Assembly: GCA_023151275.1 (NCBI GenBank)
Contig: JAKLJI010000010.1
Span: 1-64,000 of the forward strand
DNA length: 64,000 nucleotides
Direction of reading: 5' to 3'
DNA from: Bacteroidia bacterium
GTDB taxonomy: Bacteria > Bacteroidota > Bacteroidia > UKL13-3
In this document: positions 1 to 64,000 of the stretch, one piece after another
Layout of the letters: each line of letters starts with the position of its first letter
Position numbering within the stretch: position 1 is the stretch's first letter
Translations under genes and position numbers: made by a program
The notes under the pieces: model-generated
The model's database searches: none
Seen by the model: the letters and a program-made list of their open reading frames with translations, nothing else
What the model was told of the DNA's origin: nothing

Positions 1-312
1 TTCACTTGATTTACTCATGCCCCGAAGATCCTATCAATTCAACTGCTGTAAAAGATGTACTTCACCGGGGGCTTACGTATGAACTTCAAATGGACTTAAT
101 TGGAAATGCAATAAAGCAAACCCGATAAGAACGTAATTTGACGCAGGAAGATTTGGGAAAACTAATTGGTGTTAAAAGAAGCTCAAATTTCTCGCCTTGA
201 AAACAACGCAAGTAATTTAACTATGGACACTTTGTTGAGAGTTTTTACAGCATTGAATGTGAAAGTTAAGTTTCAAATAGAATTAGCGAACCAAAGCATA
301 AGCGTTGGATAA
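1..312 (+). pseudogene. Decayed HigA/XRE-type antitoxin, left end cut by window edge
   Basis: The conceptual frame reads a typical HigA-family helix-turn-helix protein: an ELQMDLIGNAIKQTR lead-in, an ERNLTQEDLGKLIGVK helix-turn-helix, then AQISRLENN and a VKVKFQIEL tail. It is broken twice. A TAA at 126-128 sits where the family has a Lys or Arg codon, and one extra A in the run 174-177 shifts the frame before AQISRLE. After that shift the frame stays open to TAA at 310-312. In intact systems this antitoxin represses its own operon and neutralises the HigB/RelE-type mRNA interferase encoded just upstream; any toxin gene would lie outside the window. Recognition rests on motif memory. Both lesions are directly visible, though sequencing error cannot be excluded for the one-base insertion. 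Confidence 0.7.
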
Positions 313-593
313 TATTAAGGCGCATAACAAATAAGGCATAAACGAAGCCCTTCCTCTGGCTTCAATTTAAGCTTGTATTGAATGAATGTAAATTCCAAAC
401 CAAATTGACCCCACGCCAAAGAAGTCGTTAAAATTGAATTTGACTTAAATTTGTTTCATTCTGGCACAAAATGCCCCCCTAAGGATTGAATTGTACACAG
501 GATTAACAGGTGTTTTGCTACCCAAGCGAGGTTCTGAGGATAAAAGCAAGTTTGGCCATTTAGAACAAATGAACTAGATTGAAAATTGAAATA

Positions 594-1040
594 ATGAGTG
601 AAGTGTACTTTAACAAATTCCGAATAGAAACAGATAAAAGTCGGTCTGAGATTACTCAAAGGCTAAAGGAATTTGTGTGCACAGACAAGCAACCCCTCAT
701 TTCTTTCCATTTTGACTTTAAGGGAAAACCCTTCTACGGGAAAGTTACAGACACTAAATTTGACATTATGCCTGTAATTGAAGGGCGAAATTTATTTATC
801 CCGGTTTTGAAATGTGAAATAATTGGAGATAATTCCACGGTGATTGTGGTCAAAATGCGGCTTCATCTGTTGGTTATTTTCTTTATCCTACTATTGACAA
901 TTCTAATTTCAGGGTCATTAGAAAGCAACCTGGATAACGGTGGACTTATCGTATTGCCTATTTTGTATTTAGCCACAATAATTTTCTATTTAAGGGAATG
1001 CAAAAAATACAGAACTAAATTCGAAAGCTATTTTAAGTAA
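594..1040 (+). CDS. Small membrane protein of unknown function
   Basis: 148 residues from ATG 594 (MSEVYFNKF); a TTG 15 bases upstream is in frame but a weaker choice. The first 90 residues look soluble and mixed alpha/beta. Two hydrophobic segments follow near residues 93-110 (LLVIFFILLLTILISG) and 118-135 (GLIVLPILYLATIIFYL), then a short basic tail. The layout suggests an inner-membrane protein with a cytoplasmic N-terminal domain. No family was recognised. It stands alone, with about 280 bases on the left and 520 on the right without a convincing gene. Coding status is supported by length and by this ordered layout. Confidence 0.55.
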   Translation: MSEVYFNKFRIETDKSRSEITQRLKEFVCTDKQPLISFHFDFKGKPFYGKVTDTKFDIMPVIEGRNLFIPVLKCEIIGDNSTVIVVKMRLHLLVIFFILLLTILISGSLESNLDNGGLIVLPILYLATIIFYLRECKKYRTKFESYFK

Positions 1041-1566
1041 ACTCGAATTAAGCATTTGCACTTCGTCGCAAGAGCCAAAAGGCCAAAGAAATTTGCTTGT
1101 AGGAGTAGGGCGAAATTCCTCCTTATTGGCGTGAAGGAAATTGAGTTTATGTCCAATTCCCAGGTGTTTTGGACCTTAAAGTGGGTCAACAACTAAATTG
1201 GCTATCCCTATTATTTACCCTAACAAAATATCGGGCCGCATAAACAAGCCCTGTTTTTCATTGCACTCTTATTGCTTTTTGTTGGAGTTTTTGCCGACTG
1301 AATCTTGGTTCATCGCTGAGGCTTTTGAAAAGGTTCAGCGTAATCACCTAGCCATTAGTGCGCCACGCATGCTGATATTCGTTTATGTGGGCTCCAATTT
1401 TTTAGAAGAAGAGGCCGGTCAAAAATTCCATTTCCAGCCAGGTTGATTAGTTATTTGGCCATGTGGTAGGAAGTAAATGGTCCTCCTTCAAAATGGCTAA
1501 GCAAAATCCTAGTATCCTTTCTTATTCTTCTTTACCTTGGTCAAAAGCTACCCCCACCATACAACC
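1041..1566. other. Intergenic stretch without recognised gene
   Basis: About 525 bases. An 82-codon frame at 1198-1446 starts with TTG and shows no recognisable domain, so it is not called. A weak -7-like TACCTTGG lies at 1533-1540, before the NYN gene. Nothing else was recognised. Confidence 0.4.
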
Positions 1567-2352
1567 ATGGAAAATTCTGAAGATAAACTAGCTGTTTTAA
1601 TTGACGCAGATAATGTACCCTATTCCAACGTAAAGGAATTGTTGGAAGAGATAACCAAACTGGGCACGCCAACCATCAAACGCATTTACGCAGATTGGAC
1701 AAGGCCCGCCCTTTCAGGTTGGAAAAATGTATTGCTTGAAAATGCCATTACACCCATTCAGCAATACAGCTATACCAGCGGCAAAAACTCAAGCGATAGC
1801 GCCTTGATTATTGATGCCATGGACATTCTTTATGCCGGACGTGTAAATGGGTTTTGCATAGTTTCTTCCGATAGCGACTTTACGCGTTTGGCAACTCGCT
1901 TGCGTGAGGCTGGAATGATGGTGTATGGATTTGGCGAAAAGAAGACCCCGCAGGCCTTTATTTCAGCCTGTCACAAATTCATCTACCTCGAGATATTGAA
2001 GCCGGAAAAGCTTATTGAGCTTCCTGATACCACGAGAAAAGTACCTGAATCGGTAGAAAAACCAACAACAGGAATTGCTCCCGAAATAAGCAACCTGATT
2101 GTAAGTTGCGTAAACGACTTAACTGATGAAAGCGGCTGGGCATTTTTAGGGAATCTGGGGAATTATGTTCTCAAAAAGATGCCCAATTTCGATTCCCGGA
2201 ATTATGGATTTCCGAAATTGTTCCCCTTAATTAAAAGCTTGAACCTATTTGAAATCGACGAACGCGAAACGCCCAACAGCAATATCCGACATATCTTTCT
2301 CAAGGTAAAAAAAGAAAGCAAACCCAGAAGGAAGAAGAATAAATCAAGTTAA
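1567..2352 (+). CDS. NYN-domain protein with C-terminal OST-HTH/LOTUS domain (putative RNase)
   Basis: 261 residues from ATG 1567; a TTG 30 bases upstream is in frame but less likely. Residues 8-150 form a NYN domain of the PIN-like nuclease superfamily: LIDADN with Asp13 and Asp15, SSDSALIIDAMD with Asp77 and Asp83, and SSDSDF with Asp102 and Asp104 supply the expected acidic cluster for metal-dependent RNA cleavage. About residues 180-250 match an OST-HTH (LOTUS) domain, an RNA-binding winged helix. The last residues are Lys/Arg-rich (KPRRKKNK). Proteins of this layout (LabA/DUF88 type) are inferred to act on RNA, but the substrate is unknown. It is monocistronic and convergent with the PAS gene. 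Confidence 0.85.
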   Translation: MENSEDKLAVLIDADNVPYSNVKELLEEITKLGTPTIKRIYADWTRPALSGWKNVLLENAITPIQQYSYTSGKNSSDSALIIDAMDILYAGRVNGFCIVSSDSDFTRLATRLREAGMMVYGFGEKKTPQAFISACHKFIYLEILKPEKLIELPDTTRKVPESVEKPTTGIAPEISNLIVSCVNDLTDESGWAFLGNLGNYVLKKMPNFDSRNYGFPKLFPLIKSLNLFEIDERETPNSNIRHIFLKVKKESKPRRKKNKSS

Positions 2353-2362
2353 TTCCCTTGGT

Positions 2363-2382
2363 AAAAAACGGACTGCGTTTTT
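2363..2382 (+). terminator. Weak hairpin after NYN gene
   Basis: A 7-bp inverted repeat AAAAACG / CGTTTTT around a five-base loop, 10 bases after the NYN stop codon. The right arm supplies the T run. It is short and AT-rich, so only tentative. Confidence 0.35.
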
Positions 2383-2541
2383 GGCTATGATACGTTTTGG
2401 CCGTTACCGGAACCGATACAAATGGTAAAGTAAATTTTCCGCCTTCACAGGTTTTGGCTTTTAGAGGCTCCTTGATTCCATTCAAATGGAATTACCTAAA
2501 AACAATTAAGCTACAAGTAAGTAATCAGGCACAACCCTCAA

Positions 2542-4233
2542 TTAATTTCCTGATGATTTTCCAACCAATTCAACAATTACCCTGTCGAGTTCTTGCAATG
2601 ATTCTTCCATTTTTTGAAGCAAGAATTGGTTTTCCTCGTTCAGGTTCGAATGATCGAGTAGGGCAATTAGGCCAATTAAATTGGCAACTGGCCTTCGGAT
2701 AATATGGCTTTGGGTGAAGGCAATTTCCTTGAGCCGGTTGGCCTGGAGTTCAAGGCGGGCCCGGTCTTCTTTTTGGTTTGAAATATCGATGGCATTGTAG
2801 GCAGCACCCATAACTTGTTTTTGTTCATCGTAAACGGGATGAATTTCAAGTCTGACCGAGCGCACTCCCGATTTTGGGAAATTGGCAATGTATTCCTTTT
2901 CGACATATTTGCCGTTTAGGGCAGTATCAACAAAGTTTTTGAAATCGGGGAGCAACTGGCTGTTGATGTAGTTAAACACATCTCCATTCCGGTTCATGTG
3001 GATGCCAAATTCCCGGCGCACAAAGGCGGCAGCGGTTTTGTTGAAGAAGATTACTTTGTAGTTTTTGTCGATTAGTAATTTGCTGTATCCTGAGCTATTG
3101 TAAAGCGCTGCCAAGGCTTTGGCGAGGTCTGCGTTTTCAATTTCAGCCAAACGAGTGCGATGAATATTTTCGGCGAGGATATTGATGCCCAGCAGTTCAT
3201 TGGTTATTCTGACCGGAGTGTAGGAGATACGATGCCAGAGGCCTTCCGGTGCTATTTTGAAAATTAGTTTTTCTTCGCGAATAACCTGTGTACTTAAGGC
3301 TTTTGTTTGAAACTGATTGATTATGTCTTCAAATGGAAAAGCATCAATGCAATTGAGGAAGTTTTCGTTTTCAACAAGATTTCGGCCCAAGACCTGTTGT
3401 GCGAAATCATTGGCAGCCTGGTTGAAATAGAGGAGTTCAAAGTGAATTGAAACCAGCAATTGGATGTTTTGTCCGGAATTGAAAATGGCCTTTAGCTTGG
3501 TTTCAGATTCAAGCAACGACAGTTGGTTTTTGTATTCCTGGGTATAATCACGTACAAAAACAGTCAGGCCTTCTTCGGAGTAATAGCAGGTAACTTTAAT
3601 CCATTTGTTTAATCGGCTGGTGAATTGGATGAAGGTTATTGTTTCTTTTTTTTCAAGGGCCTGTTTCAGGTTTTTTCCAAATTCTGAATTCGCCATTTCC
3701 GGTTCCAGGTCCCAGATGCTTTTCTGTATTAATTCGGAGGGTTGTTTGCGGTAGAAGGAACTGAAAGGGGAGTTGCAGGTAATAATATTTCCATGTTTAT
3801 CTAAAACAAAAAAAGCATCGTTCAATTGCTGAATAATCCGATCAACCCTCCGCGTAAACAGGTTGATGAATTTCATTTCTCCGAAGCTTTCGGGAAGTTC
3901 CATGCCGAGGCCCCAAATTTGATCTTCGCCCTGTATAGTTTGCTTGCGAAATTCCCAGGAACTCCATTTGTAGGTGTCGTCGGATTTGGTTTTAAGGCGG
4001 ATTTGAACGCGAATAGTGGCTTCAGAATTTTGCTCGACTATGTTTTTGAAAATTAGTTGGTCGGCAGGATGAATTACACTTTGAAAATCCAAGTTTGGAT
4101 TGTCTCTAAGCTGGGTTGAAAACCTGTTTTGAAAGGCGACATTTTTTGTAAGCAAACGGCCACTCTTGTTCAGCCAAATCTGGAGAAACAATAGAGATTC
4201 ATTAACTGGATCGAAGAGTACCTTGTCAGACAT
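2542..4233 (-). CDS. Multi-PAS sensor protein with a C-terminal histidine-phosphotransfer-like helix pair and no ATPase domain
   Basis: 563 residues from ATG at 4233 (MSDKVLFD); a TTG 24 bases upstream is in frame. There are no membrane segments, so it is probably cytoplasmic. At least three PAS-like units can be made out: around FVLDKHGNIITCN, around LLVSIHFELLYFN, and around LLIDKNYKVIFFN followed by a PAC-like region ending AYNAIDISNQKEDRARLE. The C-terminus (FTQSHIIRRPVANLIGLIALL) resembles the dimerisation/His-box helix of kinases, with a His in the expected place. The protein ends about 40 residues later, with no N, G1 or G2 boxes of a HATPase. It may be a sensor that dimerises or takes phosphate from another kinase. 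The ligand is unknown. Confidence 0.75.
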   Translation of the reverse strand: MSDKVLFDPVNESLLFLQIWLNKSGRLLTKNVAFQNRFSTQLRDNPNLDFQSVIHPADQLIFKNIVEQNSEATIRVQIRLKTKSDDTYKWSSWEFRKQTIQGEDQIWGLGMELPESFGEMKFINLFTRRVDRIIQQLNDAFFVLDKHGNIITCNSPFSSFYRKQPSELIQKSIWDLEPEMANSEFGKNLKQALEKKETITFIQFTSRLNKWIKVTCYYSEEGLTVFVRDYTQEYKNQLSLLESETKLKAIFNSGQNIQLLVSIHFELLYFNQAANDFAQQVLGRNLVENENFLNCIDAFPFEDIINQFQTKALSTQVIREEKLIFKIAPEGLWHRISYTPVRITNELLGINILAENIHRTRLAEIENADLAKALAALYNSSGYSKLLIDKNYKVIFFNKTAAAFVRREFGIHMNRNGDVFNYINSQLLPDFKNFVDTALNGKYVEKEYIANFPKSGVRSVRLEIHPVYDEQKQVMGAAYNAIDISNQKEDRARLELQANRLKEIAFTQSHIIRRPVANLIGLIALLDHSNLNEENQFLLQKMEESLQELDRVIVELVGKSSGN

Positions 4234-4510
4234 AATCTTACCCGATATATAATACAAGTTAATGATTTTCTGTGTAAAAGGTCTGTTTATTGACTAGCTG
4301 GCAGCAAGAACTCAGGGAATTGCAGAAATGAATGAATGGTTGGCGAGCGAAGTAGTATGTGCATAAAGTGATTTTTTTAAGGCAAAACAGGTTGGGTTGA
4401 AGTGGCAAACAAAAGCTAGGTTATTTCTTGTTGATGTTGAACTTCAGCAGTTGCTCAGTTTACCTATTTGAACTTCCTAATCCGTGCCCAAAGACCAATT
4501 GAAAGGGTAT

Positions 4511-4536
4511 AAAAAAAGCTGTCCGAAGACAGCTTT
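4511..4536 (-). terminator. Rho-independent terminator of rny with UUCG tetraloop
   Basis: Read on the minus strand: a perfect 9-bp stem AAAGCTGTC / GACAGCTTT closed by TTCG, giving the very stable C(UUCG)G loop, followed by a run of T. It begins 19 bases past the rny stop codon. Confidence 0.9.
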
Positions 4537-4554
4537 AATCTTTTAGAGATACGC

Positions 4555-6096
4555 TTATTTGGCAAAATTAACCGCTCGTTTTTCGCGAATAACGGTAATC
4601 TTAATTTGGCCGGGATAGGTCATTTCTTTTTGAATACGCTGAGATAGGTCGATAGAAAGTAAATCAGCCTGATCGTCGGTTACTTTATCGCTTTCCACTA
4701 CAACACGCAATTCGCGACCAGCTTGAATGGCATAAGCTTTTTCTACACCTTGGTAACTTAATGCAATAGATTCAAGGTCTTTCAGACGCTTCATGTAGTT
4801 CTCAGAATCTTCGCGGCGTGCACCGGGACGGGAGCCGGAAATGGCGTCGCAAGCCTGAATGATTGGAGAGAGCATGGATGTCATTTCGATTTCATCGTGG
4901 TGAGCTCCAATAGCGTTTACAACCTCAGGATGTTCTTTGTATTTCTCGGCTAGCTTCATACCCAGCAAAGCGTGTGGTGTTTCTGGATCGTCATCCGGCA
5001 CTTTTCCAATATCGTGGAGCAATCCGGCACGTTTTGCCAGTTTTACATTCAAGCCTAATTCTGCCGCCATGGTAGCACAAAGGTTTGCAACCTCACGCGA
5101 GTGTTGCAGGAGATTTTGTCCGTAGCTCGAGCGGTAGCGCATACGTCCTACCATGCGAATTAATTCAGGATGCAAACCGTGAATGCCCAAGTCTATGCAG
5201 GTACGTTCACCAATTTCAACTACCTCTTCTTCAATTTGCTTTTTGGTTTTGGCAACTACTTCTTCAATACGGGCAGGGTGAATACGGCCATCTGTTACCA
5301 AGCGATGCATGGCTAAGCGTGCAATTTCGCGGCGGATGGGGTCGAAGCAGGAAAGAATGATAGCTTCAGGGGTATCATCCACAATAAATTCAACGCCGGT
5401 TGCAGCTTCAAGAGCGCGGATATTTCGTCCTTCGCGACCAATAATTCTACCTTTCAATTCATCGGATTCAATATTGAAAACAGATACTGAATTTTCGATG
5501 GCTTGTTCGGCAGCAGTACGTTGGATGGTGCTCAAAACAATTTTCTTGGCTTCTTTGGTAGCAACCATTTTCGCCTCATCGGTGATGTCTTTTATTTTGG
5601 CCAGCGCTTCGGTTCTAGCTTCTTCCTGTAGGGCTTCAACCAATTGTTTGCGGGCTTCTTCTGCGGTAAGTCCGGCAATTTTCTCCAATTGCTTTACTTG
5701 GTTGTGAAGGGCTTTTTCGGCCTCTTCTTTTTTAGCAGCTACAATATCCATCTGTTTTTGAAGACTTTGTTTGATGGATTCAAGTTCGCTGTCTTTGCGT
5801 TGTGCATTTTCAAGCTTTTGTTTCAGGCTTTGTTCCTGTTGCTTGATTTTGTTTTCTTCTTTAAGGATTTGTTGATTTCTGGCGGTGATTTCCTTTTCGT
5901 GCTCTGCTTTGAGTTGAAGAAAACGTTCTTTTGCTTCAAGAAGCTTATCTTTTTTCAGGATTTCAGCTTTGTTTTCCGCCTCCTTGATAATTTCGGTGCT
6001 TCTGTTTTTGAGCAGGGTATTGTTTAGTACCCACATCAGGCCGGCACCCACACCCAGTGCCACCATTGCGATAATAATAACTAAGTAAAATTCCAT
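4555..6096 (-). CDS. rny: Ribonuclease Y
   Basis: 513 residues, the usual length. An N-terminal membrane anchor (residues 3-22) is followed by a long charged coiled coil (about 30-170). A KH RNA-binding domain starts near 213, with the GxxG loop IIGREGRN at 218-225. An HD domain carries His332 and the His361-Asp362 pair (LLHDIGK), which bind the catalytic metals. RNase Y is a membrane-bound endoribonuclease that starts decay of many mRNAs in bacteria lacking RNase E. It is the last gene of the pheT/coiled-coil/zapA/rny run, 52 bases after zapA, and is followed by a strong terminator. Confidence 0.97.
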
Positions 6097-6148
6097 AATT
6101 AAGTAATTGGTTTTGAGATAGGTTATTCGCCAAAAACCAACCGGATGA

Positions 6149-6439
6149 TTAGGATAGGCTTTGAATAAGCCCGCCCAATTCGCTTTCCAATTCAGCTAAT
6201 TCCTTCTCTTTTTGATTCAACAGATGCTGGTATTGCGTAGCCATTTCCAGCGCAAAAAGCGCCAGCGCATCTTGTTGATCTTTCAGGGCAAACTGCTCGT
6301 TGTAGGCTTGCAGTTTCTCCTGTATGAGTTTACCGGCGGCCCTAACCCCGGCTTCTTCTTCAGAAGAAACCGTAAGCGGGTACACCCTGCCGGCTATATG
6401 GATATTAATCGAAAGCTCGTTCAACCCGGTTGAAATCAC
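6149..6439 (-). CDS. zapA: ZapA-like cell division protein
   Basis: 96 residues. It has the ZapA layout: an N-terminal beta segment with [14 protein letters not shown], then [19 protein letters not shown], then a long helix predicted to form the dimer/tetramer coiled coil. ZapA binds FtsZ and bundles protofilaments at the Z-ring. The start is GTG at 6439, overlapping the upstream gene by four bases (GTGA), so the two genes are probably translationally coupled. The dcw operon with ftsZ lies a few kilobases away on the other strand. Confidence 0.9.
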
Positions 6440-6729
6440 TGGTTTAACAACCTAATACATTCATCAATCTCGCGAATTTGCCTGTTGATTTCTTGTTTCA
6501 CAGCTTTCAAATCCTGCTTTGAATGATGAATTCCCTCAGCAAGTTTAACAAATTTATTCGTTTCTTCTAGGCCTGTAATCTTTTCATTCGCATCACTTAG
6601 TAAATTTTTCAGCGTAAAATTTTCCTCTTCCAGCTTTTTTATTTCGGCTTCACGTTGCTGAAGCTTTTGCTGAAGCTGGTTGATTTTCAGGCTGATTTCC
6701 TGGAGTTGAAGTTTGATTTTGGATTCCAT
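6436..6729 (-). CDS. Small coiled-coil protein upstream of zapA (possible ZapA partner)
   Basis: 97 residues, ATG at 6729. Nearly the whole chain is heptad-like and rich in Leu, Glu, Lys and Gln (ISLKINQLQQKLQQREAEIK and on). It ends with a second amphipathic stretch, [16 protein letters not shown]. There is no signal peptide or membrane segment. It overlaps zapA by four bases and begins 2 bases after pheT ends. Size, coiled-coil character and coupling to zapA recall ZapB, the ZapA-binding coiled coil of Enterobacteria. No sequence motif proves homology, so a partner role is an inference from context. Confidence that the gene is real is high; confidence in function is low. Confidence 0.85.
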   Translation of the reverse strand: MESKIKLQLQEISLKINQLQQKLQQREAEIKKLEEENFTLKNLLSDANEKITGLEETNKFVKLAEGIHHSKQDLKAVKQEINRQIREIDECIRLLNQ

Positions 6730-6731
6730 GC

Positions 6732-9146
6732 TTAGGATCGAACACTTGCACCGTTTTCTTTTTCGAAGGCGCTAATCAGCTTGCTCATGCAGGCTTCAAT
6801 TTCGGTATCGGTAAGCGTTTTAGTTTCGTCTTGAAGAATGAAACTCAACGCATAGGATTTTTTGCCAGCGCCTATCTTATCCCCTTGATACACATCAAAT
6901 ACATTCACCTGCTTCAAAAGCTGAGCTGCACTTTTACGAGCAGTTTTTTCGAGTTCCTTGTAGCTTGTTGCCTGATCAATAACCAAGGCAAGGTCTCTTC
7001 TTACCGAAGGGAAAATAGAAACCGGCTTTAATTTAAAGGAGGTTTCTGAAGCCGTTGCAACCCATAAATCCCAGTTGAGGATGGCATAGCTGAAGCCTTT
7101 TTCCATATCAAACTGCTTGGCTTTTTTGCCTTCCAATTGAAACAATTGTGCTAGAACCCGTTTCCCCGAACTAAACTCTGCAAGCAAACCATTTTCTTGA
7201 TTATCAGGATAGTTGAATTCAGTTTTTACAAAGCCGCTTAGTGCTGCAAGCTGTTCCAGTAAATTCTTCAATTGGAAAAATCCAATGGGCTCAGTTCCCG
7301 TATTCCAGGATTCGGGTTGTTTTCGTCCGCTAACAGCTATCAAAACTTGTTTTTGCTCAGCATAATGGTCGATAGCATTTCCTTCTCCATGCTTAAAGTA
7401 CACTTTACCAAATTCATACATCCGCAAATCCGATTGCTTGCGATTTATGTTGTATTGAGCAGCTTCCAAGGCATTGTTGAGCAGATTCATCCTTAAGATG
7501 TCCAAATCACTACTCAATGGGTTTTTTAGGTAAACGGCTTTGCTTAATTCTTCTTCCGAATAGTAGCTGCTTTTGGTAAGCGAGTTGCTTGCCAGCTCCA
7601 AAAAGCCATTTGAGCTGAGGAAATTCGCCAGTTTATTTTTTAACTTCAATCCAGCTTCAGCTGAGGAATAGCTCATGCTTGATTTGATGCTGGTACCCAT
7701 CTCAATTTTATTCAAGCCGTAGATTCGCAGAATTTCCTCGGTAATATCTGCAGGGCGGTTTACGTCGGGGCGATAGGCAGGAACTTCCAGATTCCAAATG
7801 GGTCCCTTTTTGCTGAGTATTTTTATTTCCAATCGGGTTAAAATAGCTTCAACTTCTTCATCCGAAATCGCTTGGCCAATAAGTTGGTTTGATTTTTCGG
7901 TATTGAATTCTACTTGTGCCGGTGCAATTTGTTCCGGATAAACATCCAATACTTCACTGGCTTGTCCTCCGCCAATTTCAATAATCAGACTGGCGGCAAG
8001 CTTTGCTGCAAAAATGGTGATTTCAGGGTCTGTACCTCGTTCAAACCTAAAGCTTGCATCGGTATTTAAGCCATGAGCACGGGCGGCTTTACGCACTCGG
8101 GCTCCATCAAAGAATGCACTTTCAATGAGCACATTTTTGGTTTCCAATTGAATTCCTGAATCAATACCTCCAAATACACCGGCAATGGCCAGGGCGTGGG
8201 TGGTATCGGCAATCATGCATTCATGTCCTTTTAGGCTGCGTTCAACGCCATCCAAGGTTTTAAACAATTCTGATGCATGTGCCTGACGTACATGAATTTG
8301 GTTTCCTTGAATTTGGTCTGCATCAAAGGCATGCAATGGCTGACCTAAACCGTGGAGTATATAATTGGTAACATCTACCACATGGTTAATGGGCTTCAAA
8401 CCAATGGTTTTCAAGAAATTCTTGAGCCAATCCGGAGATTCTTTAACAGTGGTATTTTTGATATACAATCCGGTATACCTTTTGCAGGCTTCCCGGTCTG
8501 AAATTTCAATCGCAATTGGGCAAGGGCCGAAGGTATTAAGTTCTGCCGCTTGTGGCATCTGAATACCGCAATTGGTAAGCGCATGAATATCTCTTGCAAC
8601 GCCCAGGTGAGAAGCTGCATCGCCTCTATTTGCTGTTAATCCAATTTCGATGAGGTAGTCCGAGTAAACCTGAAAATAGCGTGATGCCGGAGTTCCAACT
8701 TCATATTCCTCAGGAAGAACCAAAATTCCATCGTGACTTTCTCCCAAGCTTAATTCGTCTTCGGCGCAAATCATCCCTTCACTTACTTCACCGCGTATTT
8801 TGGCCTTTTTTATTTCAAAAGGTTCGCCAGTTGTTGGATAAACTGTGGAACCAACTGTGGCTACAAGAACCTTTTGTCCTGTGGCAACATTTGGTGCACC
8901 GCAAACAATTTGTTTAGTAAGCCCATCTCCAAGATCAACCTGGCAAACACGAAGCTTGTCAGCATTGGGATGAGGTACGCAATTTGTAACTTGGCCAATA
9001 ACAATGCCGTTAAGTCCACCCGGAATGCTGTGGACAGGTGTAATATCTTCCACTTCCAAACCGCAACCGGTAAGGAGTGAGTCAAGTTCTTCGGGACTAA
9101 ATTCTTTAGTTAGGAAGGTTTTTAACCAATTGTAACTGATTTTCAT
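6732..9146 (-). CDS. pheT: Phenylalanine--tRNA ligase beta subunit
   Basis: 804 residues, matching long bacterial PheT. It starts MKISYNWLKTF and carries the tRNA-binding OB domain (about 40-150, with NADKLRVCQVDLG), the B3/B4 editing domain (around 210-390), the B5 domain (about 400-475), the catalytic-like module, and the C-terminal ferredoxin-fold anticodon-binding domain (PSVRRDLALVI, about 710-804). PheT pairs with PheS to charge tRNA-Phe and edits Tyr-tRNA-Phe. pheS is not adjacent, as is usual in Bacteroidota. It heads the run pheT, coiled coil, zapA, rny. Confidence 0.98.
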   Translation of the reverse strand: MKISYNWLKTFLTKEFSPEELDSLLTGCGLEVEDITPVHSIPGGLNGIVIGQVTNCVPHPNADKLRVCQVDLGDGLTKQIVCGAPNVATGQKVLVATVGSTVYPTTGEPFEIKKAKIRGEVSEGMICAEDELSLGESHDGILVLPEEYEVGTPASRYFQVYSDYLIEIGLTANRGDAASHLGVARDIHALTNCGIQMPQAAELNTFGPCPIAIEISDREACKRYTGLYIKNTTVKESPDWLKNFLKTIGLKPINHVVDVTNYILHGLGQPLHAFDADQIQGNQIHVRQAHASELFKTLDGVERSLKGHECMIADTTHALAIAGVFGGIDSGIQLETKNVLIESAFFDGARVRKAARAHGLNTDASFRFERGTDPEITIFAAKLAASLIIEIGGGQASEVLDVYPEQIAPAQVEFNTEKSNQLIGQAISDEEVEAILTRLEIKILSKKGPIWNLEVPAYRPDVNRPADITEEILRIYGLNKIEMGTSIKSSMSYSSAEAGLKLKNKLANFLSSNGFLELASNSLTKSSYYSEEELSKAVYLKNPLSSDLDILRMNLLNNALEAAQYNINRKQSDLRMYEFGKVYFKHGEGNAIDHYAEQKQVLIAVSGRKQPESWNTGTEPIGFFQLKNLLEQLAALSGFVKTEFNYPDNQENGLLAEFSSGKRVLAQLFQLEGKKAKQFDMEKGFSYAILNWDLWVATASETSFKLKPVSIFPSVRRDLALVIDQATSYKELEKTARKSAAQLLKQVNVFDVYQGDKIGAGKKSYALSFILQDETKTLTDTEIEACMSKLISAFEKENGASVRS

Positions 9147-9325
9147 ACTCGTTGGCGAAAATAAGCAAAAGCCTTCTTTTCGCTGTGGAAATGATTGGGT
9201 TGGTGAATGGAAACGGCTTGAAATTTCTGAATTCCGTTCAGTTTTTGGCTCATACTTGAGTGAATTATTTGAATTTGTGGAAATTGATTTTCAGGTATTG
9301 GCTGATTTTTAGGGTTCTTTGTGCC

Positions 9326-9685
9326 ATGAAGCCAACTTTGGTATTGGGTGCAAGTCCAAATCCCGCGCGTTATTCTTTTATGGCTGCCAACCTGTTGCAT
9401 CGCCATGGTCATCCCATTGTTTTGGTTGGGCAAAAAAAAGGTGAAGTAGCCGGACAAGCCATTCAGGAGAATTTTCCTGAGTCGGGAAGTATTGATACGG
9501 TAACTTTATATGTTAATCCTCAGTTACTTGAGAGGTATAAGGAATCTATTGTCAACCTAAAGCCTGCTCGTGTGGTCTTTAATCCGGGAACAGAGCATCG
9601 GGCATTTGCGCAAGAACTTGAATCGCTTGGCATTGAAGCAATTGAAGCCTGTACACTTGTAATGCTGAATACCAACCAATATTGA
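9326..9685 (+). CDS. CoA-binding (Rossmann-type) domain protein
   Basis: 119 residues from ATG 9326; the frame is open further upstream, but MKPTLVLGASPNPARYS is the typical family start. The single domain has a GASPNP nucleotide-binding loop at residues 8-13, then a second strand HPIVLVG and the FNPGTEH motif near residue 90. This is the fold of the succinyl-CoA-synthetase CoA-binding domain, found as short stand-alone proteins in many bacteria. The biochemical role of these stand-alone forms is unsettled. The stop lies 2 bases before the ATG of the TPR lipoprotein, so the two are co-transcribed. Confidence 0.85.
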   Translation: MKPTLVLGASPNPARYSFMAANLLHRHGHPIVLVGQKKGEVAGQAIQENFPESGSIDTVTLYVNPQLLERYKESIVNLKPARVVFNPGTEHRAFAQELESLGIEAIEACTLVMLNTNQY

Positions 9686-9687
9686 AT

Positions 9688-10176
9688 ATGAGACACCTAT
9701 TAATAATACCTGTTCTGGTTATTTTGAGTTTGATTACCTATTCCTGCAAATCGCCTAAGGAAAAAGCGCTCGAGACCATTGCACAACTGGAGGCTGGCGA
9801 TAGCGTTTTTAGCGATGATTTGATGAAAAATTTAAAGACAGCTTATGTTGATTTCGCCAAAGCCTATCCGGACGATCCTAAAACACCTGGATTTTTATTT
9901 GAAGCAGCCAGGCGTTCCATTTACCTGAGTCAACCCAATGAGGCGCTTGAGTATTTAGGTAATTTGATAAAAAACTATCCCAATTCACCCAATCTGGAAG
10001 ATGCTATGTTCTTATCTGCCTACACTTTAGAGAATAATCTTCAGGATTATCCCAAAGCCAAAGCAGGTTATGAAGCCTTGTTAGCTAAGTTTCCGAACGG
10101 AGAATTGGCCGAGGATGCAAGAACTTCCTTGCAGAACCTGGGCAAAAGTTCAGAAGATATTCTTAACGGGCGTTAA
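9688..10176 (+). CDS. TPR lipoprotein, BamD-like
   Basis: 162 residues from ATG 9688. The N-terminus is a lipoprotein signal (LLIIPVLVILSLITYSCKS) with the acylated Cys near residue 20. Three TPR-like helical pairs follow: KTAYVDFAKAYPDDPKTP, NEALEYLGNLIKNYPNSPN and PKAKAGYEALLAKFPNGEL. It is shorter than true BamD, so it is called only as a TPR lipoprotein, probably periplasmic-facing and membrane-anchored. It is linked to the CoA-binding gene by a 2-base gap. The last 14 bases overlap the convergent protease gene. Confidence 0.85.
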   Translation: MRHLLIIPVLVILSLITYSCKSPKEKALETIAQLEAGDSVFSDDLMKNLKTAYVDFAKAYPDDPKTPGFLFEAARRSIYLSQPNEALEYLGNLIKNYPNSPNLEDAMFLSAYTLENNLQDYPKAKAGYEALLAKFPNGELAEDARTSLQNLGKSSEDILNGR

Positions 10177-10675
10177 GCAATTTCCCTGTTTTCTTTTTCT
10201 GGGGAGGGTGGAGAATAAGCTCTGCTTTTCCGAAGTTTATTACTGCGCGAAGCTGCATTAGAATATCGCTTCCCAAAATGCCATGAATGGGTTCTGCCTG
10301 AATATAGCCATAAGCCTCGTTCACATGGCTTAGGTCGAGTGCAGCAGCTTCAACCTGACTGAGTTTTATATCGCCAAAACTTAGTGACTTGAGAATGAAA
10401 GTATTGGCGTTTACTTTTTGGGAGCTAAGACCAATAGATTCCGTTTCTGGGATTTCACTCCACTTTCCGGTCAATTTCGAAATCAAACCCAGGTTAACCA
10501 CAGTTTTGGATGCGCCGGTATCCACCAGAAGTCGAATCTTGTTTCTACCAGCATTAGCATGGATAAATACGTGATAATTAGCGGGATCTAGTTCAATTAT
10601 CTCCAGGTTTACTTTGGTTTTTTGGTTTTTCATGGATGTCGCAGTGCAAGTTGAGAAAAAGAAAACAATTATCAA
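10163..10675 (-). CDS. Retropepsin-like aspartyl protease
   Basis: The family motif LLVDTGASKTVV (catalytic Asp at residue 52 counted from the TTG at 10675) and a downstream ILGSDIL element mark a single-domain clan AA protease, which acts as a dimer. From TTG 10675 the protein gains a hydrophobic leader (IIVFFFSTCTATS) that could be a signal or lipoprotein sequence; ATG at 10633 would give a 156-residue cytosolic form. I favour the longer start because the leader is hydrophobic and the frame closes just upstream, but this is unproven. Substrates are unknown. It is divergent from mraZ, and the pair share a 185-base regulatory gap. Confidence 0.8.
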   Translation of the reverse strand: MIIVFFFSTCTATSMKNQKTKVNLEIIELDPANYHVFIHANAGRNKIRLLVDTGASKTVVNLGLISKLTGKWSEIPETESIGLSSQKVNANTFILKSLSFGDIKLSQVEAAALDLSHVNEAYGYIQAEPIHGILGSDILMQLRAVINFGKAELILHPPQKKKTGKLLNAR

Positions 10676-10791
10676 CGCGACATTTTTTCTCCACTATTCT
10701 AAAGAATGTCTGAATTGCCAGATTTTTCATGGGATTGCGACTATTCACATCCCTGTGGATAAACCATGTTAATATACACTTTTGGTTAAAT

Positions 10792-10817
10792 TGGGAAGAA
10801 AAGTGGGTGAATGTGGA
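10792..10817 (+). promoter_or_regulatory. Candidate MraZ binding repeats
   Basis: Direct TGGG-type repeats upstream of mraZ: TGGGA at 10792, TGGGT at 10804 (inside AAAAGTGGGT) and TGTGGA at 10812, spaced about 8-12 bases. MraZ is known to bind repeats of TGGGN (E. coli) or AAAGTG (mollicutes) at its own promoter. The spacing here is irregular, so this is a candidate only. Confidence 0.4.
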
Positions 10818-10860
10818 GGAAACGCCCTAATTTTACCATGCAATAAAACCCAAAAACCTA

Positions 10861-11337
10861 GTGGTTCAATTACACGGTGAATATGAATGTAAGCTCGACA
10901 GCAAGAACAGGTTAATTATACCTGCTGCGCTGAAGAAACAACTTCCTCTTGAGGGGAAGGAGGGCTTTTTCATAAACCGTGGATTTGAAAAATGCTGCAT
11001 ACTTTATCCAAAATTGGAGTGGGAGAAAATTGCCGCTGAGGTAAATCAACTTTCCGATTACATTGAGAAAGAGCGTAAGTTCAAGCGTTATTTTCTGCGT
11101 GGAGCATCTATGTTGGAAATGGATGCGGCAAACCGTGTGCTTCTTCCAAAGCCTATGCAAGATCATTCAGGCATAGAGCCGGGATCTGAACTCATCTTAT
11201 TATGTATAGGTAATAAGGTTGAGTTGTGGGAGAAATCGGAATACAATAAAATGCTCAATGACGAGCCTGAAGACTTTGGTGCAATGGCTCAGGAAGTAAT
11301 GGGCCGTCGTGGAAAGGAGGCTGATCGTGCAGAGTAA
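10861..11337 (+). CDS. mraZ: Transcriptional regulator MraZ
   Basis: 158 residues starting at GTG 10861 (MVQLHGEYECKLDSKNRLIIP). It carries two AbrB-like MraZ half-domains. The first has the LDSKNRLIIPAALK signature near residues 13-26, and the second has LEMDAANRVLLPKPMQDH near 81-98. MraZ is a ring-forming DNA-binding protein that controls the dcw operon. It is the first gene of the cluster, after a 185-base gap with TGGG repeats. The 3' end overlaps rsmH and contains its ribosome-binding site. Confidence 0.97.
   Translation: MVQLHGEYECKLDSKNRLIIPAALKKQLPLEGKEGFFINRGFEKCCILYPKLEWEKIAAEVNQLSDYIEKERKFKRYFLRGASMLEMDAANRVLLPKPMQDHSGIEPGSELILLCIGNKVELWEKSEYNKMLNDEPEDFGAMAQEVMGRRGKEADRAE
11313..11320 (+). 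promoter_or_regulatory. Shine-Dalgarno of rsmH
   Basis: AAAGGAGG lies 6 bases before GTG 11327, inside the mraZ coding region. It selects GTG 11327 over the upstream GTG 11309. Such a strong site is unusual for this phylum. Confidence 0.7.
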
Positions 11338-12244
11338 GTACCATTCTCCGGTAATGCTTCAGGAATGTTTGGATGGTCTGAATATTCATCCCGATGGGAC
11401 GTATGTGGATGTGACCTTTGGTGGTGGCGGACATTCCCGCGCAATTCTTTCTCGCCTGAGTGCGAAGGGTAAACTTATTGCTTTTGATCAGGATTCAGAT
11501 GCCAAAGCCAATTTGCCCGAAGATCCGCGTTTGATTTTCATTGATCAGAATTTTGAGTTTTTGGAAAATCACCTCGCCTTTCAGGAATGCCTTCCTGTTG
11601 ATGGAATTCTGGCAGACTTGGGGGTTTCATCCCATCAGTTTGATGAAGGTTCCCGTGGATTTTCTTTCCGTTTTGATGATGCCGAATTGGACATGCGCAT
11701 GGATTTTAATTCAGGCAAACCGGTTTCAGCCTTACTCAATTCGTATTCTGAAAAGGAGATTTCAGATATTCTCTATTATTATGGTGAACTGAAAAACTCC
11801 CGTTCCTTAGCCGCTTCAATCGTTGCCTACCGAACAGCAAATCCAATAAAAACGGTAGCTGATTTCAAAGAAGCCATTCGCAGACAAACCCCAAAGTTGC
11901 ACGAGTATAAGTTTTATGCTCAGGTATTTCAGGCGCTTCGCATTGAGGTGAATCGCGAGATGGATGTGCTAAAAGCATTTCTTGAACAATCGGCAAAGGT
12001 GCTTAAGCCCGGTGGAAGACTGGTGGTTATGAGCTACCATTCTCTTGAAGATCGCTTGGTGAAAAATTTCATGGCAAGTGGAAACTTTGAAGGAGAGCTT
12101 GAAAAAGATTTCTTCGGAAACAGCATTCGTCCCTTAGATCCAATTACCCGCAAAGTTGTTACCGCAACAGATGCCGAGTTAACCCAAAACCCCCGTTCAC
12201 GCAGCGCCAAATTGCGCATTGCAGAAAGGAGGTCGCTTGGCTAA
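11327..12244 (+). CDS. rsmH: 16S rRNA (cytosine(1402)-N(4))-methyltransferase RsmH
   Basis: 305 residues from GTG 11327 (MQSKYHSPVMLQECLDGL). SAM-binding motifs are VDVTFGGGGHSRAIL and LIAFDQD near residues 28-60. DGILADLGVSSHQFD follows near 90-105, and the C-terminal GGRLVVMSYHSLEDRLVK and NPRSRSAKLRIAER are typical of MraW/RsmH. The enzyme N4-methylates C1402 of 16S rRNA in the decoding centre. The start overlaps mraZ by 11 bases and the end overlaps ftsL by 8. Confidence 0.97.
   Translation: MQSKYHSPVMLQECLDGLNIHPDGTYVDVTFGGGGHSRAILSRLSAKGKLIAFDQDSDAKANLPEDPRLIFIDQNFEFLENHLAFQECLPVDGILADLGVSSHQFDEGSRGFSFRFDDAELDMRMDFNSGKPVSALLNSYSEKEISDILYYYGELKNSRSLAASIVAYRTANPIKTVADFKEAIRRQTPKLHEYKFYAQVFQALRIEVNREMDVLKAFLEQSAKVLKPGGRLVVMSYHSLEDRLVKNFMASGNFEGELEKDFFGNSIRPLDPITRKVVTATDAELTQNPRSRSAKLRIAERRSLG
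12225..12232 (+). promoter_or_regulatory. Shine-Dalgarno of ftsL
   Basis: AAAGGAGG lies 4 bases before TTG 12237, inside the end of rsmH. It decides the TTG start of ftsL. The octamer is the same as in front of rsmH. Confidence 0.65.
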
Positions 12245-12617
12245 TTTCAATCCCAATCCTGTAGAAACGCCCAAATCGGAATCGGGTTTCCGTTTCGGAG
12301 AAACCGTGCGCAAAATGGCGGATCTCGACTTTCAAGTAAGTCGCGAGCAGCTAATCAATAATCGGAATTTCCTGGCCTATATTTTCTTATTGATGGTATT
12401 GTACATCTTCAATAGTCACCAGGCCGAAAATACCATACGCAGAACCAATCGCCTTCAATCCGAAATCAAGGATTTAAGAAGCGAGTACATTACCCTATTT
12501 AAGGAGGTAATGGATAAAAGCCGTCAAAGCTCAGTAGCAAAAAATCTGGAAGCTACCGGTTTGAAAGAGTTGAAGTCACCACCACATAAAATTTATTTGG
12601 ATGAGCTCGACTACTAA
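12237..12617 (+). CDS. ftsL: Cell division protein FtsL-like
   Basis: 126 residues from TTG 12237. An N-terminal cytoplasmic stretch of about 45 residues (with FRFGETVRKMADLDFQVS) precedes a single membrane span near 47-63 (FLAYIFLLMVLYIF). A periplasmic coiled coil follows (TIRRTNRLQSEIKDLRSEY). This is the bitopic divisome protein that, with FtsB and FtsQ, activates FtsWI. Sequence is poorly conserved in the family; the call rests on position between rsmH and ftsI, size and topology. It overlaps rsmH by 8 bases and ftsI by 17. Confidence 0.85.
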   Translation: MANFNPNPVETPKSESGFRFGETVRKMADLDFQVSREQLINNRNFLAYIFLLMVLYIFNSHQAENTIRRTNRLQSEIKDLRSEYITLFKEVMDKSRQSSVAKNLEATGLKELKSPPHKIYLDELDY

Positions 12618-14799
12618 TCAACCCAATACCCGCAAAGCAATTCTTACCCGCACCATGGTGGTGTTTTCGGGCATGTGCCTGCTTGGGCTGGCCATTTTGG
12701 TAGGCATGTTTACTATCCAAGTGGTTGAGGGCGACAAATGGGAAAAGAAAAGAGAGGCCTTTAGTCTTCGTGAGGTAGATGTTACCCCGGTGCGCGGGAA
12801 TATTTTTGATTGCAATGGGAACCTGCTTGCCACTTCTGTGCCAACTTATGAATTGAGAATTGATTCAAAGGCACATTTGCTCAATGAAAAGGTAAACAAA
12901 GATGTGAAGTATGATCTGGATACGCTTTGCCGGCAGCTTGCTAAAGAAGTTCCAGGCAGAACTGCCGACCAGTATCGCGTGCTTTTTGATAACCTGATTA
13001 AAAGTGGTAATCGAAATTATCCGTTTCTCAGTAATGTGCCTTACCGCAAGATGAAGCTGATAAGCAAAATGAAAATTTTTGAAAAGGGTCGTTACCAAGG
13101 TGGCTTGATGATAACAGAGCAGAGCCGCAGGGAGCGTCCTTTCGGAATTCTAGCAGCAAGAACAATTGGGTTTTCGCATGTTGAACGTTCCGATAGAAAT
13201 CAGAAACGAGCTCCAAAAATTTTCAGAGTTGGGTTGGAAGGTAGTTTTGATTCAATTCTTCGCGGAACTGTTGGTCGACAAGTTCAACAGCGTATCGCAG
13301 GTAAAGCATGGGTGCCGGTTGATGCCGAAACCACATTGGATGCTGAACAAGGCAACGATATTCAAACAACCCTGGATATTCATTTGCAGGATGTGGCTGA
13401 GAATTCATTGAGAAAGGTATTGGAAGAAAGCGGTGCAGGTTGGGGAACGGCCGTGTTGATGGAGGTAAAAACCGGAGCTGTTAAGGCCATTGCAAACCTG
13501 AAGAAGAACGATTCAACCGGCGCGTATGACGAGGCTGAGAATTATGCCATCCGTTATGCAGTTGAACCTGGTTCTACCATGAAGCTTCTTAGCATGATGG
13601 CTTTGTTGGAAGATGGTTTTGTGCTTCCTGATGACCATGTTGATTTGGAGGGTGGAGAAACCCTGCTTTGCGGACAACGGGTTATTGATAGTCACAAAGA
13701 TGAAAAGATCGGCCTTGTTACCATGCAATATGCCTTTGAGCATTCCTCGAATGTGGCATTTGCAAAAAAAACCAATCAGTACTACCAAAAGAATCCCGAG
13801 AAATTTTATGCATGGTTTGAAAAGCTTGGATTGACAAAAGCGCTTGAAACCGATATTAAAGGTGCAGGTAAGCCACTGGTTAAACATCCGGATGCTGCAA
13901 ACTGGCGTTGTTCTACAGTTCCCTGGATGAGCTTTGGTTATGAAATGACCCTTACGCCTTTGCAGGTCCTTACCTTATATAATACAGTAGCCAACAAAGG
14001 CACATTGGTAAAGCCTTATTTTGTTTCAAGCATATCAAACGGTGGCCGCTTGATAAAAAAGTTTGAGCCAACTGTGTTGCAAGAAAAGGTTTGTAGTGAT
14101 TCAACCTTGCTCCGCTTACGCCGAATGATGGAAGGGGTGGTACTTCGGGGAACCGCAAGATTCCTTTATTCACCCAATTATTTGTATGCCGGAAAAACAG
14201 GAACTGCGGTTATTTCCAACGGGAAATCAGGCTATGGAAAGGACGGATTACGTCGTTATAGAGCTTCTTTCTGCGGCTATTTTCCTGCAAACAATCCGCT
14301 TTATTCCTGTATAGTAGTTGTGAATGATTTAAAAGGAACCAACGCGTATGGAGCTACAATTGCCTTGCCCGTGTTTAAAGACATTGCTGATAAAGTATAT
14401 GCAAGTTCACTGAATCTGCACAAAGACCTCAAGCAATTAAAAAAGCATTATTCGCCGGATATGCCTCTGGTGAGTAAGGCCTCCACCGATGATTTGAAGT
14501 TAATGCTTGACCAACTTGGTCTGCCTTGGAAGCTCAATGAAGAATTGTTTCAGGAAGAAGATGCATTATGGGCTTCGGCTCAGGCAACTTCAAAAGGTAT
14601 TGAAATTCAGCCCAAATTACATGCTGGAGGTATTATTCCTGATGTACGAGGAATGGGACTTAAGGATGCACTTTATCTGCTCGAAAGCAAAGGGATGAAA
14701 GTGGTGGTTCAGGGGGTAGGCAAGGTGCAGTACCAATGGCCTGAGCCCGGTGCACAATCGCAAAGAAGCAAATTAGTAACCATTCAATTAGGAACCTGA
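12601..14799 (+). CDS. ftsI: Peptidoglycan transpeptidase FtsI (PBP3) with PASTA domain
   Basis: 732 residues. One N-terminal membrane span lies near 17-40. A PBP dimerisation domain follows (VRGNIFDCNGNLLATSVPTYEL, 60-80). The transpeptidase has all three motifs: S325-T-M-K328, S382-S-N384 and K532-T-G-T-A. A single PASTA domain closes the chain (about 674-732, IPDVRGMGLKDALYLLES). It cross-links septal peptidoglycan in the divisome. The start ATG overlaps ftsL, and the TGA shares bases with the ATG of murE. Confidence 0.97.
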   Translation: MSSTTNQPNTRKAILTRTMVVFSGMCLLGLAILVGMFTIQVVEGDKWEKKREAFSLREVDVTPVRGNIFDCNGNLLATSVPTYELRIDSKAHLLNEKVNKDVKYDLDTLCRQLAKEVPGRTADQYRVLFDNLIKSGNRNYPFLSNVPYRKMKLISKMKIFEKGRYQGGLMITEQSRRERPFGILAARTIGFSHVERSDRNQKRAPKIFRVGLEGSFDSILRGTVGRQVQQRIAGKAWVPVDAETTLDAEQGNDIQTTLDIHLQDVAENSLRKVLEESGAGWGTAVLMEVKTGAVKAIANLKKNDSTGAYDEAENYAIRYAVEPGSTMKLLSMMALLEDGFVLPDDHVDLEGGETLLCGQRVIDSHKDEKIGLVTMQYAFEHSSNVAFAKKTNQYYQKNPEKFYAWFEKLGLTKALETDIKGAGKPLVKHPDAANWRCSTVPWMSFGYEMTLTPLQVLTLYNTVANKGTLVKPYFVSSISNGGRLIKKFEPTVLQEKVCSDSTLLRLRRMMEGVVLRGTARFLYSPNYLYAGKTGTAVISNGKSGYGKDGLRRYRASFCGYFPANNPLYSCIVVVNDLKGTNAYGATIALPVFKDIADKVYASSLNLHKDLKQLKKHYSPDMPLVSKASTDDLKLMLDQLGLPWKLNEELFQEEDALWASAQATSKGIEIQPKLHAGGIIPDVRGMGLKDALYLLESKGMKVVVQGVGKVQYQWPEPGAQSQRSKLVTIQLGT

Positions 14800-16274
14800 T
14801 GAAAACACTGCAAACACTTATTCAACAACTGAATTGCATTTCAATTTCAGGTCCGATTGACCAGGAAATAGATGCACTTGTTTACGATTCCCGTTTGGCC
14901 AAGCCTGGTGCTTTGTTCTTTGCTATTCAAGGAACCCAGACCGATGGTCATCAGTTTATTCCTCAAGTGATTGAGGCGGGTTGCAAAGCAATTGTTTGCT
15001 CCGAATCCATTCAGGCTCCTGAGCATATCGCGGTAGTTCGAGTAAAAGATACGCAAGAAGCCATGGCAACTGTGGCATCTGTTTTTTATAACCATCCTTC
15101 AAGCCAACTTAAACTTGTTGCGGTTACAGGAACAAACGGCAAAACCACAGTAGCAACTTTGCTCTTTCAATTGTTCCGTTCATTTGGTCACCATGTGGGT
15201 TTGATTTCCACTGTACAAAATCAGATTGATGAGGAAATAATTCCTGCTACCCATACCACACCGGATAGTGTTAAGCTCAATCAACTTTTAGCACTTATGG
15301 TAGAGCGCGGATGCGAATATGCATTCATGGAAGCAAGCTCACATGCCATTCACCAGCGTAGGGTGGCTGGCTTGAAGTTTACAGGCGTTTGCTTTACTAA
15401 TATTACCCATGATCATTTGGATTATCACCTCACCTTTGATAATTACCTCAAGGCTAAAAAGCAGTTGTTTGATGAAGTAAATCCGGACGCATTTGCGCTG
15501 GTGAACAAAGACGATCGCAATGGCATGGTGATGCTTCAAAATACCCAAGCCTCAAGATACACCTACGGACTCAAGCAAATGGCGGATTTCAAAGCCCGTC
15601 TGATTGAGCATGATTTCAACGGCATGTTACTGGAGATTGATAACCAGGAAGCCTGGTTCCGTTTGGTGGGTCATTTTAATGCATATAACCTGCTATGCGT
15701 TTACGGTTGTGCATTCCTGCTTGGAAAATCACGCGAGGAAATCATTACCCATTTAAGCAATTTGGGTTCTGTTCGCGGCAGGTTTGAATACATCCGTTCT
15801 TCCAATGGAATTCATGGTATAATCGACTATGCGCATACCCCGGATGCCTTGGAAAATATACTCTCTACCATCAATCAAATAAGAACCGGAAATGAAGAAT
15901 TGATTACGGTAGTAGGTTGTGGAGGAAACCGGGATTCCGCTAAACGTCCAATAATGGCAGACGTGGCAAGTAGTCAAAGTACACGTGCCATCTTTACCTC
16001 CGATAATCCAAGAAATGAAAATCCGGAGCATATTCTGGATGAAATGCAAAAAGGAGTAAAGCCTCTTCATTACAAACGAACATTGCGCATCAGTGATCGT
16101 AAGGAGGCCATAAAAACCGCTGTAAGCCTTGCCAAACCAGGAGATGTAATTCTTGTTGCAGGCAAAGGACACGAAACCTATCAAGAGATTCAAGGTGTGC
16201 GTCACCCTTTTGATGATAAGCAGGTTTTAGCAGAGTTGTTTGATTTGTTTAACCCTAATCCGAAACAGGCCTAA
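14799..16274 (+). CDS. murE: UDP-MurNAc-L-Ala-D-Glu--2,6-diaminopimelate ligase
   Basis: 491 residues. The Mur-ligase N-terminal domain is followed by the ATP loop TGTNGKTT (110-117). The MEASSHA motif and the DNPR motif at 402-405 follow; DNPR marks the meso-diaminopimelate-specific enzyme. It adds the third residue of the stem peptide, so this organism should have a DAP-type wall. ATGA overlap with ftsI; the TAATG junction starts mraY. Confidence 0.98.
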
Positions 16275-17530
16275 TGTTTTACCATTTGTTCCATTACCTT
16301 GATGAGCAGTTTAATTTTCCGGGTGCCGGAATGTTTCAGTACATTTCGTTTCGAGCTGCTTTGGCAATTATGCTATCACTTACCATTTCCCTGATTTATG
16401 GTAAGACGCTAATTAATATGTTGCGTGCCTTGCAGGTAAGCGATGAAATCAGAAACTTAGGCTTGGAAGGTGAGCAGCAGAAAAAAGGAACTCCCACCAT
16501 GGGCGGTCTCATTATTCTTGCAGCCATTTTGTTACCCACCTTGCTTTTTGCCAGGGTTAACAACGTGTACATTATCCTCATGTTGGTTTCAACAGTTTGG
16601 TTAGGATTTGTGGGTTTCCTCGACGATTATATCAAAGTGTTCAAGAAGAACAAAGAAGGTCTTGCAGGTCGCTTCAAAATAATGGGTCAGGTTGGTTTAG
16701 GATTTATCGTTGCAACCACTTTGTATTTCAATCAACATGTTAAAACCAAGGAGTTTTATAAGCCAACTGAAGTTAGCAGGGAGTTTATTGCGGAGCATGA
16801 GCTGGTTCCAAAGATGATTGATAACCAGTTGATGTATGTGCACGATAGTAAAGCCACAACAACCACTGTTCCCTTCTTCAAATCATCCACTTTTGATTAT
16901 GCTGATTTGCTTCGTTTTGTTGGAAGTAGCTACAAAGACTTCAATTACCTGATTTTTCTATTGGTTGTAATCTTCATCATTACTGCCGTTTCCAATGGGG
17001 CCAATATAACAGATGGAATTGATGGATTAGCAGCGGGAACTTCAGCAATTATTGGCATTGTGCTCGGCATCTTTGCTTATGTAAGTGGTAATGTGGTATT
17101 CTCAAAATACCTCAATATTATGTACATCCCGCACCTGGAAGAGATGGTAATTTTTGCAGGTGCTTTTGTAGGAGCTTGTGTGGGATTTCTTTGGTACAAT
17201 GCATTTCCTGCTCAGGTGTTTATGGGTGATACCGGCTCATTGGCCCTTGGTGGAATTATTGCCTCATTCGCCATTATGGTGCGTAAGGAATTGTTGATTC
17301 CAATTTTATGCGGAATCTTTTTGGTTGAAAACCTATCGGTGATGATTCAAGTATCCTACTTCAAATACACCAAAAAGAAGTATGGAGAAGGCAGGAGAAT
17401 CTTCAAAATGTCGCCACTGCATCACCATTATCAGAAGAGCGGTTTTCATGAGGCGAAGATTGTAACCCGATTCTGGATTATTGGAATCATGTTGGCTATT
17501 GTAACCATTTTAACTCTCAAGATTCGCTAA
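16274..17530 (+). CDS. mraY: Phospho-N-acetylmuramoyl-pentapeptide-transferase
   Basis: 418 residues, about 50 longer than E. coli MraY. The extra length is an insert around residues 155-210 ([20 protein letters not shown] onward), which I recall as usual in Bacteroidota. About ten membrane segments. Signatures are KKGTPTMGG near 74, [11 protein letters not shown] near 115 and [12 protein letters not shown] near 240; [12 protein letters not shown] and PLHHHYQ follow. It makes lipid I on the inner membrane. The start overlaps the murE stop by one base, and murD follows after 2 bases. Confidence 0.98.
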
Positions 17531-17532
17531 TC

Positions 17533-18879
17533 ATGAGCAAACGACTCGTCATACTAGGTAGTGGTGAAAGCGGAACCGGAGCCGCACTCCTGGCCAAGCA
17601 AAAAGGTCTGGATGTGCTGGTATCGGATGGCGGAGCTATACCTCAAAAGTACATCGATGAGCTTGAAGCGGCGGGCGTTGCTTACGAGTCGGGCAAACAT
17701 ACAGAAGAGCATATTTTGGCTGCCGATGAAATCATCAAAAGTCCCGGAATACCTGAAAAGAACGAGCTAATTAAAAAAGTTAGGGCTGCAGGTATTTCAG
17801 TTGTTTCTGAAATTGAATTTGCCGGCCGTTATTATACCGGAAAGACCATTTGTATTACCGGTACGAATGGAAAAACCACAACCACTTCGCTCATTTATCA
17901 CATGCTTAAAAAAGCAGGCTTGAATGTAGGAGTTGGTGGAAATATTGGAACCAGCTTTGCACGTTTGGTTGCTACGGCAAACTACGAGTATATGGTTCTT
18001 GAATTAAGCAGTTTCCAGTTGGACGATATGTTTGATTTCAGGGCTGATTATGCGGTATTGTGCAATATCACCCCGGATCATCTGGATAGGTACGAATACA
18101 AAATCGAGAACTATATCCAGTCCAAATTCCGAATCCTTCAGAATCAAAACCCCGAATCCGTTTTTGTGTATTGTGCAGATGATGAATTGAGCCTTAGCGG
18201 CCTAAGTACGCAAAAGCCCATTGCACGTTGCCTTCCTTTTTCACTCAAAAAAAATTGTCTCCCCGGGGCTTATATCAGCGATGGCATAATGTATATCGCT
18301 ACCGAAAATGAACTAACTAATCCGTTTACCATGAATACATCAGAATTCTCACTCAGAGGCAGACACAATGCCTACAACTCAATGGCCGCCGGTATCATTG
18401 GCCGGGCGCTCGACATTCGCAAGGAAATCATCCGAGATAGCCTAATGGATTTCCAAAATGTAGAGCACCGCTTGGAAAAAGTGGCAACTATCCGTGGTGT
18501 TGAATACATCAACGACTCAAAAGCAACCAATGTGAATTCAACTTGGTATGCCCTTGAAAGTATGGACAAGCCAACCATTTGGATTGCCGGTGGTGTAGAT
18601 AAAGGAAATGATTATGCCATGTTGCAAGAGTTGGTACGCGAAAAAGTGCGAATCCTGGTTTGCATGGGTCTTGATAACTCACGTCTCCATGAAGCATTTG
18701 GCGGAGTGGTTGATATGGTTATTAATACAAGCAGTGCGCAAGAAGCTGTGCATGTGGCTTCAAAAATGGCAAAAAACGGAGAGGCTGTGTTGCTATCGCC
18801 TGCTTGTGCATCCTTCGATTTGTTTAAAAACTACGAAGACAGAGGTCGTCAATTCAAAGTTGCTGTAAAGAACCTCTAA
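17533..18879 (+). CDS. murD: UDP-MurNAc-L-alanine--D-glutamate ligase
   Basis: 448 residues. An N-terminal Rossmann domain starts RLVILGSGESGTGAALLAK. The ATP loop TGTNGKTTT is at 109-117, NITPDHLDRY near 178, and INDSKATNVNST near 325 is diagnostic of MurD. It adds D-Glu to UDP-MurNAc-L-Ala in the cytoplasm. It sits 2 bases after mraY and 11 bases before ftsW. Confidence 0.98.
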   Translation: MSKRLVILGSGESGTGAALLAKQKGLDVLVSDGGAIPQKYIDELEAAGVAYESGKHTEEHILAADEIIKSPGIPEKNELIKKVRAAGISVVSEIEFAGRYYTGKTICITGTNGKTTTTSLIYHMLKKAGLNVGVGGNIGTSFARLVATANYEYMVLELSSFQLDDMFDFRADYAVLCNITPDHLDRYEYKIENYIQSKFRILQNQNPESVFVYCADDELSLSGLSTQKPIARCLPFSLKKNCLPGAYISDGIMYIATENELTNPFTMNTSEFSLRGRHNAYNSMAAGIIGRALDIRKEIIRDSLMDFQNVEHRLEKVATIRGVEYINDSKATNVNSTWYALESMDKPTIWIAGGVDKGNDYAMLQELVREKVRILVCMGLDNSRLHEAFGGVVDMVINTSSAQEAVHVASKMAKNGEAVLLSPACASFDLFKNYEDRGRQFKVAVKNL

Positions 18880-18890
18880 TTCACTGAGCT

Positions 18891-20075
18891 GTGTTGGGTA
18901 GATTAATCAATTGGAATAAGTTAAAACCTCAGGGCGATCCGGTGATGTGGAGCATCATCGCTATCTTGTCGGTTTGGGGGGTAGTTGCTGTTTATAGCTC
19001 TACCGGGAAACTTGCATTCCAGAATTTCGGAGGTATTCCCGAAATTTATCTACTTCAACAGGTGTTTTATTTAACGGCAGGTTTTATGGTGATGCTCGCT
19101 ATTCATAAGGTGCATTACTACAGGTTCATGCGTTTTGCAAAGTTGATTCTTTATGTGGCGTACATACTACTTGTACTCACGTTTTTCATGGGAGCGGAAA
19201 TCAACAGTGCGCAACGCTGGTTAAAAATTCCATTCATCGGAATTACCCTGCAAACCTCCGAAATAGCTAAAGTTGCTCTGATTGTTTATGTGTCGAGCGA
19301 GCTGGCACGAAAACAGGAGGAGATAAAAGACTTTAAAAAAGGATTCCTTCCTATACTTATCCATGTTGGCATAACTGCACTACTCATTGCCCCCAATAAT
19401 CTTTCTACAGCCTTGGTTCTGGCGCTTACTTCGGTAGTTGTTATGTTTATTGGCCGTGCTAGTATAAGGCATATAATGATGGTTGGGATTCCAACCCTGG
19501 CAGCAATTGCCCTAATGGGTTTTATTGTGCTTCAAATTGATGATGCCAAGCTTAAACCTTTGGGACGATTGCTTACCTGGAAGAATCGGATTATTGATTT
19601 TAAAAACGACAAGGTTGATCCTGATAAGTCTTATCAAACCGATCACGCAAAAATGGCAATTGCGAGTGGAGGTTTTTTTGGTAAAGGTCCGGGCCAAAGT
19701 ACAGAGCGGAATTTCCTTCCGGAGGCCTATTCTGATTTTATTTTTGCCATAATAATTGAAGAGTATGGTATGGTTGGAGGAACAACCATGCTCTTTCTCT
19801 ATCTGCTTTTTATGTACAGGGCTTTGCGAATTATTCGAAAGAGTCCGAAGGCATTTGGAGCACTGGTGGCTGTGGGCTTATCGTTTGCGTTAGTAACCCA
19901 AGCCCTTGTGAATATGGCTGTAGCCGTGAATGTTTTTCCTGTAACCGGATTAACCCTGCCTTTGGTGAGTAAGGGTGGAACTTCAATTATCATCACAGCC
20001 TTTGCCTTTGGTATGATCATGAGCGTTAGTCGTTATGTTGAATTGGATGAACCTGAAACACAACCAGAGTCATGA
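18891..20075 (+). CDS. ftsW: Septal peptidoglycan glycosyltransferase FtsW
   Basis: 394 residues from GTG 18891 (MLGRLINWNKLKPQGDPVMW). SEDS-family protein with about ten membrane segments. It has QRWLKIPFIGITLQTSEIAK near 105-125 and, in the large loop, GGFFGKGPGQSTERNFLPEAYSDFIFAIIIEEYG, which holds the conserved Asp. It polymerises lipid II at the septum with FtsI. The TGA is shared with the ATG of murG. Confidence 0.97.
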   Translation: MLGRLINWNKLKPQGDPVMWSIIAILSVWGVVAVYSSTGKLAFQNFGGIPEIYLLQQVFYLTAGFMVMLAIHKVHYYRFMRFAKLILYVAYILLVLTFFMGAEINSAQRWLKIPFIGITLQTSEIAKVALIVYVSSELARKQEEIKDFKKGFLPILIHVGITALLIAPNNLSTALVLALTSVVVMFIGRASIRHIMMVGIPTLAAIALMGFIVLQIDDAKLKPLGRLLTWKNRIIDFKNDKVDPDKSYQTDHAKMAIASGGFFGKGPGQSTERNFLPEAYSDFIFAIIIEEYGMVGGTTMLFLYLLFMYRALRIIRKSPKAFGALVAVGLSFALVTQALVNMAVAVNVFPVTGLTLPLVSKGGTSIIITAFAFGMIMSVSRYVELDEPETQPES

Positions 20076-21169
20076 AAACAGGTAAATTAAAAATACTAAT
20101 CAGCGGTGGTGGAACGGGTGGACATATTTATCCGGCCATTGCGGTTGCTCAAGCTCTGGAGTTGGCGCTTGATGGACAGGTTGAGTTTCAATTTGTAGGG
20201 GCCTCAAACCGAATGGAAATGGAAAAAGTTCCGAAGGCGGGCTATTCAATTGAAGGACTTTGGATTAGCGGCATTCAACGAAGTTTAAGCGCTTCCAACC
20301 TGCTTTTTCCTGTTAAGGTGTTGCATTCCGTTTGGAAATCTATAGGCATAATCAAACGCTTCAAACCGGATTTAGCCATAGGATTTGGGGGCTACGCATC
20401 AGGTGCAAGTATGTATGCAGCCGGATTAATGGGGGTGCCGGTTTTGATTCATGAGCAGAATTCATTTGCAGGAATCACCAATAAGATTCTAAAAGACAAA
20501 GCGCAAAGAATATGTGTGGCTTATCCGGGGATGGAGAAATTTTTTCCGGCCAATAAACTTGTTCTAACCGGCAACCCGGTACGAAAAGATATCCTCGATT
20601 TATCCGGCCTTCGCGCTGAGGCCATGCGTTTCTTTTCCATCAAACCTGATAGAAAGACCATTTTGGTAATTGGTGGCAGCTTGGGAGCCAGAACCATTAA
20701 CCAAGCCATGCATGCCGGATATCAGCAATTGCTTGATGCAGGCTACAATCTGATTTGGCAAAAAGGCAACAATTTTTCAGTTGCCGATGGCTTGAACCAG
20801 GAGGGATTGTTTTGCGATAACTTCATTTATCGGATGGACTTGGCTTATGCGGCCGCAGACCTTGTAGTTTCAAGAGCAGGTGCACTTTCGGTGGCTGAGA
20901 TTGCCATTGCTGGAAAACCTGTAATTCTGGTGCCATCTCCGAATGTGGCAGAAGACCATCAAACCATGAATGCCATGGCTTTGGTGAATAATCAAGCTGC
21001 AATACTTGTAAAGGACAAAGATGCGGCTAAGGATTTAGTTCCTGCGGTGCTTGAGCTTGCCGGCAATGAATCTCAATGCAAGCAACTTTCTACTGCCATT
21101 CAAAAGATGGCAATGCCGAATGCTGCTTCCCATATTGCCGAAATTGCTCTCAGTTTAATAAAGAAATAG
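20072..21169 (+). CDS. murG: Lipid II synthase MurG
   Basis: 365 residues, GT28 family. The N-terminal glycine-rich loop ISGGGTGGHIYPAIAVA is at about 10-26, and GFGGYASG and HEQNSFAGITNK follow near 110-135. VIGGSLGARTINQA and the C-terminal VSRAGALSVAEIA UDP-GlcNAc site are near 208 and 268. It transfers GlcNAc to lipid I at the inner face of the membrane. ATGA overlap with ftsW, 3 bases before murC. Confidence 0.98.
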   Translation: MKTGKLKILISGGGTGGHIYPAIAVAQALELALDGQVEFQFVGASNRMEMEKVPKAGYSIEGLWISGIQRSLSASNLLFPVKVLHSVWKSIGIIKRFKPDLAIGFGGYASGASMYAAGLMGVPVLIHEQNSFAGITNKILKDKAQRICVAYPGMEKFFPANKLVLTGNPVRKDILDLSGLRAEAMRFFSIKPDRKTILVIGGSLGARTINQAMHAGYQQLLDAGYNLIWQKGNNFSVADGLNQEGLFCDNFIYRMDLAYAAADLVVSRAGALSVAEIAIAGKPVILVPSPNVAEDHQTMNAMALVNNQAAILVKDKDAAKDLVPAVLELAGNESQCKQLSTAIQKMAMPNAASHIAEIALSLIKK

Positions 21170-21172
21170 GCC

Positions 21173-22543
21173 ATGAAGTTTGAAAACATAAAAACAGTTT
21201 ATTTCCTGGGGATTGGAGGCATTGGTATGAGTGCAATTGCACGCTATTTCAACCATGCCGGCAAAAAGGTGATGGGATACGATAAAACCCCAACGCCTTT
21301 AACGCAGGCATTGGTAGCAGAAGGAATTGATGTGCATTTTGAGGATAAACCCGAGTGGTTGGAATCACTTCAATTGCAAGCTGCTGAAACCCTTGTGGTT
21401 TTAACACCTGCCATTCCAAAAGATCATAAAGAATGGGCTTGGTTTATTCATCAGGGTTTTCAGATTTTGAAGCGCTCTCAAGTGCTGGGGATATTGAGTG
21501 AATCCTTTACCACTGCTGGTGTTGCGGGTACTCATGGAAAAACAACCACATCAACCATGGTGGCTCATTTGCTTAAACAAAGCCATTTGGATTGCTCTGC
21601 ATTTTTGGGAGGAATTAGCGTAAATTATTCAAGCAACCTCTTGTTGGGAAAAAATTCGGCTAACCCCTTACTGGTGGTTGAAGCCGATGAATTCGACAGA
21701 TCATTTTTAACCTTGCATCCTTTTGTTTCATTGATTACCTCAACGGATGCCGACCACCTGGATATTTATGGTGAGCATGATGCATTAAAAGCATCGTTTT
21801 TGGAGTATGCATCCCGATTAAAAGAAGGCGGCACTTTGTATGTGAAACATGGACTTAATCTTCAACCCCAAACAAAAGGTAAGGTTTTTACCTATGGCCT
21901 AAATTCTGAAGCGCAGGTGTTTGCATTCAATATCCGGATTGAAGGGGATTTGCACCAGTTTGATTTGAATTTCCATGGTGAAATTATAAGCGGAATAGAG
22001 TTGGGTATTCCTGGTTTACATAATATTGAAAATGCTGTAGGGGCTTCTGCACTTGCATTGACTTTGGGAGTAAGTCATGAAGAATTGAAGCAAGGTTTAG
22101 CCTCATTTCGTGGAGTTAAACGTCGCTTTGAGTATATTGTAAAGCGGCAGGATTGCATAGTTATTGATGATTATGCGCACCATCCGGAAGAGCTTCGAGC
22201 TATTTTGGGTTCTGTAAAGCGCATGTATCCCAACCGCAAGTTAACCGCGGCATTTCAACCCCATTTGTTTACCCGCACCCGCGATTTTGCCGATGGCTTT
22301 GCAGAGGTACTTGCCATGGCAGATGAACTTCATTTGCTGGAAATTTATCCTGCAAGGGAATTGCCTATTGCAGGGGTGAGTTCACAAATGTTGCTTGATA
22401 GAATGCCTGTTCAAAAGGGTAAAATTACAGGTAAGCAGGAATTGGTAGATTACGTTTGTTCAAGCCGTCCGGAGTTGTTGTTGATTCTGGGAGCCGGAGA
22501 TATTGATGCCTTGGTTGAACCTATAAAGTTGGGACTTGCTTAA
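21173..22543 (+). CDS. murC: UDP-N-acetylmuramate--L-alanine ligase
   Basis: 456 residues. VYFLGIGGIGMSAIAR near 10-25 is the MurC Rossmann motif. The ATP loop is GTHGKTTT from residue 119. EADEFDRSFL and DDYAHHPEEL follow, both conserved in MurC. It adds the first L-Ala to UDP-MurNAc. It ends just before ftsQ; the run murG-murC-ftsQ-ftsA is almost without spacers. Confidence 0.98.
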   Translation: MKFENIKTVYFLGIGGIGMSAIARYFNHAGKKVMGYDKTPTPLTQALVAEGIDVHFEDKPEWLESLQLQAAETLVVLTPAIPKDHKEWAWFIHQGFQILKRSQVLGILSESFTTAGVAGTHGKTTTSTMVAHLLKQSHLDCSAFLGGISVNYSSNLLLGKNSANPLLVVEADEFDRSFLTLHPFVSLITSTDADHLDIYGEHDALKASFLEYASRLKEGGTLYVKHGLNLQPQTKGKVFTYGLNSEAQVFAFNIRIEGDLHQFDLNFHGEIISGIELGIPGLHNIENAVGASALALTLGVSHEELKQGLASFRGVKRRFEYIVKRQDCIVIDDYAHHPEELRAILGSVKRMYPNRKLTAAFQPHLFTRTRDFADGFAEVLAMADELHLLEIYPARELPIAGVSSQMLLDRMPVQKGKITGKQELVDYVCSSRPELLLILGAGDIDALVEPIKLGLA

Positions 22544-22544
22544 C

Positions 22545-23357
22545 ATGGCGGAAGAAAAAGTAAAGCGGAAAATCCAGTGGAGGAAAGTATTGGACACCCT
22601 GTTATCGGTGTTCATGCTGGCTTCTGTTTTGGCTGCTTTTGCTTTTGCAAGTGCAAGTGAGGAGGAATTGAAATGCCAGGAAGTAAGCATTAAAATTTTA
22701 CCTGAGGATATTCATTTTTACAAACGTAAGACGATTCTTGATTTGGTGAAGCGAGGAGCGCAGAAGGACAAGGATTTGAAAGGGATACCCATCAGCAAAA
22801 TCAATACTTCGCGTTTGGAGCAGCTCATTGAAAAACAGGATTGGACCGAGGATGCTCAGGTGTACTCTGATTTAAAGGGCAATTTACATATCCGTGTTTA
22901 CCAACGCCAACCGGTATTTCGCGTTATTACTAACGATGGTGAACAGTATTATGTGGACCAGAACAGGATAAAGTTTCCGGTTTCAGAAAAATTCACAGCA
23001 AGGGTGCCGGTAGCTACCGGAGCCATCACTGAATCGCTGCGAACAGGTGATTCACTGTACTCTTTTGTAGGAAATCAACTGTTTAGTTTGCTGTCATTTG
23101 TTGATAATGATGCTTTCCTTAAGGCGCTAACAGCTCAGATATTTGTAAGAGCCGATAATGAGCTTGTACTGGTCCCTGAAATTGGAGATCATTTAATCCT
23201 GATTGGAGATGCCAATAACCTGGAAGATAAATTCGCCAGGCTTAAGGCGTTTTACCGGGAAGGGTTGAATCGCCTGGGATGGAACGCATACAAGTCAATT
23301 GATTTACGCTTTAAGAATCAGGTTATCGCAACAAAAAAGAAGAATACGCATGTCTAA
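22545..23357 (+). CDS. ftsQ: Cell division protein FtsQ-like
   Basis: 270 residues from ATG 22545. A short basic N-terminus (EEKVKRKIQWRKV) precedes one membrane span near 13-33 (LSVFMLASVLAAFAFA). A periplasmic POTRA-like and FtsQ beta region follows (ISKINTSRLEQLIEKQDWTE, then LHIRVYQRQPVFRV). The divergent sequence fits Bacteroidota FtsQ; the call leans on position and topology. It links FtsL/FtsB and FtsWI in the divisome. The end overlaps ftsA by 8 bases. Confidence 0.9.
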   Translation: MAEEKVKRKIQWRKVLDTLLSVFMLASVLAAFAFASASEEELKCQEVSIKILPEDIHFYKRKTILDLVKRGAQKDKDLKGIPISKINTSRLEQLIEKQDWTEDAQVYSDLKGNLHIRVYQRQPVFRVITNDGEQYYVDQNRIKFPVSEKFTARVPVATGAITESLRTGDSLYSFVGNQLFSLLSFVDNDAFLKALTAQIFVRADNELVLVPEIGDHLILIGDANNLEDKFARLKAFYREGLNRLGWNAYKSIDLRFKNQVIATKKKNTHV

Positions 23358-24678
23358 CGAATTAAAAATAGTGGTGGGGCTTGATATTGGCACCACCAAG
23401 GTTTGCGCCATAGTGGGCAAACGGAATGAACATGGCAAGGTGGAAGTGCTTGCTATGGGCAAAGCCGAAAGTCTGGGCGTAATCCGGGGTGAGGTGAGGA
23501 ATATCGAAAAAACGGTAAAGGCAATTACCGAGGCGGTTGAAAAGGCGAAAGCTTCCCTCACCAAATCAATGCCAAATATTAAAGTAGAGGTGAACAGTGT
23601 GCATGTGGGTATTGCGGGCCAACATATCAAAAGCCTACAGCACCGCAATGCCATTAGCCGCACCAATACCGAGAATGAAATTTCTCGTGAGGATGTGGAG
23701 CGTTTAATTAAAGATACATTCAACCTAGCTCTTCCGCATGGTGATGCCATCATCCACGTTCTTCCTCAGGAATATACAGTTGATGATGTTGCTGATGTGT
23801 ATGATCCGGTTGGAATGACAGGGGTTCGTTTGTCGTCTAATTTTCATATCATCACCGGAAATGTTGATGCCATCAAGAACATTTACAAAAGTGTAAGCAA
23901 GGCTGGATTGCATATCTCAGAATTGATTCTTGAGCCGCTTTCTTCTGCCGAAGCTGTACTTGCTGCTGAGGAAATGGAAGCAGGCGTTTGTTTGGTGGAT
24001 ATTGGCGGTGGAACTACCGATGTGGCCATTTTCAAGAATGGAATTATTCGCCATACTGCTGTAATTCCTTTTGGTGGTAAAGTGATTACCAAAGATATTG
24101 AAGAAGGTTGCAATGTGCTCAACAACCAAGCTGAAGCATTAAAGGTTCGCTTTGGTTCAGCGCTTGCCGATGAAAACCGTGAGAATGAAATTATCAGTAT
24201 CCCAAGTTTCCATGGTCGCCCTCCAAAAGAGGTTTCCGTCCGTAATTTGGCATTGGTTATTCAGGCCCGGGTTGAAGAGATTTTTGAAGCTGTACTTTAT
24301 GAAATCAAGAGCTCAGGACTTGAGAAGAAACTGAATGCCGGTATCGTTATTACGGGCGGCGGTTCTCAGCTCAGACACCTTGATAAATTGGCTGAGTTTG
24401 TAACCGGCATTGATACACGCATTGGTTATGCCAATGAGCATTTGGGAAAAACAGATATTGAAGAGATTAAAAGTCCCGTTTATGCAACAGGTGTTGGTTT
24501 GATGATCAAAGGGTTTAAGTCACTGGATGAATTGGAGGATTTGAACAAAGGAAAAAAGACGGATAGCGCTGAGGATAGAAAGAAAATCTCAGCAGGTAAT
24601 TTCCTGAAAGACCTCATTGAAAAAGGCACGAAATGGCTTTATGGAGATGAGGAAAATGATGTAGATGATTTTAAATAA
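23350..24678 (+). CDS. ftsA: Cell division protein FtsA
   Basis: 442 residues from ATG 23350 (MSNELKIVVGLDIGTTKV). Actin/HSP70 fold with phosphate-1 motif GLDIGTTKVCAIVG, the 1C subdomain in residues 85-165, and the phosphate-2 motif LVDIGGGTTDVAIF near 215. VITGGGSQLRHL is the adenosine motif. The C-terminal end (NFLKDLIEKGTKWLYGDEEND) contains an amphipathic helix suited to membrane attachment. It tethers FtsZ to the membrane. The start lies inside ftsQ, and ftsZ follows after 18 bases. Confidence 0.97.
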   Translation: MSNELKIVVGLDIGTTKVCAIVGKRNEHGKVEVLAMGKAESLGVIRGEVRNIEKTVKAITEAVEKAKASLTKSMPNIKVEVNSVHVGIAGQHIKSLQHRNAISRTNTENEISREDVERLIKDTFNLALPHGDAIIHVLPQEYTVDDVADVYDPVGMTGVRLSSNFHIITGNVDAIKNIYKSVSKAGLHISELILEPLSSAEAVLAAEEMEAGVCLVDIGGGTTDVAIFKNGIIRHTAVIPFGGKVITKDIEEGCNVLNNQAEALKVRFGSALADENRENEIISIPSFHGRPPKEVSVRNLALVIQARVEEIFEAVLYEIKSSGLEKKLNAGIVITGGGSQLRHLDKLAEFVTGIDTRIGYANEHLGKTDIEEIKSPVYATGVGLMIKGFKSLDELEDLNKGKKTDSAEDRKKISAGNFLKDLIEKGTKWLYGDEENDVDDFK

Positions 24679-24696
24679 AAGAAAGCGGCAGGCAAC

Positions 24697-26292
24697 ATGG
24701 AAGAAAATACAAAACCGGGTTTCAGGGTAAATTTACCCAAAGAAAGAGCATCCATTATTAAAGTTTTGGGTGTTGGTGGTGGTGGCGGAAATGCCATTAA
24801 CTACATGTTTTCCCAGGGCATTAAAGGAGTTGATTTTATCATTTGCAATACCGATTTGCAAGTGCTTGAAGCAAGTCCAATTGCGCATAAAATTCAATTG
24901 GGTGCAAGTTTGACCAATGGACTTGGTGCAGGTGCCAATCCTGAAGTGGGCAAACAATCGGCCATGGAGGCCATTGAAGATATTATTGATGCATTGGGAG
25001 TGAATACCAAAATGGTGTTTATTACTGCCGGAATGGGTGGTGGTACCGGAACTGGTGCTGCACCAATCATAGCTAAAACTGCACGCGAATTGGGCATTTT
25101 AACTGTGGGTATCGTTACTACACCGTTCTCGTTTGAAGGAAAAAGGCGCCGCGAATTTGCCCATGAAGGCATTGAACAATTGAAGCGTTCGGTGGATTGT
25201 CTACTCGTTATTTCCAACGATAAAATCAAGGAAATGTATGGTAACCTGCCCATGAGTCAGGCATTTTCTCACGCCAATGAAATTTTGAATACAGCCGCAA
25301 AAGGTATTGCTGAGGTAATAACGCATCCGGGTGAAATCAACGTGGATTTTGAAGACGTGAAAACCGTTATGAAATCTTCAGGTGTTGCGCTGATGGGCTC
25401 TGCAATTGCAAAAGGTGAAGGCCGTGCTATTGAAGCGGTTAGAACCGCACTTAGCTCCCCATTGCTAAACGACAACAAAATTACTGGTGCAAAGAATATC
25501 CTGCTCAATATTTCATCTGCTCCCGGTGAGCATGAATTGTTGATGGGTGAGTTTGAGGTGATTTCAAGCTATGTTCAGGAAGAAACCGGAAATTCAGCTG
25601 AAATGATTATCGGTACATCTTACGATGAAACCCTGGGAGATTCCATTTCAGTTACCATTATAGCCACGGGTTTTGATACAGGTGCTCCGCCACAAAATCG
25701 TATTGTGATTGGAACTGTTGAAGAGCGTGTTCAGCCCACTCCTCCACCTGCACCTAAACCTGTAATCAATCAAACACCTCCACCTGCTCCACGTGTACAG
25801 GAGGAGCCGCCAAAAAAGTATTTTCTGGAACCTGAGCCCGAACCCGTTCCGGTTCCTGTAAACAAGAACCCGAATGAGATTGAATTGGAGTTGAGACAGG
25901 AACCTGAAGAGGACTATGTTCCCGAAGAAGATGCTGCACTTCAGGAAATACGTTCAGCCCTTCAACAAACTGGTCGCGATGAACCACAGCATACTCAGTT
26001 GAGTTTGTTGGATTACCATACACATCCGGTTAATTCTGAAGAAACCGATAAGAAAATTGAACGCCAGATTCAACGCATTAAAGAATTGAAAGAGTTGAAT
26101 GTGTCTATCAATACCCCGCAGGGTTTACGTGATTTGGAAAAGGAACCGGCATACAAGCGCAAAATGAAAAGGCTTGATGATATTCCACATTCTTCAAGTA
26201 ATCAGGTTAGCCGTTTGAGTTTGTTTGATGATGGAACGGGTAAGCCTGAAATCAAAAGCAATAACTCCTTCCTTCACGATAACGTAGATTAA
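24697..26292 (+). CDS. ftsZ: Cell division GTPase FtsZ
   Basis: 531 residues, long because of its tail. The N-terminal GTPase has GVGGGGGNAINYM near 26 and the tubulin signature GGGTGTGAAPI near 111-121. The T7 loop (INVDFEDVKTVM) is near 211. After about residue 345 comes a Pro/Glu-rich linker (PPPAPKPVINQTPPPAP, EPEPEPVPVPV). An acidic/charged stretch and a C-terminal end with DIPHSSSNQVSRLSLFD follow; the last part is the likely FtsA/ZapA-binding tail. It forms the Z-ring and is the last gene of the dcw operon. Confidence 0.98.
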   Translation: MEENTKPGFRVNLPKERASIIKVLGVGGGGGNAINYMFSQGIKGVDFIICNTDLQVLEASPIAHKIQLGASLTNGLGAGANPEVGKQSAMEAIEDIIDALGVNTKMVFITAGMGGGTGTGAAPIIAKTARELGILTVGIVTTPFSFEGKRRREFAHEGIEQLKRSVDCLLVISNDKIKEMYGNLPMSQAFSHANEILNTAAKGIAEVITHPGEINVDFEDVKTVMKSSGVALMGSAIAKGEGRAIEAVRTALSSPLLNDNKITGAKNILLNISSAPGEHELLMGEFEVISSYVQEETGNSAEMIIGTSYDETLGDSISVTIIATGFDTGAPPQNRIVIGTVEERVQPTPPPAPKPVINQTPPPAPRVQEEPPKKYFLEPEPEPVPVPVNKNPNEIELELRQEPEEDYVPEEDAALQEIRSALQQTGRDEPQHTQLSLLDYHTHPVNSEETDKKIERQIQRIKELKELNVSINTPQGLRDLEKEPAYKRKMKRLDDIPHSSSNQVSRLSLFDDGTGKPEIKSNNSFLHDNVD

Positions 26293-26373
26293 TTCAGATT
26301 TTGGAATAACCAGAAACTTGGTAAAACTGGTAGGCTGTTTCAAAAGTCAATAGTAGCTGTTAGCCAAGGGATA

Positions 26374-26403
26374 AAGGCCACATGTAGCAATACATGTGGC
26401 CTT
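26374..26403 (+). terminator. Hairpin closing the dcw operon
   Basis: A perfect 13-bp inverted repeat (AAGGCCACATGTA and its complement) with a GCAA tetraloop, 82 bases after the ftsZ stop. The following bases are AAATATTT rather than a T run, so it may act as a terminator, an mRNA 3'-end stabiliser, or both. Confidence 0.75.
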
Positions 26404-26580
26404 AAATATTTAATAGAGAAATGCAAAATTATTTTTCCAATTGACTCTAAAGTGCTAGAATAATAAAGGCTTGAGGGCTTTGGATTCTTTCCTTGATTTA
26501 GGGATTTAGTACTTTTTTATTCTTGATAATTCCTATTGCTCGATCTCCTTGGTCAATCATACCAAAAGTCATGAACCTAA

Positions 26581-27522
26581 TCAATTCATTCCCTGTAAGG
26601 CACTCAGCTGCGATTTCAGCATGTCTTGCATTAAGGTTTGCGACCAAATGCGGGTATACCAATTGAAGGGCGTACAGATTTTGTAGGTCGAAATAAGCGT
26701 AACCTTGCACGTCCCTTGTTCCGATCCTGGCTCAAGCAGGTAGCGATCTTCTAAAATATCCAGGTGCTTTCCACCAATCAGGATATGTTCATCCATTACC
26801 GTAGGTGGAATTTTGTCTGGAAAGGTGTTGATTTCCAATACTAGCTCTTTGCCGGGATTGAAGGATTTAATTACTTCTTCAAAAAACAAACCATTCTCGT
26901 ACCAAGCCATGCGAATGCCACCTGTTTCAAAGCGATCTAGCGTGCTTGAAAGATGCCTGGGGAAGCCCATCCAACTTGCCAGTGTGGCTTGCGCATGTTT
27001 TGGAGTTTTCCAGTTTTTACTTCCTAGTTTTTTCCAAACTTGTTCTGGGTTTTCCTGAAAAACTTGTTCTCGTTTTACTTCCAAAATTTGTTCGGTGCGA
27101 CTGCGGTCTCCTTCGGCAAATGCAAGTAAAAGCGGTAGCAACATAACCAATGAAACTTGCATGGGGCCAGGTCCATCATCCATTTGTTTTACTTTTCTGT
27201 ATGCATGTGCCAATACACCACCTATGCCAGATAATATTGCAAACAAAGGGAAAACCATAATCCAGCAAACGGCACCTTCCATAGACCCTAAAATGGTAAC
27301 TAATAAAATTGCAATGCAAACTAACCAGGGTCTGAAAAAAGCATCCCAGTAACTGCTGATTGATTTTCCAAGTAATGCAACGGTTGCAAAGCCAATGCCC
27401 AAAGGAATGAGAATTATAAAACTAAAACTCATTACTTCTAGGAAGCCACCCAAAAAGCCAAAGACAGCCCTGAGTAAGACACCATACAGGGTAACGAATC
27501 CAAGAATCAGAAAACTTTTCAT
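26581..27522 (-). CDS. Membrane protein with C-terminal SRPBCC-like domain
   Basis: 313 residues. Residues 1-155 contain four or five membrane segments (FLILGFVTLYGVLLRAVFG, FIILIPLGIGFATVALLG, PWLVCIAILLVTILG, VSLVMLLPLLLAFA). From about 165 a soluble domain follows, with WMGFPRHLSSTLDRFETGGIRMAWYENGLFFEEVI and VTLISTYKICTPFNWYTRIW, which resembles polyketide-cyclase/SRPBCC proteins that bind hydrophobic ligands. No precise function was recognised. ATG at 27522 overlaps the metallophosphoesterase stop by four bases, so it is the last gene of the overlapping module. Confidence 0.75.
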   Translation of the reverse strand: MKSFLILGFVTLYGVLLRAVFGFLGGFLEVMSFSFIILIPLGIGFATVALLGKSISSYWDAFFRPWLVCIAILLVTILGSMEGAVCWIMVFPLFAILSGIGGVLAHAYRKVKQMDDGPGPMQVSLVMLLPLLLAFAEGDRSRTEQILEVKREQVFQENPEQVWKKLGSKNWKTPKHAQATLASWMGFPRHLSSTLDRFETGGIRMAWYENGLFFEEVIKSFNPGKELVLEINTFPDKIPPTVMDEHILIGGKHLDILEDRYLLEPGSEQGTCKVTLISTYKICTPFNWYTRIWSQTLMQDMLKSQLSALQGMN

Positions 27523-28226
27523 TGGCTAATTGGAGTTAAATGGATGTGTAGTATTTCACAGGGACAGTTCCAACGCAAGGGTAGCGTGTCTCCTAAACCT
27601 CTGCTCACCAAATATACCGACCTGCCAAACACTTTTCGTAAAAAGTTCTGCGGATAAAACCAAGCACCCGGAAAGAGTTTGGAATGCTTCTCAAACCAAA
27701 CCCATTGTCCGCCATGCAAGTGACCTGCAAGTATGAGGTTCCAGTCTTGAAGTTTACTCGGTTTTTGAGGTTTGTGTAATACCTTAATCGAAAGCAGATT
27801 GGTATGAGGTTCTTGGGTTGATTGGTTTCCATCAAACCAAATTTTTTCACCATTCAAGGAAACTTCACCTGATTTTCCATGCCATGAATTTGCGTTCACA
27901 TCCAAGAAAATATTCTCAAGCCTGGCTTTATACAGCATATCATGATTGCCGTAAATCCACGCGATGGGGAACTTTCCTGAAAGGTGATTCAACATGGCTG
28001 CAAACACGTTCAAGCCATTTGCCGTGTCCGCATAGTCGCCACCCAAAATCAATAAATCGGGTTGAAGTTGAAGAAGGCGACCCGCAAGTTCATTGGCATA
28101 AGACGCTGACTGACCAGTAAAGTGAAAATCGGATGCAAAAACCAATCGTGTATTTGGTCCGTTCCAAGCTACAACTTCATCGCGAACGATTATGTCGGGA
28201 TTTTTACCTAGCTGTAACTTCTTCAT
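27519..28226 (-). CDS. Calcineurin-like metallophosphoesterase
   Basis: 235 residues with the full metal site: Asp33-x-His35 (FASDFH), Gly-Gly-Asp64 (LGGDYAD), Asn94-His95-Asp96 (GNHD) and GHLHGGQ (168-174). There is no clear signal peptide or membrane segment. This is the YkuE-like subgroup that in other bacteria acts on phospholipids or cell-envelope substrates; the substrate here is unknown. The ATG lies inside the upstream gene (23-base overlap) and the end overlaps the SRPBCC gene by 4, pointing to strict co-translation with three membrane proteins. Confidence 0.9.
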   Translation of the reverse strand: MKKLQLGKNPDIIVRDEVVAWNGPNTRLVFASDFHFTGQSASYANELAGRLLQLQPDLLILGGDYADTANGLNVFAAMLNHLSGKFPIAWIYGNHDMLYKARLENIFLDVNANSWHGKSGEVSLNGEKIWFDGNQSTQEPHTNLLSIKVLHKPQKPSKLQDWNLILAGHLHGGQWVWFEKHSKLFPGAWFYPQNFLRKVFGRSVYLVSRGLGDTLPLRWNCPCEILHIHLTPISQ

Positions 28227-28710
28227 ACCAAATTAATACGGCTAAACATCCTTTGTGCCAGTTGTGAAAATTCTTGGAAGGAATGAGCATTCCAGCCGCA
28301 AGTTGAATTAGAATCAGAAAGGAAGTAGAAAATCCTGTTTTTTGAATGAGCTGAACACTTTGTTTTATGGAAAACGTTTTGTGTTGAATAAGGATGGGGA
28401 ACAAAAAAACCAGAGGAAGTTCTACCAGGTAAAACCAAATTGGAAAACTCAGAATTAGCAAGGGCTGAATCAAACCGCAAGCACCACTCAGCCCAAGTGC
28501 TGCAAGAGAAACAAGTGCGTATTTGCAATAGCCAATACGGTTCCAAGGTAGATTGGGAGCCAGATTAGCCTTTACTAAATTCAACTCCTGCATGCGTTGA
28601 AACATCCATTGAGCTCCGGTTGCAAATGCATTCAAGCCTAATCCTGAATCAAGTAGAGGAATGCTTGGCCATTTCTCATCTACACGATGCATGAGAACGG
28701 AGTAGTTCAT
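28204..28710 (-). CDS. Small multi-span membrane protein of unknown function (module gene 2)
   Basis: 168 residues. The first 60 are soluble with a Trp/Pro pattern (WPSIPLLDSGLGLNAFATG). Three or four membrane segments follow (YALVSLAALGLSGACGLIQ, FPIWFYLVELPLVFLFPILI, FSTSFLILIQLAAGMLIP). No family was recognised. It starts in an ATGA overlap with the upstream membrane gene and overlaps the metallophosphoesterase by 23 bases. Confidence 0.7.
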   Translation of the reverse strand: MNYSVLMHRVDEKWPSIPLLDSGLGLNAFATGAQWMFQRMQELNLVKANLAPNLPWNRIGYCKYALVSLAALGLSGACGLIQPLLILSFPIWFYLVELPLVFLFPILIQHKTFSIKQSVQLIQKTGFSTSFLILIQLAAGMLIPSKNFHNWHKGCLAVLIWYEEVTAR

Positions 28711-29213
28711 TGCCCGTAAATCAATTCAAGCCAGCACAACCAGGCTATTCCATTTCCAAAAACCAGCATGTTGTGGTAGCGATTTTCTTTGGGTTTACAG
28801 CGTTTGCGATGGAAAACAAATTCGTCGTAACAAATCAATGTTGTTGTAAACAAGGCCGATATTACAATTGGAATAAGGAAGAAAGACGGGGTTTTCGAAA
28901 GACTTGCCAGGCACATCAATACAAATAAACTTCCGCCTCCAAGTCCCAATGCATAAGCTTCTGCCAACCTTTCTTTTTCGGGAAGATGCAAGTTCAGTGG
29001 GTTTCTGTGGTAACGCCAATCCAACAAACCTCCAAGGGTTCCAATACCGCCACTCACTACCATCAACCAAACCTGAATTGGAAAAACTCCCCAATTTTTA
29101 TTGGTGAAAACCGGCAAATTGGGAAAAGAGAAATAAAACAAAAAGAAACCAATGGCTGGCAAAAAAAGAAGAACCAGTGAGCGGTAATTGCTGAAAGCCG
29201 AAACTTTCTTCAT
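28707..29213 (-). CDS. Small multi-span membrane protein of unknown function (module gene 1)
   Basis: 168 residues with about five membrane segments (LVLLFLPAIGFFLFYFSF, VWLMVVSGGIGTLGGLLDW, ALGLGGGSLFVLMCLASL, FFLIPIVISALFTTTLICY, MLVFGNGIAWLCWLELIYG) and a central cytoplasmic loop, RYHRNPLNLHLPEKERL. No known family was recognised. It begins 5 bases after the CoA-transferase gene and overlaps the next gene by four. Confidence 0.7.
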   Translation of the reverse strand: MKKVSAFSNYRSLVLLFLPAIGFFLFYFSFPNLPVFTNKNWGVFPIQVWLMVVSGGIGTLGGLLDWRYHRNPLNLHLPEKERLAEAYALGLGGGSLFVLMCLASLSKTPSFFLIPIVISALFTTTLICYDEFVFHRKRCKPKENRYHNMLVFGNGIAWLCWLELIYGQ

Positions 29214-29218
29214 GGCAC

Positions 29219-29872
29219 TTACAAAGCCATTTCAGGAATGTCGCCTTCTACAACTAAGCGACCTATGGTTTTTTCCTGAATGTATTCAACACTTACGCCG
29301 GGAGCACGTTCCAGCAGTACGAATCCGCGATGGTCAATATCAAAAACTCCTAATTCGGTTACTACCTTTTTAACGCAACCCAATCCAGTAATTGGCAGCG
29401 TGCATTTGCTAAGCAGTTTTGATTCTCCGGCTTTATTCACATGCTGCATGGCCACAATTATGTTTTTAGCTGAAGCTACTAAATCCATTGCTCCGCCCAT
29501 ACCTTTTACCATTTTACCTGGAATTTTCCAGTTGGCAATGTCTCCATTATCGGCCACTTCCATGGCGCCAAGTACGGTAAGGTCAACCCTGCCACTTCTG
29601 ATCATACCAAAGCTCATGGCCGAATCAAAAAATGAGGAACCTCTTAACGTTGTAACCGTTTGTTTGCCCGCATTGATTAAATCGGGGTCAACATCTTCCT
29701 CGTAAGGAAAAGGCCCAATACCTAATAAGCCATTTTCAGATTGAAGAATTACTTCAATGCCTTCAGGAACGTAGTTGGCCACCAAGGTAGGAATACCGAT
29801 TCCAAGATTTACGTAGTATCCGTCTTTAAGCTCTTTTGCGATGCGTTTTGCGATGCCGAATTTATCTAACAT
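29219..29872 (-). CDS. scoB: 3-oxoacid CoA-transferase subunit B
   Basis: 217 residues, standard size. YYVNLGIGIPTLVANYVPEG and the SENGLLGIG motif (catalytic Glu46, which forms the glutamyl-CoA intermediate) identify subunit B of succinyl-CoA:3-ketoacid-type CoA-transferases. It activates acetoacetate or related acids with CoA from succinyl-CoA. Subunit A is normally encoded immediately upstream but is absent: the AlkB-like gene is there, 31 bases away. Subunit A must be elsewhere. Confidence 0.93.
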   Translation of the reverse strand: MLDKFGIAKRIAKELKDGYYVNLGIGIPTLVANYVPEGIEVILQSENGLLGIGPFPYEEDVDPDLINAGKQTVTTLRGSSFFDSAMSFGMIRSGRVDLTVLGAMEVADNGDIANWKIPGKMVKGMGGAMDLVASAKNIIVAMQHVNKAGESKLLSKCTLPITGLGCVKKVVTELGVFDIDHRGFVLLERAPGVSVEYIQEKTIGRLVVEGDIPEMAL

Positions 29873-29903
29873 GTGACAAATGTATAAAATGTTTCAAGGT
29901 TTG

Positions 29904-30923
29904 TTATAGGGCTGCTTCGGGTATTCGTGGATTAATTACCTTAAACCAAAGTGGAGGTATTATGGCCAGGAAAAACAAGCCGGCATAGCCACTTGGCAAT
30001 TTATGCGATGAAGGATAGGTCTGCAAAGTATGGTAGGGCTTTGATGCATAGTAGTGATGGTCGGCATGCCGCGATAAATCAACCAACAGAAAGCGGCTGA
30101 TAAATCTGTCAGAATCCCAGGAATGAATTTCAGTAACACGGGTTTTCTCATCTCTGCGGAGGCCATAATGTTCAATATAATTCACGTATTCCAGCAAAAA
30201 AACAGCAACAAAACCTTGGAGCAAATAAGCCGTGGAAGCCAAGGCTCCTGACCAAACATACAAGGCAATTATTACAACCAAGTATGCGGCAAATTGCCTG
30301 ATTACGTAATGATTCAAGCTAAATTGCTGTTTTTTTGCCTGCATAAGTCGTTTGTTTTCCAGCTGAATTGCCCCGCGTAATTGACCGCCAACCGAGCGTA
30401 TTACAAAGGCATACAAGCTTTCATTACGGAGTGCAGAAGCCGAATCCCTAGTGGTACCTACCCATTTGTGATGGGCTCTAAGATGTTCAACAAAGAAGTA
30501 GGGATTCAATGCAGTGAATAAAAGATGCTTACCTAAAAACTGGTAGAAAGGGTTTTTGCGATGAACAAATTCATGTGCAACCACGGTAGCCGATGTACCA
30601 GAATTAAGACCTGTACTAAGAATTGCACCTGCCAAATGCACGCCTTCTAAAATGCCTTGGTCAATTCCTCTAAAAAGGGTGAACAAGGAAAGCCATTGCA
30701 AGGGAATATGAACCAGAAGAATTAAAGTGGGGAAGGGGTCGCTTTTGGAGCTATGTTCATTGCCGCTTAGTTGTGGAGCTACCCATTCAAGAATGGCTAA
30801 AAATCCAAGTGAATAGAACAGGTTTGACCAAGCCCAAACTCCTCCTTTAAGGTTGCCATAAATTGCGAGTAAGGCAGGCGTATAGCTGAGAATATAGAAC
30901 AGGTTTCTGAAAAAGGGCTTCAT
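29904..30923 (-). CDS. AlkB-type non-heme diiron integral membrane hydroxylase
   Basis: 339 residues with several membrane spans and all His boxes of the AlkB family: HEFVH (117-121), EHLRAHH (146-152), NYIEHYG (248-254, the AlkB signature) and RHADHH (285-290). Characterised relatives are alkane 1-monooxygenases or fatty-acid hydroxylases/desaturases that use a rubredoxin or similar donor. No rubredoxin is visible nearby, so the substrate is uncertain. ATGA overlap with the HdeD-like gene upstream. Confidence 0.88.
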   Translation of the reverse strand: MKPFFRNLFYILSYTPALLAIYGNLKGGVWAWSNLFYSLGFLAILEWVAPQLSGNEHSSKSDPFPTLILLVHIPLQWLSLFTLFRGIDQGILEGVHLAGAILSTGLNSGTSATVVAHEFVHRKNPFYQFLGKHLLFTALNPYFFVEHLRAHHKWVGTTRDSASALRNESLYAFVIRSVGGQLRGAIQLENKRLMQAKKQQFSLNHYVIRQFAAYLVVIIALYVWSGALASTAYLLQGFVAVFLLEYVNYIEHYGLRRDEKTRVTEIHSWDSDRFISRFLLVDLSRHADHHYYASKPYHTLQTYPSSHKLPSGYAGLFFLAIIPPLWFKVINPRIPEAAL

Positions 30924-31468
30924 GATTCAGTTTCCGGTTTGATTTCTTTTTTGCTGGATTTTATCAAAAATGCCGTGTAAACAAGGAATAAACCCAGTAA
31001 AAGCGTGTAAAGGCCCACTATAACGGTTAGGAATTTTGCAGGGAATGGATTGAAGATGATGAGTAGTCCAAAAGACAAAGAAACAATGCCATTGATGATA
31101 AGAACCATGCGGTAAGGTTTCAAGTAAATTGCACTTAAGAAGGTGCCAAGAGCCATTAAACTTGCAAATGCACCAATAATATTTGTGTAGATATCGGTGG
31201 CCTGCTCCACCTTAACTAAAATTAAGGTTCCCAAACCCAAGTCAAACAAGGCCCAAATCCAACCCAGAAACCAGGTTTCGGAGGTTTTTCTGAGCAAAAA
31301 AGAGATGCTTACATACAAAAATCCGGTAGCCAAAAAGAGGAATCCCAGGTAAAACATGGCGCTGTATAAGTTGTCCTGCTGCATGAAAAGTGCCAGTAAA
31401 CCAAACAATAAGAATAGAAGTCCGTGTATGATTAGACCCCTGAATACGCTTGTACGAATTGAATCCAT
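30920..31468 (-). CDS. HdeD/DUF308-like membrane protein
   Basis: 182 residues with six hydrophobic segments in three hairpin pairs (GLLFLLFGLLALFM, FYLGFLFLATGFLYVSISFLL, IWALFDLGLGTLILV, IIGAFASLMALGTFL, MVLIINGIVSLSFGLLII, VIVGLYTLLLGLFLVY), typical of HdeD/DUF308. In E. coli HdeD belongs to the acid-resistance island; most relatives are uncharacterised. The first gene of the minus-strand run ending at 26581. Confidence 0.8.
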   Translation of the reverse strand: MDSIRTSVFRGLIIHGLLFLLFGLLALFMQQDNLYSAMFYLGFLFLATGFLYVSISFLLRKTSETWFLGWIWALFDLGLGTLILVKVEQATDIYTNIIGAFASLMALGTFLSAIYLKPYRMVLIINGIVSLSFGLLIIFNPFPAKFLTVIVGLYTLLLGLFLVYTAFLIKSSKKEIKPETES

Positions 31469-31537
31469 GTGGAAACTTAATCTTTTTCTAAAATAAAATA
31501 AATAATAAAGTGAATTTGAAATGTTGATGGCACGGAA

Positions 31538-31567
31538 TTTGATTTTTGGTCATTATTCTTAAATTCG
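31538..31567 (+). promoter_or_regulatory. Bacteroidota-type promoter of WG-repeat gene
   Basis: TTTG at 31538-31541, an 18-base spacer, then TAAATTCG at 31560-31567, close to the TTTG/TAnnTTTG consensus. It lies 7 bases before ATG 31575, so the transcript would have almost no leader. Confidence 0.55.
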
Positions 31568-31574
31568 CCAATCA

Positions 31575-32000
31575 ATGAAAAAGCTATTGCTCTTTATGGT
31601 CCTGCTATCTGCTTTTGGCTTGCAGGATGTATATGCACAAAAACGTGTAGGTGGAAAAATGCTGAAAGGTTACGATGTGATTTATCCGTTTAAGAACGGA
31701 AGAGCAAAGGTAATCAAGAATGGCAAGATGGGTTTTATAGACATGCAGGGTGAGGAAATCATCAAGCCTGAATTTGATAATATTATGCCCTTTGAGAAAG
31801 GTGTTGCCCGCGTGGAGAAAGGCCTTTTGCTTGGGTTGATAAACGAGCAGGGTGAGATTTTGTTAGACCCGATTTATGAGTCGATAACTGCTCAAAAGGA
31901 CAACCTGTTTATTACATCACGCAAGGGAAAACGAGGTTTGGTGAAAATTACAGGTACCACTCCTGATGATGTAGAATACATCGTTGATATTCGCGATTAA
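31575..32000 (+). CDS. Secreted WG-repeat protein
   Basis: 141 residues. An N-terminal signal peptide (LLLFMVLLSAFGLQDVYA, cut near AQK) is followed by three WG-type repeats with the G-x-I/F-D/N-x-x-G-x-E/I pattern: KNGKMGFIDMQGEEIIKPEFDNI, EKGLLLGLINEQGEILLDPIYESI, and RKGKRGLVKITG. WG repeats form extended beta units of unknown function and are common in exported Bacteroidota proteins. Monocistronic, divergent from the HdeD gene. Confidence 0.85.
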   Translation: MKKLLLFMVLLSAFGLQDVYAQKRVGGKMLKGYDVIYPFKNGRAKVIKNGKMGFIDMQGEEIIKPEFDNIMPFEKGVARVEKGLLLGLINEQGEILLDPIYESITAQKDNLFITSRKGKRGLVKITGTTPDDVEYIVDIRD

Positions 32001-32402
32001 GCAACCTTTTTCCGGCCGGTTGGTATTGAACATTAGATTGTTTCCTGGCGTATCTTGTTGATTGCAATCACTTTAACGGTTGAGATTTTCGTGGGTTCTA
32101 CTTGGAGTCGCTTCAGATGATTCCTAATCAATCCATTTTGCTCCTCAAATTGGTTGCGGAAACTAGTTCTTAATCCCCTTGCCTTTGAATAGGTGCGGTT
32201 TTCATCTTTACTTCCAGCAATTCGGGCTTGCTTATTAGGTTCCCTTCACTAAAGTAAACGTGATTTTTTGTTGAACTTTTGGAGGGAAAATTTTGCGTGC
32301 TTTTAGGTAAATCAAGGCCTGAGGAAACATTTTATTTGCAACAATCCTGTATATTGCGGCTTAACAGGAAACATAGGGCTAATGCCCTGAAATTAGAAAA
32401 CT
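32001..32402. other. Intergenic stretch before rmlA
   Basis: About 400 AT-rich bases. No convincing gene or RNA was recognised. A -7-like TATATTGC at 32350-32357 could belong to the rmlA promoter, but no -33 element lies at the right distance. Confidence 0.4.
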
Positions 32403-33263
32403 ATGAAAGGAATTATTCTTGCCGGTGGAAGCGGCACCCGGCTCCACCCCCTCACCATAGCTGTAAGTAAACAGTTGATGCCGGTTTACGATAAGCCCAT
32501 GATTTATTATCCGCTTTCAACCTTGTTGCTTGCCGGAATTCGTGAGATACTTATCATTACTACCCCACATGATGCTGAAGGATTCAGAAAATTATTGGGA
32601 GATGGTTCTCAGATTGGTTGCCGATTTGAATATGCTGTTCAACCTTCACCTGATGGACTTGCACAAGCTTTCATCATTGGTAAAGAGTTCATTGGTAACG
32701 ATAAAGTAGCCTTGGTTTTGGGCGATAATATTTTCTTCAGCGCAGGCTTGAGTTCTTTGCTACAATCCAATAACAATCCGGATGGGGGAGTTGTATTTGC
32801 CTATCATGTAAGCGACCCTGAACGTTACGGCGTTGTTGAGTTTGATGGAAATATGAAGGCCATCAGCATTGAAGAAAAACCTGCAAAACCAAAATCAAAT
32901 TATGCAGTTCCCGGTTTGTATTTTTACGACAATGAAGTGGTGAAAATTGCATCAGAAATAAAACCATCGCCGCGCGGGGAACTTGAGATTACCGATATTA
33001 ACCGTGTTTACCTGGAGCAAGGAAAACTAAAAGTAGGTGTGCTTCAGCGTGGAACCGCCTGGTTAGATACCGGCACCTTTGAATCATTAATGCAGGCTGG
33101 TCAGTTTGTTCAGGTGGTAGAAGAACGCCAGGGATTGAAAATTGGTTGCATTGAAGAAGTGGCCTACCGCATGGGATTTTTAGATGCTGCCGGTTTGGAG
33201 CGAGAAGCTCAAAAGACACTTAAAAGCGGGTATGGTAAATACCTTATGGGATTGTTGAAATAA
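32403..33263 (+). CDS. rmlA: Glucose-1-phosphate thymidylyltransferase
   Basis: 286 residues, normal length. [18 protein letters not shown] is the nucleotide-binding start, [18 protein letters not shown] follows, and VLGDNIF and [15 protein letters not shown] complete the RmlA pattern. It makes dTDP-glucose from dTTP and glucose-1-phosphate, the first step towards dTDP-rhamnose and related sugars. rmlB, rmlC and rmlD are not adjacent. It is followed by the isomerase and phosphatase genes in the same direction. Confidence 0.96.
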
Positions 33264-33295
33264 AAATTAAAGGAAGCAAGTTAAATCGAATAAAT

Positions 33296-34273
33296 ATGAC
33301 AGAACAACACGAAGCTTTGCGCAAGTTTGCCTATCAAATAAACTATGCCATTGAAAACTATAAGCCACATGGCCTTTCCGCCTCTTCATTTTCCAATGTG
33401 CTGATTGGCGGATTGGGAGGAAGTGGAATCGGAGGTCGTTTGGTAAAGACCATCTTCAACGATGAATTTCCAATTCCTGTTGAAGTGGTTGCCGATTATA
33501 CCTTACCTGCCTATGTAAATAGCCAAACTTTGGTTATTCTGGGTTCTTATTCAGGCAATACCGAAGAAACATTAACCATGTTTGAAGAAGTTCAAAAACG
33601 TGGTAGTCAAATGTTGATTTTGACCTCCGGTGGTAAATTGGGTGAGTGGGCCAAATCAAATAACCTCACAACCTACAACCTGATTCCGGGTTTCCAACCT
33701 CGTATGGCTTTGGGCTTTTCATTAACTTACCTGGTTCAGATTTTTGCAGAGTTGAATGGAAGTTCAAGAACAGAAGAACTGAAAAAAATCAGTGGTCTTT
33801 TTGAAGAAACCGGAAGTTACGAAGCAGATGCAACAGAAATGTTTGAGCAAATCAAGCATAAATCAAAATCCAAATTTGTTGTGCTGGCTGATGCTGCTTT
33901 GGAAGCAGTTGCAACCCGATTTGCTCAACAGATTCAGGAAAATGCCAAGTTGGAATGTTTTACGCATACCTTGCCTGAGCACAACCACAATGTAATTGAA
34001 AGCTATTACGGAACACTTGATTCAGTATTCTTCTTTTTGAACTCAAATGCCAATCCTCGTGTGGCTGCCCGTTTTGAATTCCTGGGCAATTTATTGGCAG
34101 TTGAAAACCATAAAGTTATTGAACTCGGCGTTGAAAACTTGACCCTTGCAGGTGTTTATCAAATGATTCACCGTTTGGATTGGTTGAGCTTGTACGTTGC
34201 CGATTACCGTAGGGTTGATTCGCTGAACGTACCCAATATTGCTTCATTGAAAGAATTTTTAGCAAACGTATAA
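33296..34273 (+). CDS. SIS-domain phosphoglucose/phosphomannose isomerase family protein
   Basis: 325 residues. The N-terminal SIS domain has LIGGLGGSGIGGRLVK near 37-52 and LGSYSGNTEETL near 82-93. The C-terminal half has LPEHNHNVIESY, with the conserved Glu-His, and a SIS-like fold. This layout is that of the bifunctional phosphoglucose/phosphomannose isomerases (PGI/PMI), which interconvert glucose-6-P, fructose-6-P and mannose-6-P. Here it may feed sugar-nucleotide synthesis next to rmlA. 32 bases after rmlA; its stop is directly followed by the TTG of the next gene. Confidence 0.85.
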   Translation: MTEQHEALRKFAYQINYAIENYKPHGLSASSFSNVLIGGLGGSGIGGRLVKTIFNDEFPIPVEVVADYTLPAYVNSQTLVILGSYSGNTEETLTMFEEVQKRGSQMLILTSGGKLGEWAKSNNLTTYNLIPGFQPRMALGFSLTYLVQIFAELNGSSRTEELKKISGLFEETGSYEADATEMFEQIKHKSKSKFVVLADAALEAVATRFAQQIQENAKLECFTHTLPEHNHNVIESYYGTLDSVFFFLNSNANPRVAARFEFLGNLLAVENHKVIELGVENLTLAGVYQMIHRLDWLSLYVADYRRVDSLNVPNIASLKEFLANV

Positions 34274-35035
34274 TTGGGCTTTTTTAATTCAATTTTCGGC
34301 AGCCGCAAGGAACAAAGTTCCGAACCTACAGGGCCATTTGTCAATCCGGTTCAGGTGGAGTTTCATTCCCACCTGATACCCGGAGTTGATGATGGAGTGG
34401 AGACTTTTGAGCAGAGTTTAGAAATCCTGGAAAACTTCCATAAAATGGGAATGCGTAAGGTGATTACCACCCCGCATATCATGAGTGATTTCTATAAGAA
34501 TGGGCCAGAAAACCTAATTCCTTTGCGGGATGAATTGCGATTAAAGCTGAAGGAAAAAGGCATTGATTTGGAGCTAGAGGTTGCTGCCGAATACATGGTT
34601 GATGATGGTTTCCAGGATAAAATTGCAGCGGGAAATTTATTGACATTCGGACCCAAAAAGAGGCATATTCTTATTGAATTGCCTTTTATGGAAGAGCCGC
34701 GCAACTTCAAGCAAAGTATTTTTGAATTGCAGGTAAATGGCTATCAAGTCATACTTGCACATCCCGAGCGCTATCCCTACATGGGTATGCAACGTGAGCG
34801 TTTTTTGGAGCTAAAAGACCAGGGAGTTTTGTTTCAAATGAACATGTTGTCACTTTTGGGTTACTATTCCAAAGGCGTTATGGAAACGGCTCAATACCTG
34901 GTTGAAAAAGGAATGGTTGATTTGGTGGGTTCAGACACACACCATATTCGACATTTTGCACTGCTTCCCGAGGTGCATCAAAACCGCTGGTACCATAAGG
35001 TGTGCCAGGCCGACCTAATAAACAATATATTATGA
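34274..35035 (+). CDS. CpsB/CapC-type PHP tyrosine phosphatase
   Basis: 253 residues. PHP-fold metal motifs: EFHSHLIPGVDDG (His31, His33), TTPHIM (His68), HPERY near 162 and GSDTHH near 221. Related Mn-dependent protein-tyrosine phosphatases control polysaccharide export by dephosphorylating a tyrosine kinase. The start is a TTG immediately after the isomerase stop; the next ATG would remove the HSH motif, so TTG is required. The neighbours support a role in capsule or exopolysaccharide control; no BY-kinase is in the window. Confidence 0.88.
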   Translation: MGFFNSIFGSRKEQSSEPTGPFVNPVQVEFHSHLIPGVDDGVETFEQSLEILENFHKMGMRKVITTPHIMSDFYKNGPENLIPLRDELRLKLKEKGIDLELEVAAEYMVDDGFQDKIAAGNLLTFGPKKRHILIELPFMEEPRNFKQSIFELQVNGYQVILAHPERYPYMGMQRERFLELKDQGVLFQMNMLSLLGYYSKGVMETAQYLVEKGMVDLVGSDTHHIRHFALLPEVHQNRWYHKVCQADLINNIL

Positions 35036-35046
35036 TTCTTCGGACC

Positions 35047-35054
35047 TAATTTCG
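35047..35054 (+). promoter_or_regulatory. -7-like box before hydrolase-fold gene
   Basis: TAATTTCG, one mismatch from TAnnTTTG, ending 4 bases before ATG 35059. No clear -33 element was found. Confidence 0.35.
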
Positions 35055-35058
35055 TCCT

Positions 35059-36390
35059 ATGCGTAATTTGATTCTCGTACTGGTTGCCTTTACTTTTTTC
35101 GGATTTGAAAGTTTTGCTCAGCGAAACCTGAGAGGAAAAGCGGAAGCCGATTCCTGCATTGCCCTTTTTTTACGTGGCGATTTTAAAGGCCTAAATTCTC
35201 GCTTTGATACGGCCTACCGCTCTTATTACAGCAAGGAAGTTCTGGAGAAAGATTGGAAAGAATTAACAGGAACTTACGGTTCTTATGCTTCACACCGTTT
35301 GGAGCGCTTGGAATCGTATGGCCCAATTACGTTGGTTGGTAATTACCTCAAGTTAGACTATTTGCCATTTCTGATGAATTTAAGTTTCAATCAGGAATGG
35401 AAACTGGTGCACCTCAGTTTTATGCCAACACACAAAACGTATGTAGCTCCCGACTATGTAAATCCGGCCAACTTTGAAGAGTTTGGATTGATGCTCAATA
35501 CCCGGCATTTAATTGCCAATCAAGCCGTAATAAGCGTTCCAAGTGGAAAAGGACCTTTTCCTACCGTTTTTATTGTGGGAGATGCCGGCCCAACAGATCG
35601 TGACAATAGCTTTGAAAACAACAAGCCCTACAAAGACTTGGCTGGTGCATTGGCATCCAATGGTTTTGTGGTTTTCAGAATGGACAAGCGCGGGGTTGGA
35701 AATGGGTTGATGATGCAAAAAGCCCAAATGGCTTACGAGTCGTTTACGTGCAGAGAAGATTACCTGGACGATTTGTATTATGCCTATGATAGCTTAATGA
35801 AAATGCCTTTTGTAGATAAAGACAAGTTGTTTGTTTTAGGGCATGGACAAGGCGGAATTCTCGCCCCATTGGTTTTCAAAGAAAAACCGGGCTTTAAAGG
35901 AGCTATCATGTTGGGTGTAAATCACAAAACCACGCTCGAAACCATGATTGACCAATACAACTACCTCATGAAAGTAACACCGGGTTATCAGGTTACCTAT
36001 GAAATGCAAATCAACAGGGCCAAAAAAGCCATGGATAAAAAGCTGAAGCCATTAACACCCCATGAAGAAATGCCTTACGATATTCCGGCTACCTATTGGA
36101 TTTGGTTGAATAATTATCCGCATGTGAAAATGGCGGCAAAAAGCAATCAGGCTTATTTGTTTTTGCAGGGAGGAAGAGACTATCAAACCAGACCGGAAAA
36201 TCTGGAGCTTTGGAAAAAGAGTATGGCAAAGAAGAAAAATGCCGAGTATAAATTGTATCCAAAGTTAAATCACCAGTTTGAGGAGGGAGATGCAGAAAGT
36301 ACTTATTCCGAGTATTTTATCACCACAAACCTTCCGGCTTACCTCATGACAGATATTGTAGATTGGTTAAAACGGCAATCAGGTAATTAA
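35059..36390 (+). CDS. Exported alpha/beta-hydrolase-fold protein lacking the nucleophile Ser
   Basis: 443 residues. A signal peptide (LILVLVAFTFFGFESFA, cut before QRN) is followed by a DUF3887-like N-terminal domain (about 30-120) and an alpha/beta-hydrolase domain. The nucleophile elbow reads LGHGQGG, with Gly at position 263 where hydrolases have Ser (GHSxGG). Asp374 (GGRDYQT) and His405 (LNHQFEEG), the other triad residues, are present. Probably periplasmic. Either it is a non-catalytic binding protein or it uses another mechanism. Monocistronic, 23 bases after the phosphatase gene, with a -7-like box of its own. Confidence 0.8.
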   Translation: MRNLILVLVAFTFFGFESFAQRNLRGKAEADSCIALFLRGDFKGLNSRFDTAYRSYYSKEVLEKDWKELTGTYGSYASHRLERLESYGPITLVGNYLKLDYLPFLMNLSFNQEWKLVHLSFMPTHKTYVAPDYVNPANFEEFGLMLNTRHLIANQAVISVPSGKGPFPTVFIVGDAGPTDRDNSFENNKPYKDLAGALASNGFVVFRMDKRGVGNGLMMQKAQMAYESFTCREDYLDDLYYAYDSLMKMPFVDKDKLFVLGHGQGGILAPLVFKEKPGFKGAIMLGVNHKTTLETMIDQYNYLMKVTPGYQVTYEMQINRAKKAMDKKLKPLTPHEEMPYDIPATYWIWLNNYPHVKMAAKSNQAYLFLQGGRDYQTRPENLELWKKSMAKKKNAEYKLYPKLNHQFEEGDAESTYSEYFITTNLPAYLMTDIVDWLKRQSGN

Positions 36391-36429
36391 TTTGGGAGAT
36401 CGTAATCCTTTGCCTAGTTTTACCTATTC

Positions 36430-38271
36430 ATGGAAGACGCTGGGATACGAATTAGAACTGCTGTAGAAGTTAGGGAATACCTGGTTGAAACAACGCTTAA
36501 GGTATTTGCTATCCTGTCTTTTTTTGCTGTTTTGCTGCTCAGTGGCAGAGCTTACAACTTGGAGTTTACGGTTTCCTATTTTATACAGGTCCCAACCTGT
36601 TTATTCATCATGTTAACCTACCTGTTTCGTGCCAGGTTAAAAACAAAAGTCAAATCACTTATTCTTTCTTTTGGATTGATTTTAATATTGGCCTCAGGTA
36701 TTTTAAGTTATGGAATTCTGGCCTCTACCAAGCATTTAATCATTTTAATACCTGTTTTCTCATCCATGTTGTTTGGATTCAGGAAGGCGCTTCAGGTTTT
36801 TCTTTCTGTTTTGTTGATTTACATCGGCTTGGGAGTTTTGCATATTCTGGGATTTCTCCAATTGCCCAGAAACGCTGACCTGCTTGTTCGCAGCCCGAGT
36901 ACCTGGATTTTGGATGTCTTTATTCTCTTGGCTTCGGGACTGGTAATTCTGCAATTGGTTCATAATTTTCTGGAAGTATTGAATATGCAGTTTGAAAAGG
37001 CTGCGGTTCAGCATCAAGTTTTGAGTAAACAGGAGGAAGAGTACCGCACCCTGTTTGAGCAAACTCGGGATTCTGTTTTTTTACTCGAGGGAACACAAAT
37101 TATTCGCATGAATAGTTCGGCAAAAGCCCTGAGTGCTCAAATTCTGCATGGTGAGTTGCTTGATGATTTCTGCAAATTATTACCTCCAGAACAACCTAAT
37201 GGGCAAGAAAGTAAGCCTTATTTTAAGGCGCAATTGAAAAAACTGAGCGAAAGGAATAACATGCATTTTGAAATCCAGTTGCTCACGGCAGAGGGCAAAT
37301 GGGCTTTTTTTGAAATTTCTTCCAGTGTAATTCTTACGGCAGAAAAAGAGTACACGCAGCTGATTTTAAAGGACATTAGCTCCAGAAAGCGACAGGAAGA
37401 GGAAATTCGCCAAAATCGAATTGAATTGGAACAGCGGGGGATAGAGCTTGAAAAAATAAATGAAGAGCTTCAGCGTGGAAATTCAGCCTTGCTTCAGAAA
37501 AAAGACGAGCTTGAAGATGCATTGATGAAATTGCAATCCACCCAAAGCCAATTGATCGAAACCGAGAAAATGGCTTCCTTAGGTATTCTTACTGCCGGTG
37601 TTGCTCATGAAATAAACAATCCGCTTAACTTCATTCAAAGCAGCTTGTATGCCATGGATGAAATTCTTGAAGATTCAAGCTTGGAGGCCCACATTGAGTT
37701 GAGAACTGAATTGAACCTGCTCCGCAATACCATGCAAACCGGAATCTCCAGGGTATCGGAAATCGTGAAAAGCCTCAATCATTTTAGCCGCAAAAGCGAT
37801 GATAAACGAGAGCCTGTTCTTCTTTCAAAAATCATTCAAAACTGCCTCGCTATCCTAAATCATGAACTTAAGAATAGGGTGCGTGTTTTTGTTGATTTTC
37901 TCGAGAATGAACCACAGATTCTTGGCAATGAAAGCAAATTGCATCAGGTTTTTCTGAATTTGATATTGAATGCAGCTCAAGCTATTCCGGGAAAGGGTGA
38001 AATCGAAATCAACTTTAAAACCCTACACCAGCAATTTTGTGTTGAATTAATTGATACCGGAACCGGAATTCCTCCTCAAATTCTGGAGAAAATTTTCGAC
38101 CCTTTTTTTACCACAAAACCGGCCGGAAAAGGCACAGGCTTAGGACTTTCAATTGTTCAGCAAATTGTTCATGACCACCAAGGAAGTATCCGGTTTGAAT
38201 CCAATCCCGGAAAAGGCACGCGGGTAATTCTGAATTTCCCGATATTGCCTGCGGAAAATGGAAAAGCCTAA
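36430..38271 (+). CDS. Membrane sensor histidine kinase with PAS domain
   Basis: 613 residues. Six membrane segments (about 25-180) form the sensor. A PAS domain follows (FEQTRDSVFLLEGTQII, about 210-320), then a long coiled coil (320-380). The HisKA box is GVAHEINNPLNF, with His393. The HATPase has NLILNAAQAIPG, DTGTGIPPQILE and the GKGTGLGLSIVQ lid. This is a full, active-looking kinase. It overlaps the receiver gene by 14 bases, so that receiver is its likely partner. The ligand is unknown. Confidence 0.93.
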   Translation: MEDAGIRIRTAVEVREYLVETTLKVFAILSFFAVLLLSGRAYNLEFTVSYFIQVPTCLFIMLTYLFRARLKTKVKSLILSFGLILILASGILSYGILASTKHLIILIPVFSSMLFGFRKALQVFLSVLLIYIGLGVLHILGFLQLPRNADLLVRSPSTWILDVFILLASGLVILQLVHNFLEVLNMQFEKAAVQHQVLSKQEEEYRTLFEQTRDSVFLLEGTQIIRMNSSAKALSAQILHGELLDDFCKLLPPEQPNGQESKPYFKAQLKKLSERNNMHFEIQLLTAEGKWAFFEISSSVILTAEKEYTQLILKDISSRKRQEEEIRQNRIELEQRGIELEKINEELQRGNSALLQKKDELEDALMKLQSTQSQLIETEKMASLGILTAGVAHEINNPLNFIQSSLYAMDEILEDSSLEAHIELRTELNLLRNTMQTGISRVSEIVKSLNHFSRKSDDKREPVLLSKIIQNCLAILNHELKNRVRVFVDFLENEPQILGNESKLHQVFLNLILNAAQAIPGKGEIEINFKTLHQQFCVELIDTGTGIPPQILEKIFDPFFTTKPAGKGTGLGLSIVQQIVHDHQGSIRFESNPGKGTRVILNFPILPAENGKA

Positions 38272-38632
38272 AGTCCTGTATATCGACGATGAACCCATCA
38301 ATTTGGAATTGTTTCGCATGATGTTCCGGTCGAGTTTGCAGGTTTTAATTGCCAATACCCCGGAAAAAGCGCATGAACAGTTGCAGGAAAATCCGGAGAT
38401 TCAGGTGTTGATTTCTGACTTAAATATGCCGGAAATGAATGGCTACCAGTTGATTGAACAGCTTCATAGCCAGTTCAGACCAATTCCTGCTTTTATCCTC
38501 AGTGGTCATCACCCTGATGATGCCATCAACCAACATCCTTACAAAGAAAAAATCACAGGCTATTTTCAAAAGCCATTGGATAAAAACCATATCCTCAACG
38601 AGATAAACAAAGCCATAGGGACTAATAACTAA
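38258..38632 (+). CDS. Single-domain response regulator
   Basis: 124 residues, receiver only. Asp10 and Asp11 (VLYIDDEP), the phosphoacceptor Asp54 (LISDLNMPEMNG) and Lys near 108 (FQKPLD) are all present. There is no output domain, so it probably acts by protein-protein contact or in a phosphorelay. Co-translated with the kinase just upstream. Confidence 0.93.
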   Translation: MEKPKVLYIDDEPINLELFRMMFRSSLQVLIANTPEKAHEQLQENPEIQVLISDLNMPEMNGYQLIEQLHSQFRPIPAFILSGHHPDDAINQHPYKEKITGYFQKPLDKNHILNEINKAIGTNN

Positions 38633-38693
38633 CTGGCCTTGTAAAGAATTGCTCATTTGAGATACTTGACCCAAGTCAATACCCCAAAAAGGC

Positions 38694-38701
38694 TATCTTC
38701 G
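38694..38701 (+). promoter_or_regulatory. -7 box of sucA promoter
   Basis: TATCTTCG (TAnnTTTG with one mismatch), 17 bases before the sucA ATG. A TTG at 38666 lies 25 bases upstream, slightly far for a -33 element. Confidence 0.45.
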
Positions 38702-38718
38702 CGCACAAATTTTACGCG

Positions 38719-41454
38719 ATGGACAAGTTCTCGTATATCAGCAATGCAGATGTTAATGTGATTGATTCAATGCACCAGCAATGGATGGCAAATCCTGAAT
38801 CCGTTGATTTTGGTTGGCAGAAATTCTTTGAAGGTTTTGAATTCAATCAACTCAAGTTTCCTCAGAAAGGGCAATCAGCAACTACAGCTGTTAGCGATGA
38901 TACGCTCAAAGAAATCAATGTGCTTAACCTCATTCACGGTTACCGTAGCCGAGGTCATTTGTTTACCAAAACCAATCCGGTTCGCGAGCGTCGTTCCTAT
39001 TCGCCCACGCTCGATATCCAGAATTTTGGTTTGAGCCAAGCCGATTTGGACAAAACCTTCAATGCCGGTATTGAATTGGGTCTGGGTCCCGCTAAATTAA
39101 AAGATATTGTTAGTCACCTGCAACAAACCTATTGCCAAAGCATTGGTGCAGAATACATGTATATCCGCCAGCCCCAAAAGGTGGAATGGCTGAAAAAGAA
39201 GCTTGAATCAAAACGCAATACACCCGAAATTGGCCTGGATGAAAAAAGACATATCCTCGCTAAACTTAATCAGGCTACAGTTTTCGAGAATTTCCTGCAT
39301 ACCAAGTTTGTTGGCCAAAAACGTTTTAGCCTCGAAGGATTAGAAACGCTTATCCCGGCTTTGGATGCCGTTATTCAATACGGCGCTGAAATTGGAGTGG
39401 AAGAGTTTATTTTGGGAATGGCACACCGTGGACGTTTGAATGTGCTTGCCAATATTTTGAATAAAACCTACGAGGAAATCTTCAAAGAGTTTGAAGGCAA
39501 GGCTGCCGAAGACGATGGCTTGTTTGAAGGGGATGTGAAATACCATTTGGGCTTTAGTGGTGATATGGTTACTCGCAGTGGCAAATCGGTTCACCTGAGC
39601 CTTGCTCCAAACCCTTCGCACCTTGAAACGGTAAACCCGGTGGTTAAGGGCATTACCCGCGCCCGTATCGAAAACCGCTACCAAAATGATATTGATAAAG
39701 TAGCTCCAATTCTTATTCACGGTGATGCCTCGGTTGCTGGTCAGGGAATTGTTTACGAGATTCTTCAAATGGCTGGTTTAAAGGCTTACAATGTGGGAGG
39801 TTGCATTCATATTGTTGCCAATAACCAAATTGGATTTACAACCAATTATACAGATGCACGTACCTCTACCTATTGCACAGATGTAGCCAAGGTTACGCTT
39901 TGTCCGGTATTTCACGTTAATGCAGATGATGTGGAAGCAGTGGTGCATACCATCAAGCTGGCCATGGAGTATAGACAAGAGTTCAACAGCGATGTGTTTA
40001 TCGACCTGTTGGGGTACCGCAAATACGGACATAACGAGGGCGACGAACCTCGTTTCACTCAGCCTGTACTTTATAAAGCCATTGCGGCACATCCAAATCC
40101 GCGCGAAATTTATGCGCAGAAACTTTCTCATGCCGGTTCTGTTGAAGCTGAACTTGCCAAGGAAATGGAGCTTGAATTCAAGAAACTCCTTCAGGAAAAA
40201 CTTGAATCGGCCAAACAGGCCGCCCCTTCAAAGGCCAAAAGTTATATCAAACGCACTTGGGAAGGTTTCCGTTCTCCCAATCAAGACGATTTCCAGCAAT
40301 CTCCGGTTACAGCGGTTTCCCGTGAGTTGTTCCTCAACCTGGCTGAAAAACTTACTCGTATTCCGGATGGATTTAAGGCCATTAGCAAAATTGAAAAACT
40401 TTTCCGCGACCGTGCAGCCATGCTCAGTAACAATAGCCTTGATTGGGCTATGGGCGAATTGATGGCTTATGCAACACTGGCGCATCAGGGCCACCGTGTG
40501 CGAATGACCGGTCAGGATGTGGAACGTGGAACCTTTTCGCATCGCCATGCCATTATTCGTGCAGAAGAATCGGAAGTGCCTTATAATATTTTTGATAACC
40601 TGAAAGAGGATATCAAAGCCGATGTGCGTTTTTACAATTCCCTCCTGAGCGAATATGCCGTTCTTGGTTTTGAGTACGGTTATTCCATGATTAGTCCAAA
40701 TGATTTAACCATTTGGGAGGCTCAGTTTGGTGACTTTGCCAATGGTGCTCAAATTATTATCGACCAATACATTGCCAGTGCAGAAACCAAATGGAAAACT
40801 TACAGTGGCCTGGTAATGATGCTTCCTCATGGTTACGAAGGCCAGGGTCCGGAGCACTCTTCTGCACGTCCCGAGCGCTTCTTGCAACTGTGTGCCAACT
40901 GGAACATGCAGGTTTGCAACATCACCACTCCGGCTAATTATTTCCACGCCTTGCGCAGGCAGCTCGAAGGCCGCGATTTCCGCCTTCCATTAATTGTTAT
41001 GACACCTAAGAGTCTGCTTCGTCACCCCATGTGCGTGAGTAAAATTGAAGACTTTACCACAGGTGGATTCCAGGAAGTAATTGATGATACTTATGTTGAT
41101 GCCAAAAAGGTAAAACGCGTTCTGATTTGTACCGGCAAAATCTATTACGAATTGTTAGAGCGTCAACAAAAAGAACAGCGTAAAGACGTTGCCATTGTTC
41201 GCCTCGAGCAATTGTATCCAATGCCGGCTCAACAGCTTACCGCCATATACGAGAAGTACAAAAAAGCAGAGAAAGTTTGGGTTCAGGAAGAACCTAAGAA
41301 TATGGGCTATTGGTTGTACTTGCTTCGTTGGGACAGTAACCGCATTCTTCAGCGCATTTCGCGTGAATCAAGTGCATCGCCTGCAACCGGATTTAGCAAG
41401 GTTCACGCCAGAGAACAAGAAGCCATTATTACCAAAGCATTTACCATCGAGTAA
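38719..41454 (+). CDS. sucA: 2-oxoglutarate dehydrogenase E1 component
   Basis: 911 residues, typical length. It has the N-terminal E1o segment (DVNVIDSMHQQWMANPESVD), MAHRGRLNVLANIL near 234, and the thiamine-diphosphate motif GDASVAGQGIVYE ending in NNQIGF. GQDVERGTFSHRHA is in the Pyr domain, and HGYEGQGPEHSSARPERFLQ follows. It decarboxylates 2-oxoglutarate and passes the succinyl group to E2. The E2 gene sucB, which commonly follows, is absent here; a terminator follows instead. Confidence 0.98.
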   Translation: MDKFSYISNADVNVIDSMHQQWMANPESVDFGWQKFFEGFEFNQLKFPQKGQSATTAVSDDTLKEINVLNLIHGYRSRGHLFTKTNPVRERRSYSPTLDIQNFGLSQADLDKTFNAGIELGLGPAKLKDIVSHLQQTYCQSIGAEYMYIRQPQKVEWLKKKLESKRNTPEIGLDEKRHILAKLNQATVFENFLHTKFVGQKRFSLEGLETLIPALDAVIQYGAEIGVEEFILGMAHRGRLNVLANILNKTYEEIFKEFEGKAAEDDGLFEGDVKYHLGFSGDMVTRSGKSVHLSLAPNPSHLETVNPVVKGITRARIENRYQNDIDKVAPILIHGDASVAGQGIVYEILQMAGLKAYNVGGCIHIVANNQIGFTTNYTDARTSTYCTDVAKVTLCPVFHVNADDVEAVVHTIKLAMEYRQEFNSDVFIDLLGYRKYGHNEGDEPRFTQPVLYKAIAAHPNPREIYAQKLSHAGSVEAELAKEMELEFKKLLQEKLESAKQAAPSKAKSYIKRTWEGFRSPNQDDFQQSPVTAVSRELFLNLAEKLTRIPDGFKAISKIEKLFRDRAAMLSNNSLDWAMGELMAYATLAHQGHRVRMTGQDVERGTFSHRHAIIRAEESEVPYNIFDNLKEDIKADVRFYNSLLSEYAVLGFEYGYSMISPNDLTIWEAQFGDFANGAQIIIDQYIASAETKWKTYSGLVMMLPHGYEGQGPEHSSARPERFLQLCANWNMQVCNITTPANYFHALRRQLEGRDFRLPLIVMTPKSLLRHPMCVSKIEDFTTGGFQEVIDDTYVDAKKVKRVLICTGKIYYELLERQQKEQRKDVAIVRLEQLYPMPAQQLTAIYEKYKKAEKVWVQEEPKNMGYWLYLLRWDSNRILQRISRESSASPATGFSKVHAREQEAIITKAFTIE

Positions 41455-41471
41455 GCCAAATTCATTCCAAG

Positions 41472-41501
41472 AAAAAGCAGTCTTCAAAGGCTGCTTTTTT
41501 T
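41472..41501 (+). terminator. Terminator of sucA
   Basis: Stem AAAAAGCAG(TC) / (GG)CTGCTTTTTT around a TTCAAA loop, ending in a T run, about 17 bases after the sucA stop. Confidence 0.85.
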
Positions 41502-41561
41502 ATGCATAAAAGCTGCGTGGTCTGGTGAAAATGAAGTGCTGTTTGATTATTTTTAGGCCTT

Positions 41562-41760
41562 GCCACTTGCCTTTATAGGGCCGCACAAATCCAGGCTCCG
41601 TGCAGGCAAGTGGCCCGGGCCATCCAGTTGTACTCCGGTTTGGGAGCACTGGCAGCTGTAAGGGTCAAGCCGGGCTTCCTGCGGTCGCCGGCCTGCCCCA
41701 ACAGCTGCCGCACGCCCAAATCCGGGGTACCCTTCCTGTCCCTAAGGCAAAGGGGCGTAT
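41562..41760. repeat. GC-rich dispersed repeat, copy 1
   Basis: A GC-rich block in an AT-rich surrounding. It opens with an 11-bp perfect inverted repeat (GCCACTTGCCT at 41562, its complement at 41604-41614). The core resembles copy 2 at 60341-60492, including an identical 15-mer CTTCCTGCGGTCGCC at 41675-41689 followed by a similar CCCAAA..CCGG..GGGT stretch. It lies between the sucA terminator and the end of the lytR gene. Long frames inside it cross the repeat and look non-coding. Confidence 0.75.
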
Positions 41761-41809
41761 ACAATACTACTTTTTCAAATCATGGAGTTTCGCTCAAACC
41801 AAGCGTTTT

Positions 41810-42535
41810 TTACCAATTCAAGGTTTCTTTCAAACGTTGGTAACCTGTCTTGCTCAACGGCACTTTCGTCCCATTTTTCAACAAAGCAAAATCTGCTCCA
41901 TCCAAGCTGGTAATTTGATTCAAGGGCACCATATGCGAACGATGAACCCGCACAAAACCTTCCTTTTCAAGCATGCGCTCCAGCTGGCTAAGGGTTGTTT
42001 TCTTTAAAAAGGATTCATCTTGGATAAAAATCTTCACATAATCATCATTGGCTTCAATCCGGATAATTTGCTCACAAGGAATAATACGAATTTGGCCACC
42101 TTGCTTCACCGTAATTCTACCGCTATTTTCTTTCATGGCAGAAACATCCTCAAGCAATTGCTTAACCTCAACCGCCTGCGTTCCGCTAAACTGTTTGAAG
42201 CGCTGAACAGCTCCATCAAAGCGTTCTTGACTAAAAGGTTTTAGCAAGTAATCTATGGCATGTGCATCAAAAGCTTTAAGTGCAAAACTGTCGTAAGCGG
42301 TGCAAAAGATTACAGCGGGAGGCTCTTCAATCAATTCAAGCATTTCAAACCCGGTTATTTTGGGCATTTGAATGTCGAGGAAAATCAAGTCGGGTTTAAG
42401 TTCTTGGATGGCTTTGAATCCTGCAAAACCATCTCCATATTCACCCAAAACCTGAATTTCGGGGTGCTTTAGCAAGTACTCTTTAACCAAAGCTCTGGCA
42501 AGGGGTTCATCATCAATAATCAGGCAGCTTTTCAT
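41810..42535 (-). CDS. LytTR-family response regulator
   Basis: 241 residues. A receiver domain with Asp8, Asp9 and phosphoacceptor Asp54 (LIFLDIQMPKITG) is followed from about 137 by a LytTR DNA-binding domain (IEANDDYVKIFI, GFVRVHRSHMVPLNQI). It should act as a transcription factor phosphorylated by the kinase encoded just upstream (ATGA overlap). The last gene of the liaF-like operon. Confidence 0.94.
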   Translation of the reverse strand: MKSCLIIDDEPLARALVKEYLLKHPEIQVLGEYGDGFAGFKAIQELKPDLIFLDIQMPKITGFEMLELIEEPPAVIFCTAYDSFALKAFDAHAIDYLLKPFSQERFDGAVQRFKQFSGTQAVEVKQLLEDVSAMKENSGRITVKQGGQIRIIPCEQIIRIEANDDYVKIFIQDESFLKKTTLSQLERMLEKEGFVRVHRSHMVPLNQITSLDGADFALLKNGTKVPLSKTGYQRLKETLNW

Positions 42536-43563
42536 GGGGCCGGTATGCGAAGGGTAGCAGTAAAGGTATTGTTTTGTTCTTCAATTTGAAGCAAATCCTG
42601 GCGTGCATAAAGCAAAAACATGCGTCTTCTTACAGAATCCAGTCCAAATCCTGTGCCCATATTAGCGGTTCGTTCGGCCGCATCAAATGGATTGCTTATG
42701 CTGATTTCAAGCATGCCTTGCAAGCAGCGAATGTGAATGTTCAATTCCACCTGGCCAAGTGTTTGGTACACGCCAAATTTGATGGCATTTTCAACCAAAG
42801 GTTGAAGAACAAGTGCAGGAACTTTCAAGGCAAGGCACGAACCTTCGGTTTGGATGCTTACAACAAGCCGGTCGCCAAATCGGATCTTCTCAATATCCAG
42901 GTAAAGCTCAAGTCCTTTTAGTTCTTCCGAAACCGAAATGCGCTCTTCGTTGTGGCGATTAAGTGTATGTCGCAAAAAGTCGGAGAGTTTCTCAATCATT
43001 TCCCGTGCTTTTTCCGAATGATTGCCGGCCAGCGTATGAATGGAATTTAAACTGTTGAACAAAAAATGGGGCTGGAGCTGCTTTCTTAAGTTCATCAATT
43101 CGGCTTCGCGAGCCATGGCATCAGTTTCCTGTTTGCGTTGCTCCAATTCGCTTCGGTTTTGAAACCACATTGCCATCCAATTGATCAGGCTTATGGTGGA
43201 AAGCATGAGTAAGTTGTAGGCAAATCGAATATAAATTCCCTGTTCTACATAGGCGGTATAAGGAACTTCTCCAATTAGGCGCGGCAACAAGTAAAAGCCA
43301 ATGGCTGTATCAAGAATGGCAAGCAGAAAAACCCAAAGGCGGAGGTAGAAAAAATTCTCATTGGCTGGTTGATAGTAGCGCAAGGTATTGTAAAGCATAA
43401 AGCCACTCAGCGCTAAAACGGCATTGGTTATAAAACTGTCGGTTAGAGCAGTAGTCCAGTTTATCTCTAACTCAAAATGGATACCGGCAAGCAGGGCAAT
43501 CCAAAGCAACCACCATATTCCATAGAGGTAGGATAATCGCTTAAAGCTAATGGTAGGTAACAT
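42532..43563 (-). CDS. LytS-type sensor histidine kinase (His_kinase family)
   Basis: 343 residues. Four membrane segments fill residues 10-135. A linker follows, then the His_kinase domain with LRKQLQPHFLFNSLNSIHTLAG, which carries the phosphoacceptor His. The HATPase has QPLVENAIKFGV and the MGTGFGLDSVRRRM box. It pairs with the LytTR regulator it overlaps. Typical inputs of such kinases are envelope or metabolite signals; here the neighbour LiaF-like gene suggests envelope state. Confidence 0.93.
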   Translation of the reverse strand: MLPTISFKRLSYLYGIWWLLWIALLAGIHFELEINWTTALTDSFITNAVLALSGFMLYNTLRYYQPANENFFYLRLWVFLLAILDTAIGFYLLPRLIGEVPYTAYVEQGIYIRFAYNLLMLSTISLINWMAMWFQNRSELEQRKQETDAMAREAELMNLRKQLQPHFLFNSLNSIHTLAGNHSEKAREMIEKLSDFLRHTLNRHNEERISVSEELKGLELYLDIEKIRFGDRLVVSIQTEGSCLALKVPALVLQPLVENAIKFGVYQTLGQVELNIHIRCLQGMLEISISNPFDAAERTANMGTGFGLDSVRRRMFLLYARQDLLQIEEQNNTFTATLRIPAP

Positions 43564-43580
43564 GAAACTTGAAAGTTTTC

Positions 43581-43928
43581 CTAGTTATAGCAACTTGCGG
43601 CAAGCTGGTTACCCAGGTATTCGTAATAGGCAAGCGTTTGTTGGGCAGAATCCATTTCGCGAATGCAGCATGCAATTTCAATTCCGGATTCCAGCTTCCC
43701 GAGTTCATCCAGCGCAACCACTTGAACGAATCGCCAGTAAAGCGAGTTGCCTGAATTGCTTGCCACTTCTTCCTGAAGTTCCACGCCGCGCATTCTTGCC
43801 TTTTCCAGGGCTTCGGAGCGTTCAAAAGCCTCAATCAACAAAATCTTTTCTTCCACTTCAGTAACGGGTTTCCCCGATTCTTTTTCGATGGCAAAAACCA
43901 ATTTGGCCGAATACCATTTCATAAGCAT
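43581..43928 (-). CDS. DUF4288-like protein
   Basis: 115 residues. MKWYSAKLVFAIEKESGKP with FEEQ/VEEKILLIEA and a DELGKLESGIEI segment fits DUF4288, a small domain of unknown role. No membrane segment. It lies 3 bases after the LiaF-like gene and 17 before the lytS-type gene, inside the operon, so it may modulate the sensor pair. Confidence 0.8.
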   Translation of the reverse strand: MLMKWYSAKLVFAIEKESGKPVTEVEEKILLIEAFERSEALEKARMRGVELQEEVASNSGNSLYWRFVQVVALDELGKLESGIEIACCIREMDSAQQTLAYYEYLGNQLAASCYN

Positions 43929-43931
43929 GCT

Positions 43932-44744
43932 TCAATAACTTTTAATATCAACACCTCCAAAAACACAAACTCCTTTTAATATCAATACCTTTTTTACGGC
44001 AGCAGGGTCTGGCACATGCAAAGGCCTTTTGTCTTCAACCCCGCCAAGTACGGTAACAATATCCGATTGCACCTCCCAATGGGCCGGAACCAACAGCTTG
44101 GTGCCTCCAAATAAGGTCGTCATTTCCAGAATGGCAGTGCCATCAATATCGGCTTGCATCAAGCTAATATCTGCACCTCCAAAGATGGCAGTTACTTCTC
44201 CTCCCTTGAAATTTTTTGTAAACACATTGCGTTTAGCGCCACCAAAAATAGCCACAACTTCCAGTACATCGGAGGCTTCTACGGGGTTGGCCTGATCCGT
44301 TGCATTTTCAGTGTTCTTATACTCATTCCAATTGTGTCTGTATCCTTGTTTCCAATCATTAAATGAATGGTTCTGCCAGCGACGAGGTTTAAACATGATC
44401 ATGAGGCCAACAAAAATTATAAATACAGGCCAAAAGAATTTTTTCAGATGCAAGTCGGGAAAGGCATTCATGAGCAGAAAAACAGTGCCAATTCCTACAA
44501 CAATCAACCATCCTGGTTTTTGAAACTGGTGTCTTGCTCCAACATACAAACCAATTCCAATCATAAACATAGGCCAGCTAAAAAGAAAATTGGGCAGTTC
44601 TAAACCCAAAGCTCTTAGCAGAAACAGAATGCCAAAGGCAACAATCACCAATCCTCCTAAGATTCTACCTTCCTGTGATTTGCGGTTCATTTGTTTGAAA
44701 TACTCCTCGTTGTAATTGGGTTCTTTCGGATTAATAAGTTCCAT
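43932..44744 (-). CDS. LiaF-related membrane protein
   Basis: 270 residues. Four membrane segments occupy residues 28-115 (LGGLVIVAFGILFLLRALGL onwards). The C-terminal half is a beta-rich domain with repeated FGG motifs (VAIFGGAKR, TAIFGGADI, TLFGGTKL, CVFGGVDIKSY), as in the LiaF C-terminal/DUF2154 fold. In Firmicutes LiaF restrains a kinase that senses cell-wall antibiotics. Here it heads an operon with a LytS/LytR pair in place of LiaS/LiaR. Confidence 0.88.
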   Translation of the reverse strand: MELINPKEPNYNEEYFKQMNRKSQEGRILGGLVIVAFGILFLLRALGLELPNFLFSWPMFMIGIGLYVGARHQFQKPGWLIVVGIGTVFLLMNAFPDLHLKKFFWPVFIIFVGLMIMFKPRRWQNHSFNDWKQGYRHNWNEYKNTENATDQANPVEASDVLEVVAIFGGAKRNVFTKNFKGGEVTAIFGGADISLMQADIDGTAILEMTTLFGGTKLLVPAHWEVQSDIVTVLGGVEDKRPLHVPDPAAVKKVLILKGVCVFGGVDIKSY

Positions 44745-44865
44745 CTGTTTGGTTATTAGTACGCAACAAAGGTATTTTTAGCCATGCAAGGTCTTGCAGG
44801 TTTTCAGCCAAAGGAAAATTTGGTCGGTGAATTGTTGTCGGGAGTCGGTGAACGGAAAAAGCGCT

Positions 44866-44873
44866 TAGATTTG
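44866..44873 (+). promoter_or_regulatory. -7 box before SRPBCC gene
   Basis: TAGATTTG, an exact TAnnTTTG match, ends 4 bases before ATG 44878. Transcription would start at or next to the start codon. Confidence 0.5.
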
Positions 44874-44877
44874 CGGC

Positions 44878-45447
44878 ATGAAATTGTTTAAGGTATTTCT
44901 TGGGATCTTTGTCGTTGTTGGGTTGTTTTTTGGAATTTCCCTGTTTTTTCCGAGTCAGTACAGGATTGAGAAATTCACGGTGGTGAATATTCCGGTATGG
45001 CAAACCTATGCCTATTTAAACGATATGCGGAACTGGCAGGAGTGGAGTCCTTGGAATTCGGATTTGGACAGCACCTTGAAAATTAGTTATACTCCAGTTT
45101 CTACCGGAACAGGTGCACGTCAGTTTATTGAGGGCGAATTGTATGGGAAAGGATTTATGGAAATAGCCTTAAGCATTCCCAATGAGCGTATTCATTATCG
45201 TTTGCAAATGAACGATAGCAATATCAACAGCTCAGCTACCTTCGTTTTTGAACCCATTGGCAACAAAACCAAATTGATTTGGCTTGATTCGGGCGATGTG
45301 GGCAATAATCCCATTTACCGGTACTTGTTACCTTCCAAGGTTAAATCAACAGAAGAAGCATTTCAACAAGGCTTGATTACCATAAAAAGAGCTGCAGAAA
45401 ACAAGGCACTGATGAATATGGCAGCACCCGGTCTAGTGCGGGATTGA
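44878..45447 (+). CDS. SRPBCC-family protein with N-terminal membrane anchor
   Basis: 189 residues. A hydrophobic N-terminus (VFLGIFVVVGLFFGISLFF) anchors or exports the chain. The rest is an SRPBCC/polyketide-cyclase-like domain: VNIPVWQTYAYLNDMRNWQEWSPWN near 37-60, then the ITL-like strands and FVFEPIGNKTKLIW. These proteins bind hydrophobic ligands; the ligand is unknown. The 3' end overlaps the convergent EamA gene by 15 bases. Confidence 0.8.
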   Translation: MKLFKVFLGIFVVVGLFFGISLFFPSQYRIEKFTVVNIPVWQTYAYLNDMRNWQEWSPWNSDLDSTLKISYTPVSTGTGARQFIEGELYGKGFMEIALSIPNERIHYRLQMNDSNINSSATFVFEPIGNKTKLIWLDSGDVGNNPIYRYLLPSKVKSTEEAFQQGLITIKRAAENKALMNMAAPGLVRD

Positions 45448-46353
45448 TGCTTTGGGTTTTCTCCAGTTGTTTATCCATGCCGGATTTGAGGCCAGGTAAA
45501 CACCGGAGAAAATCAACAACATACTTAATAACTTTTCGGTACTCAATTGGTCTTTGCCACTTAGCATGGCAATGAGTGCGGCCATTACGGGTTGAAGGTA
45601 AATGTATGAACCAACCAGGCCACTGTCGGCATGTTTAAGTGCGTAGGCATTCAATACATAGGTTAGAAAGGTTGAGCCAACGGTAACAAAAGCCAGAACT
45701 GCCCAAATGTTTAGTGGGAGTAAGCTGAACTGTACCTCGCTAAATTCCTGCCAGGCAAAGGGAAGAACCATGAAAAATCCAAAAAAGAAGGAATACAAGG
45801 TTACGGTGAGTGGATGGTATTTTACCATCAATCGTTTGGCATAAACCAGATAAAAGGCATAGATAATGGCATTCAGGCTAACATAAATATCGCCCATTAC
45901 GGTTTCTGCGCTAAAGTTAAAACGGGTTCCTCCCATCAATAGTAAAGCGCCAAATGCCGCCAGTGAAATGCCTCCAATACGGAGAATATTTAGTTTTTCG
46001 CCCAAAAGTATCGCAGCGAAAATCACCACAAAAATGGGTGTATTCAGCATCAAAACGGCACCATTAATGGGTGTGGTAATGGATAATCCTTTGAAGAATA
46101 ATATCATGTTTGCTGCTACACCAAACAGCGCTGAAATTAATAAGGGCAATAAGTCTTTTCGGTCTTTGATAGCGCCTTTCACAAACATGCGGTGAAACAA
46201 AAAGATGCATACCACCGCTACCATAATCCGGAGTAAAATGAATGCAAAGGGTTTGATGTACTCAGGCATAGCCAACTTTGCCAGCGTAAATGTAGCTCCG
46301 TACAGCAGCGAAACTGTAAACAAGGAAAGGTGAACTTTAACTTTAGTTGACAT
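45433..46353 (-). CDS. EamA/DMT-family transporter
   Basis: 306 residues with ten membrane segments in two EamA halves (each with a GxxxxxxFxxxxxALxxxxA-type pattern). It is an inner-membrane drug/metabolite exporter of unknown substrate. The ATG overlaps the MATE gene by 11 bases, so both transporters are co-transcribed. Confidence 0.9.
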   Translation of the reverse strand: MSTKVKVHLSLFTVSLLYGATFTLAKLAMPEYIKPFAFILLRIMVAVVCIFLFHRMFVKGAIKDRKDLLPLLISALFGVAANMILFFKGLSITTPINGAVLMLNTPIFVVIFAAILLGEKLNILRIGGISLAAFGALLLMGGTRFNFSAETVMGDIYVSLNAIIYAFYLVYAKRLMVKYHPLTVTLYSFFFGFFMVLPFAWQEFSEVQFSLLPLNIWAVLAFVTVGSTFLTYVLNAYALKHADSGLVGSYIYLQPVMAALIAMLSGKDQLSTEKLLSMLLIFSGVYLASNPAWINNWRKPKASIPH

Positions 46354-47716
46354 GGATTGCTTTTGAGGGATGGTCGAGGTTGATTGTGCGACTTAGTAAT
46401 TTAAACCGAAGACTTAAGAAAATAGCTGAAAAGCTAAGTCCCACCGATAAGGATATCCAAACACCATTTTGTTGCAGTCCGGTATAGAATCCGAGGTAAT
46501 AGCCAAGTGGAATACCAATTACCCAATAGGCAATTATGGTAATTAGTGTGGGAATTTGAGTATCGCCCAGTCCACGCAGAATGCCCAGCCCAACGCATTG
46601 AATGCCATCACTTAGCTGGAAAACAGCAGCAATTATCAATAGGTTGCCAGCCATGCTTAGTACTTCAGGTTGTGTAGTGTACCAGCTTACTATAATTTGT
46701 GGAATTAGACTAAACACCAATGCACAAACACCCATAAAAGCAATAGCTAAAAACATCGCTGCATATCCGTATCGCACAATGTCAATTCGGTTTCTTCTGC
46801 CATAGGCATCACCTACACCGATGCTACCTCCGGCACTTAGTCCGGTTGCAATCATATAGGTAACAGAAGCAATATTGATGGCTACCTGATGTGAAGCCAT
46901 TTGCAGTTCGCCCATCCAGCCTATCATAATGGCCGCAAAAGCAAAGGCTCCTACCTCAAAAAAATACTGGAAACCAGAAGGTAAACCTATTTTAAAAATT
47001 TGAATAAGCCATTGACTGTCGTGGTCATGCTGTTTTAGATGCAGGGAGTTGCGGTAAATGGGAGCGGTTTTTACGAAAGCAAACATCAATATGGCCATTA
47101 CCAGCCGCGAAATGCTGGTGGCAATGCCGGCTCCAAATAGTCCAAGCACGGGCATGCCGAATTTGCCATAAATGAGCGCCCAATTCAGAAATACATTTAA
47201 CACCAGCGCAAAAAAGGTAATTATAGCCGATGGTTTTGTGTATCCCAATCCATCGCTAAATTGTTTTACGGCAGTGAAAATCAACATGGGCAAAAGCCCT
47301 GCGTTAAGAATATGCAGGTAGTTGCGGGTAAGTTCGGTTACACGTTCGGTCTGGCCAAACCATTCCAGATTTAAGGTGAGCACAAACAGGATGGTTGAGA
47401 TTGCCAAAGCCATCAAAATAGCAGCCCAGATGCCTTGCCTGAAAAGGATTGCAACTGCATTTGTATGTCCCTCTGCTTTGGATTTTGCAACCAAGGGCGA
47501 AATGGCGCTAAGTGTTCCTATGCCAAGAATAGCAATTAGGAAAAAAATGGAGTTTGCCAACGAAGCCGCAGCCAGGTTTACGGCATCCAGCTTGCCAATC
47601 ATCACAATATCAGCCACACCCATCAGCACAATTCCCAATTGCCCAATTACAATCGGATAACTAAGGGATAAAGTTTTCCGAAAATAAGGCAAGTAGGTGG
47701 TATAGAATTTCAACAT
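46343..47716 (-). CDS. MATE-family efflux transporter (NorM-like)
   Basis: 457 residues from ATG at 47716 (MLKFYTTYLPYFRKTLSLS); the frame is open further upstream, but family proteins start here. Twelve membrane segments in two MatE halves (SYPIVIGQLGIVLMGVADIVMIG in the first, GLPSGFQYFFEVGAFAFAAIMIG in the second). It exports drugs or metabolites against Na+ or H+. It overlaps the EamA gene. Confidence 0.93.
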   Translation of the reverse strand: MLKFYTTYLPYFRKTLSLSYPIVIGQLGIVLMGVADIVMIGKLDAVNLAAASLANSIFFLIAILGIGTLSAISPLVAKSKAEGHTNAVAILFRQGIWAAILMALAISTILFVLTLNLEWFGQTERVTELTRNYLHILNAGLLPMLIFTAVKQFSDGLGYTKPSAIITFFALVLNVFLNWALIYGKFGMPVLGLFGAGIATSISRLVMAILMFAFVKTAPIYRNSLHLKQHDHDSQWLIQIFKIGLPSGFQYFFEVGAFAFAAIMIGWMGELQMASHQVAINIASVTYMIATGLSAGGSIGVGDAYGRRNRIDIVRYGYAAMFLAIAFMGVCALVFSLIPQIIVSWYTTQPEVLSMAGNLLIIAAVFQLSDGIQCVGLGILRGLGDTQIPTLITIIAYWVIGIPLGYYLGFYTGLQQNGVWISLSVGLSFSAIFLSLRFKLLSRTINLDHPSKAIHVN

Positions 47717-47800
47717 GGGCTGCGAAGATAGGTTGCAAACCACGCCCAACAAAACCACATAGGGGCTGACAGATTTGTCAGCCCAAATCAAATACATTTG

Positions 47801-49492
47801 TCAGCCCTGTTGTTTAGGCAGCATAATCTGCAAAATGCTTCCGAGTACAATTACCAGAATGGCGCCAATAAAATTGAACCACAGGAAAGTAATTCCGGTA
47901 AAGAAATACAGATAGAGTACAACCAATTCGGCCAAAACCGCTGCAATAAATACGGCATGACCACCAATGCGCTTGAAGAAAAATGCAACCAGAAAAATGC
48001 CTAAAATACTTCCATAGAATAGGCTACCCAGAATGTTAACCGCTTCAATTAAACTGCCCAGTTTATTGGCAAACATGGCTACCCCAATGGCGTAAACACC
48101 CCAGCCGGCTGTTGCCCATTGTGAAACCTTAAGGTAATGTGCATCGCTAGCATTTTTAACCCACATCCGCTTATAAATGTCAACAATGCTGGAGGAAGCA
48201 AGGCTATTGAGCTCGGCAGATTTACTTTGCATGGATGCTGCAAATATTACCGAAATTAGCAAGCCAATCAGGCCATGGGGTAAATAATCAAGCACAAAGC
48301 GAAGGAAGATATAGTTGGTATCGTTGGTTTCGGCTGCAGGATTGTTTTTTTGCATAAGCTCCTTCAAGCTATTTCGCAATTGACTCTGGGTTTCTCCTTG
48401 TTGTTTGTACCAAGCCTGAAGTTCTTGAATCTCGGTTTCGTTTTTGTTTTGAATAGCTTGGTGCAGGTGAATTGCTTTTTCTTTCTTTTGAAGGTTGAGT
48501 TGTTCTTGCTGTGCTTGCAATTGCTTGAATTCTCCTGCATAGGAACTGCTTTGCAGGGCCTTTGTTTCGTTGCTGTTAAAAAAGAGTGGTTCGGGTTGGA
48601 ACTGATAAAATACAAAAAGTAATACCCCAATAAACAAAATGGCAAACTGCATAGGCACTTTAATGATGCCATTCATGAGCAAGCCCATCCGACTTTCACG
48701 CAAGTCTTTCGCTGAAATGTATCGCCCTACCTGCGATTGGTCGGTCCCGAAATAACTCAATGCCAGAAATAAGCCACCAATCAAACCACTCCAAAGGTTG
48801 TATTTGTTGCTCATATCAAACTGCAAATCAATGATGTTCATTTTGCCCAATTTGCCGGCCATTTTCGCTGCATCAAAAGTTGAAATGCCTTCGGGTAACA
48901 TGTGAACAATCATCCAAGCAGCCAAAAACATACCAATGAAAATGATACTCATTTGCTGGAGATGCGTATAACTTACAGCCTTTGAGCCTCCTGCAACGGT
49001 ATAAACAACTACAAGTCCACCAATAAATAAGTTGGTCCAGTAAATGTTCCAGCCCAAAAGTGCAGATAGAATAAGTGCCGGGGCGTAGAGCGTTAATCCG
49101 GAGGCGAGACCGCGCTGGGTTAGAAAAAGGAATGAAGTTAGGACACGTGTTTTTAAATCGAAGCGTGTTTCAAGGAATTCGTAGGCTGTATAAACATTTA
49201 GCTTGTGATAAATGGGCAAAAAGGCAATGCTTAATACAATCATAGCCAAGGGCAACCCAAAATAGTATTGTACAAAGCGCATGCCATCGGTATAGGCCTG
49301 ACCGGGTCCGGATAGGAAGGTTATGGCGCTGGCCTGAGTTGCCATGATGGATAAGCCCACCATAAACCAGGGCATGGAATTATCTCCCTTGAGGTAATCA
49401 TTAATATTTCGCTGGCCACGACTTTTGTATATGCCGTAGGCGGCAATGCCCAATAAGGTGGCAATCAATACAAACCAATCTAAGCCACTCAT
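47801..49492 (-). CDS. Sodium:solute symporter (SSS family) with coiled-coil insertion
   Basis: 563 residues. SSS core with about 13 membrane segments (WFMVGLSIMATQASAITFLSG, then YSGLIGGLFLALSYFGTDQSQVGRY, the family signature). Between two later spans a hydrophilic stretch of about 90 residues (GEFKQLQAQQEQLNLQKKEK to SLKELMQKNNP) has coiled-coil composition and is not usual for the family. The substrate is unknown. It starts with ATGA overlapping the 40-residue membrane gene upstream. Confidence 0.92.
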   Translation of the reverse strand: MSGLDWFVLIATLLGIAAYGIYKSRGQRNINDYLKGDNSMPWFMVGLSIMATQASAITFLSGPGQAYTDGMRFVQYYFGLPLAMIVLSIAFLPIYHKLNVYTAYEFLETRFDLKTRVLTSFLFLTQRGLASGLTLYAPALILSALLGWNIYWTNLFIGGLVVVYTVAGGSKAVSYTHLQQMSIIFIGMFLAAWMIVHMLPEGISTFDAAKMAGKLGKMNIIDLQFDMSNKYNLWSGLIGGLFLALSYFGTDQSQVGRYISAKDLRESRMGLLMNGIIKVPMQFAILFIGVLLFVFYQFQPEPLFFNSNETKALQSSSYAGEFKQLQAQQEQLNLQKKEKAIHLHQAIQNKNETEIQELQAWYKQQGETQSQLRNSLKELMQKNNPAAETNDTNYIFLRFVLDYLPHGLIGLLISVIFAASMQSKSAELNSLASSSIVDIYKRMWVKNASDAHYLKVSQWATAGWGVYAIGVAMFANKLGSLIEAVNILGSLFYGSILGIFLVAFFFKRIGGHAVFIAAVLAELVVLYLYFFTGITFLWFNFIGAILVIVLGSILQIMLPKQQG

Positions 49493-49611
49493 TGTAAAAT
49501 CACACTTAAATAATAGTAAAAAGCAATTTGCAGAATCAGGAACCCTAAAACCAGCAGGTACCAGCGATTCCAGTTGGTTTCTGAGTTTGGGGATTGAGGT
49601 TTATTTACCAT
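49489..49611 (-). CDS. 40-residue single-span membrane protein coupled to the symporter
   Basis: ATG at 49611, TGA at 49489-49491; 40 residues. A hydrophilic N-terminus with NSETNWNRW is followed by one membrane span (YLLVLGFLILQIAFYYYLS) and a short tail. Its TGA shares bases with the ATG of the symporter (ATGA), so the two are translated together. Many SSS transporters are accompanied by small single- or double-span subunits; homology to those was not tested. It is too short for common gene-finder length cutoffs. Confidence 0.75.
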   Translation of the reverse strand: MVNKPQSPNSETNWNRWYLLVLGFLILQIAFYYYLSVILQ

Positions 49612-49661
49612 GTGAGCGTTCCGGTTGTAAAAAAAACTATGGACATAAGGTATTCATCAAA

Positions 49662-49669
49662 TATAATTG
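49662..49669 (+). promoter_or_regulatory. -7-like box before subtilase
   Basis: TATAATTG, one mismatch from TAnnTTTG, ending 4 bases before ATG 49674. Confidence 0.3.
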
Positions 49670-49673
49670 CCGG

Positions 49674-51269
49674 ATGAACAGATTCAAGTTTTTTGCCATT
49701 TGGGCGATCGCCCTTTTTCCATTGGGTATTCTGGCCCAAAAAGTTGCGCCAAAAAATTGGCATCACCTTGACCCTGCCAAAGACAAGGTTTGGGGTGTAG
49801 GTACAGATAGGGTTTATACTGAAATCAAGCCGGTTAAAGCAACCAGGCCTGTAGTTGTGGCTGTAATCGACGGTGGAACCGATATTAATCATGAAGATTT
49901 ACGTGAAATGCTTTGGATGAACAGAGCCGAAGTTGCAGAGAATAAACAGGACGATGACGGGAATGGTTTGGCGGATGATGTTTATGGCTGGAATTTTATT
50001 GGTGGGGCAAACGGAAGCGTTGAGTACGATAATCTTGAAATTACCCGTATTTACAGAGATTACAAGGATGTTTTTGATGGCGATGGAAGCAAGAATGTGG
50101 GTAAAACCGCAGAAATGAAAAAGATGTACGATGAGGCGCAAACCCAGCACATAAATCGCCTAAATCAATCGCGAAGAGCCAAAGCAGGTTATGATACCTT
50201 GTTGGCTACTGTTGAAATTGTTCGTCGCAAAGCTGGAGCTAAAGACCCTTCCTACGACGCATTAAAAGCAGTGGAGGTGACAACAAAATTGGAGAAAATG
50301 GCCAAGCGAATTGCTATGGTTATTGCAAAGCAAGGCGGTAAAGAAAAATCGGAGTTGCAAAAACAGTTGGACATGGGAAAAGACCATTACAGTGCCTTGT
50401 TGGATTTTCAACTGAATGAAAAATTTGACCCACGTCCAATAGTGGGAGATGATTATTCCAATGTGAATGAAAGACACTACGGAAATGGCGCGGTAAATGG
50501 TCCAAAAGCAGAACATGGAACCCATGTTTCCGGAATTATTGCAGCCCAGCGAGACAATGAAAAAGGAATTCAGGGGATTTGTGCAGATGCCAGGATTATG
50601 ACAATTCGCGCAGTACCTGATGGCGACGAGCGCGATAAGGATATTGCCAATGCTATTCGCTATGCGGTTGATAATGGCGCTAAAATCATCAATATGAGTT
50701 TTGGTAAATCATTGTCGCCAAACAAAAAACAAGTAGATGAAGCTGTAAAATATGCCTTATCTAAAGATGTTTTGTTGATTCATGCCGCAGGTAATGATCA
50801 TAAAAACCTGGCAGTTGAAAAGAATTTTCCAACGGCCAAATTTGAAGGTGTTGATTATACTGCACCCAATTGGATTGAAGTTGGGGCTTCATCTTGGGAG
50901 AAAGGCAAAAAACTTACCGCTAATTTTTCCAACTACGGAAAAGAGCAAGTGGATGTGTTTGCACCTGGAGTTGATATCTACTCCACCATGCCAGGTAACG
51001 AGTATGCTCCAATGAGTGGAACCAGTATGGCTGCTCCGGTAGTTAGCGGTGTTGCTGCTTTAATTCGTTCGCAATATCCCCAGCTTACTGCGGTTCAGGT
51101 AAAAGCGATCATCGAACGCAGTGCAATTCCTTATAACAAAAAAGTAAGGATTCCGGGTACCAAAAAGAAGGTAAAATTGAAAGAGTTGTGCAAAACAGGT
51201 GCAGTTGTAAACGCCTATGAAGCATTAAAACTTGCAGGTCAGGTGGCCAGCGGAACTGTGACTCTATGA
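49674..51269 (+). CDS. Secreted subtilisin-like serine protease (S8)
   Basis: 531 residues from ATG 49674. Signal peptide (FFAIWAIALFPLGILA, cut near AQK). Triad Asp66 (VAVIDGGTD), His281 (EHGTHVSG) and Ser452 (SGTSMAAPVVSG), with Asn375 (AAGND) as oxyanion residue. The gap between Asp and His is about 215 residues instead of the usual 30-50; the insert (about 130-260) is helical and charged, with a short NVGKTAEMKKMYDEAQ. Exported protease of unknown target. ATGA overlap with the next small membrane gene. Confidence 0.94.
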   Translation: MNRFKFFAIWAIALFPLGILAQKVAPKNWHHLDPAKDKVWGVGTDRVYTEIKPVKATRPVVVAVIDGGTDINHEDLREMLWMNRAEVAENKQDDDGNGLADDVYGWNFIGGANGSVEYDNLEITRIYRDYKDVFDGDGSKNVGKTAEMKKMYDEAQTQHINRLNQSRRAKAGYDTLLATVEIVRRKAGAKDPSYDALKAVEVTTKLEKMAKRIAMVIAKQGGKEKSELQKQLDMGKDHYSALLDFQLNEKFDPRPIVGDDYSNVNERHYGNGAVNGPKAEHGTHVSGIIAAQRDNEKGIQGICADARIMTIRAVPDGDERDKDIANAIRYAVDNGAKIINMSFGKSLSPNKKQVDEAVKYALSKDVLLIHAAGNDHKNLAVEKNFPTAKFEGVDYTAPNWIEVGASSWEKGKKLTANFSNYGKEQVDVFAPGVDIYSTMPGNEYAPMSGTSMAAPVVSGVAALIRSQYPQLTAVQVKAIIERSAIPYNKKVRIPGTKKKVKLKELCKTGAVVNAYEALKLAGQVASGTVTL

Positions 51270-51457
51270 TTGATTGGTTAAAACAGGTACTGATAACCTT
51301 TGCAGGATTTGCAGTGGTTTATTTTTTGATTGGTTGGTTGGTTTTGAAGCAACCCATTGAATTGGTTGATTACAGGGAGGTACTACTTAAGAGCGCTGCC
51401 TTTGGGCTGATTTTTGGGAGTGCCCGTTATTTTAGAAACAAGCGAAAAGAATCTTGA
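51266..51457 (+). CDS. Small two-span membrane protein
   Basis: 63 residues. A membrane span near 8-28 (ITFAGFAVVYFLIGWLVL) and a second weaker one near 42-56 are visible, with a basic tail, RYFRNKRKES. Starts by ATGA overlap with the protease and overlaps the next gene by one base. Unknown function. Confidence 0.7.
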   Translation: MIDWLKQVLITFAGFAVVYFLIGWLVLKQPIELVDYREVLLKSAAFGLIFGSARYFRNKRKES

Positions 51458-51972
51458 TGAAAAGACCAGGTTGGAATCAGTGGATATTTTTAGGCATTTA
51501 CCTAATGCCTGTGCTGATTTCCGGCCTGGGCATACCTTTGATACGGAGCCTGCACAAACGCGAAGTCAAACGTGAAATTCTGCATGAACTTCCTCAATCT
51601 GCATTAACGCGTCTTGCATTTTCACGTTTTGCCAAAGCCTCGGATTTGCCGGATTGGGAAGATGAACAAGAGTTCCTTTGGCAGAATCAGGAATACGATG
51701 TGGTATCCACGCTTGAAACTTCCGATAGCTTGATTTACTATGCTTGGTGTGATGAGAAGGATACTCAACTTGAAAAACTTATTGAACAGGCATCTTCCGA
51801 TAAACCCAATCAGCAAAAAAGCTTGACTAAGGATTTATCCAAATGGATTGGCATTCCCATTCAGCTTGTTGAACTCAACCTGTATTGGGTTGATCAGCCG
51901 ATTTGTTCAGCTATTTGTACTCCTCTTTCTGAATGTGATTTGCAAATGGAATGTCCGCCCCCAAAGGGATAA
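51457..51972 (+). CDS. Membrane-anchored protein of unknown function before the TonB receptor
   Basis: 171 residues from ATG 51457. One N-terminal membrane span (WIFLGIYLMPVLISGLGIPL), then a soluble domain with paired acidic stretches (DLPDWEDEQEF) and a C-terminal Cys cluster (CSAICTPLSECDLQMECPP), which might bind metal or form disulfides. No family was recognised. It ends 100 bases before the TonB receptor. Confidence 0.65.
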   Translation: MKRPGWNQWIFLGIYLMPVLISGLGIPLIRSLHKREVKREILHELPQSALTRLAFSRFAKASDLPDWEDEQEFLWQNQEYDVVSTLETSDSLIYYAWCDEKDTQLEKLIEQASSDKPNQQKSLTKDLSKWIGIPIQLVELNLYWVDQPICSAICTPLSECDLQMECPPPKG

Positions 51973-52072
51973 TCAAAAGTGGTTCAGTGGTTGATTGAAC
52001 CGCAAAATATTATTCAATCATCAGTTCCGGAGTATTTACAACTCCAATTCATTTATTTTATTAAAATCAAGC

Positions 52073-54484
52073 ATGATAAATCCGTACCGGTATTTTCTAT
52101 ACCTGTTGGTTTTGTGCAGCATTCAGGCAAATGGACAAATCTTTCGCATAAGGGATGAAGCGAGCGGAAAGTTGCTAGAAGGTGTAATAATAACTTGTAC
52201 TGAATCTGTTCAGGTTGCTCAAACCAACTCCCGTGGTGAAGCGGATATTTCTTCACTAAAAGGCTGCTCCAGACTCAATGTGCGCCATATTTCTTATGCT
52301 GCCTTAGACCTCGACTTTGCGCAGTTGTCAACCTTGAATTTTGAGGTTAGTCTTCAACCAATCAATATCCGTTTAAACGATGTGGTATTTGTTGCAGGCA
52401 GAGTTGCGCGCGAAAAGAGCAAAGAAATTTGGCCGGTAGCCCGATTAAATCCTTCCGATCAAGTTTTCTATCAACCCCAAACCATGGCCGATTTTTTGGG
52501 TGCAAGTGCTCAGGTCTTTATTCAAAAAAGTCAGCAAGCCGGTGGAAGCCCCATGATTCGTGGTTTTGCTACCAATCGGTTATTGTACACCATTGATGGT
52601 GTGCGCATGAATACTGCAATTTTCAGAGCGGGAAATATTCAGAATGTGATATCGCTGGATGCCTATTCCATGCAGGAAACCGAGATTCTTTTTGGTTCAG
52701 GTTCAGTCATGTATGGCTCCGATGCCATTGGTGGAGTGATGCAATTTAAAACCTTAAGTCCTGCCTATAGCCTTAACGGTAAAATGCTGGTTTCGGGTTC
52801 AGCAGCAAGTCGCTTTTCTTCGGCCAATATGGAGCAAACCGCCCATGCAGATATTAATTTGGGATGGAAAAAGTTTGCATTGCTTAGCAGCATTACACTG
52901 AGCAATTTTGGTGATTTACGAATGGGTAGCCATGGTCCCGATGATTACCTGCGTAAGGTTTACCAACAAAGGCAAGATACTTTTGATGCCGTGGTTGTAA
53001 ATGATGATCCCCGCTTGCAGCGACCAACCGGATACAATCAAATCAACCTGATGCAAAAAGCTGCTCTCAATCTGGAAAAATTGGAGGTAGTTTACGGGTT
53101 TCATTATTCGAATACAGGTGATTATCCTCGTTACGACAGGTTGGCCAGGTACAACTCCGCCGGCATTCCTCGCTCCGGAGATTGGTATTATGGGCCCCAA
53201 TTTTGGATGATGCATCAGCTAGGTATCAACATAAAGCAAGCTAACCTTGCTTGGGATAAGCTACAGCTGAATGCGGCTTATCAGCGGTTTGAAGAAAGCA
53301 GGTTCGATCGCGATTTCAACAAGAATACACTCAGAAAACGCTTGGAAGAGGTGGATGCCTTTTCACTCAATGCAGATGCAATCAAATTGCTTGCGGCAGG
53401 ATGGAAGCTTACCTATGGCTTGGAAGCTGTGATTAACCGAGTAAGTTCTTCAGGTACCGATTCAGATATCCGAACCGGAACCAGTCAAAAAGGCCCATCC
53501 CGGTACCCAAATGCCGATTGGTACAGTCAGGCTGTGTATGCCTCGGTAAGTAAAAGCATTCGTCGGAATTTGCATGTTGAAGCAGGTTTGCGCTACAGCA
53601 ATTTCCAAATGGATTGTCGCTACGACACCACTTTTTATCCATTTCCCTATACCCGTTCAAGCCAACAAAACGGAGCCTTTAATGGAAACTTGGGTCTAGC
53701 TTGGAATTTACCTGCCAATTGGAAGTTTAGCCTTATTGGCTCAAGCGGTTTTCGGGCTCCCAATGTGGATGATGCCGGTAAGGTTTTTGATCCGGCACCG
53801 GGAACGGTAACAGTTCCCAATCCCGCCATAAAACCGGAATATGCCTGGAATGCAGATATTGGCATTGGTAAAAGAATGGGCAATACTGCACGTTTTGAAT
53901 TCCATGCCTATGCTACACGTTTAAACGATGCATTGGTTAGGCGCGATTTTCTCTTCAACGGATCAGATAGTTTGATGTACGATGGAAACAAAATGAAAGT
54001 AGTAGCCATTCAGAACCAAGGTTATGTTACCGTTTTGGGACTCAGTGTTGAAGGCGAATGGAATTTTTACAAGGCGTTCACCATTTCCGGAAATTGGAAT
54101 TTTCAGGAGGGAAAGGAAATCAACGACGATGGCTCTTATACGCCTTCCAGGCATGCAGCTCCCTGGTTTGGGACAGCTCGCTTATCGTACAAGAAAAATA
54201 AATTCCGTACAGAGCTTAACCTAATTGCTCAGGGAAGCAAAACACATAATCAGCTGGCACCTGAAGAGCAGGGTAAAAAAGAAATTTATGCCCTCGATGC
54301 CAACGGAAACACCTGGAATCCCGGTTGGTACACGCTCAATTTCAGAGCTTCCTATTCATTTTGGAAAGACCTTACGTTGAATTTGGGAGTGGAAAACCTG
54401 ACCGACCAGCGCTACCGGGCCTACAGCACAGGTATTGCCGGTGCAGGGCGCAACCTGGTTCTTTCTGCTCGAATCCGTTGGTGA
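52073..54484 (+). CDS. TonB-dependent receptor, hemin/hemoglobin-receptor-like
   Basis: 803 residues from ATG 52073. Signal peptide (YFLYLLVLCSIQANG). A carboxypeptidase-like beta domain (about 25-100, GKLLEGVIITCTES) precedes the plug (ADFLGASAQVFIQKSQQAGGSPMIRGFATNRLLYTIDGVRMN) and the 22-strand barrel, which ends in Trp (LSARIRW), as outer-membrane barrels do. The plug sequence with GGSPMIRGF and RAGNIQNVISLD resembles heme/hemoglobin receptors, but substrate is not proven. TonB is encoded elsewhere. Confidence 0.9.
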   Translation: MINPYRYFLYLLVLCSIQANGQIFRIRDEASGKLLEGVIITCTESVQVAQTNSRGEADISSLKGCSRLNVRHISYAALDLDFAQLSTLNFEVSLQPINIRLNDVVFVAGRVAREKSKEIWPVARLNPSDQVFYQPQTMADFLGASAQVFIQKSQQAGGSPMIRGFATNRLLYTIDGVRMNTAIFRAGNIQNVISLDAYSMQETEILFGSGSVMYGSDAIGGVMQFKTLSPAYSLNGKMLVSGSAASRFSSANMEQTAHADINLGWKKFALLSSITLSNFGDLRMGSHGPDDYLRKVYQQRQDTFDAVVVNDDPRLQRPTGYNQINLMQKAALNLEKLEVVYGFHYSNTGDYPRYDRLARYNSAGIPRSGDWYYGPQFWMMHQLGINIKQANLAWDKLQLNAAYQRFEESRFDRDFNKNTLRKRLEEVDAFSLNADAIKLLAAGWKLTYGLEAVINRVSSSGTDSDIRTGTSQKGPSRYPNADWYSQAVYASVSKSIRRNLHVEAGLRYSNFQMDCRYDTTFYPFPYTRSSQQNGAFNGNLGLAWNLPANWKFSLIGSSGFRAPNVDDAGKVFDPAPGTVTVPNPAIKPEYAWNADIGIGKRMGNTARFEFHAYATRLNDALVRRDFLFNGSDSLMYDGNKMKVVAIQNQGYVTVLGLSVEGEWNFYKAFTISGNWNFQEGKEINDDGSYTPSRHAAPWFGTARLSYKKNKFRTELNLIAQGSKTHNQLAPEEQGKKEIYALDANGNTWNPGWYTLNFRASYSFWKDLTLNLGVENLTDQRYRAYSTGIAGAGRNLVLSARIRW

Positions 54485-54842
54485 AGTTTCGGGGAAAAAA
54501 GATTTGGGTTCAATAAAAGTAACCTAGTTGGTAAAACAGTTGGGGCTCCTGCAAGGAGCCCCAACTGTTTTTTACCAGTAAATGCACCTGCAATTTTCTG
54601 AGCATGAAGACCTAACCTGAATGCCAATACGCTTGGAGCAGAAATTACCTTCACTCTTTAGTACTAAAGCCCATTGCTGGCTTTCTTTAATCAGTCCCAC
54701 CTATTAACTATAGGTATCTTGCAAAAACCCATCAGTTTGAACCTGTTTTTTAGTGAATAAGGGTTAACTTGCGCCAGCATTGGAAAAACCAATGCAGAAC
54801 TTTCCAGCCCAAACAATTGTTAAACCTGTATAATACGTTGCC
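54485..54842. other. Intergenic region between receptor and aconitase genes
   Basis: Holds the terminator at 54533. The rest, about 270 bases up to the aconitase gene, shows no gene. TACGTTGC just before ATG 54843 is a weak -7-like match. Confidence 0.4.
54533..54573 (+). terminator. Terminator of TonB receptor operon
   Basis: An 18-bp perfect stem (AAAACAGTTGGGGCTCCT and its complement) with a GCA loop and a T run, about 50 bases after the receptor stop. Confidence 0.92.
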
Positions 54843-57110
54843 ATGGTTTTTGATTTAGACATGATTAAAGCGGTTTACGCCAGAATGGATGAGCGTATCG
54901 CTGCTGCCCGTAAAGTGGTAAATCGTCCACTTACACTATCCGAAAAAATTCTGTACACCCACCTCACTGAGGGGAATGCAAGCAAAGCCTTCGAGCGTGG
55001 AAAATCCTATGTGGATTTTGCTCCCGACCGCGTAGCTATGCAAGACGCAACCGCTCAAATGGCATTGTTGCAGTTTATGCAGGCCGGCAGACCCAAAGTT
55101 GCGGTTCCTTCAACCGTACATTGTGATCACCTGATTACTGCCAAAGTAGGTGCCGAGCAAGATTTGGCCGTTGCCAATAACGAAAGCCGTGAAGTGTACG
55201 ATTTCCTGGCTTCTGTTTCAAACAAATACGGTATTGGATTCTGGAAGCCGGGTGCTGGTATCATTCACCAGGTTGTTCTTGAAAATTATGCTTTCCCGGG
55301 TGGAATGATGATTGGAACCGACTCACACACTGTGAATGCAGGTGGTTTAGGTATGGTGGCCATTGGCGTTGGCGGTGCAGATGCTTGCGACGTTATGGCC
55401 GGACTCCCCTGGGAGCTGAAATTCCCTAAACTGATTGGTGTTAAGTTAACCGGAAAATTGAACGGTTGGACAGCTCCAAAAGACGTAATTTTAAAAGTTG
55501 CCGGTATCCTAACTGTTAAAGGTGGTACTGGTGCTATTGTTGAATATTTTGGCGAAGGCGCTACCAGCATGAGCTGTACCGGTAAAGGTACCATTTGTAA
55601 TATGGGTGCTGAAATTGGTGCAACTACATCAACCTTTGGATACGATGAAAGCATGGAGCGTTATCTCCGCGCAACCGGTCGTTCCGAAGTAGCTGATATG
55701 GCCAATGGCATCAAACATCACCTTACTGCCGATGCTGAAGTTTATGCAAATCCTGAACAGTATTTTGATCAGGTTATCGAAATCAACCTTTCAGAATTAA
55801 CCCCGCACTTGAATGGTCCGTTTACTCCGGATTTGGCTACTCCTGTTAGCGAGATGAAAGATGCTGCTGAGAAAAATGGCTGGCCTTTGAAAGTAGAATG
55901 GGGATTGATTGGTTCCTGCACAAACTCTTCGTATGAAGACCTTTCTCGCGCTGCATCCATTGCCCGTCAGGCGCTCGAAAAAGGACTAAAAACCAAGGCA
56001 CAATTCGGTATTAACCCGGGTTCAGAACAGGTGCGTTATACAGCAGACAGAGACGGGTTGCTGAAAACATTTACTGACCTGAACGCTTCAATATTTACCA
56101 ATGCCTGCGGTCCATGTATTGGTATGTGGGATCGTATGGGTGCTGAAAAACAAGAGAAAAATACCATCGTACATTCGTTTAACCGCAACTTTGCAAAACG
56201 CGCCGATGGTAATCCAAATACCTTCGCATTCGTAGCTTCTCCTGAAATGGTGGCAGCTATAGCAATTGCAGGTGATTTGTCGTTTAACCCGGTTACGGAT
56301 ACCTTAATCAACGACAAGGGCGAGGCTGTAAAATTAGACCCACCAAGTGGCGATGAGCTTCCAACCAAAGGATTTGCAGTAGAAGATGCTGGATTTATTG
56401 CACCGGCTGCCGATGGCTCCAGCCTGACTGTTGCCGTTTCTCCAACTTCAGACCGTTTGCAATTGCTCGATCCATTTGCAGCTTGGGAAGGTACCGACCT
56501 CAAAGGCCTTAAACTCCTTATCAAAGCAAAAGGAAAATGTACTACCGACCACATTTCAATGGCGGGTCCATGGTTGAAATACCGCGGTCACTTGGATAAT
56601 ATTTCAAACAACATGCTAATTGGTGCGGTGAACTTCTTCAACGAAAAAACCGACTCCGTAAAAAATCAGTTAACCGGCGAGTATGAAGCTGTTCCTAAAG
56701 TGCAGCGTCAATACAAAGCTCAGGGAATTGGTTCATTGGTTGTAGGCGACGAAAACTACGGTGAAGGTTCATCTCGTGAGCATGCTGCCATGGAGCCTCG
56801 TCATTTGGGTGTTCGTGCCGTATTGGTAAAATCCTTTGCACGTATTCACGAAACCAACCTGAAAAAACAAGGTATGTTAGCATTAACCTTTGCCGACAAA
56901 GAAGATTACAACAAAATTCAAGAGGACGATAGCATTGATATCAATGGATTAACAAGCTTTGCACCTGGCAAGCCGCTTGAATTGGTATTGACCCACAAAG
57001 ATGGAAGCAGCGAGACCATCCTTGCCAACCATACTTACAACGAACAGCAAATCGAATGGTTCAAAGCCGGAGGAGCTTTGAATATTATCCGCAAACAAGT
57101 AGGAGCTTAA
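54843..57110 (+). CDS. Aconitate hydratase
   Basis: 755 residues, mitochondrial-type aconitase. Three Cys ligands of the [4Fe-4S] cluster: Cys359 (GSCTNSS), Cys422 and Cys425 (ACGPCIG). The substrate-binding [13 protein letters not shown] is near 160, and the swivel domain carries [22 protein letters not shown] near 638. It interconverts citrate and isocitrate through cis-aconitate. Monocistronic, with its own terminator. Confidence 0.97.
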
Positions 57111-57130
57111 TTGTTCCTTGTTCAAATAAA

Positions 57131-57166
57131 AAAAGAGGCTGTCCGGAAGTGGGCAGCCTTTTTTTA
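57131..57166 (+). terminator. Terminator of aconitase gene
   Basis: Stem AGGCTG(T)CC / GG(G)CAGCCT with flanking A and T runs, ending TTTTTT, about 20 bases after the stop. Confidence 0.85.
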
Positions 57167-57329
57167 TGCCTGAATTCAGGAGGCTAGTTTACCTCAGATT
57201 TTAGGGAATCCTCAAATAAGCTTTAAAATAGTGGTTCTGCGAAACCTGGTGGGTTAAAGCCAAAAGATTTGTTTTCGGCTTATTGGAAATTTCGAAGGCT
57301 GGCAGTGGAGGAGTTCAAAAAGACCATTT

Positions 57330-57497
57330 TTACTGACCGACCTTCTTAGCAGTTGATTTTTTAGTTCGAGTTGGTCTTTTTTTACCTTGATTTTTTCGCA
57401 ACTTGATAAACTCGCTAAGCTCAAGTAACTCCTTTTCTGTCCAGGGTTTGTCAAGAACAGTGAAGTCGATATTTTTAGGTTCTCTGATTAGTCCCAT
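57330..57497 (-). CDS. 55-residue protein beside a broken acetyltransferase-like gene
   Basis: ATG at 57497, TAA at 57330-57332. It reads MGLIREPKNIDFTVLDKPW, then TEKELLELSEFIKLRKN, and a very basic tail (KKRPTRTKKSTAKK). The start codon lies 5 bases after the stop of the upstream pseudogene, as if the two once formed an operon. Short acidic-then-basic proteins of this MGLIxEP type are familiar to me next to small GNAT-like genes in Bacteroidota, but no function is established. A longer frame on the same strand in a different register is not favoured. Confidence 0.6.
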   Translation of the reverse strand: MGLIREPKNIDFTVLDKPWTEKELLELSEFIKLRKNQGKKRPTRTKKSTAKKVGQ

Positions 57498-57502
57498 AAT
57501 TC

Positions 57503-58027
57503 TTATTTGTTAAAATAATGCATAATTAATCTGTTGGCAGCAGGAGTTTCGATTATCATTTTTGTCCCCCGAAAATGGGTTGCAAATAAGGTCTCCTGAT
57601 AGTGTTTAATTAAAGCAGTCTTAGCGTCAAAGGCCACGTAACCTTCTTAGCCTTTTGTAAAGGCAAGCTTGCAAGCAAATGCAACTAAGTTGCCAGGAAC
57701 TCCAGCATAAATTTTGGACTTACCCTTATTGAACTTTGCGCTTTCGATTAGATTCATGTACAGGTGATCATTTCTATCGCTTAAACTAATTAGGCCTTGG
57801 ATATTTTTTTCATTGTTTTTGATAACAAGCTTGAAAACTTCTCTATCTTAAAGTTTTAGTTGCTCCTGCCAATTAAATTGCCACTCGGTTTTCTTGATTT
57901 GTCGTGTGTCATTGCTGCTAAGCTGAATAACATCAGTATCAAAGATGTCGCCTGAAACTACATTTTCAATGGAGTTTGTCAACTTATCAATCTCAATTTC
58001 TACTAATGGTTTAGCCTCTTTTTTCAC
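57503..58027 (-). pseudogene. Decayed GNAT-like acetyltransferase gene
   Basis: A 175-codon frame opens at GTG 58027 (KKEAKPLVEIEIDKL) and carries GLISLSDRNDHLYMNLIESA and VPGNLVAFACKLAFTKG, then EGYVAFDAKTALIKHYQETLFA. These resemble short GNAT-fold acetyltransferase-like proteins. Two TAA codons interrupt it, at 57848-57850 and 57647-57649, with the reading frame otherwise open to TAA 57503-57505. No in-frame change other than these is needed to read it. Identity as a GNAT relative is from remembered patterns. Confidence 0.6.
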
Positions 58028-58438
58028 TAGTTAAATATACAGAATTTTATTTGGTATAACGATAAGTGAAAGCTGGAAATTTTTGATTTCGTGTTTCCTG
58101 GAGTAACAATCTGTACCCATTTAATAATCTTTGAAAATCTGACTATAATACCTCATTTTTTATTAGCAGCTCCGAATATCATTTACTTATTTAGCCAGAG
58201 TGTCAACCACCCTTTCAGGTAAATCCCTGGACTTTTGTGGCAATAGTCTGGTAATAAATTAAATCCCTCAAAGCTTACTGTTGCCAACAGATTTGCCTTG
58301 AATTGAAATCGTGATTATGTGACTTCAATCCTTCAACCCTATTAGAAATAGGAGCTTTTTTCCACCACCCAATTACCTCCACCCTCCAATCAAGCAAGCT
58401 CATCCTCTTTTTCCCTATTTTTGCTTAATTTCCGCTTT
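58028..58438. other. Intergenic stretch before the amylase gene
   Basis: About 410 AT-rich bases. No gene was recognised. TATTTTTG at 58416-58423 is the likely -7 box of the amylase promoter. Confidence 0.4.
58416..58423 (+). promoter_or_regulatory. -7 box of amylase promoter
   Basis: TATTTTTG, exact TAnnTTTG, 15 bases before ATG 58439. No TTTG at the -33 distance was seen. Confidence 0.45.
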
Positions 58439-60283
58439 ATGAAAAAGTTTTTTGCATTTCTTCTGGTCCTTGTTCCTTTGGCCTTATGGGCTCAAAAACC
58501 CGAAATCAAACGTATCGATCCTCCGTTTTGGTGGAATAACCTCAATACCCGAAACCTGCAATTGTGCGTGTATGGCAACAATGTTGCCGCTTTCGAGGTG
58601 AAATTGAAAACCACCGGTCTTTCCATCACCAAAATTGAGAAGGTGAAAAACCCCAATTACCTCTTTGTTTACCTGGATTTGCAGCAATTCAGCGGAACCG
58701 AAGTTTTGATTGATTTTATACATCAGGGAAAAGCTAAAACCCACAAATACAAATTACTCAGCCTGACTAAAAACATCAGGCATATCAACCAAACCGATTT
58801 TGTGTACCTGGCATTCCCGGATCGCTTTGCCAATGGCGACCCTAAGAATGATGCACTGCCCTGGATGAACGAGAAAACCGTTGCGCGTGATACCTTAGGT
58901 GGCCGTCACGGTGGCGACCTGAAAGGCGTAATTGACCACCTCGACTACTTGCAAGATTTGGGCGTAACTGCGCTTTGGTTGAATCCAACCCTCATCAACG
59001 ATCAACCTGCATATAGCTACCATGGGTACGCTCTTACCGACCATTACCTGACCGACCCGCGCTTTGGTAACAACGAACTTTACAAACAGTTAGGCGATAA
59101 ATTGGAGCAACGCCAAATGAAACTCATCATGGATTTGGTTCCAAACCATGTTGGTAGCAAACATTGGATGGTGCTTGATTCGCCTGAAGATGATTGGTTG
59201 AATCAATGGCCTGAATTTACCCGCACCAATTACCGAGCTACAACTCATTTCGACCCTTACGCTTCCGAGTTGGATAAAAAGCGCATGACAGATGGCTGGT
59301 TTGATACCCACATGCCCGATCTAAACCAGCGCAATCCACGCCTGGCAGATTACCTCATGCAAAGCTACCTGTGGTGGATTAACTATGCGGGCGTTGATGG
59401 TTTCCGCATCGATACCTACAGCTACGACGACAAAGAATTTATGGGTCGTTGCATGGAGTATATCAACAACGAATATCCCGGATTTTGGAGTACAGGCGAA
59501 ATTTGGGAGCAGGGCGGAATTTTACACATGGCAGGCTTTACCAAAAACAATGGATTTAAAGGCGGTGCTAAAAACTCCTACCTCACCGGAGCCAAAGATT
59601 TTCACATGTACTGGGCCATTCTCGAAGCCTTGAATGTGCGTCCACGCTGGGATTCCGGTTTGGCGCGTATCTATTACAACCTGTCAAACGACGGCCTTTA
59701 CGAACATCCCGAACTCAATTTAAACTTTATCGATAACCACGATGTAAACCGCTTTTTCACCGACATCAAAGAAGACTTTTCAAAATGGAAAATTGGAGTT
59801 GGCATACTAATGACCACCCGCGGTATTCCAAGCATTTACTACGGTACCGAGATTTTAATGACCAATCCGCTTCCCCGCATCAACGATGGACAAATTCGCC
59901 AGGATTTTCCCGGAGGATGGCCGGGAGATAAGGTAAATAAATTTACAGCTTCAGGTCGCAGCTCACAAGAGAATGAAGCCTTTGATTACATCAAGAAATT
60001 AGCCGGTTTGCGCAAGGAGTTCAGCGCCTTAACAACAGGAAAGCTGATGCAATTCACACCCGAAGGCGATTATTATTGCTATTTCCGTTACGATGAAAAA
60101 GCAACCTTCATGGTTGTTATCAATCGCGGAAAAGAAACACTCAAGCTCAATACCAAACGCTTTGCCGAGCGCATGCAGGGCTTCACCGGCGGCGAAGATC
60201 ATGCCAGTGGCGAGGTTATTACCGACCTCAAAACACTCACCATCGAGCCCAACGGAATCCGGATTATCGAACTTCAGAAATAA
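58439..60283 (+). CDS. GH13 alpha-amylase family enzyme (cyclomaltodextrinase/neopullulanase type)
   Basis: 614 residues from ATG 58439; the frame is open 18 bases upstream. Signal peptide (FFAFLLVLVPLALWAQ). An N-terminal beta domain (IDPPFWWNNLNTRNLQLCVYG) is followed by the catalytic barrel: nucleophile Asp325 (GFRIDTYSYDD), acid/base Glu354 (TGEIWE) and Asp432 (FIDNHDVNRF). A C-terminal beta domain closes it. Exported, so it should cut maltodextrins or cyclodextrins in the periplasm or at the surface. No susC/susD genes are nearby. Confidence 0.94.
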   Translation: MKKFFAFLLVLVPLALWAQKPEIKRIDPPFWWNNLNTRNLQLCVYGNNVAAFEVKLKTTGLSITKIEKVKNPNYLFVYLDLQQFSGTEVLIDFIHQGKAKTHKYKLLSLTKNIRHINQTDFVYLAFPDRFANGDPKNDALPWMNEKTVARDTLGGRHGGDLKGVIDHLDYLQDLGVTALWLNPTLINDQPAYSYHGYALTDHYLTDPRFGNNELYKQLGDKLEQRQMKLIMDLVPNHVGSKHWMVLDSPEDDWLNQWPEFTRTNYRATTHFDPYASELDKKRMTDGWFDTHMPDLNQRNPRLADYLMQSYLWWINYAGVDGFRIDTYSYDDKEFMGRCMEYINNEYPGFWSTGEIWEQGGILHMAGFTKNNGFKGGAKNSYLTGAKDFHMYWAILEALNVRPRWDSGLARIYYNLSNDGLYEHPELNLNFIDNHDVNRFFTDIKEDFSKWKIGVGILMTTRGIPSIYYGTEILMTNPLPRINDGQIRQDFPGGWPGDKVNKFTASGRSSQENEAFDYIKKLAGLRKEFSALTTGKLMQFTPEGDYYCYFRYDEKATFMVVINRGKETLKLNTKRFAERMQGFTGGEDHASGEVITDLKTLTIEPNGIRIIELQK

Positions 60284-60302
60284 AGAAGCACAACTTCCAA
60301 CC

Positions 60303-60340
60303 AAACGGATACCTGTCAAAATCGGGTATCCGTTTTTTTT
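60303..60340 (+). terminator. Terminator of amylase gene
   Basis: An 11-bp perfect stem AAACGGATACC / GGTATCCGTTT with an 11-base loop, followed by a T run, about 20 bases after the stop. Confidence 0.9.
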
Positions 60341-60492
60341 TGGGCGTGCCTTCGGCCGGGTCGTCCGCATTACTCCTCCGTCTTGGTGGCTGCAAGGCTG
60401 TAGCGGCTGTGGGGTCTTCCTGCGGTCGCCTCCTCGCTCGCACATCCTGCGCCCCCAAACCGGCGGGGTAATTCGCTGCCACCCCTCACGCA
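60341..60492. repeat. GC-rich dispersed repeat, copy 2
   Basis: Starts right after the amylase terminator's T run with GGGCGTGCCTTCGGCCGGGT and ends in CCACCCCTCACGC. It shares with copy 1 the 15-mer CTTCCTGCGGTCGCC (60416-60430) and a similar flanking order (TCCGNNTT..ACTCC, GGCTG, CCCAAA..CCGG..GGGT). GC content is clearly above its surroundings. Long frames inside it are not credible genes. Confidence 0.75.
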
Positions 60493-60671
60493 ATTTTCAC
60501 GCAATAAAAAAATACCTTGCTAAAAGCTTTTTACTATTGATTTGAACAAGAACAGAATTTGCATGCTTCAAAAGCAACTCATTCAACTCAAAAACTTTTT
60601 ATTCTCCAAGCTACAATCCACTTCAATCGGAATTATTCGCTGGTCATAAGTTCAATTTAACATGCGCTTTC

Positions 60672-60706
60672 AAATCAAATTATTACAATTGCCAACCATT
60701 TGATTT
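60672..60706 (+). promoter_or_regulatory. Candidate ArsR operator upstream of arsR
   Basis: A perfect 9-bp inverted repeat, AAATCAAAT (60672-60680) and ATTTGATTT (60698-60706), separated by 17 bases, lies 23 bases before the arsR ATG. Dyad symmetry at the promoter of an ArsR gene fits autorepression. A TGATTTTG -7-like box overlaps the right arm. Confidence 0.45.
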
Positions 60707-60728
60707 TGCCCCTTACAAAAAGCTGCAC

Positions 60729-61055
60729 ATGAACACAAAAAAAGCCTTCGTTTTTTCTGAAGAACAACGCGAAGCTGCACGCTTTGCCAAAGCCCTTGCA
60801 CACCCCGTTCGAATTGCCATTCTCCAATTACTGGCTTCTCAATCGGTTTGCTACCACGGTGATATGGCTCAAGAACTTCCCATTGCTAAATCAACCCTTT
60901 CGCAACACCTAAAAGCATTAAAAGAGGCAGGTCTTATTCAGGGTGAGATAGAAGCTCCAGCCACCCGTTATTGCATACATTCGGGCAACTTCAAAAAGGC
61001 ACAAAAATACTTCAATACCTTATTGGACAATTTCACAGAAACTTCATGTTCGTAA
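60729..61055 (+). CDS. arsR: ArsR-family transcriptional repressor
   Basis: 108 residues with winged-helix ArsR features: [16 protein letters not shown] (20-35), then [26 protein letters not shown] as the recognition region. The classical ELCVCD metal motif is not present; the helix carries one Cys (SVCYHGDM), with further Cys residues at YCIHSG and near the C-terminus (SCS) as possible ligands. It should repress the two downstream genes until arsenite or a similar metalloid binds. Confidence 0.9.
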
Positions 61056-61066
61056 TTTTGCGAACA
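61047..61066 (+). promoter_or_regulatory. Inverted repeat over a -7 box at the arsR/ACR3 junction
   Basis: TGTTCG (61047-61052) and CGAACA (61061-61066) flank TAATTTTG, an exact TAnnTTTG. The TAA of that box is also the arsR stop codon. It could be an internal promoter with an operator for the transporter gene. Confidence 0.45.
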
Positions 61067-61109
61067 ACAAACAATTCCCTTTTTTTGCTTCATCATTGAA
61101 TGTACAACC

Positions 61110-62150
61110 ATGCAAGTGAAGTTAAAATTTCTCGACCGCTATCTAACCCTCTGGATTTTCTTGGCAATGGTTCTTGGAGTTGCCCTTGGAAACCTATTTC
61201 CGGAATTAAAGAACCTAATGAGCAGCATGAGCTCGGGGAGCACCAATATTCCCTTGGCAATCGGTTTGTTGTTGATGATGTATCCACCATTAACTCGCGT
61301 AAACTATGAGTTGCTGCCAAAAGCTTTTCAAGACAAAAAAACCTTAAGTCTTTCTTTGTTGCTCAACTGGTTTATTGGTCCCTTGCTCATGTTCGCTTTG
61401 GCAATTACCTTTCTTCACAACAAACCCGATTACATGGCTGGTCTCATCCTTATTGGACTTGCCCGTTGCATTGCCATGGTAATTGTTTGGAACGATTTGG
61501 CGGGAGGTAACCGTGAATATGGCGCTTTACTTATCGCACTCAACAGTGTTTTTCAGGTAGTTTCATACAGTTTTTACGCCTGGTTGTTCATCAGTGTTCT
61601 TCCTGAAAAGTTAGGGTTGAAAGCCTTTCAGGTTGATATTCCCATTTCGGAAGTGGCCAAAAGTGTTGCTATCTATTTGGGAATTCCTTTTGTTGCTGGA
61701 TTTTTAAGTAGAAAATTCCTTATTCAAGCCAAGGGTGAAACTTGGTTCAATACCCGCTATTTGCCAATCATTTCACCCATTACCTTGTATGCTCTGCTGT
61801 TTACCATTGTGCTTATGTTTAGTTTAAAAGGGGAGCAAATTATCCAGCTTCCTATGGAGGTAATTCAGGTTGCAATTCCTTTGATCATCTATTTTGTACT
61901 CATGTTTTTTGTAAGCTTTTTTATCGCAAAATTTATGGGTATCCCCTACGATAAAAATGTAGCCATTGCCTTTACTGCAACCGGCAACAATTTTGAATTG
62001 GCAATAGCTGTTTCAATTGCCGTTTTTGGAATCCATTCAGCCCAAGCGTTTGTGGGTGTTATTGGTCCACTTATTGAAGTACCTGTTCTCATTTTATTGG
62101 TGAAAGCCAGTTTATTCTTAAAATCCAAGTATTCAAACCATGTTTCCTGA
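61110..62150 (+). CDS. arsB: Arsenite efflux transporter, ACR3 family
   Basis: 346 residues with ten membrane segments. It matches ACR3: an early LDRYLTLWIFLAMVLGVALG and a later LIGLARCIAMVIVWNDLAGGNREY, whose Cys is the conserved residue needed for transport. It exports As(III) from the cytoplasm. 54 bases after arsR, overlapping the reductase-like gene by 11 bases. Confidence 0.95.
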   Translation: MQVKLKFLDRYLTLWIFLAMVLGVALGNLFPELKNLMSSMSSGSTNIPLAIGLLLMMYPPLTRVNYELLPKAFQDKKTLSLSLLLNWFIGPLLMFALAITFLHNKPDYMAGLILIGLARCIAMVIVWNDLAGGNREYGALLIALNSVFQVVSYSFYAWLFISVLPEKLGLKAFQVDIPISEVAKSVAIYLGIPFVAGFLSRKFLIQAKGETWFNTRYLPIISPITLYALLFTIVLMFSLKGEQIIQLPMEVIQVAIPLIIYFVLMFFVSFFIAKFMGIPYDKNVAIAFTATGNNFELAIAVSIAVFGIHSAQAFVGVIGPLIEVPVLILLVKASLFLKSKYSNHVS

Positions 62151-62760
62151 TTTGCTAAAAACCATTGAACGCATTTCTCAAGTTCAGGTATCCTCGGATA
62201 GGTTGTTGCTGCTGAATCCGCTTCAAACCTTTATCCAGGCAAAGTTGGATATGCAGCAGCCTATTAACCTCAATTTTATTTGCACCCACAATTCACGACG
62301 CAGTCACCTGGCTCAAATCTGGGCGCAAACACTTGCTTGGCACTTCAAGATTCCCCAAGTTTTTTGCTATTCAGGAGGCACAGAAGCAACCGCCATGTTT
62401 CCCAAAATTGCAGAAACATTGGAGTACCAAGGTTTCAATATTCAACAACTTTCAGAAGCTCCAAATCCGGTTTATGCGGTAAAGTTTGATGCAGTAGCGC
62501 ATCCGGTTATTTGCTTCTCCAAGGAGTTTGGAAACCCGTTCAATCCTGCCTCCGGTTTTGCAGCTATTCTAACATGTGATCATGCCAGCGAAACCTGTCC
62601 CTTTGTTCCGGGAGCCGAAGCCAGATTCCCAATTACCTTTCAGGACCCAAAAGCATTCGATCAAAGTCCACTTCAAACCGAAAAATACAGGGAAAGAAGT
62701 CTTGAAATTGCCGGCGAATTATTCCAGGTATTCAGCAATCTGAAAACCAAAAATCAGTAG
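62140..62760 (+). CDS. arsC: Arsenate reductase-like low-molecular-weight phosphatase family protein
   Basis: 206 residues. The P-loop reads CTHNSRRSH from Cys48, a C-x5-R motif followed by Ser, as in thioredoxin-coupled ArsC and low-molecular-weight tyrosine phosphatases. Further Cys residues near 147 and 152 (TCDHASETCPF) could serve redox relay. It should reduce As(V) to As(III) for the exporter. Starts inside the ACR3 gene (11-base overlap). An extra 45 residues precede the P-loop compared with short ArsC proteins. Confidence 0.85.
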   Translation: MFPDLLKTIERISQVQVSSDRLLLLNPLQTFIQAKLDMQQPINLNFICTHNSRRSHLAQIWAQTLAWHFKIPQVFCYSGGTEATAMFPKIAETLEYQGFNIQQLSEAPNPVYAVKFDAVAHPVICFSKEFGNPFNPASGFAAILTCDHASETCPFVPGAEARFPITFQDPKAFDQSPLQTEKYRERSLEIAGELFQVFSNLKTKNQ

Positions 62761-62789
62761 AGGGCTATACGAACAAAAATTAGAAAAAC

Positions 62790-64000
62790 CTACTTTTTAG
62801 AAGCCTGTTTGAATTTTGACTTTGCTCCCATAGCGCGAACAATCCGCGCAACAGGAACATTAAAATTCAGAGTTGCCAACCAAGTTGATGGCAGTTTCCA
62901 AAAAGCATCATTTGCGCGGTAGTAGCTCTTCTCAATATTCAAGGCAACGGCTCCAATTCCAATTTGAAGTCCAAGTCCGTACAAATCCATTTCCTTTGGT
63001 GTTAAACGGATATCGTTTTCAGCGGTTGGTTTTCCGCCCACAAATGCATCTACATTGGCTGCACCCTGACTTTCATAAAAACGAATATCTCCAAATTTGG
63101 CTTTGCCATAAGTGAAGATTGGAATTAATGCAAAATGGCTGGTTACAGAACGCAAGCGACTGTATTCATAGATATAATCTTTCTTTTGAAACCAGGTTAC
63201 CAATTCCACTCCAAGTTGAAGGCCATAGCGGTTTGAATTGCTGAAAACACCATCCATTCTTCCAATTTTCCCTTGGTATGCACTTTGGAAATCGTAATTT
63301 CTTTTGAAGGGTTCATTGAACGAAACGTCGCCTTGCTCATAAAAGGCATTCATGTACAGCGAACCATAGCGGAATCCCAAATTCAATCCGGTTGCAGCCA
63401 GCAGCTTGTCTTTTTCAAACCTTGAAAAATTGCTTACCAAGCGCGGACCTATCCACCAATATGGTTGAACATCTTTGCAACTAAAATCCTGCGGACCATA
63501 GGTTTCATTCCAGGTTTCACGGTATCCTTTGGTGGTTACTTTGTATTCTTTATCGCCGTCTTTTTTAAATTCAACACGTTCTCCGGTTTGCACTTTTTGG
63601 TAATCGGTTACGTATTTACGAATTCCGGTGAACGTGAAGTTTTTCGGATTCATAAACAGGTTCCATGGATTCAATCCAACAGTAACCGAACCATAATGAT
63701 TCAAGCCTTTAAAACTATTTCCACCCAGGTTTACCAAACCATCTGCCATGTATTTAAACTTTACCAATGCCGGACCAACATGCACCGAAGCGCCGGCAGA
63801 AAGTCCTGCTCCAAGTCCATTGGCGTCCATTTCATTGTCGGTATAGTAATAATTCATGGAGTTCCTTACCATCCGAAAGCCAATTTCGGGACGAATATTG
63901 AACCACCTGGTTTTAAACAAAGGAAAAGAACCATGGAAATCGATATACATCATTTTAGCTCGAGAATACGCTCCCGAATCTGGTAAATAACCAAATCCGG
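62790..64000 (-). CDS. Outer-membrane beta-barrel-like protein, 5' end cut by window edge
   Basis: The frame is open from the right edge (GFGYLPDSGAYSRAK before MMYIDFHGSF), so the start is outside the window; 403 residues are visible. Alternating aromatic/hydrophobic strands (IRPEIGFRMVRNSMNYYY, RYGSLYMNAFYEQGDVSF, GLGLQIGIGAVALNIEKSYYR) suggest an outer-membrane barrel. The C-terminus ends in a charged SKFKQASKK rather than an aromatic residue. No family was recognised. It is convergent with the arsenic operon. Confidence 0.7.
   Translation of the reverse strand, partial: GFGYLPDSGAYSRAKMMYIDFHGSFPLFKTRWFNIRPEIGFRMVRNSMNYYYTDNEMDANGLGAGLSAGASVHVGPALVKFKYMADGLVNLGGNSFKGLNHYGSVTVGLNPWNLFMNPKNFTFTGIRKYVTDYQKVQTGERVEFKKDGDKEYKVTTKGYRETWNETYGPQDFSCKDVQPYWWIGPRLVSNFSRFEKDKLLAATGLNLGFRYGSLYMNAFYEQGDVSFNEPFKRNYDFQSAYQGKIGRMDGVFSNSNRYGLQLGVELVTWFQKKDYIYEYSRLRSVTSHFALIPIFTYGKAKFGDIRFYESQGAANVDAFVGGKPTAENDIRLTPKEMDLYGLGLQIGIGAVALNIEKSYYRANDAFWKLPSTWLATLNFNVPVARIVRAMGAKSKFKQASKK

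Follow-up and report, generated by a model that had tools for sequence, protein, structure and literature searches.

In the window, that is, the whole stretch of 64,000 nucleotides analysed (positions 1 to 64,000 of contig JAKLJI010000010.1 of a Bacteroidia bacterium), one gene encodes a protein of the alpha/beta-hydrolase fold with Gly in place of the nucleophile Ser. The locus raises the question of whether such a protein is a broken gene, an enzyme working through another residue, or a maintained protein that has left catalysis. The features of the locus are listed in Table 1.

Table 1. Features of the EstD-like locus and its surroundings in the window.
Feature	Positions	Strand	Basis or remark
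Sugar nucleotidyltransferase neighbour (PF00483)	32403..33263	+	
Bacterial PGI-type SIS isomerase neighbour (PF10432)	33296..34273	+	
CpsB/CapC-like neighbour (PF19567), upstream	34274..35035	+	Conserved in g1, g3, and g10; 23-base gap to the hydrolase gene
EstD-like alpha/beta-hydrolase gene without Ser, 443 aa	35059..36390	+	ORF and profile matches
Signal-peptide-like N-terminus, hydrophobic run ending SFA-Q	35059..35118	+	Judged by eye
N-terminal region resembling DUF3887, residues 30-118	35146..35412	+	22.6 bits, sub-threshold (cut-off 31.8)
Asp175, codon GAT, replacing Gly of the HG-x-G oxyanion motif	35581..35583	+	Homologue alignment, solved-hydrolase alignments
Gly263, codon GGA, replacing the nucleophile Ser; elbow GHGQGG	35845..35847	+	Sequence, homologue alignment
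Asp374, codon GAC, retained catalytic-acid position, in RDYQ	36178..36180	+	Homologue alignment
His405, retained catalytic-base position, in LNH	36271..36273	+	Homologue alignment
sucA, 2-oxoglutarate dehydrogenase E1; in many relatives the immediate downstream neighbour of the hydrolase gene	38719..41454	+	

The Pfam search placed the protein in the alpha/beta-hydrolase fold, with PF12146 at 48.6 bits (cut-off 27) and scores above the cut-offs for PF00326 and PF01738. Judged by profile matching, its closest named family is esterase EstD (NF041096), which matched over the full length (residues 1-440 to model positions 1-420 of 421, 228.3 bits, E 1.7e-67); this score lies below the curated cut-off of 600, and the protein falls outside the EstD equivalog. 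The Ser-bearing paralogue in the same genome (G000:C55, GHSQGG, 30% identity) reached only 294 bits against NF041096, also below the cut-off. The AlphaFold model, built from a five-row alignment, had a mean pLDDT of 58.6, with residues 175-188 and 404-423 below 50. Foldseek with this low-confidence model matched alpha/beta hydrolases, which confirmed the fold alone; at the active-site loops the model is too poor for choosing between a pseudoenzyme and new chemistry. No relatives were found in viral contigs in two scans (P0001 and alignment A2), and a viral origin was dropped.

The altered elbow and the retained Asp374 and His405, first described in the sequence-only reading, were borne out by the sequence and the homologue columns. 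Among 120 homologue rows with Ser at the column of residue 263, Asp occupied the column of Asp374 in 119 of the 119 rows with a letter, and His occupied that of His405 in 118/118. In printed alignments with solved Ser hydrolases, their Ser fell on Gly263 (3/3 and 4/4), the alignments stopping short of the His. Of the motifs of EstD and family X, the window protein has the catalytic Asp and His; it shows GHGQG for the GxSxG nucleophile motif and GDAG, with Asp175 for Gly, for the HGxG-type oxyanion motif. The same reading had argued that Ser to Gly needs two base changes and that a sequencing error was hence unlikely. The argument is flawed, since AGT or AGC becomes GGT or GGC by one change; GGA differs from AGT and AGC at two bases, the second difference being synonymous. 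Because a one-base route to Gly exists, the case against a sequencing error rests on the relatives, which share the Gly (codons GGA, GGT, GGC, or GGG) and make such an error unlikely after all.

Whether homologues share Gly263 was answered with a strong yes. A member of what is called here the Gly clade was found in 36 of 64 available genomes of the order (searching by family and by order gave one and the same set of 64), with Gly at the elbow in 36/36. These genomes belong to five genera: g1 (4), g3 (19), g6 (10), g7 (1), and g10 (2). The clade received an SH-aLRT of 100 in a 112-row tree with 40 clade rows, four of which were duplicates from named records, and 100/100 in a carefully built tree of 71 rows, 24 of them from the clade, that left out the active-site columns. 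No members were found outside the order in samples of 395 class genomes (E up to 1e-45) and 395 phylum genomes (E up to 1e-40). For its union with the g8/g11 group (L020, L021, L022, and L027), the AU test gave neither support nor rejection (p 0.349). Loci that were weak or duplicated (L002, a copy of L045; L003; L052-L056) were left out of the counts, rows shorter than 250 aa (L028, L100, and L104) were left out of the trees, and the duplicates L058, L059, L067, and L068 (proteins L005, L004, L006, and L007, respectively) were removed from later counts. L238, with a misread start, was excluded from the 178-row analysis. Loci that repeated proteins already in the data set (L120-L123, L127, L129, L131, L147, and nine from L191 to L223) were also dropped.

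Nei-Gojobori estimates indicated purifying selection in the clade despite the loss of an essential catalytic residue. Pairwise dN/dS was 0.025-0.131 in nine Gly-clade pairs with dS below 1, 0.032-0.048 in four pairs with dS of about 2, and 0.174 between the window protein and L008 (dS 2.9), vs 0.023-0.162 in six Ser-type pairs. His405 was found in 34/34 covering clade rows and Asp374 in 32/34, with Asn in L075 and L077; Gly263, Asn404, Tyr375, Gln376, Arg207, Lys210, Arg211, and Asp182 were likewise invariant in the covering rows. Among the residues specific to the clade are Asn381, where Ser types have Asp/Glu, and Trp349, Tyr416, and Ser417. A gene drifting to death would not be expected to show such selection and residue constancy; the shared Gly together with strong selection points to a maintained protein with a changed job, not a broken gene. 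Another Ser predicted at the active site, which the sequence-only reading had named as evidence against its own view, was sought in the aligned rows. None of the Ser, Thr, or Cys positions was both constant in the Gly clade and absent from Ser-bearing relatives, but two positions were enriched and stay as candidates: position 179 is Ser/Thr in all clade rows vs 23% of Ser-bearing rows, and Ser417 is present in 97% vs 20%.

A second change, absent from the earlier reading, is the best clue to mechanism. Position 175, onto which the G of the HG-F oxyanion motif of solved hydrolases falls in 4/4 printed alignments, is Gly in 117/117 homologue rows with Ser in an intact elbow. In the 58 rows without this Ser, it is Glu (23), Asp (14), Gly (12), Ala (7), Ser (1), or Asn (1). 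Within the Gly clade, 29/36 rows carry Asp or Glu; the remaining seven, all from genus g6, carry Ala175 together with Glu264, so that an acid at 175 is not needed everywhere. Every clade row (36/36) has an acid at 175 or 264. The pair of Gly263 and acid-175 was also found in L027 (genus g11, same order), in L108 (another family of the class), and in L091b2, a tandem copy adjoining a Ser-bearing one; the Asp and His are kept alongside it in L027 and L108. A tree constrained to hold L027 within the Gly clade is worse by 31 log-likelihood units (AU p 0.0076), which shows that its paired change is independent of the clade. Acids at 175 accompany other altered elbows in L139/L234, L141, and L144/L243, and L237, L241, and L242 combine Asp175 with Ser in a broken elbow, APSLAA.

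Separate losses of Ser near the Gly clade are indicated by the Ser-less L027 and L021. In both species of genus g11, the hydrolase gene lies directly before sucA; it carries Ser in L148/L022 and Gly with HDSG in L149/L027. In genus g8, L150/L020 has Ser and L151/L021 has Asp at the elbow (GHDQGG), the only GHD elbow among the aligned rows; three upstream genes at these loci look alike by eye from their printed starts. Elsewhere, tandem EstD-like paralogues occur in G058, G061, and G064 (L091, L087, and L099), one copy with GHSEGG and one Ser-less with the elbow GHGLGG, GYDLGG, or AHGESA, other motifs being partly altered. In family f89, L135, L136, L138, L228, L231, and L233 (genus g285) form a separate Ser-less group with GHGTGG, a kept oxyanion HGSG, and His405 replaced by Tyr (LNY) in 6/6 rows, and L203 and L229 (genus g282) have a GHGLGG elbow with Gly175 kept and a Ser-bearing relative, L126, in the same genus. 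The proteins L142, L144, L237, and L241-L244 (family f114, genus g305) are longer, 478-557 aa as read, with the elbow AP[SNT]LAA and HDQG at the oxyanion loop in 5/7.

The gene order is shared within part of the clade. The CpsB/CapC-like gene is followed by the hydrolase gene in 25/25 genomes of g1, g3, and g10, two of which (G030 and G065) were judged by coordinates on one contig. Further upstream in relatives, a SIS-type isomerase was found, and in L004-L007 and L154 a sugar nucleotidyltransferase; the one in the window we take to be RmlA-like. Downstream, sucA is directly next in 17 of the 22 g1, g3, and g10 genomes with a continuing contig, the window excluded. In the window, a histidine kinase and a response regulator (36430-38632) lie between the two genes. 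A role in surface saccharides is hinted at by these neighbours, but not all genera share the gene order: the CpsB-like gene and the hydrolase gene stand on separate contigs in 11/11 genomes of g6 and g7, which makes the locus weak functional evidence. The conserved neighbourhood may reflect only chromosomal inheritance.

Taken together, we consider it rather likely that the window protein is an EstD-like (bacterial lipolytic family X) pseudoenzyme, conserved and probably secreted, whose old pocket now serves to bind a ligand. With no nucleophile at the elbow and an acid in place of the oxyanion-loop Gly, ordinary Ser-type hydrolysis is excluded as far as sequence can exclude it. In another alpha/beta esterase, a Ser-to-Ala change is reported to have abolished activity (PMC5171882). 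By our reading of the HG-x motif, position 175 would be the residue just before the second oxyanion-hole residue. According to a survey of the fold, that second residue commonly binds the ligand, and its two flanking residues are also much involved (PMC7034887); on this ground, a side chain at 175 could probably reach the vacated site. An ancestral member of the family would have lost the nucleophile Ser, the Ser-less form then becoming fixed in several genera of the order, and the Asp374-His405 side would have been kept because the pocket still has work. In the geometry supposed for Asp175, the carboxylate would fill the volume freed by the missing Ser side chain and oxyanion and would hold His405 in position; ester hydrolysis of the usual Ser type would then be impossible. 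The most likely ligand would carry an ester or acyl group and, with sugar-nucleotide and CpsB-like genes nearby, may be a saccharide. The protein may then act as a binder, sensor, or adaptor, either periplasmic or secreted, with a presumed location outside the cytoplasm. The sequence-only reading had offered two options, a binding or scaffolding role and activity through a different residue; the two hypotheses were well chosen, and this reading is partly supported.

Retention of His and Asp is also what is expected of a rewired enzyme, in which the carboxylate at 175 (264 in g6) would form with His405 and Asp374 a new centre able to activate water, to attack the substrate, or to coordinate a metal. 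The group acting as nucleophile or base would have moved from the elbow to the oxyanion loop. The unbroken presence of an acid at 175 or 264, the constancy of His405, the near constancy of Asp374, and the repeated paired change in L027 and L108 are consistent with such a centre, as is the elbow Asp of L021. Haloalkane dehalogenases and epoxide hydrolases have their nucleophile, an Asp, at the elbow. They resemble the window protein in having a carboxylate beside the His of an alpha/beta-hydrolase pocket; they differ in that the window protein has Gly263 at the elbow and its acid on the oxyanion loop. On the other hand, acid-175 also occurs where His is lost (L139 and L141) and so does not need the catalytic His, Glu264 is common in Ser-bearing rows (GHSEGG) and is thus no special gain, the seven g6 rows have Ala175, and the structure model is too poor for judging the site. 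A rewired enzyme is, on balance, unlikely, though it is the main rival reading. A more specific and rather doubtful proposal is that the nucleophile has migrated, with a catalytic Asp/Glu175 on the oxyanion loop joined to the former His-Asp pair and only Gly left at the elbow, and that this switch evolved more than once. If true, alpha/beta-hydrolase pockets could change repeatedly from a Ser-based centre to one based on a carboxylate.

It is improbable that the protein is a relaxed leftover, kept for its fold or its N-terminal domain while the pocket drifts after the loss of catalysis. Acid-175 would then simply be what Gly is likely to mutate to in one step (GGN to GAN is one transition) when the oxyanion hole no longer depends on it, and a number of Ser losses did occur without it (L021, L087b2, L099b2, L105, L203/L229, the L135 group, and L142/L244). 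The tree-based association test between Ser loss and acid-175 was also not significant: the 128-row tree gave seven independent pairs, with the acid varying the same way in 1-5 per pairing and none opposite, and the 178-row tree gave ten, with a mean of 2.7 the same way and none opposite, differing pairs too few for the sign test to reach 0.05. Against drift stands the constancy of His405, Asn404, Tyr375, and Gln376 in the Gly clade, whereas other Ser-less relatives often lose the His too (the L135 group, L139, L141, L099b2, and L142). A one-step codon model, with seven acids in nine lineages with replaced Gly175, gave P of 0.0001-0.026 for a transition bias of 1 to 8, but the lineage count was made by eye with the trees already known, and L139 and L141 may share one origin. 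With so few events and with Ser losses lacking the acid, the coupling of Ser loss with acid-175 is likely real, though not statistically proven. A pseudogene or a sequencing or assembly error, for which only the altered motif itself speaks, has next to no probability, given a Gly elbow common to 36 genomes, open frames, and purifying selection.

One of the nearest known proteins is EstD of Thermotoga maritima (family X, NF041096), to which the window protein is similar in its full-length match and its kept Asp and His positions; the two differ in that EstD has GHSLG, and the window protein has Gly for this Ser and Asp for the HG glycine. EstD, a GHSLG enzyme, is reported to be inhibited 96% by PMSF (PMC6622161). 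A weak sequence match was obtained with the structure 4wjl of DPP10, titled 'Inactive dipeptidyl peptidase 10'. DPP10 and the neuroligins are alpha/beta-hydrolase proteins with the Ser replaced that work by binding; they are animal proteins from other branches of the superfamily. In an open-licence library, judged by titles and abstract openings, no account of Ser-less EstD-like proteins was found. Ser-less alpha/beta-hydrolase proteins were already known in animals; what appears to be new is a bacterial EstD-like clade with a repeated paired change.

The best-matching curated profile is that of an esterase, yet the Gly lineage is without the residue that carries esterase chemistry. Sister species with Ser-bearing and Ser-less versions (L022/L027 in g11 and L020/L021 in g8) provide a natural experiment. 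With its apparently paired active-site change, the family allows a direct test of how a binding protein, or an enzyme with altered chemistry, arises from a hydrolase.
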